From: Macrophomina tecta
Lineage: Eukaryota > Ascomycota > Dothideomycetes > Botryosphaeriales > Botryosphaeriaceae
Assembly: GCA_024180945.1 (NCBI GenBank)
Contig: JAKSGN010000043.1
Location: 2,852,001 to 2,916,000, forward strand
Direction: 5' to 3'
DNA length: 64,000 bases
Part shown: positions 1 through 64,000 of the stretch, piece by piece
Layout of the letters: each line of letters begins with the position of its first letter
How positions within the stretch are numbered: the stretch's first letter is position 1
The notes under the pieces: generated by a model
What the model was told of the DNA's origin: nothing
The model's database searches: none
What the model saw: the letters and a program-made list of their open reading frames with translations, nothing else
Program-made: the position numbers and the translations under genes

Positions 1-1986
1 GAGGATAACGGCAAAACGCCGGACTTCCTCCTTGCAACCCTCCAAAAGTTCCAATCTCTTGTCGTTCGGAGTTTTCCTTGACCTAGTTGACATGGGCATG
101 TAGTCATCTCCAGGGAAGCTCGTGTCGAAGATATCGTCAAAATAGTTGAGACCATCTTTCTGCACAGCCGGTAGCAGCTCGCAGATGACGTTGAGAGTCT
201 CGAAAACTTGCTCACGGGGACGATGAATCAAGGCCTGCATGATCACCACGCTGTCGATCTTTGTTGCGATGTCCTCAGTGCCGTCCGGAGGTGAGACACC
301 GGTCAGAATCTGGTAGAGAGTGTCGACAACTTTCATCTTGAAAAGCTCCACAGAAAGTCTAGGCGAAGCGCGAGCCGTGATGGAGAGGACACGAAGGAAA
401 AGCGTGTGGATGTTTGGTCCAATCAGGTTGGTCGTGCCCGGTAGGAGGAGTCGCAAAATTGCCTGCAACAGTTCCGGGCTCACCAACTCCTCCAGTTTGC
501 CCTCTTGATACTTGAAACTCTCCACAATCCTGGATACGCAGTAGCAACCCTGTTCGACCACGCGTTGGTCACTGCTATTCAGCACGTTCAGAAGGATAGG
601 CATGACATCGCGAACAGTCGGAAAGCAATCCTCTGGTATGTTGCGGCAGCAATTTGCGGCGGTGGTCACGGCTGTCCTCTGGGTGCTCGTGGGGAAGAAG
701 TCGAGGTACGTCAAGCAGGCATTTAAACCTCCTTCGCGGACGATCGAAGCAGGAAATTCTACGGAAATCTTCTCCAAAGTCTGCGAGGATTTAGTATCGA
801 ACGCTAGGTGTATCTAGCGAAGAAGACTTACACTCAGAGCCTGCTCGGCTAAATCAATGAAATGAATTTCAAGTAGCTTCTGGCACAGAATCGGAACAGC
901 CCCGCCGTAGACGACGTTAGCGGTGGCAGCAGGGAGAGCTTCCATCAAGTTGGCTATGCAACGGCACGCGAGGAGCATGATTTCCGGGTTTTCTTCACCG
1001 AAATCGTTGGGTTGCATGAGCGAAACAAGCTCTTTGACATACTGATCAGGCGGAAAGTGGCCTGCGAGGTTATCTTCAGTCGATACGAGCAAAATCTCAG
1101 AGAGCTCTTGCAAAGCGATCAACTGGACCGACGGATCGTCTTTCTGTCTTAAGTTCTCCAAGATGTTTCGGAGACGCGAGGACATTCCTGACATCATGCC
1201 GCTCAGTGCTCGCAGAGTATTCGACAGGCCAGACGGCCCTCCAGGACGGCCGAGGAAACCACCTCCGAACGGGTCGTCATCGTCGTCATCCTCGTCATAC
1301 CGCGGAGGCACGCCGCCTTCCCCAGTGCTGTCATCGCTCATGCCATGCCGACCTCTGTCTGCGCCCTCGTCTTGTCCTTCCGCGATGTCATCGTCATCCC
1401 TCATTGTAACATCCTCATCGGTCTTTGGAGTTTGCTTCTTCGAGCGACGGCCCGACGGGGCGGCGGAGGTAGAGGGATCTAGGGCCCGAATTAGCGTTCG
1501 AATACCTCGCGGTGACGTAGTGGGATTTAAAGCACCTTGAGTGTCCTTCCTGCGGTTGGTCTTGCGCTTCGCCGCTGGCTGGGCTGCTGTGGGGTTCGAC
1601 TTTTCCTCTGAGGGTCCCGAAGATGGTCTGCGTGCGTCAGTGGTGTGCATTGTTGGCGGCGCGGAGGCAGAATCATACCCAGCGCTGGACATGGCCGTGT
1701 CTGCTCGGCTGGCCTTTCTCCGACGAAGGGTGGTGGACGGGGCTTGTGCGGGGGGCTCCGGCGCGTCAACCTTGGCCCGCTTGGGGCGTTTCGCAGTTGA
1801 AGGGCGTGCGGGCTCGGGGTCCTCGAGCTGGGATTGATCGGGGCTGGGCTCGCGAGCGTTCTGCTTCCGTTTCCGCGTCGACGGGGTTGCCCTCGCAGGT
1901 GCGGTGCTGCTGGGCTGGGCGGGCAAGTGGCTGGAAGAACCTGCTGCTGAGAGCCTCGCAGAAGAGCGAGTGACTCTTGAAGACAT
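1..1986 (-). CDS. UFD4: UFD4/TRIP12-type HECT E3 ubiquitin ligase, 5' part (partial)
   Basis: Ubiquitin-protein ligase of the UFD4/TRIP12 family, which ubiquitinates N-degron and ubiquitin-fusion substrates in cytosol and nucleus. Two exons are visible, 1986-832 and 780-1, joined in phase 0 across a 51-nt GT-AG intron; 645 residues are seen and the frame is open at the window edge. The N-terminus is low complexity (Ser/Ala/Arg/Lys-rich with an acidic stretch of about 14 Asp/Glu near residue 235). From about residue 265 the sequence becomes the armadillo-like repeat block of this family (residues such as SGMMSGMSSRLRNILENL and PEIMLLACRCIANLMEALP). The catalytic HECT domain would lie beyond base 1. 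The ATG at 1986 is the first in frame and leads straight into the typical basic Ser-rich start. It is divergent from the NMN adenylyltransferase gene. Confidence 0.9.
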
Positions 1987-3551
1987 GAGAAACTGATTTG
2001 AGCTGACGGTGGAGCGGTGGGCGATCCTGACGGTGGCGCTTGGTGTCGGGCGTCGCAGCGTCGTGGATCAAGGAAGGCGGAAGGAGGGAGGAGCGAGTTG
2101 CGTGGGGCACGACCGCGGCCGCTTCGCAGTGCAGAAGAGCGGAGGAGAGATGGCGGGGCTGTACCTGGAAGAGAAAGGCGTCGACGTCGAAGATGCGTGC
2201 AGCTGTCCAGGTGGTGAATGTGCTGGTGAATGACACTCCCGGTCCATGCCACAAATCTACGACCTGGCGGCCATAGGCGGGGCGTGCAGGCGGTGGTCGA
2301 AAGCGGAGGCGGTGTGGTGCAAGCTGCGAACGAGCCGGTGGAAGGAACCAGGTGCCGCCAAGATGAAAAAGGAGGATGGGGAGGGCGGGAGGAGGACGCA
2401 GTTGAGATAGACGTAGATGGGGTTCGCTTTCGGCGATTAACGCATTGGCTGCTGCTTAATCAGAGCCAGAGCTGCGTTTCAGACACACAAGCCCAATTGC
2501 ATCCGCGCGCTTGAACCACCCGGCGCCCGCCCAACAGCCCGCACGCGCTTCACGCCGCGCGCTCGGGGCAGCAGGCACGCAAGCGCCAACAGACACAAAT
2601 TCACCGCGGTCGCCCGTCCGCGGCCCGTCCGCCACATTGACTGACTGCGCAGCCTCCGTCGCGTCTCACACCAGCCCGGCCTGGCGCAGCAGCAGTCAGA
2701 TCGCAGCTCGCACGGCTCTCGCAGACGCAGGTTGCCCGTCCCGCGCAACACCGTCCGCCGCGCAATTGCTCCAAAACGGCAGTGCATGGCGCAATGCCGC
2801 CGCGGGGACCGGCTGCCTCGACTGGGCAAGGCCGCGCACGACATGGATCTGCCCGCGATAGCCGGTGCCTGGTCGCAGGCTGAGGCATCTTTCGCCGGCC
2901 GCGGGGTCACGATGGCACAATGGCACAATGGCACAATGGAACCTTCGCAGCGATATCGGGTGATGGAGCTCGCCTACGGCAACGGCGCCGGCCTTGGGGC
3001 GCTGGAAGAGCCTCGTGCGCGCTTCACAATGCAAATGCGGCAGCCTGCCCACGCCCGTCGCGCAAGTTATAAGCAGCGCCGCCGCCCCTCCTGCCGTCAG
3101 GGTCTCGCTCACTTTTTGCATACAACCTATTTATTGCTCCGCATGCTGTGCTAGGCCAAAAACCGCCATAGCCCGCCCTGCAGCGCCGTGACCCCTCATC
3201 GCTGTTGGCTCTACCGTTTTCCGACCCCGCTAGAGCCTGGCGCAGAGCCGTCGCCCGCCCGTCGTCCGCCCAACCACTCTTTCCCTCAAGCCGGCCACCC
3301 CACGCCTACTTCTACCGCTCGCCCGCCCAGCCTTATCTTCGTCTGCATGCGCCTGCCGCTCGTTGTAACGCTCACGGCATAACCTCTCCTCGCCCGCGCG
3401 CGACTCTCCGGCCGATCCGCCGCCGCCGCCGCTACTGCGCACAGCCTCGGACGTCATAGAAGCCCGCTCGACTCATCCTGTCGCCGACCGCCTGCACGCG
3501 ACAAATCCTCCTCCCTCCCCAACAATCTCCGTCGCTCGATCCTGCGCCACG
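1987..3551. promoter_or_regulatory. Divergent intergenic region between UFD4 and NMA1
   Basis: About 1.56 kb separates two divergent start codons. It is GC-rich and has no ORF with family character; the many 60-150 residue frames are chance open frames in GC-rich DNA. A tandem run of an 8-bp unit (ATGGCACA, about 3.5 copies) lies at 2912-2939. The 200 bases before 3552 are C/T-rich, as is usual for fungal 5' leaders. Both promoters must lie here, but no individual element can be assigned. Confidence 0.5.
2912..2939. repeat. 8-bp tandem repeat (ATGGCACA x3.5)
   Basis: Perfect head-to-tail copies of ATGGCACA, followed by a partial copy, in the UFD4-NMA1 intergenic region. This is a short minisatellite-like repeat with no visible coding role. 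Confidence 0.8.
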
Positions 3552-5035
3552 ATGTCCCAACCACAGGAAGCCGCCCAGAATGGCGTCGACGGTGGCTCGC
3601 CGCTCGGCAGCTACGAGTTTCCTACACAACGCCTAAAGAAGGTCTTGAGCGACAGCAGCAGGACACCGTTGGTCCTCGTCGCCTGCGGCTCGTTTAGCCC
3701 GATCACATATTTGCATCTGCGCATCTTCGAAATGGCGCTGGACTGGGTCAGATACAACACCGAATTCGAAGTTATTGGTATGTTGTAACATCCCAGTATC
3801 CTGGCGCGGCACGGCCATGAATTGACTTGGGCTTCCTACAGGCGGTTACCTCTCGCCTGGTGAGTGTACCTAGAAATTTCGAGCGGGAAGACTTCTGCTG
3901 ACATCGTGTCTACAAAGTCGGCGATGCTTACAAGGTACGTTACTATTTTGGCTCGTTGTACCCGCACCGCTGCGCGTGGACAAAGACTTGCGCATTACTA
4001 TTCATTCACCTTCCCTCGGCGTTAAAGCGCCTGAGACATCCCGAACTGCTCCACTTCGGCTGCTTGACAGATTGATAAGCCGAGCTGACTCAACATACGC
4101 AAATTGCGATGACCCCTCTTCCGGACACTGCTGACAATCCCCTAGAAAGCCGGTCTTGCCTCTTCTGAGCACCGTATTCGGATGTGCGAGTTGGCCGTAG
4201 AGGACTCCTCATGGATCTCGGTCGACAAATGGGGTACGGCATGGCACCAATGCAGGGCTCGTGCGAATGCGCTAACATCACGTGACCAGAACCGTTGCAC
4301 AAGGAATACCTCCCCACCGCCAAGGTTCTGGACCATTTCGACCACGAGCTAAACGAGGTCCGTGGTGGAATCGAAGACTACAGCGGTGAGAAGAGGAAAA
4401 TCAAGGTTGCGCTTCTAGCAGGAGGTGAGTTTGCCACAATGGCCCGATTCCTGCCATGTAACCACTGACAAATGCCTGCAGCCGACCTTATTCAGACCAT
4501 GTCTACTCCCAGTAAGATCTAGAGAATCATTGGCAACATACGTTTGCAGTGCTGACCCAATGTTAGACTTGTGGGCACCGAAGGACTTGGACCACATTCT
4601 TGGTCACTGTGAGTTTGCGTGGAAACTAAATCAATTGGCTGAGTCACTGACATCCTGCAGACGGCGCTTTCATTGTCGAGCGCGAAGGTATTACTTCGTT
4701 CTCATTGACCGGCCGAAATTGGTACTGATGCAGGATAGGGACCGATATTGACGATGCTCTTGCTAGTCTTCAACAGTGGCGCGACAACATCTACGTCATC
4801 CACCAATTGGTGAAGAACGATGTCTCCAGTACCAGGATTCGACTTTTTCTGAAGAGAGACATGTCTATTCGCTACCTTGTACCGGAACCAGTTATCAAGT
4901 AAGTTTTCCACCTAGTGGTGCTTCAGGCAATTGGCTGATTCTCGAAGGTATATTGAGGCAAACGGCCTGTACAGTGATGAGAGTGAAAAGAAGGAAGAAA
5001 AGGGCAAGATTGCCGAATCCTCCAAGTCTTCATAG
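3552..5035 (+). CDS. NMA1: Nicotinamide mononucleotide adenylyltransferase (NMNAT)
   Basis: Joins ATP and nicotinic acid or nicotinamide mononucleotide to give NAD precursors/NAD plus pyrophosphate, the last step of NAD synthesis (nucleus/cytosol). I derive ten exons: 3552-3777, 3842-3859, 3918-3934, 4146-4233, 4290-4424, 4482-4511, 4567-4608, 4661-4687, 4739-4898 and 4948-5035. They encode 276 residues, the usual size for the eukaryotic enzyme. Hallmarks are the nucleotide-binding start [16 protein letters not shown] near residue 38, the GGYLSPVGDAYKKAGL loop (pieced together from an 18-nt and a 17-nt micro-exon), and the C-terminal SSTRIR signature near residue 228. The micro-exons are supported by exact family spacing and by frame. 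The gene is divergent from UFD4. Confidence 0.95.
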
Positions 5036-6267
5036 ACGACGACGTCTCAAAAGATGACACCCGACTTACCCCTTCGATCCGCATACGTTCGCAGCCGAGA
5101 AGCAACGCATGCACCATTCGGAGCCCTACGACACAGTTGTCAAGCTTCACGAGACTGTCACGCATTAGGCGTGCATTGCATGATTTACGTTAGGATACCA
5201 AGAGAGAAAGCCCGAACCAGAGCCAGAGTGGTTTTGCTATAAGATTTCGGCGTTCTCTGGAAATTAGAGCGTGAAGAGAGCCGTCACTGGCTGTCGCGCT
5301 TTCCATTCACCTGTAGGATTAGTACTCAGACAATACATGATACCACTGTTCAGACCCCCATCTCATACCATGGGCGCACATCCTCAGAAGTGGTGGGATC
5401 ATCGCTTCCCATGTGTTTTTTCATGAGTAGCTCTTTATCAATGGTCAAGTCCTCTACGCTGTCTATGGCTTTTCATCCTGCAAATGGTTGTTGAGTCGGT
5501 CAAAGCCTCTGTTGAGCATCGCACGGCCCGGAGTAAGAATTCGGTACCATTAGGCTGGGCATCCGAATGCACGAAAGTGGTCAAAAGCGTGAACGCACTT
5601 GCATCCAGGCGATCGCTTGTATTTGCCGCTGCTCACGTGCGTTATCGTGCTCATGCAGGAGGCTCAAAATTGGTTTCGCAGCGGAGGGGGTTCGCAACCC
5701 GGTGGCCTACGGAGGCCTCTGGATGCATGTAGTTATTACACACCGTGAAAAGGGGCTGGCTTATGGTCGTGGCATTCCATACAAGGAAACCTGCAAAGTA
5801 TCCAAGCCACCGCCATGCAAGACAAATCCGGGCAGCGCACGGTTGATCGACGTCATCGACGCATTGACACAAGGGCCCCCCAGACCGCGAAGCGCGGATG
5901 GTGTTGATCTGATCTGGCACAGCGCGATGTTGCCGCAGCAACCGACGCCGCGCCGCCCAGCGTCGCGCCCAGCGAAGGTCTACCAGCCACACGTCTAACA
6001 AGAAAAGACGACGCGCAACTGCCCGGGCAAAAGCTCGTCGAAATTTCCGTGCGTGCGTTTGCTTCGCTGTCCGTCCCCTCCTCGCCCCTCTTCTTGATTC
6101 TTCGCTCTCGTTGTTCCAAGTATTTCTTCATTCATTCCCTTTTGCGCGTCCTTTTCTCCGCATTCCACACATCATCACCGATCTCGCACGACCGTCTCAG
6201 CCACGCGGAAAAAAAAGCCTGCCCCCATTCCTGAACGGCAACACTACTCTCGCGACTCAGTCGAGCC
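5036..6267. other. Intergenic region, NMA1 3' side and exgD promoter
   Basis: No convincing gene. The right end (about 6055-6240) is strongly C/T-rich and probably forms the promoter/5' leader of the glucanase gene that starts at 6268. The rest shows only chance ORFs below 145 residues with no family character. Confidence 0.5.
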
Positions 6268-9033
6268 ATGCCCCGCGACTACGACTCGCCCCGGCGCGAC
6301 CGCGACCGCAACTACTCCCGTGACCGGCATCCCGCCAGCGGCGGCGAAGGCTACCGCTCCGACCGCGAACGCCGCCGCCGCCGTCGCGAGAGCCGCGACC
6401 CAGCCGACGACACCCCTCCCCGCCGCGAGCAGCGTGCCCCCCGCCGCCACACGCGCGACCCGGCCAGCGACCGCGAGTACGACACGGACGCGGCGCGGCA
6501 GCAGCAGCAGCAGCAGCAGCAGCAAGAGCGGCGCCGCCACCGCGGGCACCGCGCCACCGACTCGACGGGCGAGCCCATCCTGCGGCAGCCGGAGCGCTCG
6601 TACGACTCGCCGTACCACAGCGGGTCGCCCAGTCCGAGGAAAAAGCACGCCGCGGCGCATCGTGGGCGGAGGGAGAGAGGGAGCTATGGAGGCGGCGGCG
6701 ACAGTTCGCGGTGGACGGGCACGGACACGCCGGCGAGTAGAGACTCTGGGTCGAGCGGGCGGCCGCTGCTGCATGCAGATGCGCTGGCGCAGTTGGATGT
6801 AATGAACTCGAAGAGCGGGTGGAAGGCGAACGCGTACGACGAGGCGTATCTGAAGCGCGTGAGGGAGCAGGAGGCGGCAATGGAGAAGGAGCGGCAGAGG
6901 GAGGAGAGGAGGGAGAGGAGGCGGGAGAAGGAAGCGAGGGTGATGGAGAGGGAAAAGAGGAGGAGGTATGAGGAGGAGATGGGATTTAGGCGGAGTCGGA
7001 ATGTGGATGTAGAGTTGGAGGATGATGAGGATGAGGGGGAGGCGCAGCGCCTGAAGCCTGCGCATCCTCCTGTTGCTGATGACGGGATTAGGGTGAGGGG
7101 CTATGATGACGAGTATCCGGAGCCCTACACGGATGACCCGTATACAGATGACCCTGCGGAGCCGATACGGAGACGGAGGGAATACACGGAGGAGGAGAGG
7201 GAGGAGAGGCGGCGGAGAAGAAAGGAGAGAGCGCTTGCGGCAACTGCGGTTGCAGGAAGGAACAAGAAAAGCCGCGTCGTGAGTGGACCTCTACTGGAAG
7301 AGGGCGGCAAGGAGGATTACGAGTACCGTCTCGCACAGCGCCGCGGCGGTGGCGGTGGTAGCAGCGATGTTTATTACGACGAAGAGCTGAAGAAGAAAAA
7401 GCGAAAGAAGATCTTCATCATCGTCGGAATCATCGTGCTCATTCTCGCCATTGTAATCCCTGTCGCTGTTGTAGTATCAGGGAAAAACAAGGGCAGCGAT
7501 GGGGATACTGCTGCCGCCACTTCGTCGGACTCGAGTAAACCGGACAACAGCAATTTGAGCGGCATATCCGAAGACGATATCCCGGAGTATGCACGAGGCG
7601 GCCTCCTGGACCCCTTCACTTGGTACGATACAGAAGACTTCAACGTCACCTTCACCAACGACACGGTCGGCGGTCTCTCGATTATGGGCCTCAATTCGAC
7701 ATGGGATGACAGTGTCCAGGCCAACGAACATGTCCCGGCTCTGAACAAAGAGTTCAAGTACGGTGAAATGCCTATCCGGGGTGTTAATGTGGGCGGCTGG
7801 CTCAACATTGAACCGTGGATTACGCCCTCTTTCTTTGAGTCCTACAATACCCGCGACGGTGTCATCGACGAATGGACGCTTACGACTAGTATGGGAGGAA
7901 AGGCCAAAGCAAATCTAGAAGAACACTACTCGTCATGGATCACTAAGCAGACCTGGGTGGACATTCGAAACGCGGGCTTCGACCACGTCCGTATTCCGTT
8001 TAACTACTGGGCTGTCACCACGTATGACGGAGACCCATACGTTGCCAAGGTCTCCTGGCGGTATCTTCTACGCGGCATTGAGTATGCCAGGCAGAATGGC
8101 CTCCGAATCAAGTTAGATTTGCACGGCTTGCCTGGTAGTCAAAATGGCTGGAACCACAGCGGAAGACAAGGCGCCATCGGATGGTTAAACGGCACGGACG
8201 GTACGCTAAACGCGCAGCGCAGCATTGAAATCCATGATCAGCTGTCACAGTTCTTCGCTCAGCCACGCTATAAGAACGTTGTTACGTTGTACGGCCTGGT
8301 AAATGAACCCCGCATGGTGGAGCTCAACACGAACGACGTCCTTTCTTGGTACGACGAGGTCATTCCGAAGATTCGCCAGAACAACATCACGGCCATTCTT
8401 GTCTTTGGCGATGGTTTCCTCGGCCTGGACAATTGGCAGGGTAAGCTGCAGAATTACAAAGACCTCCTGCTTGACGTGCACCAGTACGTCATCTTCAACG
8501 TCGATCTGATCAAATTCTCGCACGCGGAGAAGGTCAACTTTGCCTGCAAAGGCTGGACTCAACAGTCGCTGCGGTCCATGAACACCGAGACCGGCTTCGG
8601 TCCAACTATGTGCGGAGAGTGGTCTCAAGCCGACACGGATTGCACCCAGTACCTCAACAATGTCGGCTGGGGTACCCGTTGGGAGGGCACCTACAATACA
8701 GGCAACAGTAGCACTTCCGTCCTCGAGCCCACTTGTCCCACAGACAACAACCCCGTCTGCTCCTGCGAAAACGCCAACGCCGATCCGTCAAACTACAGCG
8801 ACACGTACAAGAAGTTTTTGCTGCACTTCGCGCTCGCCCAGATGTACAGCTTCGAGCAAGGCTGGGGTTGGTTCTACTGGACGTGGAAGACGGAGAAGGC
8901 GGTTCAGTGGAGTTGGGAGAGCGGGATGAAGGCGGGCATTCTGCCCGAGAAGGCGTGGGATCGCAGTGCATTTCAATGCAATACGACTGATATCCCGGAC
9001 TATTCTGGAGAAGGATTGCCGGAGAACTACTGA
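6268..9033 (+). CDS. exgD: Membrane-anchored exo-1,3-beta-glucanase / glucan 1,3-beta-glucosidase D (GH5)
   Basis: Releases glucose from 1,3-beta-glucan ends, acting in cell-wall remodelling at the cell surface. It is a single exon of 921 residues. It is a type II membrane protein: residues 1 to about 375 form a very charged cytosolic domain (Arg/Asp/Glu-rich, with a nine-Gln tract at 6499-6525), followed by a Lys-rich stop and one helix at about residues 382-403 (IFIIVGIIVLILAIV), a short Ser/Thr linker, then the extracellular GH5 domain from about residue 495. GH5 landmarks are GVNVGGWLN, HVRIPFNYW, LHGLPGSQNG, the acid/base Glu680 in GLVNEPRM and the nucleophile Glu784 in CGEWSQ. The length and the helix upstream of the catalytic domain match the ExgD subfamily and not the secreted ExgA type. 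It is convergent with the glucan lyase. Confidence 0.95.
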   Translation: MPRDYDSPRRDRDRNYSRDRHPASGGEGYRSDRERRRRRRESRDPADDTPPRREQRAPRRHTRDPASDREYDTDAARQQQQQQQQQERRRHRGHRATDSTGEPILRQPERSYDSPYHSGSPSPRKKHAAAHRGRRERGSYGGGGDSSRWTGTDTPASRDSGSSGRPLLHADALAQLDVMNSKSGWKANAYDEAYLKRVREQEAAMEKERQREERRERRREKEARVMEREKRRRYEEEMGFRRSRNVDVELEDDEDEGEAQRLKPAHPPVADDGIRVRGYDDEYPEPYTDDPYTDDPAEPIRRRREYTEEEREERRRRRKERALAATAVAGRNKKSRVVSGPLLEEGGKEDYEYRLAQRRGGGGGSSDVYYDEELKKKKRKKIFIIVGIIVLILAIVIPVAVVVSGKNKGSDGDTAAATSSDSSKPDNSNLSGISEDDIPEYARGGLLDPFTWYDTEDFNVTFTNDTVGGLSIMGLNSTWDDSVQANEHVPALNKEFKYGEMPIRGVNVGGWLNIEPWITPSFFESYNTRDGVIDEWTLTTSMGGKAKANLEEHYSSWITKQTWVDIRNAGFDHVRIPFNYWAVTTYDGDPYVAKVSWRYLLRGIEYARQNGLRIKLDLHGLPGSQNGWNHSGRQGAIGWLNGTDGTLNAQRSIEIHDQLSQFFAQPRYKNVVTLYGLVNEPRMVELNTNDVLSWYDEVIPKIRQNNITAILVFGDGFLGLDNWQGKLQNYKDLLLDVHQYVIFNVDLIKFSHAEKVNFACKGWTQQSLRSMNTETGFGPTMCGEWSQADTDCTQYLNNVGWGTRWEGTYNTGNSSTSVLEPTCPTDNNPVCSCENANADPSNYSDTYKKFLLHFALAQMYSFEQGWGWFYWTWKTEKAVQWSWESGMKAGILPEKAWDRSAFQCNTTDIPDYSGEGLPENY
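6499..6525 (+). repeat. CAG microsatellite encoding polyglutamine
   Basis: Eight CAG codons and one CAA encode nine consecutive Gln in the cytosolic N-terminal domain of the GH5 glucanase. The repeat stays in frame and is likely length-polymorphic. Confidence 0.9.
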
Positions 9034-9341
9034 GAGGTCAATCTCCTCATCTCATGTGTAACGTCCTTTGAGCCTTTGCATTCCGGTTTTCCATTGTTTT
9101 TTTTTTTTTTTTTTTTCTTTGGTTAGATGTATCTGGTGATTGTTGTTTGATAAGCATCAAAGCGCATGAGCGACAGGATTTCATTGCATGATAGACTCAA
9201 TTTCTGGCAATAATCAAAAAAACGCCAACATATTATTATCCCGCTGACACATCATAAAATCATTCAGATCCCTTGCACTTAATGAGAATGGCTGCCTGCC
9301 GCTTGCCGGAAGCTGCAGCTACTATAAGAAAACGACGACTT
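9034..9341. other. Convergent 3' regions of exgD and the glucan lyase
   Basis: 308 bases between two stop codons, with a 20-T run at 9097-9116. It contains only 3' untranslated sequence and presumably both poly(A) sites. I see no gene. Confidence 0.6.
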
Positions 9342-12300
9342 TCACTCATACTTGACCTCAACTTCCGCCTCGACGTGCTTCTCCGTGGGCACCCATACCA
9401 TGGACGCCTTCTTTCCGACGTCCTTGATGACCCTGACCCGGTCGTCGTTGGTGCCAGCACGCACCACGCTGACAGAGACCTTGCTCATGTCGGTTTCGGC
9501 CTCGTGCCAGATAACGAGACGGTACTCGTCGCCGACATCTCGCTTGACCTGCGCATCGTCATACTTCTCCGCGTCCTTGGGGTCGAGCAAGCTGCCCTTC
9601 CAGTACGTAAAGAGCTTGATGCGCCTGTGGGTCACCTTGGTGTCGTCCGTGTCGGTGATTACCTGAGAACTCCGTGTCAGTAGTCGTCGTCCCAGGCGCA
9701 CTGAAAGCCCCCCCCACCCCCCACCCAACCCAGGGGAGGGGGTTGTTGGTTCTTACCTGCTCGATATCGACGCGCCGGAAGTTGCTGCGGGCCGCCTTGT
9801 CGCCGTACTCGTTGTTCGGGCGCGCCTGCGCCTCGTCCACCGCGTCTGTCGGCTGCAAGAACAGGTAGGCGTCATCGGGCGCGCTGCTGCGCGAGACGCC
9901 GTCGTCCAGGTACATGGAGTACTTGCTCGGGCCGCGCTGGACAGAATTGTAAGCAAAGAGATAGATGCCTCGGACGGGGCTGCTGAAGCGTCTTTTGATG
10001 AGACTCACCGAGGAGTGGCCCGGGTAGATGTTGATCGTGATGGGGTTGGCGGGCGCCGACGGGAGCTCCGGCCGAGTGCGGTCGGGCACGCAGTCCCGGA
10101 CCTGAATTTGGGGGATGATGGCACCTGGTGGGTGTGAGTGAATGTTTGCGTGTTGGCAGGGCTTGGGGGGAGTACCTTCTCGGATGTACATCGGACAGAC
10201 GTAGGGAAGCTGGCCGTCCTGCGCGGCAATGTGGCAGTCGTAGGATATGTTGGCGCCGCCCTGGACACTAGGCTGCAAAGGCTCGCCGATGCCGTCATCG
10301 TAGTGCGGACGCAGGTTCAAAGGGAACCACGAGTTGGTGGACGGGAAGTAGATCTCGCGCCTCGCCCGCTTTTGTTCCAGCTGCGGGGCCACGAGGATGT
10401 CGTTACGGACCATGTATTGGCTCTTGTTTGCCCATTCGTGCTGGTTAACGGTTAGCGTAGGTGCCAGGAAAGAATGTTTTCATGTCTTTTACCCTCGAGA
10501 AGAGACTGCCATCCAGCGGATCAGTGATGACCAGTGATCTTGCAATGGGCAATCCTGTGATGCTGTTCTCGAACATGGCATCATACAGCAGTTGCAAGAG
10601 GCTGTAGCGGAGGCGGATATAGTATCTGCTGACCGGCAAGACCGACTCGTAGATATAGCGCTCTCCATCCATAACCTCCCTCCAGTGTTCACGGTACCAT
10701 TCGTCATACCTATATGGCTCCTTGTGCGGATTAGCCTCGGAGTAATGCATGGACCGCCGATGTCACTCACCTGAAAGTCCTTCTTCTTCCAGTCAATGCT
10801 CTCCTTGCCAGTATGCTTGGCGCTGTAGTGGTTTCTGCAATAGAGTTAGAATTGCTATGCATTTAGGGAGTTCCCAACTGACCTGAACCAAGGGAGAAGA
10901 CTGTACGCGCAGTACCAGCGGATCAGCAGTTCGGGGTCAGCGAACGCCGTGAGGTCTCCTTCGGGAGGCTCGAATCCACCCACGTCGGCGCCCGCAATGG
11001 TCACTCCTGCCAAGCCGAGCGCGATGACCTGGGCGACGGAGATTTGTAAAAAGTCCCAGGTCGAAGCGTTGTCTCCGGTCCAGAGGCCGGCGTAGCGCTG
11101 AGCGCCGGCGTAGCTGCCCCTGCCGATGATGAAGTTGCGTTTGCCCTTGCGACAGTCGAGATGGTTGAGACCCTTGAAGGTGGCCTTGTGCAGGTTAAAG
11201 CTGTACAGAGACCAGATCTCGATGGCCGCCTTCTGATCGGTCTGATCCGGGTCTCTGACCAGAGCTTTGGTCTCACCAGGCCAACCGTCGGAGTCAAGCA
11301 TGAGACGGAACGGCCATCTGTAATACCGATCAGCTGCGAGGCCGTGTATTTATATGCTTGGGAACTTACGACTTCATGTCTCCGTATCGCTGAGCCATGC
11401 AGGGGGATGTCATGTCCTGCCACACGAACTCAAGCCCAGTGTTGAACAGGTACTCGTACTGCTTGCCCCACCAGTCTCGAGTTCTTCTTTGGTTCAGATT
11501 AGGATAGTACCCAGGACAGCCTTGCTTGTTCCCATAGGAGACGCCACCACGGAAAAGCTGGCCCTGGTCAGCTTTGTTGAAAGACGCGCTAAAGTCATGA
11601 TTGTCATCAGGCTCTTCAGCATCACTGGGCACAAACGGACGCGTGTAGTACATCTGCGAGCCGCCATACTGCATGTAACGTTGGTCGAACCAGTTCGGTG
11701 CAGACGGATCGATGTTGCGCCGATCCAACACGAAGTGGTTGTTGGCGAGGCCATCGTTCAGCGTGGTGTAGTCCGCATCATTATTGGCATTGATGACGGG
11801 AGTGATGTTGGTGCTACAGCGGACGCCTTTCTTGCGCAACTCCAAGAACATCTTCTCAGGCTCCGGGAACTTCCCTTTGTCGATGGTGAAGGTCCTGTAG
11901 TCACGTTGCATGTCGACATCGATATGCATGCCATCTGGGTTTCAGGTAAGCACGCGCCCAATGACGGAATTGAGAAGTCATACCAAGCGGGATGCCGTAA
12001 TCGCGATATTTCTGAACCGCCTGCTCCACTCTCTGCTGATGGTCGTATCCATAGCAGCCTTGGTGATTGCCAAGCACGAAGCGTGGCATCAGCCTTGGCC
12101 GCCCGATGAGCGACGAGTAGCGACGGATCACCTCGCTGATGTCGTTTCCGGCAATGAAGATGCCTTGGAAGCCATTGAAGCGTGTGGCAATGCGAACCTG
12201 AGTGGTATTGGTTTTGCCAAGATCCACGCAAACATGCGAGTAGTTGTCGATAAAGGTCGCCAATTGAGACATGCTGTCATATGCATTAGCACTGGCAAGT

Positions 12301-13381
12301 AATAGAGGTATATCAATGGCTCGTCTCACTATCCCGGATGGCCATTGACTTCGATGAAGTAGGGTTCTATGTACAGTCAGTGTAAAGCACGTTGATGTGA
12401 GTCGAGATGTCTTGCCTGAGTGGTACAGAGGCTCGGCATCCTCAAACGGGCCGCGCCCGTAGACGTTATTGTACCGCATGTTGTCAAAGTCTGTGCACGA
12501 GATTAGCTGTCACGCCATATGTAAGCTCCTGGACACGGGCTTGCTTACTGAAGTAATTCATGAAAGTGTTATCCTTGAATAAATCCTTGCCGCCCTGCTC
12601 GCCGAAGCCCATGAACCTCGCAGGATCGGGCTTCTCAACAGAAAGCACAATGGCACATGGCTCCTTGTCCGAGCCACGAACTTGATACTGTAGAGGCCTC
12701 TTCTTCGTCTTCCAAATGACGGCCTGTCCCGATTCCGCCGGGGCTGTAATGGGAAGGTGACTTTCCTCATCGTCGCGGACATGCATCTTGAGCTTTCCGG
12801 GGGTCTTGATGGTCCTGGTGGCGATGATTCTGAAGGGGTCGCGCTGAATCCAGAGCTGAACTACCGGCTTGCCGTTTCCGTCGACGGATCTGAGAATGTA
12901 GTAGCGCGGGTTGCTGTCGTCGAATTGCACCGACCATGTGATGCCTTCAGCGCGGTCCAATATGTCTATCATGTTGGACAAATTGCCCCTGATGATGGTT
13001 CTCCTGCAAAAATGTCAGCCTTAGCTTCGTGCTGCTGCGCGGAGCAGAGAGTGGTCGGTGGACGGACGTGTTGTAGTCGGTGAAATCATGTCCTTCCTTG
13101 TAGTGTGGATAGAATCTGATGCGCCACACCAAGGGACGCATGAACTGGATCAACATGACGGCGCCAGTGCTAAGTCGAAACACTCGGCCATGGCCGCAAG
13201 CCGGATTGAGCTTTTTCCCGGTGGCATCGAGCTGATCCTTCTCACTGAACGTGACAGAATCCGGCCTGACAGTGCCAGTCAGGAGCTCTCTGTCGAAGAA
13301 CTCATCTGCCGGGATGAAGCGGTATGGATCGCGATGTTTGGGGTGGTTCTCATCCTGGGTTCCGATCGTGGCATCAGGCAT
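9342..13381 (-). CDS. Alpha-1,4-glucan lyase (GH31), 1,5-anhydrofructose-forming
   Basis: Cleaves glucose units from the non-reducing end of starch, glycogen or maltosaccharides by elimination, giving 1,5-anhydro-D-fructose. Thirteen exons: 13381-13068, 13003-12549, 12490-12416, 12366-12330, 12291-11984, 11934-11370, 11317-10883, 10834-10771, 10720-10493, 10440-10176, 10124-10009, 9936-9757 and 9662-9342. They give 1120 residues, close to the 1060-1090 of red-algal and discomycete lyases. The product follows those lyases, not ordinary alpha-glucosidases, along its whole length: MHIDVDMQRDYRTFT, KGVRCSTNITPVI, nucleophile Asp570 in FVWQDMT, RNFIIGRGSYAGA, acid Asp667 in GLWTGDNAS, and RYSLLQLLYD. 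There is no signal peptide, so it is probably cytosolic and acts on glycogen. Intron 3 (12367-12415) is GC-AG. It is divergent from the dehydratase gene that would use its product. Activity as lyase versus hydrolase is inferred from similarity. Confidence 0.88.
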
Positions 13382-14741
13382 ATTGGGCAGGTTCGATGTC
13401 TGATGGGCTCGTGCGAGGAATTCTCAAGACTTCCCTGGGCTTCGGGAAAGAAAATGTGCACTGAGGTACAGCTGCCAGGCTTCGACAGAACAAGAGTCGC
13501 AAAGGTCACAGTATGGATGACAGCCCGTTCAGTGGCTTGGTGGTGAAGCTTGGGTGATTCCGACTGGCTTAAGTAGAAGGAGAGAGCGGGGAGGGGGAGC
13601 GGGACCGGACTTTCCATGCACAGGGCCGGCGAGGAGACCATCGAGGTTGCACAGATGTCATTGGGTATGGAGTCTGGAGTCTGTTCAATAAAGCGGTGCA
13701 TTCCAGTGCAGGGAGGCGGTGAGCAGACGACGCCCGGTGCATGGGTGTGCAGTCGACTGGATGGTGCGTAGTGCAACTTGACTTTTTCAGGTAGAATGAA
13801 AGCAATATGGCGCCTTAGCCGATTCGTACTTGCTGCAAACAGACTGGACGGCCATAGAGGCCGCATGGCCTACTGCCTTCAACCTCATGCCCCGCACAAA
13901 GGCTCCAATCACTGCCACGACGGACGGCTGTGGTGTATTTTTAGCTGGAAAGGGCCCTGCAAGTAAGCGAACGCATACGCCGGAAGCGGCCACCATCGTG
14001 GGGACTGGAGGAGGATTGAGCTTCGCAGGTAAGAGGATCAGGCTGGTGCGTGTTGCACAAGAAGCGCGGTCCCCCGCGCAAGCTGAATCAGAAAAGCGCA
14101 CAGGAAAGATAAGATACGTGGCCCAGAGATCGGATGTGCAGGATCCCGCCAGGCGGTTGCCAAAACCAGTTAACCCCGATGGCGTCCGTCGTTCCATCGC
14201 ACCATCTTGGCCTTGGCCAGCAGACCCCGCACAAGCTCATTTCGAGGGCTGCATGAGCAAATGCATCTGGCTACTGAGTGGAACTGTGGCACACCCGTCA
14301 TGTACGCTCCCGCAGTGCAGAAAACCCCTCAACTCGGCAGGATCCAGGCCGCTCATGAGCCGCCCTGCTGGCTGGCCAGAGGCTCGTATGGGCAATGGCC
14401 CTCCTTGTCAGCTCACTGCGGCCCGTCCCAGATCGCCTCCAGGGGGGCAGGTGTTTAGGGAAAGGGCCTGTATTATTAGCACGCGCCAGGCTACACTGAG
14501 ACTAGGTTGGCCCATTGTACAAGGCCATGGAAGTGTCGCCTCCTTCGGCCAAGCTTTGCAGCAACTCCCGCCGTCTGCGCAGTTCTGGCGGAGCAGCAGT
14601 GCCGGCCAGGGCGCTGGAGGGGGCGATGCGGCACCGACGACATCGCGGTGATGATCTGGACTGCAAGCGAGAGCTGAGCTGCAGGGCGTTGCTCTAAGCA
14701 TGCGCGGTGCTGATCCTGCCGTGTCAGCCAGCCTTGAGCAT
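13382..14741. promoter_or_regulatory. Upstream region of the glucan lyase, left of the transposon
   Basis: About 1.36 kb between the lyase start codon and the transposon target site. No ORF here has recognisable family character (one 195-residue frame overlaps lyase exon 1 on the same strand in another frame). It should hold the lyase promoter. Before transposon insertion it was part of a shared intergenic region of about 1.85 kb with the dehydratase gene. Confidence 0.5.
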
Positions 14742-14743
14742 TA

Positions 14744-14773
14744 CCGCACCCGTGCAAAAGTCAGGGCGCACGG
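14744..14773 (+). repeat. Left terminal inverted repeat of the Tc1-like element
   Basis: 30 bp beginning CCGCACCCGTGC and ending GGGCGCACGG. It is the exact reverse complement of 16025-16054 and is preceded directly by the TA target dinucleotide. Confidence 0.95.
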
Positions 14774-14877
14774 CCAAGGCGCTAATTATCCTGCCACCAA
14801 CACCAATACTTTGGAGTCGTATTATTCAACAAGGAGTTGCTCAAATGCAGTAAGAGTTGATTCTTTATAAAGCTAGG

Positions 14878-15984
14878 CTACCAGCGAGTTTGATAGCCAC
14901 CAGCTTGAATAACATCTACAAGCCGTTGTGGCATACTTTTACAAAGCGCTTTAAGGCTTGGTTTTTCCACCAATGCGTATGCCCTAGGTAACCACTCAGC
15001 TAGTAACGCCTCCACGCGCTCAGGATTCTTCTTAAGCTCAATAAATGGCGCAATCTCTTGAAGCTTCATCTTTAGTGGCCACCAAAGGTATTCCTGGAGG
15101 TTCAGATCAGGCGAGTATGGGGGGTGAGTAATGCACCTAATTTGGTGATCACGCAGCCATTTCTTCACCCGGTTCGCCCGATGAATACCAGCACCATCTT
15201 GTAACCAGTACATACCATAGTCGTAGTTTCTTGGCACCTGTTCCTCCAGTACTTTGATATAGGATTTGGCAGTATAGCCTTGCCTAGGAGAGTCCAAATC
15301 ACGCTCCATAACGTGTAAATCAGACACCCCTAGCTGGCCTGAAAAGCCACCCCATACCATACATCTTGCCTTCTTGCCAAGTGGCCGTGTATTAAGCCGG
15401 CTTTGGTCCCACTTTTGCTGGCCAGGCGTACGGAAAACCCAGCTTGGTGCGTGGCCAGAGCCCTGCTCAACTGAGCACTCATCACCGAACGTAACCCTCA
15501 TCCACCATCTCCAGCTCTTATACCGGTATTTCTTTGCATATTGGTACCGAATGCGGGCATTCGCTTGAGAGATCCAAGGCCGATTCTTTGCACGCCATTT
15601 GGTAATATGGTTCTTGCGTAGAATACGCCTGAGCGTATCTTTATGGATAGATAACTGGAGTTGCTTAATCACCTGGCTGTGCTTAAGTTTTGGGAACCGG
15701 TTAACAAAACGAATAATCTGGCGCTCCGTGCGAAGGCTGACTTTGGGGGGACGGCCAGTACGAGGTGTTAGATCAATCTGGCCAGTCGTATTGTAGTGGT
15801 TGATGCAGCTCCTAATTGCGTGTTCTGAGAAGCGAGTCTCACGGGCAATTTGACGCCCAGATTTACCATCTTGCGATTGTGTAATAACCGAAACTCGTTG
15901 ATCATGTGAAAGCTGATGCCTTTGCCTAGCATTGCCTGAAATTTCGCGTCCAAAGATGCGCTGCATGGTGGTGTAATGAGGCAA
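14878..15984 (-). CDS. Tc1/mariner transposase, DD34E type
   Basis: Cut-and-paste transposase of 368 residues, intact and intronless. It has an N-terminal helix-turn-helix pair (residues about 22-135, with the GRPP linker at 77-80 as in Tc1 and impala proteins), then the DDE catalytic domain. The triad is Asp168 in FGDECS, Asp263 in LQDGAG and Glu298 in the PDLNLQEYLW box, with 34 residues between the last two acids (DD34E, the impala/Tc1 class and not the pogo/Fot1 DDxD class). The start at 15984 lies 40 bases inside the right inverted repeat. It fills most of the element at 14744-16054. All three catalytic acids are present, so the enzyme looks functional. Confidence 0.95.
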   Translation of the reverse strand: MPHYTTMQRIFGREISGNARQRHQLSHDQRVSVITQSQDGKSGRQIARETRFSEHAIRSCINHYNTTGQIDLTPRTGRPPKVSLRTERQIIRFVNRFPKLKHSQVIKQLQLSIHKDTLRRILRKNHITKWRAKNRPWISQANARIRYQYAKKYRYKSWRWWMRVTFGDECSVEQGSGHAPSWVFRTPGQQKWDQSRLNTRPLGKKARCMVWGGFSGQLGVSDLHVMERDLDSPRQGYTAKSYIKVLEEQVPRNYDYGMYWLQDGAGIHRANRVKKWLRDHQIRCITHPPYSPDLNLQEYLWWPLKMKLQEIAPFIELKKNPERVEALLAEWLPRAYALVEKPSLKALCKSMPQRLVDVIQAGGYQTRW

Positions 15985-16024
15985 GGGATGAAGAGGGTAC
16001 GTTGTTGTTTTGACTCGTGCACGT

Positions 16025-16054
16025 CCGTGCGCCCTGACTTTTGCACGGGTGCGG
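16025..16054 (-). repeat. Right terminal inverted repeat of the Tc1-like element
   Basis: 30 bp identical, as reverse complement, to 14744-14773 and followed directly by TA. Together the two repeats define the element's ends to the base. Confidence 0.95.
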
Positions 16055-16056
16055 TA

Positions 16057-16540
16057 GCCCCGCCCGCCAAGTGCGCGTCGCTCCGCATGCAGAGGCCCGG
16101 AGCTGCCGTGGCTGCTTACAGCGCTGCGTCCTCAACACCAAGGTGTGCCTCCTCGCGTCCCTACAGCTATCCCTCCAAGTGGCACTGGTCTATACAGACC
16201 CCGCAATTGGTGCCTCCGCCAGGCCGGAGGCAGTTTAGTCGTTCGTATCCGCGGCATTGCCGGGGTGCCAGGACAACAAAGAAAAGCATGAAAACGGACC
16301 ATTGTGCATGTTAGTTTCACAGCAACGGATTCCCCCGCTTATTAGCCCTCCTGCGCCTGCCCTCGCCTTCACATGCCACAGAGACGGGCCAGATGCGCTG
16401 ATCATCGGCCGATGATGATGCTCGTAGCTGGCTGCCCCAGTTGCCTCATGGCGCTGCTTTCCTAAGTACTTATAGCTGCTGGGGCTTCTAATATGTGCTC
16501 GCTCATCTCCTTCAAGCTTCAGAAGATCAAGTTTCACGCC
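16057..16540. promoter_or_regulatory. Upstream region of the aldos-2-ulose dehydratase gene
   Basis: 484 bases between the transposon end and the dehydratase start codon. No gene is seen. It should contain the proximal promoter. Any more distant elements are now displaced by 1.3 kb by the transposon insertion. Confidence 0.5.
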
Positions 16541-19494
16541 ATGGCCACTCAAGCTACTTCAAATCCAAAGGGCCAGGCTCCCATACTTGAGCCATCTTTC
16601 TCCTCCTCCATCATTGAAGACAAACGCAGCGACGGGTATTGGGTGGAAAAATTCCAGTTCAGCACAGAGGACCATGTCCCTGGAGTCATCACGTCAGTGC
16701 TCCCTTGATCATTGGCTCAACGTCGCTTGGGCTTACATCTGGCGCTTCATAGATCTGGCCTTGTCTCCGGTGTCATCTCCTATCTGGAAAATCCCTTGGC
16801 TGCAGCAGAGTACCGAGGAAAGGACAAGGCTTCTGTGTTGAAAGATGGTAAGAGCGCGTCCGCATTCAGCCCTGGAAGAATACTAAGGGTTTCGGACAGT
16901 TGAGTGGGCCAAGTACGAGCTTGGCAAGTTCGACTCGCCCGTCGCCGTTGTAGCTGTGGACATCACGGGCAACGGTTTGACCGACCTGGTCATCTGCCAT
17001 GACTATGGCCCACACATGCTGCGATGCGACCAGCGCGGCGGCTTTATCACTTGGCTCGAGAACCCAGGCAGAGACGGTCTCAAAAATGGCCATTGGAAAG
17101 AGCGCTTCATCGGCCGGTGGCCGGCCATGCATAGGCTGAAAGCCGGATATTTCACGCAGAAGTAGGTTGCCTCATATGAGCTTGTCCGGGGAGATTATCT
17201 GACCAGGCCCAGGTCATTTGTCGAGATCGTTGCCGCTTCTGTTGTCTATGGCCCTCATGACAAGGCTACTCCTATTCCGATCATTAGGTTCCAGGCGCCG
17301 GAGAAGGTGCTAGAGGCGTAAGTTGTCCGTCTTTGCTGCCTGGCTGATGTTTTTTTTTTTTTTTTTTTTTTTTCTGACGCTTTTCAGAGCCGAATGGCCC
17401 CATGACGTGATTGACGATGAGCATTTCACCGTGATCCATGAGGTTACCCAGAAGAGGTAACACTGCCCATCCCAAGACAGATTCAGACTCATACTAAATT
17501 TCTTCACCAGGTTCGACGGTCCTGACGGACTGGACTCCATGTTGATTGCGTCTAGGGAGGGCCTGACCAGGCTTTACTACAAAGACAGTGTCTGGCAACG
17601 TGACCATATCACCGACGGCGAACCCCGTGAAGCACGTCAGCTACTTAACAGCGAGTTTCCGGGATCAGGCGATCATTGGGGCACTGGTGGATCCGATGCA
17701 GGACGCGTTGGGGCCGACCCATTTGCATATATAGCGACTGTCGAACCCTTCCACGGAAACATCGTCTGTGCTTACACAAAGGTAGACCAGGGAATTCAGA
17801 ACAACAAGTGGCAGAGACACGTACTTGACATTTTCGGGACTCCCGGTCAGCAGCTGAAGTACGGAGACGGTCCGCTGCACTACGTCGTATGCGGCGACTT
17901 TGACGGTAAGCACTGGCACCTGCTGAGCTCTGAGAAAAGCTGCCGTGTCCTAATTAACTTACAGGAGATGGTGATGATGAATTCCTTGTATCGGCCTTCG
18001 GTCCAGTTGAATATGACGACCAGTGGCAACCCATCAAGGTCCGTGATTCAATTTATGCGGTAAGGGGTCACCTGCTGATGATGATTAATAGCCCTCTGGA
18101 GGCTTAGATCCGAACAAAGTAAGCGCTAATGCATTCTCCACTGTACTTCTTCGCTAACACACCTTGGAGGGAATCATGTACTACAAGCCGATTGACCTGA
18201 GGAATGGCATTTTTGCGAAGTGGAAAGTATCGGGAGATTCTTCAGCCCGTCTAGCCATTGGGTATGCTGATTCTCCGGCTTTTATTTCTTTCTCCTTATG
18301 CTTTGAATAACAAGGAGAAACACAGGGATTTCACCGGTACCGGGCGCCTGGACTTTGTGTCCATCAAGTACAACGTCATGAACTACTACGAAGAGCCCTC
18401 GCCCGTCGTCTCTCTGTTCGTCAATGACTTCGCACCGCGAAACAACATTGACTCGCTCCCGCCCATTGTCCCCAGTCTGTGGGGCAACGAGGGCATAATC
18501 TACCTGCGTGATCCTGCATTATACTCAACTAAAGACACGTTGAAGCCAGGTCTGGATGCTGACAGGCACATTCTTCAGCCGGCCCAGCTACCGCTCATCA
18601 GTGTGGCTGGCTTCGATATCAGCGTGGAGAGCTACCCAAGGGGCTACCAAGGCATTGAAATAGCCTACGGTGAGGGCATCAAGGTCATTCACGGATCAAT
18701 TACCCTGCAGAACGAGATGAACGAGACTCGCACGCCTTTCTCCGTGAAGGCATTCACATCAGCCAGCACAGCCTCCCAGGTGGCGTTGACCCAGGGCAAC
18801 GCAGACGACAAGATGGGTGTCATTCTTCTCCGCCTCAAACCTTGCTCTGACGACGCCACGACCGCCTCTTGGCCAAAAACGGAGGACATCCCAGTTCAGA
18901 CACTCCTCGACCTCTCTGGTCAAGGTCTCTCGCTGGCGCCGCTTAAGTTCGTCAAAGTCGAAGAGCTCTCATGGGGCGCGAGCTTCAAAGGCGTGGACTT
19001 CTACAACCTGTCCGGCTTCCACTTCCGCTTCCTGGAGACCAAACAGGCGATCGGACACATCCAGTTCTGGACGGCAGGTAAGCACGAGACCCCCGCCGCC
19101 GTTTGCCGCACATACATTCGGCTAACGCTTCCACCCAGGCACGAATGTCAACTGCGGCGTCCACAACCACAGCCACGATATTTTCGCCGAGATGCATGTG
19201 TCTCTTTCGGCCGGCACGGGCAATGGCGGCATGGGGCGACTGCGGGACAAGTACGCCGAGCTCGCGGAGGCCGAGATAAAGCAGCTGCCCGATGACGCAT
19301 TCGACCGGCTGGTCCTGCAGTCGTTAGAGGAGCACGGCGGCATGTGGGAGCGCGACAGCTATGGCCGGCCCATCAGGCGCCGGGATAGAGCTCTCGCGTA
19401 TCCATGGCACAAGTGGCAGGCTGGCGAGGGTAGTGCTGGAGTCGATGTTTGGATGGCGGTCGAGCTCAATCCGGATTTGTATCCGGAGAAGTGA
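16541..19494 (+). CDS. Aldos-2-ulose dehydratase/isomerase homologue (1,5-anhydrofructose to ascopyrone M/microthecin)
   Basis: Homologue of the Phanerochaete aldos-2-ulose dehydratase, which dehydrates 1,5-anhydrofructose to ascopyrone M and isomerises it to microthecin (it also acts on glucosone). Eleven exons: 16541-16692, 16753-16847, 16900-17161, 17213-17317, 17388-17456, 17511-17905, 17965-18059, 18092-18118, 18170-18261, 18326-19077 and 19139-19494. They give 799 residues. The N-terminal two-thirds is a beta-propeller with Asp-rich metal loops (DITGNGLTD, DFDGDGDDE at 357-365, DFTGTGRLD) and the signature MHRLKAGYFT. The C-terminal part is a cupin with His690, His692, Glu699 and His701 (GVHNHSHDIFAEMHV) as likely metal ligands. 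It stops about 100 residues short of the basidiomycete enzyme, whose lectin-like tail is absent. The start at 16541 has an ideal context (gccATGg); an in-frame ATG at 16493 is the alternative. There is no signal peptide. The neighbouring glucan lyase supplies the expected substrate. Confidence 0.88.
17350..17373 (+). repeat. 24-T homopolymer in intron 4 of the dehydratase gene
   Basis: An uninterrupted T run just upstream of the acceptor at 17387. It acts as an unusually long polypyrimidine tract and is a likely length-polymorphic site. Confidence 0.85.
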
Positions 19495-19945
19495 GCGTGG
19501 AACTCGGGCTTCCACAAATGTTTTCACTTTGGGATGCGGGCCCCCAAGATCCCTTTTTGTTCTGTCATTTGGACTAAATTCGACTAGTCTGAGTCGATCT
19601 CCGCGTCGCTTTGAAGTGCTTCGCTGCGTGGGCGTATGTGACGTGTTTTTTCACCACGATCACTCTGAAGCCTACCTACTTTAGCCCTCGATAATCACAT
19701 TTCCATTGTCGTTTGGGATTCTATTCGTTTATGCAGACGGTTCAAAACATCTTTTCGGACGCAGGTACGCATGATCACATATCAAGACAGCAGACTCTGT
19801 CATCACTTACTCTGCCGCCTTCAATCCTAAGTAGCCAATGAACGAGACGCGAGGGGAAGGAAGAACACTCATTATTTCCTGGAGACGTTCGTGACTTCGT
19901 GCCATGTGAAAACTAAGACGTTTCGGACCTTCAGATCCACTTCTC
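19495..19945. other. Convergent 3' regions of the dehydratase and STAND-like genes
   Basis: 451 bases with no supported gene. It should hold the two 3' untranslated regions. If the last small exon of the STAND-like gene is not used, this stretch extends to 20050. Confidence 0.5.
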
Positions 19946-22135
19946 CTAGCACACAGCTATAACATCAACAAGCCAATGCTCGGGAGTTGAAGCAGTATTC
20001 CAGATGTGAACTAGATCAGCTCATGTGTAATCCACGTCCAGGTGACAGCTTCAACTCGAACGACTCTTACAGACGCTCTCCTCCAGTTCCTCCATTTGCC
20101 ACACCCCTTGTCTGTCCCCATCAACGCAATCAACATTCAGAATCTCTCCAGCTTCCACGGAGAACCCCATTTCAGGGTCACCAGTGTTCAAGCTCTCTCC
20201 GGGACAGGTCAGCAGCAGCTTCACGGGAGCCGCGTTCTTGCCACGAGCGCCATCTACGATCTCATACAGCCTTTTCAACGTATAGACCGCATCTTCGGAA
20301 CCTCTGGAGCCCTCTCGCGCCTCGTAGAGCGAAACTCCGTCGATGATGCAGTAGAATATTCTGTCCTTAGGCAGCTGCCGGACCACTTTCTCAAACAAGC
20401 TGCACAAGCACTCCAAATCAAGCTCCCTGAGTCCTTCTCGATCTTCCTCAGTCAGGGAGAGATTCAACGAGTACTCATCCGTCTTAGACTGGTGAGCTAT
20501 CTGACCGAGCAAGCTGGCGATCATGCCGGCGAAGCCAGCTCCTTCGTCAGTGTCGTAGTCTGTGTGCAGACCGCAGAAATAGCTGGCTACGATGGTATCC
20601 TTGGGTATACTGCAGACTCTGACCAGTTCAGAGCAGACAACAGAAAGTGGAGAGAGTAACTCGAGTGAGTCAGAACGGTTGCCATTGATTAGCAGATCGC
20701 GGGATTCGGGGAGAGCCAGCCAGAGTTGAAGCTCCTCTGATTGCACAACCCATGTGGCTTCGTCCAGTGATCGGAGATCGAATGAAGCGTACAGGTCTAT
20801 ACAAGTTTCCAAGTCTTCCTCATATCTTTCTTGTTCAAACTGGAGAAGCTTCAAAAAACGCTTGGTGTCCTTTTTGGAATCAGAGATGCTTTTCTGGCGC
20901 GTACGGTGATGTGTAATGTGACTTGAAGACCCAGGTAGAAGAGGGCGCGCGGCGCCTTCTCGTACTATGTATTGTCAGGAACCGAGACTAGCCACCCAGA
21001 CAACAGCAACTTACCTTGGCCGGTCTTCACGTTGAAGTTCTGGCTGCTGGACAACAGCGCCTGCAAGCATTTTCCTATATCTGCCAGCGGAACACTGCCA
21101 TCCTTGAGCATATTTTCAATCCGTGAATAGCTTGCTTCTGCCCGTTTCAAGCCAGCGGCAATCTCCCGTGTCTGACCCAAAACCTCACTGATACGCTTGT
21201 ACTCGATGATCTTAGCTTCTCTCCGGATCTTTTTGGCAAGTCTCTCGACCTGCTCTTTACTGTTCTGCAAATCCTCTCCATAAGAATCACCTTGCACAGC
21301 CGCTGAGACCATTCTACCTACTTTAGTTAGCAGGGGCCAGAGAATATGGGCAGCAGGAACATACGAGCCGAGCTAACGGTGAGATGCTGCATGATTAGCC
21401 GGAATAGAACGAGGATAGCCTTGCACAACTCGGCCGACTTTTCCTCGAGCTCATCCATCCTGTTTATTTCATATATATCCAAAAAATCTCCGGTGGCTCT
21501 GATATAGTCAGGGACGTCCTGAGCAGCCTCGAAGATTGATTCGCGTACGTCGTGTGATTTGCTGGCAGCCTGCGCAAACTTAAACAATAACCCCTCCGGT
21601 TGCAGCATTATCAAAGCGGTTACTTACTGTGGCCAGCATTGAAAACACACCAGCAATAGTGCCACCGTAGTCGCCCCCGGGGAGAAGGTTGCACCAGTGC
21701 TCCATCGTCTTGCTTCCGTCCCTGATCCTGTGCAGAGCCCACTTGACCTTTCCTTTGACGCCAGTCATTTTGTCGTTTTCATAAAGCTTGACCGCTTCTT
21801 GAACCTGTTTCATCATTCCATTCCACTTCGTTTGACGCACGTCGCTTTTCTCAGCCTTCTTCAACACTTTGGTTTGGTAGTTCTCAATGGCCTGAGCCAG
21901 GGCCTCCTTTTCGATCTCTGCTTCTGCCCAGATTTGCCTCCTGATTATTTCATAAGAGAGCGTCCCGACCACGATAGTAGGTTACTTACCTCCTATTCCC
22001 TTCGGAACCATCGGATATTCCGGCCCAGAGCTGAAGGCCAGCGTCGTGTTGTATAGCATCTCCGAGCACGGTCCTGTTTTCGATGAATGAGACAGCCTGG
22101 TCCCTATTCCTCGCGCTGTGCGCAGCTGTTGTCAT
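19946..22135 (-). CDS. STAND-like fungal protein: DUF7708-type N-terminus plus degenerate NTPase region
   Basis: Member of a large Pezizomycotina group related to NACHT/STAND signalling proteins, thought to act in non-self recognition and cell death; the exact role is unknown. Exons: 22135-21990, 21940-21628, 21569-21365, 21317-21015, 20964-20071 and 20010-19946, giving 641 residues. Residues about 45-250 match the DUF7708-type helical domain (landmark WCNLLPGGDYGGTIAGVFSML). Residues about 300-420 are coiled-coil rich. From about residue 365 comes the remnant NTPase segment: LLINGNRSDSLELLSPLSVVC stands where a P-loop would be, but GxxxxGK[ST] is missing, so ATP binding is doubtful. The last exon encodes a Trp-rich tail (TASTPEHWLVDV). 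Without it the frame ends at 20051. An in-frame upstream ATG at 22276 is possible but adds non-conserved sequence. Confidence 0.7.
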
Positions 22136-22984
22136 TTTTTCTGTTGCTTCTGGCGAAGTAAAAAGATATGTGTGATGCCTAGGAATATCAGAACCACCCC
22201 TGAAGGCAGGGAATGAGCCCAGCGTTGCTTTCGCAGCAGGCGGGCGGTGCGTGAAGAGGTGATGTCTTAGGTCCAACTACACGAGGGGCTGGAAACTTCA
22301 ATCAGGCTCCATTATCCGAGCAGGGTTGCTAAAATCCGGGCAAGGTCACATGCAACAGTGGAACCAGTCACGCATGCAGAACGTCGCCTTGTGGCGATTG
22401 CGGATGCTCGAGCGGGCAATCAACAAACTCCCGTGCATGACCGGCTGAAGCATCCCTCTGTTTGGGTATTAATTTGGGTTCTGGCGGCCAAGCCGCCTGC
22501 ATGAACGCTTCATCCCCACGCCAATATTCTGATTGTGAGCACCTCAAGGGTCTGGAACAGAACACCTGCGAGTATGCTCTGCCTGTAAGCGCTGATGTAA
22601 AATGGGGGCCAGCATATCTGACAGCCCATTGGAACATTCATACCCGCCGCAGCAGGCATGCATGGGGCGTTGCAAGCGAGTATTGGGGGCCGCACGATGT
22701 GCTTCAGCCTCGCAGCGCCTTGTCAGCACAGCGAAACCTATTCCACCCCACCATGCATATTCTCCACATCTTATCTCTTTTTACGCTCTTTCACTCGTCT
22801 CTGACTGCAGATCGTTTTTAGCCGGGGGCTGAAGGCGCGTACGCAGCCGAGTGATACACGGGCGAACAAGTAGCAAACCACTGGGCAACTCTTGAATTAA
22901 ATCGGACGGGCGTCAGCGTCTTGCCCTCAGTGCGAAGGCTACCCTTTCAACCCAAATTTCAAACACTGCTGGTTAACCGAATCG
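22136..22984. promoter_or_regulatory. Divergent intergenic region between the STAND-like and AAA ATPase genes
   Basis: 849 bases between two divergent starts. No ORF is supported apart from a possible N-terminal extension of the STAND-like gene to 22276. It should hold both promoters. Confidence 0.5.
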
Positions 22985-25900
22985 ATGATGTCGCCCGATT
23001 CTGCGTCCGCCGCCAACGCCGGCCCTGGAGGCGGAGCACTGCCTCACACACCACACGACGCGCCACCACCGGGCGAGGCACACCCTGAGCAGACGGCAGA
23101 AACGAACCAAAAATCCCATGGTCAAGACCCCTTGGATGTTGGATATGACGCAGACATACCCGTCACGAGTGTTGAAACTTCAACTCCAGGCGATGAACCC
23201 AATGAAGGAGCGGAAGACTCAACGTCGGAACATGTTTCGAGCTCAGAAAATGAGTCTGATTCTGATTCTGAGATCAGCGATCTTTATGACAAGTTCCGTC
23301 CCTCGGAGTCACCCACGTCAAGTGTCCGTGGCTGGGCTGACAAGAGGATGAGGCGCCATCGGCCGCCGATGCCTCTTCGCTACGCCCGGCAAGCCACTCA
23401 TGAGAAAATCCGAGACCATGGCTCCTTTTTGACATTTCTATGCGATCGTTTGGCTTATATGGAGCACGAGATCGAGACTTTGCGAACAGGATCAAAACTT
23501 CCGTCACCAATGACATACCCGCCTCCTCCGCCGCCCCCTCCACCTGCTCTTATATTCCCGATCACGGAATACGGTGACTTCCAGTGGTACAACAGGCGAA
23601 ACCTATTGTATCTTGATACCCGCTTCGTCATTGAAGTACTGCTGGGACAGGATAACGTTGGTATGCGGAACGGAGGTTTTTCCCGGCAAGAAGAGAGTGC
23701 GCGCCCTATGCCAGATATCCAGCAAGGCCGAAAGCCGGGCTATAACAGCTTGGACATCCCAAATGCTCCGCCAAACCTGATTCCGCAAAGGATACGGATC
23801 AATTCAATTGTCCTAATCGAAAAGCTCACGGACATCAGCGAAGAAGCATTTAGTGGCTCCGGCAGCGTGGTCTTCATCAGACCATTCAGAATGTTTGTGA
23901 AGCATGAGAACGCGATCCGGAAGGCTTTGGAACAACAGGAAGCTTTAGTCCAGGGGATAACGCAAAGTATGCACACTCTAATGAACATGGAGCGGGCCAA
24001 AACGGACGCTGTCGCCTTGCAGGAGGGTGCCCTCGAACATTCCACCGACAGTTTTCACACCAGTCAATCGGACACAGGCTGTCACGACACACCAATCAAA
24101 GTTTTGGCAGACTCTTTAGACACTTTAAGTGGATATGACCTCGCATTTCAGCGGTGGGAAGACGCATCGACCCTGTGTGAGCATTTGCGTCTCTTGGTAC
24201 ATCTGTTTGATGGCCCTTTGATGCCCATTCTGGATTTGTACCACTCAATCAGAGACGGCAGTGCCGATCAGATCCCGTTTGACTACCTCTGGTACCTATT
24301 CGAGCACGGACAAGAAATAATACAGCAAGGACCCCTATGGCAGGTTTGTAGGGTGCTTAGCTTTACCGGAGGGCGGGAAATAAGCGCTGGACGTTTTATG
24401 GTCACCACAGAGGCTGGACTTACCCTAACGCCGCCGCCACCACCAGCACCACCTCTTCCTCCCAACATGAAGCCTCCTTCTCTCCCTAAAAGCTCTTTTA
24501 GTGTCGATTGCTATAGATGGGAATTTGACGGAGAGAGCTTCGTCCCGGTCGTTACCGTCAACACGATTAAACCTTACAATGGCTTGAAAGACATCACTTC
24601 GCTGCCGGTTTATCCGTTGTATTTCAACAAAAAGAGCGGCATCATCAGAGAAGCATTGATGGCACGAGGCAAAAGGTTCATCAGCCTAACAAAGCGGGCA
24701 GAAACCGTCCATCGCCATTACACAGGGATCACTCTCGAAAGTGATTGCACATCTGCAGAAGAAGTAAGAATTCCTGACCCAACTGCTGCGTGGACGCACA
24801 ATTGCATAATTCACGACCTGAAAGATATCAGTATACTGGAGTGTGTCAATTTACCTTTTACGTAAACAGCATAACACAAATAATGCATGAGGTTAACGGT
24901 TCTGGCAGATCGATTCTCGCATCATCGTCGATCAACGTCTTGCAATCCTCGAGATTCCTTCATGGAAGCCGAAAAATTACAATCCGACGAGAACTCCTGC
25001 TGACGATGATGAGCTCTTCGCCCTCCCGCCCTCTCAAGGCGACTTTATCCATGTTGATCATATTCAGGACATGAGAGCAGCAGGGCAATGGTTCTCGAAG
25101 CAAAAGCACATCCTAGAGTCCGCCGAGGACCTTGTGTCACCTCCTGAAGAGGATAGAATCCTACTGCCTCATTTCTTGTACGGCTTCGTGCTTCGGTCTC
25201 GGAGATGGGGTAAGCAATCCGCGGAGCTCCGGAAGATAAGAAGCTGACCGAAAACTTTCCCTTCAGCAAAGCTCAACATTGATCTCATCACCAATATCGA
25301 GGACAAAAACTCGTTTGACGATCTTGTCCTGTAAGCTTGCGGCCCTGTAACAGAAGCCCAATAGCCCATTTGGCTGACTGAGGGGGAATATTGACAGGCC
25401 GGAAGGGCATGCTCGCTCCATCAAGGCGTTAGTGGAGAACCACAACCGGGGACCGAGCAAAGACAAAGAGACTGACCATGTGGATGTTTCCATGGACCTC
25501 GTCAGGGGCAAAGGTTTGGAAGCTCCTCAGACTTCGAGAGGAAATAATACCGATTGACTCTCAATTAGGCAAAGGCGTGATCATCCTCTTACATGGAGAG
25601 CCGGGGGTTGGAAAAACTTCAACTGCGGAGTGCATTGCCGACTACACCTCGCGCCCGCTGTACCCGATTACCTGCGGAGACATCGGAGAGACCGCGGATG
25701 AGGTGGAGAGAAATCTGGAGAAGACATTCCAACTAGCACACAAGTGGGGTTGTGTCCTTCTTCTTGACGAAGCAGAGTGAGCAATCTCGCCTTCAATAAT
25801 GGAAGGGCGAGCACAGGCGTTGACTCCTCACCAGCATATTCCTCCAAGAGCGCAACAAAGAGAACATGAGGCGGAACGCGGTCGTATCAGTCTTTTTGAG

Positions 25901-26944
25901 GGTGCTGGAATACTACAGCGGCATCCTCTTCCTCACGACAAACCGTGTCGGTATCATAGATCAGGCCTTCCGCAGCCGCATCCACTTGAGCCTCTACTAC
26001 CCCTCCTTGGATAAAGATGCTACAATGACGATCTGGAAAATGCACTTGCAGACCGCAAGGGATCGATTCCAACGAAAGGGCCAAACTCTTGAGGTGGAAA
26101 AGAAAAAGATCCTGAAGTTCGCGAAAGAGCAGTTCAAGCGCATGAAGAAAGAAACGGGAAGTAATTGGAACGGAAGGTCAGCGCACAACAAAAAGTGAAG
26201 CATACGAGAGAGGAAAGAGCTGATCCACCAAGCAGGCAAATTCGTAACGCCTTCCAAACCGCGATTGCGCTTGCAGAGTATCACGCTGAAGGCAAGGGCC
26301 GTGACAGGAAGACCAAACTCACGGTGGCAGAGTTCAAGACTGTGCAGGACACTTCCGATTCCTTTGACAAGTACTTGCTGGCTACACAAAAGACATCACA
26401 GGCAGCCCAGGCGAGGCTTGCCAGAACCAGAGAAGACGGTTTCCTAGGACAGGACACAGCTGCCAAGGGCGGCCATCGGAGAAGGAAAGCTCTCTCTCGG
26501 CGTACGAAGCAAGTCGAAGTCACGCCAGAGACAGACAGCACTGTCTCGTCGGAAAGTTCAGATACGGAGCCGAGCTCTACGGAAGGTGACGACGTAAGCG
26601 ATAGTGACTTCGGGCGAAAGCAGAACAAAAGAAGTCAAGGTGATTCCGAGAGTGGGGAAAACAGTGATAAAGAGAAAGGTAAAGACAAGAGGAGAAAGGG
26701 TAAAGACAAGAAGGTCAGCCCAAGGGCACTCAAGAAAAGATATGAGACTAGCAGTGATGAGGAGGTGCAAATGAAGAGTAGAAGGAGGACCACTAAGTTG
26801 AAAGAGGACCGTCCTGAAGCAAGCGAGCCAGAAATAAAGGTCAAAGGCGGGAGAGGTAAGAAGAAGGATACCGTAGGTAAAGAGGACTGCGACACAAATA
26901 GCGAAACGGAGGTAAAAGCTGAAAAGAAGCGCGGTAAGAGGTAG
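22985..26944 (+). CDS. AAA-type ATPase with N-terminal DUF7025-like domain and basic C-terminal tail
   Basis: Fungal-specific AAA ATPase of unknown substrate. Exons: 22985-24763, 24909-25209, 25267-25330, 25398-25513, 25569-25776, 25835-26176 and 26236-26944, giving 1172 residues. Residues 1-150 are disordered and acidic. About 190-600 is the DUF7025-type region (WYNRRNLLYLDTR, VDCYRWEFDGESF, HRHYTGI), interrupted by two proline-rich stretches (about 180-190 and 480-500). The AAA module follows: Walker A GEPGVGKT at 763-770, Walker B VLLLDEAD ending at Asp823, then the TTNRVG sensor segment and FRSRIHLSL. The tail from about residue 1000 is Lys/Ser/Glu-rich with many KKR/RGK clusters and looks nuclear. 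The 145-nt intron 1 is the longest; reading through it would stop at 24865, before the ATPase. It is divergent from the STAND-like gene. Confidence 0.85.
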
Positions 26945-27358
26945 TATGCGTGGCGTTGAAAAATTTTTTTGAATCAAGGTTTTTTTTTTTGTTTTTTAAC
27001 TTTGGTGTTACTCGTTACTTTTTTCCTTCGATGCATTCCCCCTTATCTACAACCATCTATGATATTATGCCAGTGGTAAAAGAATTCCACAGTGGCAGCC
27101 TTGTTGTACCTGGCCCATAATCCCGAAGCTATCACAAAAGCTAAGTAAGTGCTTATGCATGTATTTAGAAGCAGGTATGCGGACGCAAGCGTCAGGCTTT
27201 TCTTTTCTTTTCTTTTCTTTTTTTTTTCGAACACTCGCACCCGTACGACTGCCTCTACTCGCTATGTGTGACATATAGTAGCCATACGAGTGGTTATTTT
27301 TCAGAATGGAGTGAGTGACCCTGGCCACTGCTATTTCCATCAAGGACTACTGCGTGAT
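26945..27358. other. Convergent 3' regions of the AAA ATPase and carboxylase beta genes
   Basis: 414 bases without a supported gene. It contains several T-rich runs, including a TTTTC microsatellite at about 27197-27227. Confidence 0.5.
27197..27227. repeat. (TTTTC)n microsatellite
   Basis: Four or so copies of TTTTC run into a pure T tract in the 3' intergenic region. This is simple-sequence DNA. Confidence 0.8.
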
Positions 27359-29254
27359 CTATGCGAAGACCGGTTTCAAAGATCCGGCAATCCTCTGCTG
27401 GACCCTGATTGGCAACAGAGCGTCATATACATGCCTTAACCACTCCGCCAGCAACGGCCTCGTGACTGCGGGATCTACGATCTCCTCAATACCAAACGCA
27501 TTAGCTGTCCGAACAGGGTTCATCAAGCGTCTGTACTCTTGCTCCAGCTCTTTGTACCTTTCCTTCATTTTCTCTTTCCCGCCTGTTTTCTCGATGCCCT
27601 TCAGTTCATGCGCGTGAGCCGCCTCAATACCTCCGTCCAGAGGTAAGCTGCCCCATTCCCCGCTCGGCCAGGCAACTCTCATATGCGGATCTCGTGAGTC
27701 TACCATGATGCCACCGGCAACGCCGTAGACGCGGCGCACGATCACAGAAAAGATGGGAATTGAGGTGCTGTAGTAGGTTGTTGCCAACGTGATCCCGTGC
27801 CGCATGGTTGCCGTCCGCTCGGCGACCGTCCCGACCGCGTAACCAGGAATGTCAACAAACTGTACGCAAGGGATGTTGAAAATGTCGAGAAACTTGAGAT
27901 GCCTTGTGATCTTTTGGGAGCCAGCGGCATCGAGAGCACCTGCGTTCACTGAGTGTTGAATGTCAGCCAATGCTCTCACAACTTGCATATTCCGGTGCGA
28001 GGACACACCTTCACAGTTCAGTGAGACGATACCAACTGGCCTTCCACCTATCCGCGCGAGTCCAACAATCGCAGTTGTTCCCCACAGAGCCCCAATTTCA
28101 AACCAGCTTCCTTTATCTACCACTGTAGTAATTATCTTTCTGGGGTTGTACATCCTCTCCCGTTTCCGGGGTATTACGGTCCGCAGCTCTGGTGAAATAC
28201 GGCCTACGGGGTCCTCATTAGGAAGTGTTGGCGGCACCTCCGTCCCAGAATTCGGCAAGAAGCTCAGTACAGTTCGCAGCTGATCAAAACATTCAGCCTC
28301 GTTCATCGCCAGGTTGTCAATTGTGCCGTTGGTGCAGTGAACTGCCGGCCCGCCCAAGTCCCTAAAGCTCAGGCCCTCTTCAAAGGTAGCGCCTGCTCCC
28401 GGTCAGGAACATGTCCACAACACGCCGACGACGTTGCTCTCACTCTAGTACTCACCAGCCACGACTTTCGGCCCAGCATTGAACAGCGCTCCCACATCCC
28501 TCGCCATGACCGAAAAATGGCACGCCGTCACCCTCGCCGCACCCAGCCCAATCGCCGGCCCCAGCACCGCGCCCAGATTCGGAATCCCCTCATTCAACTG
28601 CCTCACCACGTCGCCAAACCCCTGCATCGGCGGGACATACGACCAGCCCTCCTGGCGGATGGTCGTCACCGACCCGCCGCCACTGGACCCGTCGACCAGC
28701 TTGACCATGGGCAGCCGCAGCGCCAGCGCCAGCTTCTCCATGTACACCGTCTTGGCCGCCAGCGCGCCGTCGGCGTGCCCCGCCCGCAGCGAGAAGTCGT
28801 CCGCCGTGAACAGGACGTTGCGGCCGCGCAGCGCGCCGAACCCCTGCACGTTGTTCGACGGCGTGAAGCTTGCCGGCGTCTCGCGGAGGGGGCTGCGGGC
28901 GTCCCACTGCCACGAGACGTCGCCGCTGGCGCTGCCGACTTCGCGGAAGGAGTCGGCGTCGAGCAGCTGGGCGACGCGCTCGCGCACCCAGAGCTTGCCG
29001 GAGGCCTTTTGGCGGGCGTAGCCGCGGTGCGAGGGATCGGGCGTGTTGGCGAGAGTGTGCAGGGTGGAGAGGTTGGCGAGGATGTCGGAGTAGTCGGCGG
29101 GGAGGTCGCTCGCGGTGCTGCGGCGGCGGCGGGGCCGTTTTTCGTTGGCGGCGCTGGGGGACGATGGGGAGAGGTGGTTGGAGACTTGGGCGAGGCGCTC
29201 GGTGGCGGCGCCGCTGGAGCGCTTTTGGCTGGCATTGTCGCTGCTGTCGGCCAT
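27359..29254 (-). CDS. Biotin-dependent acyl-CoA carboxylase, carboxyltransferase (beta) subunit
   Basis: Transfers CO2 from carboxybiotin on the partner subunit to an acyl-CoA; mitochondrial or peroxisomal location is not decided by the sequence. Two exons, 29254-28456 and 28392-27359, give 610 residues, the size of methylcrotonyl/propionyl-CoA carboxylase beta chains. N- and C-terminal crotonase-fold halves are both visible: VDGSSGGGSVTT, GPAIGLGAARVTACHF and VVAGATFEEGLSFRDLGGPAVHC in the first; GSWFEIG, VQFVDIPGYAVG and the MRVAWPSGEWGSLPLDGG block in the second. The first about 60 residues are basic and low complexity. The divergent neighbour encodes the matching biotin carboxylase, so the two probably form one holoenzyme. 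Similarity does not settle the acyl-CoA substrate; the sequence does not look like the canonical MCC beta chain, so no symbol is given. Confidence 0.88.
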
Positions 29255-29577
29255 TGTAGCGGAGGAGAGCGGGCGCGAGGATTTCGATTGCTCCAAGAGG
29301 GAGCCTCAATGGATGGGAGCTACATCAAGAGCATTGATGAAGTGATGGGATTAGTGAGGAGCTTGGGCGCGGCGGAGCTCGAGTTGCCTCGGCCCCCGAG
29401 CTACCCCACGTTGACCTCTGCCGATCATTTGGCACCATTCCTCGGTCAGAACGACACTCGGTCAAAACTCAAGCGGAATCCCGTCTGCGATGTTTGGAGA
29501 CGTGTTCCCTCGAATAGCTTGCCGCATTGAAGCCTTGCTAGGCTTAGGAACCACATAGCACAGTGCTTGCCCAAAAC
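29255..29577. promoter_or_regulatory. Bidirectional promoter of the acyl-CoA carboxylase subunit genes
   Basis: Only 323 bases separate the start codons of the beta (-) and alpha (+) subunit genes. The arrangement implies co-regulation of the two halves of one enzyme. No individual transcription-factor site can be assigned with confidence. Confidence 0.7.
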
Positions 29578-31871
29578 ATGACAAGACCACCACTCCGGCC
29601 CATCAAGCGCCTTCTGGTCTGCAATCGGTATGTTCAATCGTCATATGCCTCGCCCTTGGCCCTGACTATCAGTCGCTGAATTTCCAATTCAGGGGTGAAA
29701 TAGCCACGCGCATAATCTCCGCTGCGCGAGAACTCGACGTCCCTACCTATGCCGTATACACCCAGGCTGACACCACTCACGTGCGGAATGCCACTCACGC
29801 CATCGAGCTCCCTTCTGCAGCCTCTTACCTAGACACATCCTACCTCATTCAGCTGATCAGAGATCATGGAATTGACGCGGTGCATCCGGGCTACGGCTTC
29901 CTCTCCGAGTCTGCCGAATTTGCAAGAAGAGCGTGGGAAGAAGCAGGGGCTGTAGTCATTGGGCCTGGTTGGGAGGTCCTCGAGCAGACTGGCGACAAGC
30001 TGAAAGCGAGGCGGCTGGCTGAAGAATGTGCGTCTGATCAATTGCCCTTCCAGCTCCCAGTCACTCTTTCCTCTGTCCTGGTCCCGCTCGGAGAGTGCGT
30101 TGACATAGAGCTGCACTGACATCCATAGGCTCCGTCCCGGTAACACCTGCACTGCTCACTGCTACCAACAACGTCGATGCCATCCGATCCTTTGGCGAGA
30201 GCATCGGCTACCCCATCATGATCAAGGCTGTAGACGGCGGCGGGGGCCGCGGCATCCGACTCGTCAGGCACGCGGACGAGCTCGCTAGTCTTGCCCAGCG
30301 CGCCATCGAGGAATCACCATCGCGGCAGGTCTTCGCCGAAAAGGCCGCCGTGGACGGCTTCCGGCATGTCGAAGTGCAGATAGTCGGAGATGGGACGGGC
30401 AAAGGCGGAATACGGCACCTGTGGGAAAGAGAATGCAGCATCCAGCGGCGCTACCAGAAGGTCATCGAGGTCGCACCGAGCACGATACAAGACCGAAGCC
30501 TCGTCAATGAGATGATCGAAGCAGCCGTCCGGATGGCCGAAAAGGTATTTACAGAGTCCCTTCACCTAGTTAAAGGCCACCAGAGGGGAAAAAAAATCAA
30601 AAGCTTGACAACCACGACAGATTCACTACTTCTCCCTGGGCACCTTCGAATTCCTTCTCAACCCCGATACCCGCACGTACTACTTCCTCGAAACCAACCC
30701 GCGCCTGCAAGTCGAGCACACCATCACGGAAGCCCTGCTGCCGGGCCTCGACCTCGTGCAAGCCCAACTGCTCCTCTCGCAAGGCATCCCTCTCGCCTCC
30801 ATCCCGTGCCTCCCTCCCCAGTCCGCCCTCCCGACCTCGCCACCGCCCCCCGCTGTCCACGCCATCCAGCTCCGCCTCACGGCCGAGATCCCCTCCCAAT
30901 CCTTCACCCTCTCCCCCGGCCCCGTCACGCTCCTCCGCCTCCCGAGCTCCAACGGCCCCGGCGTCCGCGTTGACACACACGCCCCGACGCGCGTGTCGAC
31001 CGAGTTCGACTCGCTCATTGCGAAGATCATCGTCTGCGCGCCGACATGGAACGCGTGTGTGCGGAAGGCGGCGCGCGCGCTCGAGGACGTGGAGGTGCGG
31101 GGCGTGGGGACGAATTTAGGCGTGTTGAGGGCGGTGGTGCGGCATGACGATTTTGTGGCGGGGAGGTGTGGGACGGGGTGGTTCGAGGGGATGATGGAGG
31201 CGTTGGTGAGCGAAGGGGAGCGGATGGAAGAGGAGATTGGAGGGAGGGAGAGTGTTACGTTGGCTGGTAGTGCTAGCGGTGCTGGGGAGACGGGAGGCGG
31301 AGGGGATGTAAGTGGCGGTGTTGGCTCAACGATGCTGTTCCGGAAGGGCGATGCGTGGAACGTGACGCTGGAGGAGATTGACGGGGCGAAAGCGGAGGGG
31401 AGGAGGAAGGAGAGTGCGCCTGCTGCTCGCCCGACACACCATCTTGAGCTGACGCGCGTGCTGCGGAATGATTTCCCGTCGTCGCTGTCGGCGGAGGTGG
31501 TGTTGTCTCAGACAGCGCGGGCGGATGGCGCCGCTGCCTCTTCAACGCCGTACGCCATGCACATCGCGGCTACGACCGCGTCGTCCAGCGCGGCGCTCTC
31601 GCAGCACAGGCGTGGGTCGCCGGTCGATCCGACGCATGTGTGCATCCCGTTTGCGGGGAAGGTCGTTGAGATTTGTGTTGATGAGGGGGACGAGGTCCGG
31701 GAAGGAGAAGTGGTGTGTGTAGTGCAGCAGATGAAGATGGAATTGGAAGTCAGGACTGCTAGGGCAGGAAGGATAGCGCGGGCATTCGAAGGTGAAGAAG
31801 GGGATGAGGTCGCGGAGGGAACACTGGCCTGCGTCTTGGAGTTGGAAGGAAAGGAGAAGGCGCGGCTCTGA
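29578..31871 (+). CDS. Biotin-dependent acyl-CoA carboxylase, biotin carboxylase/carrier (alpha) subunit
   Basis: Carboxylates its own biotin with ATP and bicarbonate for the beta subunit. Exons 29578-29627, 29693-30027, 30129-30544 and 30621-31871 give 683 residues. The biotin carboxylase domain begins immediately (LLVCNRGEIATRI), with HPGYGFLSE, the glycine-rich ATP loop GGGGRGIR, HVEVQIVGD, KVIEVAPS and the catalytic ETNPRLQVEH. A divergent linker of about 150 residues follows, then the C-terminal biotinyl domain. Its attachment site reads QQMKMELE with Lys639 as the biotin-accepting residue, instead of the usual EAMKM. There is no clear mitochondrial presequence, since the domain starts at about residue 11. 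It is head to head with the beta gene over 323 bp. Confidence 0.9.
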
Positions 31872-34800
31872 AATTTTCGGATTTTTCTTTCCCATGATCT
31901 CAGAAGCGCAGCCATGGAAGCCAACAGGGCTTGTGGAGCTGCAGCGTGAATGCATTAAGTTGGGAAGGGGGCCTTGATTTGGTGGTTTTACCGAGCTGGC
32001 GAAGCTCTAGGTAGACATACGACGCGCATTACCCATTCCCAAGATAGAGTAATAGCCGGGCAGTTTCGTTTGTGGGATTGTCGATTTGCACACTGTTGCA
32101 GCTCATTCAGAGCGCCAAGACCGGTTTAACAAAGACTCCCGCTTCCGCCCAGCCAAGTCGACGAGCATCGTGTGACTTGGTGCCTGTCATCGTCATTCGC
32201 CGGATACGGAATCGAAAGCCGCAGCCTCTAGAAGAATGTCTATTTTGAGTGTGGCAAGCCAGTGCAGCAGCGCGTGATGATTTGCACTTCGTGATGCAAA
32301 CATAGCTCCCTTAGCCTCAGCCGGCGGCTGCAGCACAGCCACGGGGATAGATTCGTTCGATTGACGGAACTACGAGAGGCAAGCAGAACATCCGTATGCA
32401 TGGCGGGTCTCGCCATGGACACGAATGGAAGACGAAGAAGGCCGAAGGAGCGAGAAAAAAAAGTCTAAAGGGAAAGGAGACGTTGCTCCGTCCCCATGGG
32501 ACACCCGAGCGACGTCATTCCACGCCATTCCGATGCACAGTACGCTTGTCTTAGAATCAACCCACATATGGCTACATCGTCAAGGTATGCGCTGGATGCT
32601 GTAGAATGAACGGGGCCTGCACGTTGGTCGTTTCTTGACACGGCTTCTTTGCCACGAGTTGACCCAAGCTCGCCTCCGTGGGCTGGGCGCGAAAGCGGAT
32701 GCGTTTCAAACCTTCCCCGGGCTACAAGATGTGGAGCCGTAAAGCTCGTTGTCTGGGACGAAGCTTCTGCTATTCTTTTTTTTTTCTTCATGGCAGGTGA
32801 CGCCGATCATTCAGTTGCTGGCAATCCAGCGGATATTGTTGAGACGTCGATCTGGTCTGGACAGGGCGACGGTTTCGCGTGGGCGCATTGGGCGACCACG
32901 TCACTCGCACGTGGGGTGCCAGCAGAAAAACGGGTGGCGTCAAGGCAGACGTTGCTTGGGGGGTTTCAACGACGAGGATACACCTAGTATGTTCCACGGA
33001 GGAGTGCGAGAGAAAGATCCCGAGGCGCTGGGACGTGGGATAGCCTTTCCCCGGGGGAAATCAGGGACCAGGGATAGGCGAGATGAGATGAAGCGAGTGT
33101 CGCGAGATCGGGCTCCCAGGTCCAGGAAAAAAAGGCTGCGGTGGATGCTGGGTGATGGTGATGGGCAGCGCCAGGGAGCCGGATTCTGGGGCAATAGGCC
33201 GATGTGCTCGTAAAGGCAATCACGTCTCATCAACCCAGCTGAGTCGGCCGTGTCCTTGTGACCTGCAGACGCGTAGCTGAGTAGATTGTTGCGTGGCGCG
33301 TGCGGAGCTTGGGGATGAGAGCAGCTTCACCCATGCGGATAGCATGCAAAGCAAAAAGGAGAGGGGCAGAGGGCTGGAGCAGTCGCTGTTAGTCAACACC
33401 AGCGAGGCGCAATGGTCGCGATCTGTCGTGAAGTCCGCCACCCGCGCCGCATGCGAGACCGCACGCAGCGCGTGCAGCTGCGGCTTGTCGAGGAAAGGGA
33501 ATCCGGAGCGCGGGAGACAGAACCTTCGTCCCCCGTGTTCTGCTTCCACCCCCACACGGCCGCCTTCCGCGCATTTATTGTCAATAAATATAGCAGCGCC
33601 CGGCGCGGGAGCCGAAACCGGGGAAGCGCGGATGCTTTCCCAGCAGAGCCTCCCGCTCGGAAAATGGTACTTGCCAGCTGTACCTCAACACCAGCCCTGC
33701 CCCCTTTCCGCCCCGGCCACATGACCGCCCGCCTGCCTGCCTGCCTGCCTGCCTGCCTGCATCCCGGAGAGCCTCGCGCGCGCCCGGCCAAACAGGAGCG
33801 CGGCCCGCGGAAGGCCGTGCGCCAGCCGCCCGGGAGCTGCAACTGCAGCAGTCCAGCATGGCGGGCCCGGCTCTGCTCGTGAGGAGATTTGAGAGAGCAG
33901 AGAAAGGAGTAGCGCTCTGTGGCGGGCATCTAGTGGCGGCTGGAGATCCGCGGACGCAAGGGACTCTCCGCTGGGCTTGGCGACTGGCGATGGTGGCTTC
34001 AGTCCGAGTTTCGCATCAACGCGCAGGGCCATAATTTCTCGCCCTCGCGCCCACGTGCCAGACATCGACCTGGTTCAGGGGATGTGTGTGCGAGTGGGTG
34101 AGGCAGCAATTAGCCGTGCGGGCTCGCGTCTTGGGCGCCGTCATTGCTTGTGCGGCTGGCCTTCGGCAGCATCAAAATTTGGCGTCGCAAAATAGGGCCC
34201 CACTGCATGATGAGAAATCTGGCTGCTGCGAGAAAAATTTCACGTCGGAGTTTGCGGACGAGCAGCAGTGGCGAGCGCTGCTGGCGGGCGACTGAGTAGC
34301 TAGCGGCCGCCTATGCCGCTGACAGATGGATTTTATGGAGCGGCGGCAGGGAAGAAGATGAAGCTCGCAGGTGCATCGGTCGAAGGTTGGAGTAAGCGTT
34401 TTGCTGGCCCTCGATGATCGCCGAAGGGGCTTCCAGCTCGCTTGCTCTCCGGTGCAGCAGACAGGGCCAGGGGGCCGGGATGCAGCCCACCTCCTGCTTA
34501 TCAGTGCGCCACCACTCGAAGGAGCTGTCCCTGGCGGCCAACGGCTGCGCGCTCGGCATCCAGCCCACGCGACACGGCGAGGCCGTCTGGCTGGTTGGCA
34601 CCCTCTGGCCGGCCCCAGCCAGCCGCCAGTGACAGGCCGACGCTGCTGGCCCGAGTGGGTACATTCCAAGGTACATGGGACGAACATGGGACACTGCCGA
34701 CCGACATTCTGCATCTCCCAGCGCCGGCCGTTTAAGATGTGCAGCGGATATGCATGCCGTCACGCCGCGCCCTGATAACGCCCGCCCGCTGCAATAGGCG

Positions 34801-35739
34801 CCCCAGCGCTGCGAAGTCGGTGAGCTGCGCGGAGCGGGCTGCGTGGGCAGGCGGGACGCCGTGGGGAGGTGAAAGTAGCACAGTGTGGGAGTACAGCCTG
34901 GGCGAGAGCCGAGTACCGGCAGCCGTGACGCACAGTTGGCATGGGAGTCCATCAGGGTTCTGCGCCACCGTAGGGCAGAGCGACAGCAGCAGTGGATGCG
35001 GTGGAGCTGGTCAGCGGTGGGCGGTGGGCCCGTGGGGGGATGACGCCAAACACTCTCTCTGCTCGCGGACTTCCGCTGCTCGCCGCGGCGGCGGCGGAGG
35101 GGCAAGACCGCCAGCGACACCATCAGCCGCGCCGCCACCCTCAGCTCCCAGTGTCAGGCCGGCCGCGGCCCAGGCGTGCTAGCGCGCGCGGGAGAAGATT
35201 CTGAAGCTTCCATGCGGTAGCTCGTCTCGCCGGTCACGCTTGGCCACGGCGGATCTCCCTTAGCACCGCTCCAATCTGGCATCCGCCGGCCCTTTTGCAC
35301 GGATCGCCAAACCCTGCAGTGAGCACTGACTCTCGCAAAAAGTAGAAACAGTGGAGCCTAAGAGGGAGCTTGGGCGGATGGTGTGCGAAGGCGTGAAGCC
35401 ACCAGCCGCGACACCGAAGCCCCTCCAGACTGAATAATCATCCGCCAGCGCTGCAAATAAAAGCCCTGCCCGCCTGGCTCTTTTGTCCCGTCACCGTACT
35501 TCCACTCACAGCTTCCTGTCTTTTGTTTTCTGCCCGGTCGCGCCCCTCCGACAGCTCCTGCCCCCCTTAGAGGTCGAGCCTCCTGCTGCATCCTGCCACC
35601 ACGCCCGACCCACCTCGCTCACTCTCAAGTCCCTTAAAAGCACTCGCGCCTTGCCTTATCCTCGACTCCGACACAACCTTCTTCCGGCAACCTAGTCACT
35701 CGGCATTATCATACTCTAATTATCACCGCACATCCCAAA
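31872..35739. other. Long intergenic region without a supported gene (3.9 kb)
   Basis: Mostly GC-rich with many overlapping chance ORFs up to about 275 residues on both strands; none shows family motifs, credible introns or consistent codon use. A GCCT tetranucleotide microsatellite lies at 33731-33760. The right end (about 35450-35739) has an AAATAAAAG TATA-like element near 35455 and a long C/T-rich leader, so it belongs to the promoter of the SDR gene at 35740. An unrecognised non-coding transcript cannot be excluded. Confidence 0.45.
33731..33760. repeat. (GCCT)n tetranucleotide microsatellite
   Basis: About 7.5 perfect copies of GCCT in non-coding GC-rich DNA. Confidence 0.9.
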
Positions 35740-36855
35740 ATGCTTTCCCGCCAGATCCTCAACGCCTCTCGCGTCGCTTCCAAGCGCGTCGTCGCCCCTG
35801 CCGTCCAGAGCGTGCGCACCTTCAAGACTGTCCAGCAGCAGCAGAATGCTGAGGAGATCAGAGCTGGCAAGGTTCTTACTGTCACCTACAAGGACGGTGT
35901 GAGGCAAGAGGTTGAAATTCCCGTTGAGCAGCAGAACTCCGGCCCCGTCGTTCCCCCCGGTGCCGATGAGAAGAAGCCTGCCGTCCCGCTCAAGCAGAGC
36001 GTTCTGGAGCAGCTGAACCCCACCATGGCCAAGTTCACCCTCCCTGGCAAGGTCGCTGTCGTCACTGGGTAAGCTCGCCGCAACTCTTCCCGTCACCAAT
36101 ATGCTCGAGACTAACAGCTTCGCAGTGGCGGTCGCGGTCTCGGTTTCAACATGGCCCAGGCCCTGTCTGAGGTCGGTGTTCGTGGTATTGCCATTATGGA
36201 TGTCCAGAAGCAGCTTGGTGAGGAGGCTGCCCGCGAGCTCTCCGAGCAGACTGGTGTCGACGTCCGCTTCTACCAGGTTGATGTCCGAGACGGCGGTGCC
36301 ATCAACCAGGCCGTCAGCGACATCGTTGACCACTTCGGTGCCATTGATGTCCTCCTCAACGCCGCCGGTATTGCCGACTCCAACATCAAGGCCGAGACCT
36401 ACGACACCGAGATGTTCCGCCGCCTGATCGACATCAACTTGACTGGTTCCTTCCTCGTTGCCCAGGCCGTCGGCAAGCAGATGATCAAGGCCAAGACCGG
36501 TGGCAGCATGATCTTTGTTGCCTCCATGTCCGGCTCTATCGTCAACTACCCCCAGGAGCAGTCCTGCTACAATGCCTCCAAGGCCGGTGTCATCCAGCTA
36601 GTCAAGTCGCTCGCCACCGAGTGGGCCCGCCACGGCATCCGTGTGAACTCCATCTCCCCCGGTTACATGGACACTGCCCTCAACCGTGTCCCTGCCCTTG
36701 ACGCCCAGAAGAAGATCTGGATCGAGAACACACCTCAGAAGCGCCTCGGTGCTGTTGACGATCTCAACAACCTGGCCGTCTACCTCGCCTCGCCCGCATC
36801 TGCTTTCATGACCGGCTCCAACTGCATCATCGATGGTGGCTACACCCTGTGGTAA
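35740..36855 (+). CDS. Short-chain dehydrogenase of the D-arabinitol 2-dehydrogenase / L-xylulose reductase group, with N-terminal extension
   Basis: NAD(P)-dependent oxidoreductase of pentitol/pentulose or related polyols. Two exons, 35740-36068 and 36126-36855, give 352 residues. The classical SDR core starts at about residue 98: TGGGRGLG cofactor loop, Asp-rich IMDVQ after beta2, NAAGI, the catalytic Ser in ASMSGS and YNASK (Tyr-x-x-x-Lys), and the C-terminal FMTGSNCIIDGGYTLW. The first 30 or so residues are rich in Arg, Ser and Ala without acids and look like a mitochondrial targeting sequence; about 65 further residues precede the core, so it is roughly 90 residues longer than the usual 260-residue enzymes. 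Codon use is strongly C-ending and the upstream leader is C/T-rich, both signs of high expression. Exact substrate unknown. Confidence 0.88.
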
Positions 36856-38246
36856 GCGCTGGTGAAGTTGTTAGTTGTAACAAACTTTTCACTGCTGCTT
36901 GATACCCTGCTGCGTTGAGTTCTGTCGCGGTATTCTGAGGTTCGGTCTTTTTTTGTGTACTTTGCGATGTCTTTACCTGAGGGTTTAACTGCTTTGGTTA
37001 TGTTTTCTCCTGGGGTACTTGAACATGCAAACGGGGGTTCCTTTTTTGAAAGAGGGCAATGGGATAGACGAGACTTCCGAGATGTATTGGGGAAGGACTT
37101 GCAGGCATTTTTCGCAAGCGTTGGCGTTATTCCTTTTATTTGCTTATCTGGTGTAACCAACAAAGATGGGAACGGAAATCCATCCTCGGTCGATTGATTC
37201 GGTATAGACTTGGGGGTTTTAGATGTCGGGTTTCGTCTAGGTGTTCATGCACTGTTTGGGCCGACGGTTAGCCCTCCTAATCAGGAAGCGACGGGAGAGG
37301 AAGGTGAATCAAAAGTGTCTTCACAACTTTCATTGATGCCTTCGTCCCAATTGCTCTATGAATGATTATCGTACGCCGAGGGCATTCTGCGACTTCATCC
37401 CGTCCAAGAATTTCAAAGTCAATGTTCGTGGCGAGTCGATCAGGCTGCTTGACACTCGTCTTTGAAGTGTTTGACGGCGGATGGCGTACGCCTTGATCGA
37501 GTCCTTTTTCATGCCCACGGTCGGTTTGACGTTCAAATCGCCTCGCTTTGTGGACCTCACTTCTGGAACATTCGCGTGTTGAAGCTCGTGCCAACAACTG
37601 GCAAGCCGAAGGAAGTCGTTTATATATAGCGCTTGAATCGTACATTGTATCATCCAGCCTAAACCCTAATCGGCCGGTGAGCTCTTCGACTTGGGTTAGA
37701 CGATGGTCTCTCCGAAAAGACCCGGGCCACGAGGCGCGGGGCATGATCGCCGTTTGGGCCGTAACGTTATCGTGAGTTTTTTTTTTCCCCGTCAGATCTC
37801 TGACCGGGTGTGTGAGCGGGTCCCACCATCTGCCACCTCCCCTTACATCTCTCGTGCGCCAAAACCACCCTTAGCTGCGGGATGAACCTTGGTCCCCACT
37901 TCACGATCTTGCCCCGAGCGCCTGTCCCTTGTCCCGCCTTGCCCGCTCCCGCTGGGCCCGCCACCGCCCGCCGCCAGTCTCCCGCTTTTCCCGGCGCTTG
38001 GAGCGTGCCACACTCGTTGGCCTTGCTACGATAAGCACTGGCCAGGTGTTCTTGTTTCTTCATGCCCCCCCTCCCGGTGTTTGCCATCTCTCTTGGCAGA
38101 CTACGTGCCCGCCTCGCCCGCTACTCACTGCCTTCCTCTGCCGCCAACAGCAACCTCCTCGCGCCTTACGGCCCTCCCTCCGCCCTTTCGTCCCTCCCGC
38201 CCCGTCCCACAGTTTCTCCGATAAGCGTCACCGGCCCCCGTCCCGC
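36856..38246. other. Convergent intergenic region between two SDR genes
   Basis: 1.39 kb. The first few hundred bases are the T-rich 3' region of the upstream SDR. The remainder has only short chance ORFs. A long plus-strand frame (37929-39101) is antisense to the second SDR and is not taken as a gene. Confidence 0.5.
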
Positions 38247-39155
38247 TCACAGCCTACTCGCCCTCCTCCTCGCCTCCTCCTCCGCCCTCCGCGCAAACGC
38301 CACATTCCTCTCCCTGTACACCCGGTCCCACAGCGCCGCCACCTCGGGCCCCACCGCGGCGGCCTTCTTCTGCGGCATGGGCGCCTCCCTGTACAGCACC
38401 TCCGAGCCCACGGCCTCGGCGACCGCGCCGTTCTTCGGCTTCCCGGCGCCATCCAGGCCGAGCAGCTCGTCGTACGCCCGCATCATCGTCGCCATCGGCG
38501 TCTTCGCGGCTTCCGGATAGCTCTCCATGAGCCCGGGCGGCGCGAGCGCCGTGGGCACCATGTCCGGACACACGGCTGCGACGGCGAAGCCGCGCTCGGC
38601 GGCCTGCGGGGCGATGGCGCGGGTGAGGCCGATGAGGGCGTGTTTGGTGGCCGTGTATTGCGGCACGGCGGGGAGGGGGTAGAGGCCCGCGGCCGAGGCG
38701 GTGATGACGATGGTGGGCGTGGGCCGGCGGGGGCTGGGGTCGGGGAGGGGGATGGAGGCGTAGTGGGCGAAGAGCTTGATGCCGGCGTAGACGGCGAGGA
38801 GGTTGACGGCGAAGGTGGCGAGGTTGGGCTCGGTGGGCGGGGGCGAGGCGGGGGTGGGCGGGGTGGGGGGGAGGGCGCGGAAGATGCAGTCGCGGTCGTC
38901 GATGCCGGCGTTGAGGGCGGCGAGGTCGAGGCGCGCGCGCCAGGCGTGGGCACGGCGGAATGCGCTGGATTGGCTGGGCCAGGCGGAGACGTCGGTGCGG
39001 ATGAAGAGGGTGCGGGTGGGGGGGAGTGCGGCGCTGGCGGGTGGGGGGTTGAGGTCGAGCAGGACGACGTCGTAGTCTTTAGCGAGGAGGTGCTGGGTTA
39101 AGGCGAGGCCGATGCCGGAGGAGGCGCCGGTGATGAGGGCAACGGGATTGCTCAT
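38247..39155 (-). CDS. Short-chain dehydrogenase/reductase (15-hydroxyprostaglandin dehydrogenase-like)
   Basis: Classical NAD(P)-binding SDR of 302 residues in one exon. It has GASSGIG in the first loop (residues 10-16), an acidic residue after beta2 (LLDLN, suggesting NAD preference), NAGI in place of NNAG, an active-site Ser in ITASAAGL, and YTATK (Tyr-x-x-x-Lys) followed by CPDMV. A Pro-rich insertion of about 20 residues sits between NAGI and the following helix. The C-terminus is Ala/Arg/Glu-rich. Domain order and length fit the 15-PGDH-like fungal SDRs, but the substrate cannot be read from the sequence. The codon use is very G/C-biased, which is why a 390-residue antisense frame is also open. 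Confidence 0.82.
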   Translation of the reverse strand: MSNPVALITGASSGIGLALTQHLLAKDYDVVLLDLNPPPASAALPPTRTLFIRTDVSAWPSQSSAFRRAHAWRARLDLAALNAGIDDRDCIFRALPPTPPTPASPPPTEPNLATFAVNLLAVYAGIKLFAHYASIPLPDPSPRRPTPTIVITASAAGLYPLPAVPQYTATKHALIGLTRAIAPQAAERGFAVAAVCPDMVPTALAPPGLMESYPEAAKTPMATMMRAYDELLGLDGAGKPKNGAVAEAVGSEVLYREAPMPQKKAAAVGPEVAALWDRVYRERNVAFARRAEEEARRRASRL

Positions 39156-39985
39156 GGTGGAGGTTGAAATTGGGGGGGAGGGGAGGTAAAGGAGAGGGGA
39201 GTGAGGATATTCTTGGAAATGAGAAGATGAAATTGATGGAGAGCAATGGGAAAGCTACTGGTATTTGACTAGTACTGAGAGCAAGAGATTGGACCAATAT
39301 TGGAGCCAGACAGAGCTCAGTCGCTGGAGAGATGTTAGCACCTTTAAAACACAAGTGTATCGGCAGTTCAGGAGGAGTGGTCGGAGGCAGAAGCAACAAG
39401 AAGTCCCGATACCGCCATGCTTCCCCGCACACGCGGTGTGGGGTAGCAGTGGCCAGCCTCATGCGGCCTGGAAGGCGACGGCGAGGCGCTGAGCAATCGG
39501 TGGGATGCGCGGAATAGACGCGGTGTCATGCCTGAAGCTCGTGGATGGAGTCAATTTATTGGATTTGCTGCGCCTCTTCGCTGCTTTGTCGGCTAAGAGA
39601 GCGGAGCTCAGGTCGCGCCACAGACGGACAAAAACTGCAGGCCTCGTCCCGCGCCGCACTGGCTGTTTTGGCGCGTCGCCAGCGGGGGCGGCAGACCCCC
39701 GCGCGCGCATCTTGGACGACAAGACGAGGACGGCGCATTGGCAGGCAGACGGAGGACGGCGCGCAGGCGACGATGACGCGAGGAGAATGATGCTGGCGCG
39801 GCGCCATGGCTCGGTCGGGCTCCGCGCGCTGCCGGGATCGCGGTGCTGATGACTGCTGCGCCTGGCACAGCGTCCGAACCAGCTGCCCAGCCGCCCATTG
39901 CTGCCTCCACAACACTTCCGCTCCCTCCACCTTCCTCCTCGCTCTCCCTCAGTGATACCCGCAGTCGTCCTGCACCCGCCCGAAC
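39156..39985. promoter_or_regulatory. Divergent region between the SDR and YSC84 genes
   Basis: 830 bases between two start codons pointing away from each other. No supported gene; several chance ORFs on both strands. It holds both promoters. Confidence 0.5.
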
Positions 39986-41490
39986 ATGCCTCTTGGAATC
40001 CACAACCCTCTGCCCTCGTCCGTCGGCAGTCAGTGCCCCTCCCCTCCAGCCGCCCGGCCCGTTGCCTGGCGATCAATGACGTTGCTGACCCAAATCTCCT
40101 CCAGGCGAAATCAAGAAGACGGGCAAAATCCTCGCCTCCTTCGTCGACCCCCGCCAGTCCTTTGGCCCCGACAAGATCATTCCTCCGCAGATTCTCGCCA
40201 ATGCAAAAGTATGTCGCCGCCCGCAGCTCTCGCGCCTTTGCATCTCGGTGCCGGCATCCGCGCGTTTCGCTCCACTTCCGCCCGTCCCGCCGGGATAACC
40301 ATACAATGAGCTGACTTGGTGTTTGCCCCCAGGGTCTCGCTATCTTGACCGTCTTCAAGGCTGGCTTCCTCGGCTCCGGTCGTTTCGGCTCTGGCATCGT
40401 CGTTGCTCGCCTCCCCGACGGTGGCTGGTCTGCTCCCTCTGCCATCGGCACTGTCGGCGGCGGCTTTGGCGGCCAGATCGGTTTCGAGCTCACGGATTTC
40501 GTCTTCATCCTCAATGATGCCTCTGCCGTGAGGACCTTTGCCCAGGCCGGCTCGCTGACATTAGGCGGAAACGTCTCCATCGCCGCTGGTCCGGTGGGTC
40601 GCAATGCCGAAGCTGCCGGCGCGGCAAGCTTGAAGGGCGTCGCCGGCGTATTCGCCTATTCCAAGACCAAGGGCTTGTTTGCTGGCGTCAGTTTGGAGGG
40701 CAGCGCTATTATTGAGCGCCGCGACGCCAACGAGAAGCTCTACGGCAGGAGAGTCACTGCCCGAGAATTGCTTCAGGGCAACGTCCCGGTGCCGCCGGCC
40801 GCCGATCCGCTGATGCGCGTGCTGAATTCGCGCGTTTTCGCCGGTGTTGCCGGTAGTTCTGCCGCCAGCGATTCCATGTACAACGACATGCCCGTCTACG
40901 ACGATTCGCATGAGGATGTCGTTTGGCAGGGTCGCCGCGGCTCCGCCATGGGCGAAGGCGTCCGTTCGAACCGCACCGGCTCCGTTGCCGACGACTATGA
41001 GTATCGCGACCGTCCCTCCCGTGCCAGTACCTGGGCCGACGATATCTACGACAGAACACCGGCTCAAGGTAACGGCAACGGCAATGGAATCAACCGCTCC
41101 TTCTCCACTCGTGCCAATCCGAGCGAGACTTTTGACAGCATGGAGAGACGATCGCGTGGCTTCAGCGACTACTCATACAGCGATAAGCCAAAGACTGGAC
41201 CGGGGAGGCCCACTGCTCCCAAGCCTCAGTTCGGTGCTGCTAAGAGGCAGTCGCTTGCTCCCAACCAGGCAATCGCGAAATTCACCTTCGAGGCTGACCA
41301 GCCGGGCGATTTGGGCTTCAAGAAGGGCGAAGTTATTACGATTTTGAAGAAGACTGAGAACGACACGGATTGGTGGACGGGCAGGATTGGGGACAGGGAG
41401 GGCATCTTTCCCAGGTAAGCATATATGTTGACGTTGAAAGAAGAACTCGTGTCTAACATTTCCTGCAGCAACTACGTCGAACTCGTTTAA
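39986..41490 (+). CDS. YSC84: Ysc84/Lsb3-family SH3 protein (actin patch, endocytosis)
   Basis: Actin-binding endocytic protein. Four exons, 39986-40028, 40105-40208, 40333-41414 and 41469-41490, give 416 residues. The N-terminal SYLF/Ysc84 domain (residues 1 to about 225) is almost invariant: KTGKILASFVDPRQSFGPDKIIPP, AKGLAILTVFKAGFLGSGRFGSG, GGFGGQIGFELTDFVFIL, and GVFAYSKTKGLFAGVSLEGS. A disordered Ser/Arg/Gly-rich middle follows, then a C-terminal SH3 domain ([41 protein letters not shown]). The final exon of only 22 bases supplies the NYVELV end of the SH3 fold. The start was chosen because it gives the family's short GIHNPLPSS beginning. Confidence 0.95.
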
Positions 41491-42723
41491 GCATCACATT
41501 CCCGGTCCAGCCCCGGTCTCTGACGCCACCCCTGCGTCGAACCACTTCATCCCTGATCCCACCCAACTGCGATCTTGGCTTGCATTTTCGATGTCTCAAG
41601 GCTCAGGGCTTTCGACTTGCCTTTAACGAATCCCCTTGGTTTGCCCCCGCTTCTGCGCCGCACTTAAGCGTCTGCCCTCAATTCCTCACCTCGGGTGTCT
41701 TTTGCAAGTATACCACTTCCACGAGAACATTGCGTCAAGATTCAAGCTCGGATATTACTTCGTTCAATCCACCTTTTCACCTGGCATAGCATGGCGTTTT
41801 CACGGCTGGCGTAGTTACGAAGTGGGTTTTCATATCCGTCCTGGTTACCTTCTGTTCGGTAGTGTTATTTTGATCTTTCTATGTTACTCTATTCCCCTCC
41901 GGCAGAAAAGACAATATTTATGTTTGATTTACTACATGCGCGCCATTTACTATTTTACTCTACGTGATCGGTGGTGCGGGCCAGGAGGCGACCGAGAGCT
42001 CCCTGAAACCTGGGAATTGACTGCAGCAGACGAACACGAGCTCGAACCTTTCGCAATGGAGAGAAGGCCGGTTTTCTCCATGAAAACGCTTGCCTCTTCA
42101 TTTTCGAGGCCTCACAGTGCTTTGCTGTCTTGGCGCCAGACGAAGACCTCACTTACCCTATTCCGACTGCGCAGTAGCGCGTGCGCAAGCCAAATTGCAG
42201 GAACATTCAGGTTTACATTTCCGGTGTTACGATACGCATTGAGTCCGGAGGCTCGAAGCAGAAAGCTTCTCTAGGGCGCCATTGCCGAGTTGACGCACAT
42301 ACTGACGACCAAGAGCGTGTCCGCTTCTGGGATTGCTTATTTCGTCTCGGCTCCAATCGTGCCTCGTTCGCTCAATTCCAGTTTCTAGTCTACTTTTACT
42401 CTTGAGCTGAAAGTCTCCGTCCCAGTAGGGGTCCCCGACTCACAACATAAATGTTCCCACCAGATACGGATATCATCATCCGGAGAACATTTCTGGCTGA
42501 CATTTTTGCAGATGTTTTCGCCAGTCAAGCCTTTTGCCAAGCCCTTATTGCCACGTTCCGCACTTTTCTCGGCTCGCCCCTGAAGCGCAAAGAATGCGCT
42601 TCCAAGCTCAACGCATCATTCCATACTTTGCGGAGCTTCTGCATGCGAATTGAGACGAGTTCTTCTTCTTTGTACTGTATAAGTCTTGTAACCTAATCCC
42701 CTCTCAACCATCAGCGAATCAAA
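41491..42723. other. Intergenic region between YSC84 and the tRNA gene
   Basis: 1.23 kb without a supported gene. A 212-residue open frame at 41636-42274 has no family character and poor composition. It probably holds the YSC84 3' UTR. Confidence 0.45.
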
Positions 42724-42808
42724 GCGTCAATAGCTCAGCGGTAGAGCGTAGGATTGCAGTTGAATCTGCAGCTATCCCGAGGTCCCCGGTTCGATCCCGG
42801 GTTGGCGC
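42724..42808 (+). tRNA. tRNA-Cys (anticodon GCA) with a probable intron of about 14 nt
   Basis: 85 nt. The acceptor arm GCGTCAA/TTGGCGC pairs with one wobble. D arm GCTC-AGCGGTA-GAGC contains a good A box, and T arm CCCGG-TTCGATC-CCGGG a good B box. After removing about 14 nt following G37, the anticodon loop would be TTGCAGA and the variable loop AGGTC, giving a 71-nt body typical of tRNA-Cys. The intron contains CTGCA, which can pair with the anticodon region as in eukaryotic pre-tRNAs. A TTTT terminator lies about 15 bases downstream. The odd point is the anticodon stem TAGGA/TCCCG, which has an A-C mismatch and a U-G pair. Discriminator base at 42809. Confidence 0.75.
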
Positions 42809-42809
42809 T

Positions 42810-43414
42810 TGTTCTTTTGCAGGCTCGTGGAGCGGTGGATACGAGTTGTTCGTTCTGGTTGTTGAGGAGTTTGAGTGGTGGGCTTGCGGGGCGGGGCTTG
42901 CGGCGGCCTGGCGGGGGCTGCTCCATCAAGTCTCGGACCGAGAGAGGAGGGAAGGGGACAGACAGGGCCACTCTTCTTTTGCGAGTAGGTGAGAGGAGTC
43001 GTGTGCATTTGCTTGAGAGGTAATCCGGAGGTGTGCTCGTTTGCGTCGGGCATGGTGATGAGGTGGTTGTGCCTGTGGCAAGTTGTAGTAGGGGTTAGTT
43101 AAGAGTAAGTGTCTGCTGCTGCGGAAAGCCTCTTCTTCGGTATGCCGACATTGGCTGAGACACAGGGCTATGTCAGTGCATACTCCAAACTTTCTTTTAC
43201 AAGTAGTTCGAGTTGAATACGCTGCCTGCCTACTTGGTTAGATATAGCGATGAAGAGTTTCTTCAAGCATATGTTTACTTTGTCATGCTAGCTTAAAAAG
43301 GAATATCCATTGATACGACAAGACCCAAAACGATCATTCAAAGCTTTATTACAGTCTCATTCATCGTCCACAAGCCGAGAAATTGAGAAACAACGAGTCA
43401 AGAGAGTGCTCATA
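42810..43414. other. Intergenic region, tRNA to the membrane-protein gene
   Basis: 605 bases. It begins with the pol III terminator of the tRNA and otherwise shows nothing recognisable. It includes the 3' UTR of the minus-strand gene ending at 43415. Confidence 0.5.
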
Positions 43415-46294
43415 CTACAATACACGCGGGCCGTCCTCACACCCGCCCTCCTGCTCCGTCATCCCCACTGTATTCGACCTCTTCCGCCGCACCTGCGGGC
43501 GTTGATCCCCTTCAGCGCCGCCATTCACGAGCCTCTCAGCCCCAGCAAGACTTCCAAATGAGCTTCGAGCCGGACCGCGCCGAGCCGCGTCGGCGCCAAC
43601 ACTGCCCGCCCGCGGCGGCGTGAGCTGCCCGCTCGGCGGCGGCAGCGGCCAGTTGTCGTAGTCCGGCAGCGGGCTCAGCAGCACCTCGTCCCGCAGCACC
43701 GACGTCCGCGTCGTCTCGGCGTCGTCGGTGCTCTCTCCCCGGCTCGCGGCGTCCTCCGACCCGCGCCGCACCCTGCTGCGCCCTCGTCGGGCGCCGGCCG
43801 TCGACGACGACGGCGGCGGCGAAGACGCCAGGCCGGCTGTTGACAGCGAGGATTCGCGCCGCCTCATCTCGCGGAACTGGATGATGGCCGACGTCGCGAA
43901 CTTGGAGCCGCGCCGCTTCCGCCTGCTGTGGCCGTGCTCAGCGTCCTCGTTGTCGTTGTCGTCGTGCTTCTCGTCGGCGGCCCTGCCCGAGATGACGCTC
44001 ATGAAGTTGGCTGCCGCCGGCTTGAGGAGTGGGTGCCGGGGGTCCGAGAGGTCCAGCACCGCGAGCGCTTCGTTGCTGCGGGTGATTGGAATGGAGTGCG
44101 AGGCGCGCGTCCAGGCGCCCACGCCGAGTGGCGCGTGGGCGAGGTGGATGAGGTGGGGGGTGGAGTGGGTGAGCCATTCGTGGCGGGCGTAGGTGGTAGG
44201 GTCGATTGTGGGCGGGGGCGGTAGGGTAGAGGGGGAGGAGGAAGTGGAGGAAGGGGAAGAGGAGGAGGATGAGGATGAGGAGGATGAGGATGAGGCGGAG
44301 TGCTGGCGCAGGAGGCGGCGTCGGTAGTGGTTCACGCAGAGTGGGGAGAGCAGGAGGGAGGTCAGGATGGTGACGAGGCCTAGGGAGACGATGAGGAGGA
44401 GAGGGAAGAGGCCAAAGGAGGTGTGGGTCGAGCTGAGGATCTTCTGTTGGGTGCGAAGAGAGAGAATAAATCAGTAAATGTACATCTCTTGGGGTTGTAT
44501 GCGCATGTTAGGGGCGGAGGAGAGGAAAAGCATACCTGGCTCCGACACATCTCCTCCTCAACCGCATCCGACGGCCTCACCAACCACGGCAGCAAGACCG
44601 CATCGACCGGCCCCATCGCCGTGTCGACAAACATCCCCTGCAGGTGCGCCATCGTCGTCGCGTGCCAGTGCATCACGTCCATCTGCCATTGGTCCGCCGG
44701 AAGCAGTCCTTGCACCCCGTCCTGCAGCGTGTACCGCGCCGTCAGCAAGTGTACCCCCAGCCGACTCACAGCCATCGGCAGGTCAAGCGCCCGCCCGATT
44801 GTGCTGGCCGCGAGCCAGCGAAACCGCTGCAGTTGCTGTTTGTCACTCTCTCCCAGCTGGCTCGTAATGTTGTTGAACGCGTCGGCGGCGGCGCCGAGGG
44901 GCGAGCAGCGCTGCAGCCCCGATGGATTCGAGGCGCAGTACTGGACCTGCACTGCACATGCAAGCGGCGACGCAGCTTCACTGGTGAAATACGGACCGGG
45001 TGCTAAGGGGTCGGGCGGCGCAAGGCGCGCGGCGAGGCTGGCGAGTTGGTCACCCCGGTACCAGCTGTCGTTGGTCGGGACGGTGTAGAGGACTTGGTTG
45101 CCGGAGAGGAAGAAGACGGAGGTATCGGCGTTGGGGATGTGGAGCTGGGGGATAGGGGCGAAGGTGGAGGCATTGGTGGCGATGGTGCTGTCGATCGAGG
45201 CGGAATGGACGCCGCTGGGGTTGAGGATGTCAGTTGCGGATTTTCGGTTCGTTTGGCGTGCTGTGCTCCGGAAGGTATGCTTACCTCAAGGTATAGTCTG
45301 CTTGCGCGCTGGTCATGTTTGTTTCGAGAAGTTCGGCAAGCGCGTTGTCGAGGTATTCGTAAGTGTAGTTGTCGTTCACTCCATGCGGTTGCGGGATTCG
45401 CTGGCCGTAGTAGTATCTCGTATACTTCCTACCGCTTGGTGCAATATAGGAGCTGCTGTAATCTTCAGTCTTGAGCGGCGCGCACTGTACCCGCCTCCGA
45501 TACTGGAAACGCTGGCCAGGAGGCGCGTTGAGACCGAAGTCTTGGTGCGAATCCAACATGCCTGTATCGAGGGCCAAGTTTCCAGATTCGGTGCGGCAGA
45601 TGTCGCCACCGAAAGGGCAGCTTGCTTCGGCCTGAATGTTACTTGGCAAATTCTGTTTGATAAATTGGTTACATCTAAAAATAGAAGATGTGTTCGTGCA
45701 ATAGCATTGCTGCGCATAATTGGCGTACGAGATGGCATTCTGCTTCAAGTACGGTTCAAATGTATGCGCCGCGATGGTGTCCGGATTGTTGAAAGTGGAA
45801 GCGGTATAGCCGCAGTTAGGATTGGAAAGGAGAACCTCATTTCCAATGACCGTCGAGACCTTGGAGGAAAAGGCACTGGCGAATGCAAAGGCTACGATGC
45901 AGAGAGCCGCGAAAAGCGCAAGGGGCAGAGTGCGGCAGATGGACAGTCCGGAGTTACGTCGCCACGCCCATCCTGTTTCGAGAAGACTGGTCAGTCCGCT
46001 CTCGGCGGTGGAGGCGTTGCGCAGAATTGCTTGGCGTTGGTGGTACAGGCCGTCTCGGGGTTTAGGTGTTGAATGTACTTGGTGGAATATAAAGCAGCAT
46101 ATCCGCCAGAAGCTCGTGCCGACCCAGGTGATGAAGAAGGCAAGGATTGCGATCAAGAGCCCTCCGGTTTGCTGGTCGACCGTGAGCGTCGCGCCCAGTA
46201 CAGGTCCACGGGACCAATTCGTCCATATTCCGAGATGGACCGGGTAAGCCATTGAGCCGTCTGAAGCGGCAGATGGCGCCCCGTTCATATTCAT
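43415..46294 (-). CDS. Large integral membrane protein of a Pezizomycotina-wide family, unknown function
   Basis: I recognise the family type but not a function. Exons 46294-45285, 45214-44536 and 44443-43415 give 905 residues. The N-terminus carries the family signature YPVHLGIWTNWSRG and then helix 1 (about residues 44-62, LLIAILAFFITWVGT), a cytosolic segment with an FWRICCF motif, and helix 2 (about 120-142). A long, probably extracytoplasmic, domain of some 400 residues with paired cysteines and several N-glycosylation sequons follows, then helix 3 (about 573-596, FGLFPLLLIVSLGLVTI). The C-terminal 300 residues are cytosolic and disordered, opening with a serine run of about 20 and rich in basic and acidic patches. 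The upstream frame extends past 46294 without an ATG of good context, so that start was chosen. Confidence 0.75.
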
Positions 46295-47349
46295 TGCGAA
46301 ATTCCGGGCGGAGGTGCGTGGCACGAAGCTGGTACTGGCAAACCTGAGAGGATCATCGTGAAGACAAGAGCCCAGACACACCTCAGGTACGACCGGTATA
46401 AATCATACGAGGGGCCGTGGCATTCACCTGGACAGAATTCCGGCAGTAAGGCTGATGGAGAGTAGCGGGGATTGCGGATTGTGCAATCAGCTCTGGATAC
46501 TAGTGTCCAATTACAGCACAGCCTCTATGCGTCAAGAATTTGGACGGCGGTGATAGCCGTATCCCTTCAAACAAAGGATGCACAGCGATGCAGCGGACAA
46601 GGCGTAATACAAGTACAACCGATGGTTCTGCAGTTGCGAACTAAGGCAATGAAGATAATTTTCTTTGGCAACTTGGCAGGAAATCAGCTTTGAAAAGACT
46701 GCGCGAAGCCGGAGGGTACCTAATTCTAGTGAAGGAGTTGAAGTGTGCCGAAGAAGTAAGGGGCTGTTTGGAGAGTGGGGGTTGCATCAGGCGGAACGTA
46801 CAAGGATTCCTTCGGAATGATATCACTGGACTTGGAACTTGCTTACCGCAAAGCTGCGGTGAGACCTTCAAGACTACAGTAATGTCCCATTTTGTTCTAG
46901 GATACTTACCGGGTATGAGGCGGTAAAGGAGGGCCCAGAAGCCTAGCAGGGCACAGCTTTGCCCAAAAGTGGAAAGAAGAGGCAAGAGCCTTAATAGATT
47001 TCTTTAGGAGACCGTTTCTCAAATCTGTAATATTGTTATTACCAATAATGCTTAGATTCAACGCACGATGATCCATATGGTGCTTAATGTTTTTCTGTTC
47101 AAGTGTGGATTATTATTATGATATAGCACATCTGATACAATTGAATGGTCTTGAGCGGAAACCTTATATCTCACAGCCAAAAAGGCTTGGCCTTGCCGCC
47201 ATCCCTAGAAGTATTTTGTCGCAGTCGCGGCCAAGTCTTCCAAAGTAAGTGGAATCCCACTTCTCGGTCCGGATGTCAATGCCTCCCAGGCTGCGTCCCA
47301 TTACGTGACCCAACATTATAAGGCTGAAGCCTGCTAACTAAAAACAGAA
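46295..47349. other. Intergenic region between the membrane protein and the Zn2Cys6 regulator
   Basis: About 1.05 kb, AT-rich around 47000-47160. No supported gene. It contains the promoter of the membrane-protein gene and the 3' UTR of the regulator. Confidence 0.5.
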
Positions 47350-48960
47350 CTAAATGACCACGCAGTCCACTGGTTGGTAATCCTCCTTCCATACTCCAAT
47401 CTGCTCCCGCGGCCATCTCAACCACCCCTGACAATCCTTTGCATCAACCATCGCATCGATTTTCGTGACAACGTGCCTCCCCCACCCATTAATCCACCAA
47501 TTCCCGCTATCAAGCCAGTGAAGTAGCACCGCGTAATACGCAAACACCACGAGCGCCCTGCAATCCCTATCCGCCAACGCCCGCAGGAATGCCTCGTCGA
47601 CGTGACAGATCCACCCCAAAACCGCGCGCATTGCGATCGCGTCGCCCGCAATCTCGAACGTCTGGTACACCCCAATCAAGCTCTCCGCCGCATCGGCGAA
47701 GCAGATGTCGCCCTCTTCGTCCAGCCATGCGCGCAGCGCGACCAGTGCCCGCACCGCCTCGCTGCCGCTCTCCGCAGCAGCAGCAGCAGCTGTGTCGTCC
47801 ACTCCCGCCGGGCCAGGGGCCATCTGGTTCCGCGGACTTAGCGCCATGCGAAGCGGCACGCCGATGTGTGTCATGAGCATTGAGTCTCTGCTCTGCTCGA
47901 TGATGGCCTTGACGCCGCGCGACAGGTGCAGCCAGGGTGCAGGGCCAGCGGCGCCATCACTGGCGACGAACAGCAGCGGGGGGTGTTCTGAGCAGGGACC
48001 GGCGCCCCGCGGCGTCGTGAATGCGACCAGCATGCACAAGACGGCGCAGACGTAGAGGGGGGCGCAGGTCTCTGGCGTGGTGGTGGGGAGGAGCTGGTGG
48101 GCGGTGCGGAGGGCGATGGTATGCTGGGCGAGGGCGCGGGAGATGTGGGACTGGGCGATGTCATGGAGGTCTCCTGGCGAGGGTCCCTCGGTAGCGAATG
48201 CAGACATGAAGTGGGAGTAGGATGCAGAGGGACCGGGGGCGAGCAGGCCGTGCGCGAGGTGCATGCCGGAGAGGGCGAGGAGGGCGCGCATGACGAAGGG
48301 ATGCGAGAAGGCCAGGGTTGGCACTTCGATCCGCCACCAGTTCTGGAGCTCCAGGGTGGTGCTGAGAGTAAGAGCGGTACTGACGGTGAAATGATGTAGG
48401 AGCTCGAGGTCGGTCATGTGGAGCTCGAGGTCCAGGCCGTCAGAGAGAAGCGCCATGTCATCCTGGCCTGGTGTGAACGGCGGTAGGGGCAATTGATTCT
48501 GCCAATGGCTGTGGCCATTGCGACTGCTCTGGGGTGTTTCTGATGGCGTGCCCGGGCTTGACAACGCCGAGCTGCCCATTGCGGTAGTGTTGGGCGTTGT
48601 GCCTGCGGACAGCGAGGCTGTGGGAAGGGGGTTCCCCTTAGAGAAGTCGCAGGCGATATTGTGCTTGCTACATTGCCAACATTGTGGTTTCACTTCATCA
48701 CACTGGCATCCGTTAGTAGGTTCTGTTGCAGCAATTCCTTCTTAGTAGTGTCCTGGGATGGTCGAGAGGGGAGAGTATGTAGTGGTGGAAGAGGGGCTGA
48801 TGATATTAGGCGAATAGCTCGGGCTAAAGATTCCCCATACGGAGCGGAGCTTGAAGAATAGCCTTACTTTGATCTTTCTGCTCTTGCAGTTCTTACATCC
48901 GTTTCTCGACTTCCGGTGCGTCCGACGGGACCGATAGGGGTCAAGCGGGCTTTCGGCCAT
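47350..48960 (-). CDS. Zn2Cys6 binuclear-cluster transcription factor
   Basis: Fungal-specific DNA-binding regulator. Exons 48960-48868 and 48702-47350 give 481 residues. The six cysteines are C22-x2-C25-x6-C32-x6-C39-x2-C42-x6-C49, split by the intron between Lys31 and Cys32; the exact 6-residue spacing across the join confirms the splice. The basic N-terminus (RSRRTHRKSRNG) is typical of the sterol-uptake-regulator (Upc2)-like subgroup, in which the cluster starts near residue 20. A Ser/Pro/Thr-rich linker (about 60-100) follows, then the regulatory middle region with ELHMTDLELLHHFT near residue 115 and LALSGMHLAHGLL near residue 170. The target genes are unknown; the membrane-protein gene downstream on the same strand is the nearest candidate. 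Confidence 0.9.
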
Positions 48961-50796
48961 GCTGTGATTGTTACTGCTTGGCTGTGCAATCTAGGAGCAA
49001 CAGGAGACCTCATGGAAATTTAGGTGCATTGGCCCCGGGAACTATTACCTTTTAAGAAGAACTCGCGCGACACCTAATCAGACAAGCTGTGCGGAATGTC
49101 TGTCGACCACCCTTGATGCGATCCGAATACGACGTACGAGCGTGTCGTAGTTCCGAACTCGGATCGAACCAATGACGTTACCACCTCAAAAGTTTCCTCG
49201 TCCCACAAGAGCCGACGTAGGAAGCTCATGGCGTTTAGTAAGCACATCGCTAGTTTGTTAGCGCTGTGCAGGCTATACCAATGGACACTACTCTACCGGG
49301 ATCGCGTCTTGGTGTCGGCAGGGGAAAGTGCATCTCGTGCGAGAACTTACACTTGACGTACAGCCTAACTTTCCTTCGACGGCCGCGGAGAACTAGCGCC
49401 GGTCATGGAAAGCTTATTACAGTCAAAGGCGGGCGAGAAGTTGGATGGAAGTGCGACAGAAACAGCCCTGCCTCGAGTCGCTGATGCAAGCTGCTCAGAG
49501 TGGCTTAGTGCGGAATCAGCAACTTCAAACACCTACAAAGTGGTGAATTGATCTCGAATTGATTGTTAATCACTTCCTAATCAGTTAATTCCCAAGTAAT
49601 TCCTAACTAAACCTCCACGAAACGGTATCTATCAGTGAACGGATCGTTTCGGCAACATCCGGCCTCCTGATTCTGTTCTTTACGAGGATCTAAAGAAGAT
49701 CTCAGTCAACGGGCCTCTCGGTCGATCATTGCTGTGGTAGAAATCAGATTCTAAGTTTGCGATCCCATGGAGCGTGAGTCGGCCTGTTGCCGTTCCATGC
49801 AGCTGAAGCTTTTGGGGCTGCTCAGCCACGATACTAGCATTCGCTCATGGCCACAGACGGCATTCCTCGCTGCCAACCTCGAACGTCGCAAATCTGGGTT
49901 CTACTCAGACTTTAACGTAGCAGCCATATCCTTGCGCTCTTTTCACCGCAAGTTGCTGCATATAGCATCTTATCCAGAGGCAATCATTACCGGCAACATA
50001 CTTTTTCCCTGCAGCAGCGCCTGCAACTACCGAGCACAATACCAGTTAGGAGGCCAGAGCCCGCAGAAAAAAAAGATAATATATACCCACGTCAACCGAC
50101 TACGTGCTTGGCCAGTTCTAGCGTGATTATTAAACCACGTGCAACGCCGTAGTCCATCACTCCGTCCGCCAGTGTCTCACTCTCGACGTCCGAAGTTGCG
50201 CACACCCCCCTCCACGCCAAAGAAACCCCTTCAAACCACCTACAACCTCGAACGTCTGCAAATGCCGAATGTTCCGCTCAGCGCGCACTACTCACATCTA
50301 GCAAACTCTCGCCCAGCGCAATTCTCGAAACAGCAGGAGCGAAAGTGCCGCCCTAGCCGTCCACCAAGCCGCTCAGCCACCGGCTACTCGGGCTCCAGGG
50401 TCCAGACCGCAAGCCACGGGACCTCTCCCCGCACGATGCCGCAACGGGAATAGCAGGGAACGGAGAAGGGGGGAGGGTAGAGAGAGAGCGACAACACGGC
50501 ATGCAAATATATGCAAAAGCAGATTCTCAGAACTGGTAGTGGTATACATCCACTCGCTGGATGAATTACCGACTCCATGACTTTCCGTATCCTACAAGAC
50601 CTTCGCTCCTAGTGATCGTACACAAGCAATAGCCTATCCCCATCTTACAGTTGCAAACGGCATGAGCGTTCGCATATGGATACAGTTACACTCCCCCATA
50701 AAGTTCGTCCCCTCAGCAGAGAAGACGCCCTACCATGTGCTCAAAGAATGATGAATTTCCCCCACCTTCCTCACTTCCCCCCCTTAAACCATCCTT
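48961..50796. other. Intergenic region between the Zn2Cys6 gene and NOT4
   Basis: 1.84 kb, with AT-rich patches near 49540-49630. Only chance ORFs below 120 residues. It includes the promoter of the Zn2Cys6 gene at its left end and the NOT4 3' UTR at its right end. Confidence 0.5.
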
Positions 50797-53700
50797 TCAG
50801 TGCCCCGCCGCTCCGACGACCTTCCTATTCCGTTTAATTGCCGCGTTCAGCTTTTTGGTGAACTCATTTGCGCGCTGCTTCTCGACGTTCAATTCCCTCT
50901 CGATCTCTTGCAGGCTCAACACCGGTCCGCCCGCACCAGCACCGGCCCCGTTGTTCTTCTGGCCCTTCACAATACCTGCAGCAGCAGAAGCGCCATGGCC
51001 AGGGAACCCGCCGCCCTTCCCCAACTCGATGCCCAAAACCGGGGCCGCGGCATCGGATAGCGTGATGCCGTTGACGCTGATATAGTGGCTCTCGAAGGGC
51101 GCGCTGAGCAAGCTGCTGGCCTGCGCGCCGGCGCCGGCAACGGCCAGGCCCGCGGTCGTCGTGGCCGTGCTGGCCGTCGTGGCCGTGGAGCTGGTCGAAG
51201 CAGACAAGTTCGTCGCGCCGGCACCACCCACACGGTCAGCATTCTCGACGGCGGCGGGGACAATGTCTTCGGGCAAGGCGACGGGCGACGAGGGCATGAT
51301 GAACTCATCATTATAGTTGGCAGCCTCATCAAAGACCCTTGCAGCCGCAGCACCGCCATTCGCAGCCGCCGCCGCTGCAGCAGCTTGGGCGGCGGCCTTC
51401 TGCAGGGCGGCCTGGGTCTGACGGAGGGTGTTGCTCTTCTCGACGACGGCGCGGACATTGAGGTTGCGGACGATGCGGTCGAGGTCGAAGAAAGGGTCCC
51501 TGGTGGGGTTCCACTTGGTCGGGGTTCCGGCAGACTTCCTGAGCGAGGCTTCGAGCTCGAGGTAGCGGTCTTCCTCCTCGCGGGATAAGCCGCGCAGGAT
51601 GGTGCCCTCGGGCGTGACGAGCACGCGCGACGAGATGCGGCCGTCCTCACCGCCTAGCCGCTGCGCCTCACGCCGCTCGAGCACTGCCTTGATCAACTCG
51701 TCCGACAGCGTGTACTGCCGGTCGCGGTTGGGCACATCCTGCAGCGTGATCTGGCGCTCGTTTGGCCCTTGTGGGAACGACTTGTACATGTTCTCCAACG
51801 TCTCGTGCGTGATGGCGCCCTCGGCCAGGAGCTTCGCGATGACGGCCGCGGGCGTGACCGGCGGTGGCTGCTTCGGTGCTTCTACTGGCGCTGCCTCAAC
51901 GGCCTCAGCTGGCTTTTCCTTCTCAACAACCGCCTCCGGATGGACCTCTGGCGACGCGGCCTTCTCTGCCGGGCCTGGCGTGCCCGTCCGACTCTCTGCA
52001 GGTGTCGACGCTGCGGTTTTCGGTGCCTTGGCTGGCTTGGGTTTCTTCTCCTTTTTCTTGCGCGTCTGGATACCTTCTGCTACAACAGGCTCCTCACTGG
52101 GAGTGCGCGACTCCTTGAGGCCTAGTTCCACCTCGGTCATCTGGCGGGCGCGTTCTTGTCTTTCCTTCTTTGCTTGGCTCTTCGTCTTGGCGCGTTGAGG
52201 CGCGGAACCAATCCTGCTTCCTGGAGGGGGGGAGTTGGCACGCGACATGGATGCCGAAGTCATCGAAGCATTGTCAGAGATAAAGTCGCTGATCGGAGTG
52301 CCGGGCTGGTTGATAGACGCGACACTGGGCTGCCTCGACCTGATACTGGCCACACTGGGAGGAATCGCACCCGTTGCCGGGGCGGATGACGCAGTCAAGG
52401 CAGGTGGTGTTTCCGCCTTGGGGGTGTTCGTGATACGCATGATCTGTGGGCCGGTTCGCTTGAGGGGTGATCCCGTAGTAGCTCCAGTGGGCGTTCCAGG
52501 GCGCGACGTCGACTCAGCCGTAATTGACATGGTGCGAGGATTTTTGGCCGCAGCCTCGGTAACCGAAGAGATGAGACTGTCGGCCGCGATCGGCTCCTTT
52601 TTGGGAATCTGCAGAGGACCGGGGTGCTGACGCTTCGTGCTAGACATGGAAGACTTCATCTCCGCATTGACGGCCGGGGAAGTCTGGCTTACTTTGAGTG
52701 GAGAGGTCGGCACACTGCCAGCTTTGGACTCGGCCACAACTTGGGCCGCAGTCCTCTCCTTCTTGACAGGTGACGGCTGGATCTCCTTCTTTGTAGGGGT
52801 CTGGGCCACATTTTCTGATGTCGCGTCCTTGGACTTGTCCTTTCCCTTATCCTGCATATTCGCGGTCTCGACCTTGGTTGACGGTTCCGCTTTGTTTCTG
52901 GTTGGGGTCGCAACCGATTTCTGCACTTTACCTGGGATTGACTTGGTAGCGGTTGGTGTCTTGGAGGCTTCAGTGCTGACTTCGGTTGCCTTACTACGTT
53001 CACTATCCTTGGTATTCTTCCTCGCTGGCGTACCTGTGCGAGACGACGAGAGCGGAAGATCAGGGACGGCCGGTGTAATAACATGCGGCGTTGATGCATG
53101 AGGAGTGGGAATCCCCGGTGGAGGCCGAATCGAAGCACTAGATGGGGTGCCTACCCTGCTGACTGGGGCCGAAAGACCAGGAGGCACTGTAGGCGTCGCA
53201 CGACGAGGCTGCTCGAACAAATACGCGAGGTCGGCTGGATGCATTGGCTGCATCTCAGGCTCGTCGACAAGAGCATCCACGCTCCTTGACAACGGATCCT
53301 CGTCACCTACTGTTTTTGTAAATTAGTACTTGGCATCAGCATGTGATGAATGACAGAAGTGAATCGACGATGCGGGTGTGCGCGATGGTGAAGATTGATC
53401 GAATACTGGACGCTGAAAAGCAAGTGCAACAACACATGGGAATACAATTTCGACTCCACGTCTTCGTCACGGCCAAACAGTAGCAATTAAAAAGAAGCCA
53501 TCAGAAGTCTGATTATTCTGTAAGTGAACGCCATCTCTAAGGTGGCTGGAAGGGAATTTACGTACATAGGATGGCCATGACGAAGACGAAGAGAAGGACA
53601 TGCTGTCGGACCTAAGAAGGTAGCGACGCGTCGCCCGTAAGCTCAAGAGGCAGAATGAAAATCGGATGCCATAAAGCCCAACCATAAAAAGCCTGCCGAC

Positions 53701-56465
53701 CGCTCATTGCCAGCTCGGACATGAGATCCCGATTCCGCCGCAGAAACTCCAGAGGCCACCCCGAGGCCAGCCGGCCGGGTACGAGCCAATGCATCGCTTT
53801 CCCACCAGAAAAACGCCATCGTAGCCTTCAAAAGAGCAAAAGAAATAAAATGACAATGAAGGGGAATGACGCCAGGAAACTACCATCTGCTGAAGCCGCC
53901 GTTATACACGGAGGAGAACCCACCTTGACCCTGGCCAGCGTACAGCCCCTGGCTGACCATGGCTCCGCCCTGATGCAACCTCGCCTGCAAAATACTCGGG
54001 TCGGCAACATCAACTACACCACCTCCGGAGGAGGAAGTGTTAGCATGTCTGTGCTTCTTCCCCTTCTTCTTCTGCTTCTGGGAACCAGACTCCTGGTATG
54101 CGCCAGGCTGAGGTCCATAGGGGAAGTTCAGAAGGCCGGGGGCTGGGCTAGGCGTAGAAGCCGCGGTGGGGTTCTGGTGCAAGAAAGAAGGGAACATTAA
54201 CTCACGCTTGCCAGTATCATGCAGCTGGCTGCCGCCAGCGTTGCCACCACGACCACGAAGGAGCTCTCTCATCGCGTCTTCCTGGGCATTTCTGCCCATG
54301 GCGTTGGCACCGTAACCCACTCCGCTAGTAGCAAAGCCATGGCCTTGACCGAACATGCCACCACCGCTGATCGGCGGGGTGCCAGTCGTCTTCAGGCCCG
54401 GAGGAGGACCCTGGACGCTGCTGGAATAGAATTGTTGACCCAGAGATTGGTGCTGAGAGAGCTGGCTGAAGTGGCTGTTGGGGGGCATCATCGAAGATTG
54501 CTGGTTCATGAGCTTGGCATTGGCAACAGGCTTGACGTTCGCAGAAGCAGTGTTGCTGTCGTTGGCGAAAGTAAAGCGGGATGTGTGTCTGGCATGACCT
54601 CCAGCGTTGCCCTGCATACCAGGCTGCATCTGAGACTGAGCGTTCTGGAAAAAGTTGTTGCCCTGGGTGTTGGCGGACTTGAACTGCTGCAGGAGCAGTT
54701 GTTGCTGTTGCTGAGTGGTAAGGCCACGGTTGAGACCCAGGTTTGCCATCTGTTCCGAAAGACCGAAATTCTGATCCAGGCCGAGACTCGACGCACCCAG
54801 GGATTGCTGACCTGGCGCCTGGATGGCATGCTGCTGTCCATGGCCAACATCAGAGCGTTCTTCAGGCTCGCCTCCAAGTTGCATGCTGCCTCCACCGGTA
54901 GCCTCCTCTTGTTCTTGTTGTGCCAGAGCAGCTTCCCGGAGCGCCTGCGCCTCAGTCTCTAGTCTCTGTCGTTCTTCCGCCTCTTTTTCCTTCAAAGCCT
55001 TCCTCCGTTCACCACCGTTCATGTCGAAAAGAGGGGGAAAGCTTGAGATGATCCGGAGCTCCTCATCCTTCAGAGTGTTGGTGGAGAATACAAAAGCCAA
55101 TCCAGTGCCGGACAGGTTCTTCAGAATTTCATCCATCTGAGATGTCGGCTTTCTCGGTTGGGCCGGAAGTTCCTCGGGGGTTTCCTTTGCTGATTCTGCA
55201 GGCGGTTCGGTCTCCTTGGCCTTCCCAGCCTTCTTGGACTTGGGCTCTTCCGTCTTCGCTGGCGTTGCGGGAGTGGCATTTGTATCCTTGGGGCTGGCTC
55301 CAGAAGTGCTGGTGGGTTGGCTGGTGCTGCGGGGTTGAGCAGTTGGCGGGGGTTTATTGGCCCAACTTGCGTGCGAAGGTAGACCGGGACCGTCTTGAGA
55401 ACCGTTCGATCCCTCGTGGCTCTCCTGTCGTTTCATGGGTTGGCTTGCAGCAGCTACTGATTGCGGCGCATGTTGTGGCGGGGGTTGCGGATGAGGATGG
55501 GTGGAGGGCGTGGCGCGGGCCTGGTTGGGGTTTTGCGTAGAAATTACATTCATCGACGAAAGGTCCTGCCGGGTGAAGCTATCGCTCTCTTCGCCGGGTT
55601 CATGGAGGAACATGCAATTACGATTGTTGCATTGCTCATTGCGGAGGTATGCGGAGCAGTACTTGGTGGTTCCGTACTGGGCCCTGCGTTGCGGGTCAGA
55701 AAAAGGCAACCGTGAAACTTACAGTCTGCACCTACCTTAACACTCTGTCTCCATTTACGGAGCCATCCACAGCAGCGATGCAAGTAGCGGCATCTTCCTT
55801 TTTTGCGAAAGTCACATAGACACCTACAGATTGCTGAGGGTGCGACGTGTCCTTGGCCTTGCTCACCACGATCTTGATGATCTTGCCATACTGCCCAAAA
55901 TATTGATCGCCGCGGAGCGTTTCGAGTAATTTATCCTCTCTCGTGGTAGGGTTGAGGCCGGTAACGTACACAAGGTTCTTCTGGACGACGCGAAGGCCGG
56001 CGAGGTGCTTGCGGCTTAATGAATCGGCTTCGCGTTTCTGGGCCTCCTTTTGGCGAGCAGCGGCCTTCTTCTTCGCCTGCTGAGCGAGATCGGCCTTGTA
56101 GTTGGCCATCCTGGGCGACAGTCAGTAAACATGGCTCGAGCGGCGGGGATGCGGACAACGAACTCTTCTGGGCTGATGACCTTCCATTCTATGCTTTTCT
56201 CGTCATACGGGCGGCGGCATGCAGGGCAGAGGCCGTTCATAGTCGTCTTGATGTTATTGTAGCAGAACTGGCATATCTGTAGTAGCGCAGTCAGTACGAC
56301 AGGGCGCAGAAATCGGGGGACAGCGGCGCGCAGCTCGCGGCGTACCTGGTAGCCGCATGGGCAGGGTTTGAAGTTCTTGTCGGAGAGATCGAACTCCTCA
56401 ACGCAGAGGGGGCAGAGCTCCTCCTCTTCATCGTCGATGAACTGGTCTACCAGGGCGCGGGACAT
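50797..56465 (-). CDS. NOT4: CCR4-NOT complex E3 ubiquitin ligase NOT4
   Basis: RING ubiquitin ligase of the CCR4-NOT complex, acting in mRNA decay and co-translational quality control. Exons 56465-56346, 56276-56164, 56110-55736, 55683-53884, a tentative 53611-53562, and 53309-50797 give 1656 residues, in the 1500-1700 range of filamentous ascomycete NOT4. Domains: C4C4 RING at about 18-64 (CPLCVEEF, CPCGYQICQFC, CPACRRPY), coiled linker, RRM at about 105-195 (NLVYVTGLNP, GKIIKIVV), CCCH finger (KYCSAYLRNEQCNNRNCMFLH), then long disordered Gln/Pro/Ser-rich sequence and a coiled C-terminus (ELNVEKQRANEFTKKLNAAIKRNRK). The 50-nt exon was chosen because it alone restores phase between the two large frames. 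Without it the first frame stops at 53880 and the C-terminal 837 codons would be a separate gene. It is head to head with NUO-30.4. Confidence 0.82.
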
Positions 56466-56887
56466 GGTGGGCGGTGATAGAGGGCGGTGGTGGCGCACGC
56501 GGAGCGTGGTATGCAGGGAGATGAATGCGCAGATTGGGCGTCGGAGAGCCGCAGAGGAGCTATGCAGAGGAAGACAGGCAACAAACAGAAGAACGCCGGC
56601 CGTGAGCGTGAGCCAGGAGAGGTCGTTATGCGTGGGCGAGGAGATGGCGGAAGGAGGTGGTTGTAGAAGCGGCCCGGGAACAAACCGCCCGGTCTGGTAC
56701 TCGTCGAACTGCACATTCTCGCAACTCGCCCTAAGTCACGTGGCAGGCAACCGGGCGCGGTTAGCGGCCTATCGTCGCGCCGCCATTTACGATGACCTCG
56801 ACGATTGCTTAGCACCCCATCACCACTCCCGCCATTGAGCATCCCACGAGCGTCGTGAGGCTCCTCTGCTCTCCCCCGCCCTTCATA
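56466..56887. promoter_or_regulatory. Bidirectional promoter between NOT4 and NUO-30.4
   Basis: 422 bases separate the divergent start codons of two housekeeping genes. GC-rich, with no supported ORF. A shared promoter is likely. Confidence 0.6.
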
Positions 56888-57949
56888 ATGAGCCTCCGTC
56901 TCTCCAACAGCCGCGCGCTCGGCGCTGCGCTGCGCTCTGCCGGCTCCTCCGTGCGGCCTATTACCGCCCGCAGCTTTACCACCACCATCGTACGCGCGAA
57001 GCCGTCAGATGCTGATACCCCGAACATGCGTGTACGACATGGACCTCTGTGTTGAATTAGGCCTGTACTGACTGCACCAGCATGCGCCGCGTGCCGACCC
57101 CGGTCCTCTGAAGGCTCCCATCGTCAACCCGGCCGACAAGTACACGGAGAAGGGCGAGGCTCTGCACAAATACGGCCAGTACCTGCTGTCGTGTCTGCCC
57201 AAATACATCCAACAGTATGCGTCATTCTACATCTAATTGGTGAGCAACCGTTAACAGGCTCTAGGTTCTCCGTCTGGAAGGACGAGTTGACCATTTACAT
57301 CCCGCCCCAGGGTGTCATCCCCGTTTTCACATTCCTCAAGTACCACACCGCCGCCGAGTACACTCAGATCAGCGATATAACTGCCGTCGACTATCCTACC
57401 AAGGACCAGCGCTTCGAGGTCGTCTACAACCTGCTCAGTGTCCGTCACAACTCCCGCATCAGGGTCAAGACCTACGCCGACGAGGCCACCCCGGTTCCTA
57501 GCGTCTGCAGTCTCTACGATGGTGCCAATTGGTATGAGAGAGAAGTTTACGACCTGTTTGGCGTTTTCTTCGTTGGCCACCCCGACCTGAGGAGAATCAT
57601 GACGGATTACGGTTTTGATGGACACCCGTTGAGGAAGGATTTCCCTATGACCGGTTACACGGAAATCCGTTATGATGAGGAAAAGAAGAGGATTGTTGTC
57701 GAGCCGCTCGAGATGACTCAGGCCTTCAGGAACTTCAAGGTGTGCATTCTGCAGCGAATTAACAGAAGAAGAAATGCTGACGGATTCTTTAGGGCGGTAG
57801 TTCTGCGTGGGAGCAGGTTGGTGCTGGAGCGGACAGGCAGCCTGAGAGTGTGAGTTTCTTCCATGAAATCCCGCTGACCAAAAACTGATTTGGCGTAGTT
57901 CAAGCTTCCCACTCCTAAGCCCGAGCCGCCGAAGGAGGAGAAGAAATAA
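56888..57949 (+). CDS. nuo-30.4: NADH:ubiquinone oxidoreductase 30.4-kDa subunit (complex I, NDUFS3)
   Basis: Core peripheral-arm subunit of mitochondrial complex I that helps form the quinone-proximal module. Exons 56888-57031, 57081-57214, 57265-57739, 57793-57849 and 57899-57949 give 286 residues, matching the Neurospora subunit in size. The first about 40 residues are an Arg/Ser/Ala-rich mitochondrial presequence ([19 protein letters not shown]). Family landmarks are the DELTIYIPP segment, the [13 protein letters not shown] strand, [21 protein letters not shown] and the signature [16 protein letters not shown]. The C-terminus ends with a short [11 protein letters not shown] tail. Confidence 0.97.
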
Positions 57950-58355
57950 GATAACGCAACCTGTAAACTTTGTAAATCAATTTCTTCCCAATTCAACGAG
58001 AAAGGCGAGATACCGAAACGCAAGGCGCTAGACGTTAACTAAGATGGGGTAACTTCTCGCTGAATCTAAATCTGTTCCAAGTCGGAAACGTCAAGCATAA
58101 GCATCAGATCCCTGCCGTATTGACTGACAAAGGATTTAAATTTTGGTATTTGCAAACCTACACAGGAAGTTTTGGGAACTCATCCGGGCGTAAGTGTTCA
58201 AAGAGGTGGGCGGCACTTCCATTTGCGCAACCGTTTCAACGTCGCACTAATGATAAAAGGCCATTGCTAAAGCGCGTAGGAGAATCCCAGATTCCCTACG
58301 CTGCTAAAGTATCTGACTTGATTGGGTCAAAATAATAAATCGGGAAGGCGAGCCG

Positions 58356-58372
58356 AAAAAAAAAAAAAAAAA
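58356..58372. repeat. 17-A homopolymer
   Basis: Uninterrupted A run in intergenic DNA. Confidence 0.9.
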
Positions 58373-59286
58373 GATGTATGCAGCAAGGTCGTCGGCGGAA
58401 TGTCAGCTGGCGGGCTCACTCTCGTCCAGCAACAGTTGAAAAGTGCCCATCTCCTATTCTCAAGGCTGCCTGTAAACGTCTCCACGTACACGCAGTTTAA
58501 GTAATGCTGAGTCGAACAAAAGTATGTTCAGTTCTCTCGCTTAGGAAATGATCAGACATCATAAGTCTACTTACAAAACAGTACGGGCATAATCCCATTA
58601 TGCATGAGCAACTGAAGCGGTAATTCGGACGTAGGTGTCGCCAGTCTTACCCGACATTTTTGGGTGCCAATTATTGCTTTGGCTCCCAATGCGTACTCTT
58701 TGCCATGGTCTAAGAATGCAAACAGTCATTCACGTTTAGAGGACTGCTTCAAAGTACGTATCCAATTCGAGAGGCACGTGGGATGCTATCAAAGCTCTGC
58801 AAACCAAGCTCGTACTTGAAACTTTGGTGTTTCATATGCGCATGTCTACCTATGGATGCTACAGTGAAATGAGATGAAGTTCATTCCGCTGCTTACTTTC
58901 TGCACTGTGCGGTCACATGCAAGGCATCAGCATCACGAGAGACCTTCAGCCAGCCGAAGCGCTCGGCTCGACTTGCGCCGGGTCATAAGCGCGTGCTGCG
59001 CTGATTGTGAATAGTGCCCATCTGGGTAATAATCCCAACTCTTCAAGATTCGCCAGACGGTCAGATTTGAATTGGCACCATGAATCGATGCGCCTTGAGA
59101 ACAGCAAAGTCCATCCGCTAGGATATTTCTAGACTGGTACCCCCCGATTTTGCTTCATTTGGCCACTCACACAGCTTCATTTACGACTGAATGCCAGCTC
59201 TTGCAAATAGGAGGATGTTCAGCCCCCGCCAAGTATGCCCCGCACCTCGTTTTTGCGCCGGACTGTAGCAACCTGGCAAAATAACA

Positions 59287-59295
59287 TATAAAAAG
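59287..59295 (+). promoter_or_regulatory. TATA box candidate of the DUF1349 gene
   Basis: TATAAAAAG, 61 bases upstream of the first in-frame ATG (59356) and 142 upstream of the preferred start (59437). Spacing to the former suits a fungal core promoter with a short leader. Confidence 0.5.
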
Positions 59296-59436
59296 GACCT
59301 CCCATTGCCGCGCCTGAAATATTCCACTTGCAAATTCTCAATCGCAGACAAATAGATGCACTTACCTGCATTGACTTTGAGCTCCCTCCTTCTGCCACTC
59401 TTACCTTCTGCTCTCTCATCTCATCTCCCCGCCACG

Positions 59437-60222
59437 ATGCCAAACGGCACCTTCACCATCACCGCGCCACCCGGCACCGACATCTGGCGCAAGCCCCCCA
59501 GCACAAACAGGCGCGTCCACCGCCCACGCCACCAACTCATCACCCTACTAACCCATCCCTCCAGCTTCAACGCACCCACGCTCAGCCTCCTCTCCGACAG
59601 CGGGCCCGTGCCGCTCAAATCGTTCCAGCGCGCCCGCATAACCGTGAGCCCCCAACTTCCAGCAACCTCGGAACAAACACACACAACTGACAGCACCGCG
59701 CTCAAAAAGTTGGCCAGTCCCTGGACGACGCGCTACGACCAGGGCGGCCTCCTCCTGCATGCGACTCACCCGTCGCAGCAAGACCGCTGGCTCAAGACGG
59801 GCATCGAGTTCTACCAATCACGCCCGTACCTCAGCACCGTGGCGACGCTGACGTATTCAGACTGGAGCGTCGCGGCGCCGAGCGACGGGGCCGTTGGCGC
59901 GAGCGTGACGGTAGAGGTGAGGAGGGAGAGCGATGAGCTGGGGACGAGCTTGTGGGTGTATGAGGTTGTTGGGGGTGAGGAGAGGCCTTTGAGGGAGTGT
60001 ACATGGTGGTTTGCGGAGGAGGATGACGGGTGGGTCGTGGATGTTAGGGCTATGGCGGTATGTGTGGATATCCTTTGCATCTGTTCTTCTGGGGTGTGGT
60101 TGTAGGGATGGGTTTGTGCTGACTTGATGGTTGTATAGGCGCGGCCGGCGGAGAAGGAGAGTGTCGTGGGGGTGGAGGGGTTGGTGGTCAGTTTTTCGGG
60201 AGCAGAAGTGGAGGTGAAGTGA
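59437..60222 (+). CDS. DUF1349 family protein (concanavalin A-like fold)
   Basis: Small lectin-fold protein of the DUF1349 family (YesU / 'regulation of enolase 1' type), probably carbohydrate-related; no defined reaction. Exons 59437-59510, 59565-59643, 59710-60057 and 60139-60222 give 194 residues, the family's normal size. Landmarks are TAPPGTDIWRKPP at the start, SFNAPT, the WTTRYDQGGLLL core, KTGIEFYQSRPYLSTV, DWSVA, and the C-terminal WWFAEEDDGWVVDVRAMAARP. Introns 1 (54 nt, GC-AG, branch-point CTACTAAC) and 2 (66 nt, GT-AG) are both divisible by three and free of stops, so retention would only insert 18 and 22 residues; removing them restores family spacing exactly. The start at 59437 gives the usual cytosolic form. 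An in-frame ATG at 59356 would add a 27-residue hydrophobic, signal-like leader. Confidence 0.85.
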
Positions 60223-61936
60223 GTAGGGCACTGCCGGCTGTGAAGGCGGAGGTGGTTTCAGTGACTGCGGTGAGGGGAACTGGGGTTTGTGGAGGGCTTG
60301 CGAGCGGGGTATAGCCGGATATTGGAAACTTTGCAAGGCGGTGGGGATGTCTTGTGGATTCATGGTCCCACGAGCTGAGATGTTCTACAAAGCAGTATGG
60401 AGGAGAGGGGGCCCGCTGCTGGAGCGCGTGTGCTGCCGGAGCCTGTGTGCTGCCCTCCACAAAAAATGAGAGAAAATGCCTCACGCGGATTGTCCGCTTC
60501 CTGCCCGTGCGTGCCGTGCCGCGCGAGGAACATGCCGTATGAGCGTAGTTTGATCAATGCTTCGGTAAGAAGATAGGGCTGAGGACGTCATGTCTTCTCT
60601 GGAGGATGTCAGGCCCATTGAGCACCTAGATCGTATGGCGATTCAAGACATAATGATGAGTACGCCTGCAGGTGAGAGCTCTAAAGGCAGCAAATTCCGC
60701 ACGAATAGGAGGCACTTCCAGCTCGCCGCAGACACCGAGCAAATCTCGCCGGGGCCAGATAGGTGATTCGAGCAATGCTCCGATGACAACAAGCGTGCCA
60801 AGCACCGAAAGTAAAAGTAGGTGTGATCGAAGCGTTGTCAGTGCATGAGTCGAGAAAAGGGAAGCTGCAGTTGCTACGCAAGAGGCCGAGAGCTGTTTCA
60901 TGTGAGCTGGGCGCGGTACCTGTGGAGATCGCGAGCTCTCTGAGGTGATCGATGAGGTGCAAGAGTGGATGGGGGAGTTTCAGCGCAGGTACGACGACAG
61001 AGCCTGCTCTCAATCCCGATGGCTTCTTGGGGTGTTCGGCAACTCGGCAAGTGCCAGATGTCTCGTAGCCGCAAGTGCAAATCAGTGCGGATCCGTAAGC
61101 AAGGGGACAGCGTGTTTGCTGATCTCAAACGCCCAGTCCCGGAGGGACTCGCTGATGACGCCAGGGCGGTATCTCCAGCATATCTCCGAGAACGAGAGGG
61201 AAACAGGCAAGTGAGCGGCGGGCCCGGATGGCCTAACGGCGAATCCATGGGTCGCAGGCAAATTTTTCGCGATTGCAGCGGAGCTGGTGTTTGGGAGGTG
61301 CAGTAGGAGACGGTGTGTGGGTGTTTCATAACGGAAATGCGAGCCCTAACGACACGTGAGATCAACTTCTAGAAGGCCGCCGCCAGCACATCTGCGCCGG
61401 TCTCTGCCCGTTCCTGTGGGATCTGGCGCTGCTTTCGGCAGTGGAAGGTCGCGATCCGGAGGCGGGTCTCGCGGTGCGCATTCGCTCGCTTACGAGGCGG
61501 CTGGAACTCGCAGGCGATCCATCGCTCGCCGTCTCCGCCCGCCGAACTGTCTCCAACCTCGTCCCCCTCGCCCGTCCTCATTCGCTGTCCGTCTCCCCGC
61601 TCGTCAGCAGCAGCGTCTTGGTGGGCTTGTCGGCTAGGCCGTCTCCAGCCAGCGGGGAGGTCGGAACCTCAATTGACCGGTGCGGACCTGTACATGGCGT
61701 CCTCTGTTTGGCCCAATCGCCCTCACCGCTTCTCCACGGCCGCGATGGGGCTACCGCCCAAGCGCCTGAATCATGCCTCCTTCGGCCGCCACTCGCTGCA
61801 CCTGCGGCTCCCGCCTCCGACGGCACCACCCTCGTGGTCGAGGATAAACCACTAACGTTCTTCAGCATATTATCGATGTCCTTCCGCTAGCCACCACCGT
61901 TTTGTTGAGGCCTGCCGCCTACCGCGCCACGAGAGC
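60223..61936. other. Intergenic region, DUF1349 gene to the CorA-like gene
   Basis: 1.71 kb with only chance ORFs (up to about 170 residues) on either strand and no family character. The right end (61360-61936) is C/T-rich and includes the CorA-like promoter/leader. Confidence 0.5.
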
Positions 61937-64000
61937 ATGAGCAGCAGCACCGACGACCTGATCAGGCAGCTGGAGGAACAGCGTGCCGCCTTCCTGGCCT
62001 TGGAGCAGCGCGTCCACACTGCTCTCCGTCAGCAGGAAGCAGCCAGAGCCCAGGACGAGAGCCCGTCCTCTCCTACCTTCAGCGATGGAATCGGCCGCCA
62101 GTCCACCACCTCCTTCGCCGAGCCGGGCCGCAAATCCACTGGGATAGCGTCGTTGCTGCAGAGCTCCGCCTTGTCCGTGGACAGTGACGAAGAGGACGAC
62201 GAGACGTATTATGTAGGTCCCTACCCTCCAAGCTCGGACCACCTGGAGTTGCTGCGCCTTCTTCCAGGAGCTGGATCAACCTCATTTGCTCCGCTCCGCT
62301 CGCTTTGCTAACCCTTTGCATCTCAAAGGTTCGAACACCCTTGCCTAAAAGCTCATTAGCCGACGAGGATCTGCGCACCCACTTGAGGACCTACGAGTGG
62401 GAGTCGTGCGGCCGAACTATTCTCGAAGAGGTAGTCCGTGATGGCCAATTGCTGCAGCCTAACCTCTTTCCCCATCCCAAGGATGAGGAGAAGTCATATA
62501 TCTCCAGCTACCAGGTCTTCGACGTCGGACCGGACGGGTCGCCGTTGAGTCTCGATATCGAGCCTGAAGAGGAGGAAGTGACGCAGTCAAAAGTCGCCGC
62601 TTTCTGGAATGTGATCAAGGTACGAAGGAATTTTTGTGTCTCGTTTTGGCAATCTTGCAGTCCGCGTGAAAGAAATTCATTCGGATCGGTAGGCGGATAC
62701 TTGACGCCTTCTACATGAGGGACGACGTTGAATTTGAATATCTTTCGGATGAATCGGCACATCATCCGGTCCATCTACTTGGCATGATGGATAATGTTTC
62801 AAGTCCCCATTATTACCCCTTTCCGGAAGCCTTCCCGGCTAGTTTGCCGTCCTTGCCGACCAGGACTCAATGCTTCTTCCTCAGAACACACACCAATAAC
62901 AAGCTTTCCAGGACATCAATGTGGATCCCGACCATCGCCCTGCCGTGGGTCGGATACTGTAGGGCCCTTGCTATTGTCGTGTAAGGCTCAGGCTGATCGC
63001 TATTAGGATCGCCCAAGAACCTGCTCCCATCGCTTTCGGCGCATTGCACTATGCATTGAACGAATATTTTGACATGAACGAACTCTTTCAGCACTTGGTT
63101 AACTCGGAACATTCATCGGTACAGAGCCTCTTCACTGCGTCCTCCTCCGTGTTCGATGCCTACACGCGCTCCCTACTAACCCCGGTGTCAAAGGCTACAC
63201 CACATAGGCCATTTTCGCCAGACTCACGGCATCAGCGGACATTCACCTTCAGTTTTGAGTACTACACTATCATCGGAGAAGAGCGTCAGCCCATGCACTG
63301 GCAAAGCCATGACAAACGCCTTTCTGCATCTACTAGCCACCTCCCCCTCACGAGGTGCAGTTCAGTAGTCTCTTTGGCATTGCTAGGAGACCCGGTCAGG
63401 AAGCTCCGCAATACTTCACGGCGGAAGAATGTCAAAGTGAAGCAGGGCTTGGCTTACGATCCTTTCTCGCCGTGGCTCGTACTCAACATCCAAGCATATC
63501 CTGATTGGCTCGGAAGTGCCGATGCGCATGATTCCAGCAAGCACTATGTCAACGGTCCAGAGGCCTTTCTAGCCACCGTGCTCATGGAATATCGGGATGC
63601 GCGCAAACGGTACGAGGAAATCTATAAGCAAATCACCAAGATGATCACACCGCCCCCGGACTTTATCTTCGACGAGGACCAGCGCGACAAGCGTCTGTTC
63701 GAAGACGCAAACTTTACATACACCCGAGGGTACTTCTGGGCGCACCAGACGCTTGGATCCATCAACGACAGCATCAAAGCCATGATTGACGCTTATGAAG
63801 ACACGTTTACGGATGAGGTATGGGAGGGCAAGCACAAGTGTATCTGGCCACTTTTGGACGAGGCACTACCCCGCAACGACCATTTCAGGAGGAAGCTTTA
63901 TCTTCTGCGAAAGGAATTCGAGCGTGAGATAAAACACCTGGAGGCACAGATTAGGGAGAACAATGACCGCCGGCTGGAAATCAGAGACTTGCGCGATCAA
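61937..64000 (+). CDS. CorA-like Mg2+ transporter family protein, 5' part (partial)
   Basis: Fungal CorA-type protein with a long cytosolic N-terminal domain; family members are presumed magnesium channels or derived regulators. Exons 61937-62212, 62329-62619, 62912-62958 and 63007 to the window end, all in frame, give 536 visible residues. The start is a coiled segment (DLIRQLEEQRAAFLALEQRV), then a Ser-rich acidic linker ending in DSDEEDDETYYVRTP, YEWESCGRTILEEV, KVAAFWNVIKDINVDPDH, RILIAQEPAPIAFGALHYALNEYFDM, YDPFSPWLVLNIQAYPDW, HYVNGPEAFLATVL, and the helical YFWAHQTLGSINDSIKAMIDAYEDTFTDEVW region that precedes the membrane part. The two transmembrane helices and the GMN-type motif would lie beyond base 64000. 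Intron 2 is unusually long (292 nt). Confidence 0.85.

Follow-up and report, generated by a model that had tools for sequence, protein, structure and literature searches.

The analysed stretch of DNA from the crop-rot fungus Macrophomina (64,000 nucleotides, hereafter the window) carries two intact genes in head-to-head orientation, a lyase-type GH31 gene on the minus strand and a gene of the aldos-2-ulose dehydratase/isomerase (AUDH) type on the plus strand. We consider it very likely that this pair of a glucan-lyase-type protein and an AUDH homologue acts from glycogen to microthecin. At the level of sequence, an anhydrofructose pathway coded by two adjoining genes is well supported, and we infer the reactions, the cytosolic location, and the joint use of both genes. 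Such a two-gene pathway had been put forward in the earlier note and now gains support from an Asn shared with known lyases, the placement within the lyase clade, the AUDH domains with their propeller His, and the linkage of both families in fungi and bacteria.

Morels, truffles, and red algae are known to possess the enzyme activities of the anhydrofructose route, whose purpose is unsettled. To this known pathway, the present analysis adds a repeated gene neighbourhood and a split bacterial AUDH. No paper on the lyase–AUDH gene linkage or on the bacterial form was found in one open-licence full-text library, which is no proof of absence.

Gene pair and shared upstream region

The lyase-type gene spans 9342..13381 (minus strand) and the AUDH gene 16541..19494 (plus strand) in a genome of 54.1 Mb. 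The spliced models bear out the divergent arrangement described earlier as well as the coordinates given for the pair, 9342 and 19494 being the final bases of the two stop codons. The start codons are separated by 3159 bp (13382..16540), and this common upstream region accommodates a Tc1/mariner element of about 1.3 kb that the earlier note does not mention. The element (14742..16056, minus strand) is bounded by 32-bp perfect inverted repeats with a TA at each end, matches the Pfam domains HTH_Tnp_Tc3_2 and DDE_3, and contains an open transposase frame of 417 codons (stop to stop, 14878-16131). At least 40 full-length copies with 99–100% identity, window copy included, are present in the genome (40 of the 107 candidates scored). 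This near-identity indicates a young insertion, which may have altered the promoter common to both genes.

Neither protein begins with a hydrophobic stretch, the top 11-residue Kyte-Doolittle mean near the N-terminus being 0.37 for the lyase-type and 1.07 for the AUDH protein; this crude test agrees with the proposed absence of signal peptides. Elsewhere in the window, a 932-codon frame adjoining the lyase gene (6235-9033) combines a GH5 (Cellulase) domain with a charged N-terminal part and a membrane-like stretch. A reading frame with an NPHP3_N domain follows past the AUDH gene on the opposite strand (20051-20974), and a tRNA gene is located at 42724-42809.

The two predicted proteins

The lyase-type protein of 1114 aa derives from a 13-exon model (in plus coordinates 13068-13381, 12549-13003, 12416-12490, 12330-12366, 11984-12273, 11370-11934, 10883-11317, 10771-10834, 10493-10720, 10176-10440, 10009-10124, 9757-9936, and 9342-9662) with 12 short introns of 48–94 bp, one of which is GC-AG, and no internal stop. 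Over its full length, it differs from protein P0001 of Macrophomina phaseolina MS6 at three residues. The GH31 barrel is recognized by Pfam (1.2e-66), and the closest solved structure is the red-algal glucan lyase 2x2h. NCBIfam returned only α-glucosidase and α-xylosidase models for this protein, far under their cut-offs. Both catalytic Asp residues named in the earlier note are present, although the spliced model numbers them D564 and D661 instead of 570 and 667: the nucleophile D564 (FVWQDMTSP) is encoded together with N433 (CSTNITP) in the exon 11370..11934, and the acid/base D661 (LWTGDNAS) in the exon 10883..11317 (both minus strand).

One Asn is reported to be specific to lyases. According to PMC12441222, lyases carry an Asn (N459) where GH31 glycosidases carry Ile, this Asn helps the nucleophile D553 to serve as a base, and the water-activating residues of glycosidases are absent from lyases. 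By alignment with 2x2h, N433 of the window corresponds to N459. We aligned 72 GH31 sequences, 61 of the lyase type and 11 others; of these others, four are bacterial and seven are rows from the window's genome, one frame being represented by two rows. Asn occupies this place in 58 of the 61 lyase-type sequences; L052 has Thr, and L057 and L061 are fragments with a gap. The 11 other rows show Ile (2), Ser (2), Met (1), His (1), Trp (1), a gap (3), and a single Asn. The latter belongs to OWN_L006 and is probably a misalignment, since this fragment covers no more than the later portion of the barrel.

A FastTree tree of 67 GH31 sequences, rooted on one chosen glucosidase, unites 60 of them in a lyase-type clade (local support 0.937) that contains none of the seven glucosidase-type rows. 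Its fungal part has 16 members (support 0.985), among them P0095 of Morchella vulgaris, which we take to be a characterised glucan lyase and to which the window protein is 41% identical over 95%. Support for the bacterial group is 0.516, too low to tell whether the genes passed from bacteria to fungi or the other way. N433 and the place in the lyase clade thus uphold the earlier assignment of the GH31 protein to the α-1,4-glucan-lyase type, with the activity predicted. Compared with the known α-1,4-glucan lyases (EC 4.2.2.13; Morchella vulgaris Q9UVZ1, which is P0095, and the red-algal 2x2h), the window protein shares the barrel, both catalytic Asp residues, and the Asn at N459, whereas its gene is a Dothideomycete member that adjoins an AUDH gene and its activity is a prediction. 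A second lyase-type GH31 gene of the same genome (G000:C2:1725590-1729143) has no AUDH beside it.

The AUDH homologue comprises 792 aa encoded by 11 exons on the plus strand (16541-16692, 16753-16847, 16900-17161, 17213-17317, 17388-17456, 17511-17905, 17965-18038, 18092-18118, 18170-18261, 18326-19077, and 19139-19494) and is the single AUDH in its genome. P0121 of Macrophomina phaseolina MS6, from which the window protein differs at five residues over its full length, guided the placement of the 27-nt exon 18092-18118; a 783-aa model without this exon was dropped, as P0121 shows it. One intron contains a run of 24 T (17350-17373). The Pfam, NCBIfam, solved-relative, and homologue searches used a provisional 799-aa model with seven wrong residues. 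In that model, Pfam recognizes AUDH_Cupin (PF18637, 1.4e-112) and AUDH_beta_propeller (PF22301, 5.5e-74), while NCBIfam gave no match. The sole solved relative found is the AUDH of Phanerochaete chrysosporium (4a7k).

Window and P. chrysosporium enzyme share the propeller and cupin domains, the His155 equivalent, and the cupin His/Glu motif. His160 (PAMHRLKAG, exon 16900..17161) aligns to His155, and this propeller His is kept in all 22 aligned propellers from fungi, rotifers, and bacteria. The last exon (19139..19494) encodes the C-terminal cupin motif GVHNHSHDIFAEMH (residues 681-694), EEHGGMW, and AYPWHKW; the HNH..E..H and YPWH motifs, which contain the putative metal ligands, align with 4a7k. 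Claesson et al. in 2012 reportedly proposed a catalytic role for His155 and are said to have described two zinc sites lying far apart. The window protein is shorter (792 versus 900 aa), and the alignment stops at residue 731 of the solved chain, indicating that the C-terminal part of the 4a7k enzyme is missing.

AUDH homologues with both domains also occur in bdelloid rotifers (Rotaria and Adineta; P0186-P0188, P0190, P0193-P0196, P0198-P0200, P0205-P0207). Adineta P0199 shares 55% identity with the Paenibacillus propeller L020 over 409 columns and 38% with P0121 over 704 columns. Nocardiopsis P0217 and P0218 are propeller-only AUDH-type proteins, and P0300 and P0306 join an AUDH-type cupin with a DUF6209 domain (PF19714) in a 377-aa protein.

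Lyase and AUDH neighbourhoods in fungi and bacteria

Linkage of the two families recurs in other fungi. We compared 95 named fungal lyase rows, taken from the best 120 of 549 lyase matches, with 61 named fungal AUDH rows out of 99 matches (rotifers, bacteria, and unnamed metagenome rows being left out), and scored a shared contig where the longest contigs of a lyase and an AUDH row from the same organism were exactly equal in length. At least 20 of the 61 AUDH rows share a contig with a lyase of the same organism among the best 120 of the 549 lyase matches. They belong to Macrophomina, Diplodia, Lepidopterella, Fusarium (2), Lasiosphaeris, Colletotrichum (2), Tricladium (2), Dactylonectria, a Xylariomycetidae, Cercophora, Thelonectria, Monosporascus, Jackrogersella, Kalaharituber, Escovopsis, Tuber, and Heterodermia and thereby span five Pezizomycotina classes (Dothideomycetes, Sordariomycetes, Leotiomycetes, Lecanoromycetes, and Pezizomycetes). 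Eight of the shared contigs measure 40–150 kb; some are megabases long, where the same contig says little on adjacency. Locus tags of lyase and AUDH are consecutive in three pairs (DL765, OQA88, Q9195) and next but one in a fourth (SLS58). In Elsinoe australis, Camillea tinctor, and Choiromyces venosus, the contigs that bear the two genes differ in length, and a further AUDH row lies on a separate contig in each of Thelonectria and Jackrogersella. Many AUDH rows, including those of Aspergillus and Penicillium, are without a lyase of the same organism among the best 120 of 549 lyase matches.

In bacteria, the two halves of the fungal AUDH are separate genes in operons. AUDH-type genes adjoin the lyase in 29 of 46 bacterial lyase-type loci, which contain a stand-alone propeller in 13 cases, a stand-alone bicupin in 28, and both in 12, but in none of five glucosidase-type control loci. 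Propeller, bicupin, and lyase lie on one strand in L020, L021, L022, L034, L038, L042, L050, L054, L058, and L060, and in part in L025 and L065; the same-strand neighbourhood occurs in several bacterial groups. All three parts homologous to the window pair adjoin in these loci, where two separate proteins replace the one fused AUDH. Because propeller and bicupin stand separately beside the lyase, the fungal AUDH is most readily understood as a fusion of two proteins that serve one step; the AUDH of bdelloid rotifers would likewise be such a fusion. In a structure search, VIA-align on Foldseek's 1000 best chains puts AUDH on top for the bacterial cupin, while AUDH was not among the best 50 rows listed by Foldseek itself.

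Counter-evidence comes from bacterial loci and genomes in which the lyase does not travel with a whole AUDH. A cupin without a propeller is found in 16 of the 46 loci, and neither of the two in 17, several of which are ended by contig ends. Among 40 lyase-bearing bacterial genomes, 13 have the propeller family and 27 gave no match; in 11 of the 13, the matching propeller gene is a neighbour of the lyase on one contig. The twelfth, L025, has a C-terminal propeller piece by the lyase at a contig end and a family match on another contig, which we read as one gene split by the assembly. In the thirteenth, L028, a contig of 6.9 kb bears the lyase, and the propeller is found on a different one.

A survey of 242 cyanobacterial genomes of one class, whose centre G006 was picked for having the lyase, yielded the propeller in two (E 0.001), the lyase in three (E 1e-150), and the cupin in three (E 1e-10). 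G016 and G035 carry lyase, propeller, and cupin, and G006 lyase and cupin, in each case side by side on one strand. The three cupins are themselves rows of the query alignment, and the informative part is the lack of cupins in the remaining 239 genomes. Seven cyanobacterial loci, six of which have a cupin but none a propeller, carry a SnoaL-like gene that follows the lyase downstream in the same orientation (L027 13302-13685, L029 13192-13575, L041 13218-13754, L043 13362-13907, L044 13353-13751, L052 13559-14104, and L057 12430-12711), an assignment based on a Pfam scan of four of the seven. As a guess, the SnoaL-like protein could replace the propeller in cupin-only loci.

Proposed route from glycogen to microthecin and its alternatives

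In the proposed route, the lyase-type protein would act by elimination on the ends of glycogen and release 1,5-anhydro-D-fructose, which the AUDH propeller likely dehydrates to ascopyrone M and the cupin part likely isomerises to microthecin. Together, the two neighbouring genes would turn stored glycogen into antibacterial microthecin. The two separate metal sites reported for AUDH fit the split bacterial form, in which the propeller would dehydrate and the cupin would isomerise. The window pair comprises the same two enzyme kinds in the same order as the anhydrofructose pathway of Pezizales, said to be the subject of Yu et al. (2004) and Yu (2008); that pathway concerns, by its titles, purified enzymes, whereas here it appears as a repeated gene neighbourhood with AUDH split in two in bacteria. 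Use of 1,5-anhydrofructose is not confined to AUDH, since according to PMC12441222 this sugar is also reduced to 1,5-anhydroglucitol; the wording "only known use-enzyme" of the earlier note is not supported as it stands.

That the two genes are chance neighbours seems extremely improbable to us. More than 3 kb with a transposon separate the start codons, and in three fungi the two genes are found on separate contigs; shared contigs in five Pezizomycotina classes argue against chance, and the same-strand neighbourhood of several bacterial groups makes it hard to hold. The earlier note would have yielded had the two genes never been adjacent in relatives, yet the families are linked in other fungi and in bacteria. 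Their co-occurrence across kingdoms is expected if one feeds the other. We also regard it as improbable that the GH31 protein is an ordinary α-glucosidase releasing glucose, with "lyase" a mere family label and the AUDH-like neighbour acting elsewhere. The barrel and the catalytic Asp pair are indeed common to GH31 members, and many close relatives are named "alpha-glucosidase" in databases, but the window protein has Asn at a place that, in all but one of the 11 other GH31 rows, is taken by Ile, Met, His, Trp, Ser, or a gap; its resemblance to P0095 (41% over 95%) and the occurrence of AUDH-type genes at lyase-type but at 0/5 glucosidase-type bacterial loci speak for the lyase as well.

The AUDH homologue might instead act on glucosone from pyranose 2-oxidase to form cortalcerone, the neighbouring lyase being incidental. 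Koths et al. in 1992 reportedly used pyranose 2-oxidase together with AUDH to convert glucose into cortalcerone. We judge this very improbable here, as AUDH-type genes adjoin lyases in fungi and bacteria and as the window's genome contains no pyranose 2-oxidase over the TIGR02462 cut-off (best 32 bits versus 544.9) in a six-frame search that scores each exon alone, so that an intron-split gene would score low. Possible, though doubtful, is that the same pathway serves another purpose and turns glycogen into a signal or into a carbon reserve for the producer alone, instead of an antimicrobial. A role in stress is conceivable too, and the defence triggered by stress or wounding that the earlier note suggests stays a conjecture. 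Both proteins lack a hydrophobic start, cupin-only bacterial loci need not yield microthecin, and use of 1,5-anhydrofructose could keep carbon from competitors, as PMC12441222 suggests. The same paper calls ascopyrone and microthecin antibacterial, which favours the antimicrobial purpose, as does, weakly, the fact that no catabolic neighbour appears among the four families viewed (lyase, cupin, propeller, SnoaL-like) out of eight common to at least four bacterial loci.

Beyond the glycogen-to-microthecin reading of the window pair, we propose, with belief and doubt evenly balanced, that the anhydrofructose pathway is an old, mobile module rather than a peculiarity of fungi and algae, arranged in bacteria as an operon of three genes (propeller dehydratase, bicupin isomerase, and glucan lyase) and in fungi as lyase plus fused AUDH; where cyanobacterial loci have no propeller, the dehydration would fall to a different protein, possibly the SnoaL-like one of the seven loci, or the cupin would perform a different step. 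The gene pair of Pezizomycotina and the bacterial operon provide a genetic handle, with genes that can be removed and products that can be measured. Moreover, in the split bacterial form, each step of the bifunctional enzyme would have a protein of its own that can be assayed alone. The linked genes thus make a likely pathway directly testable.
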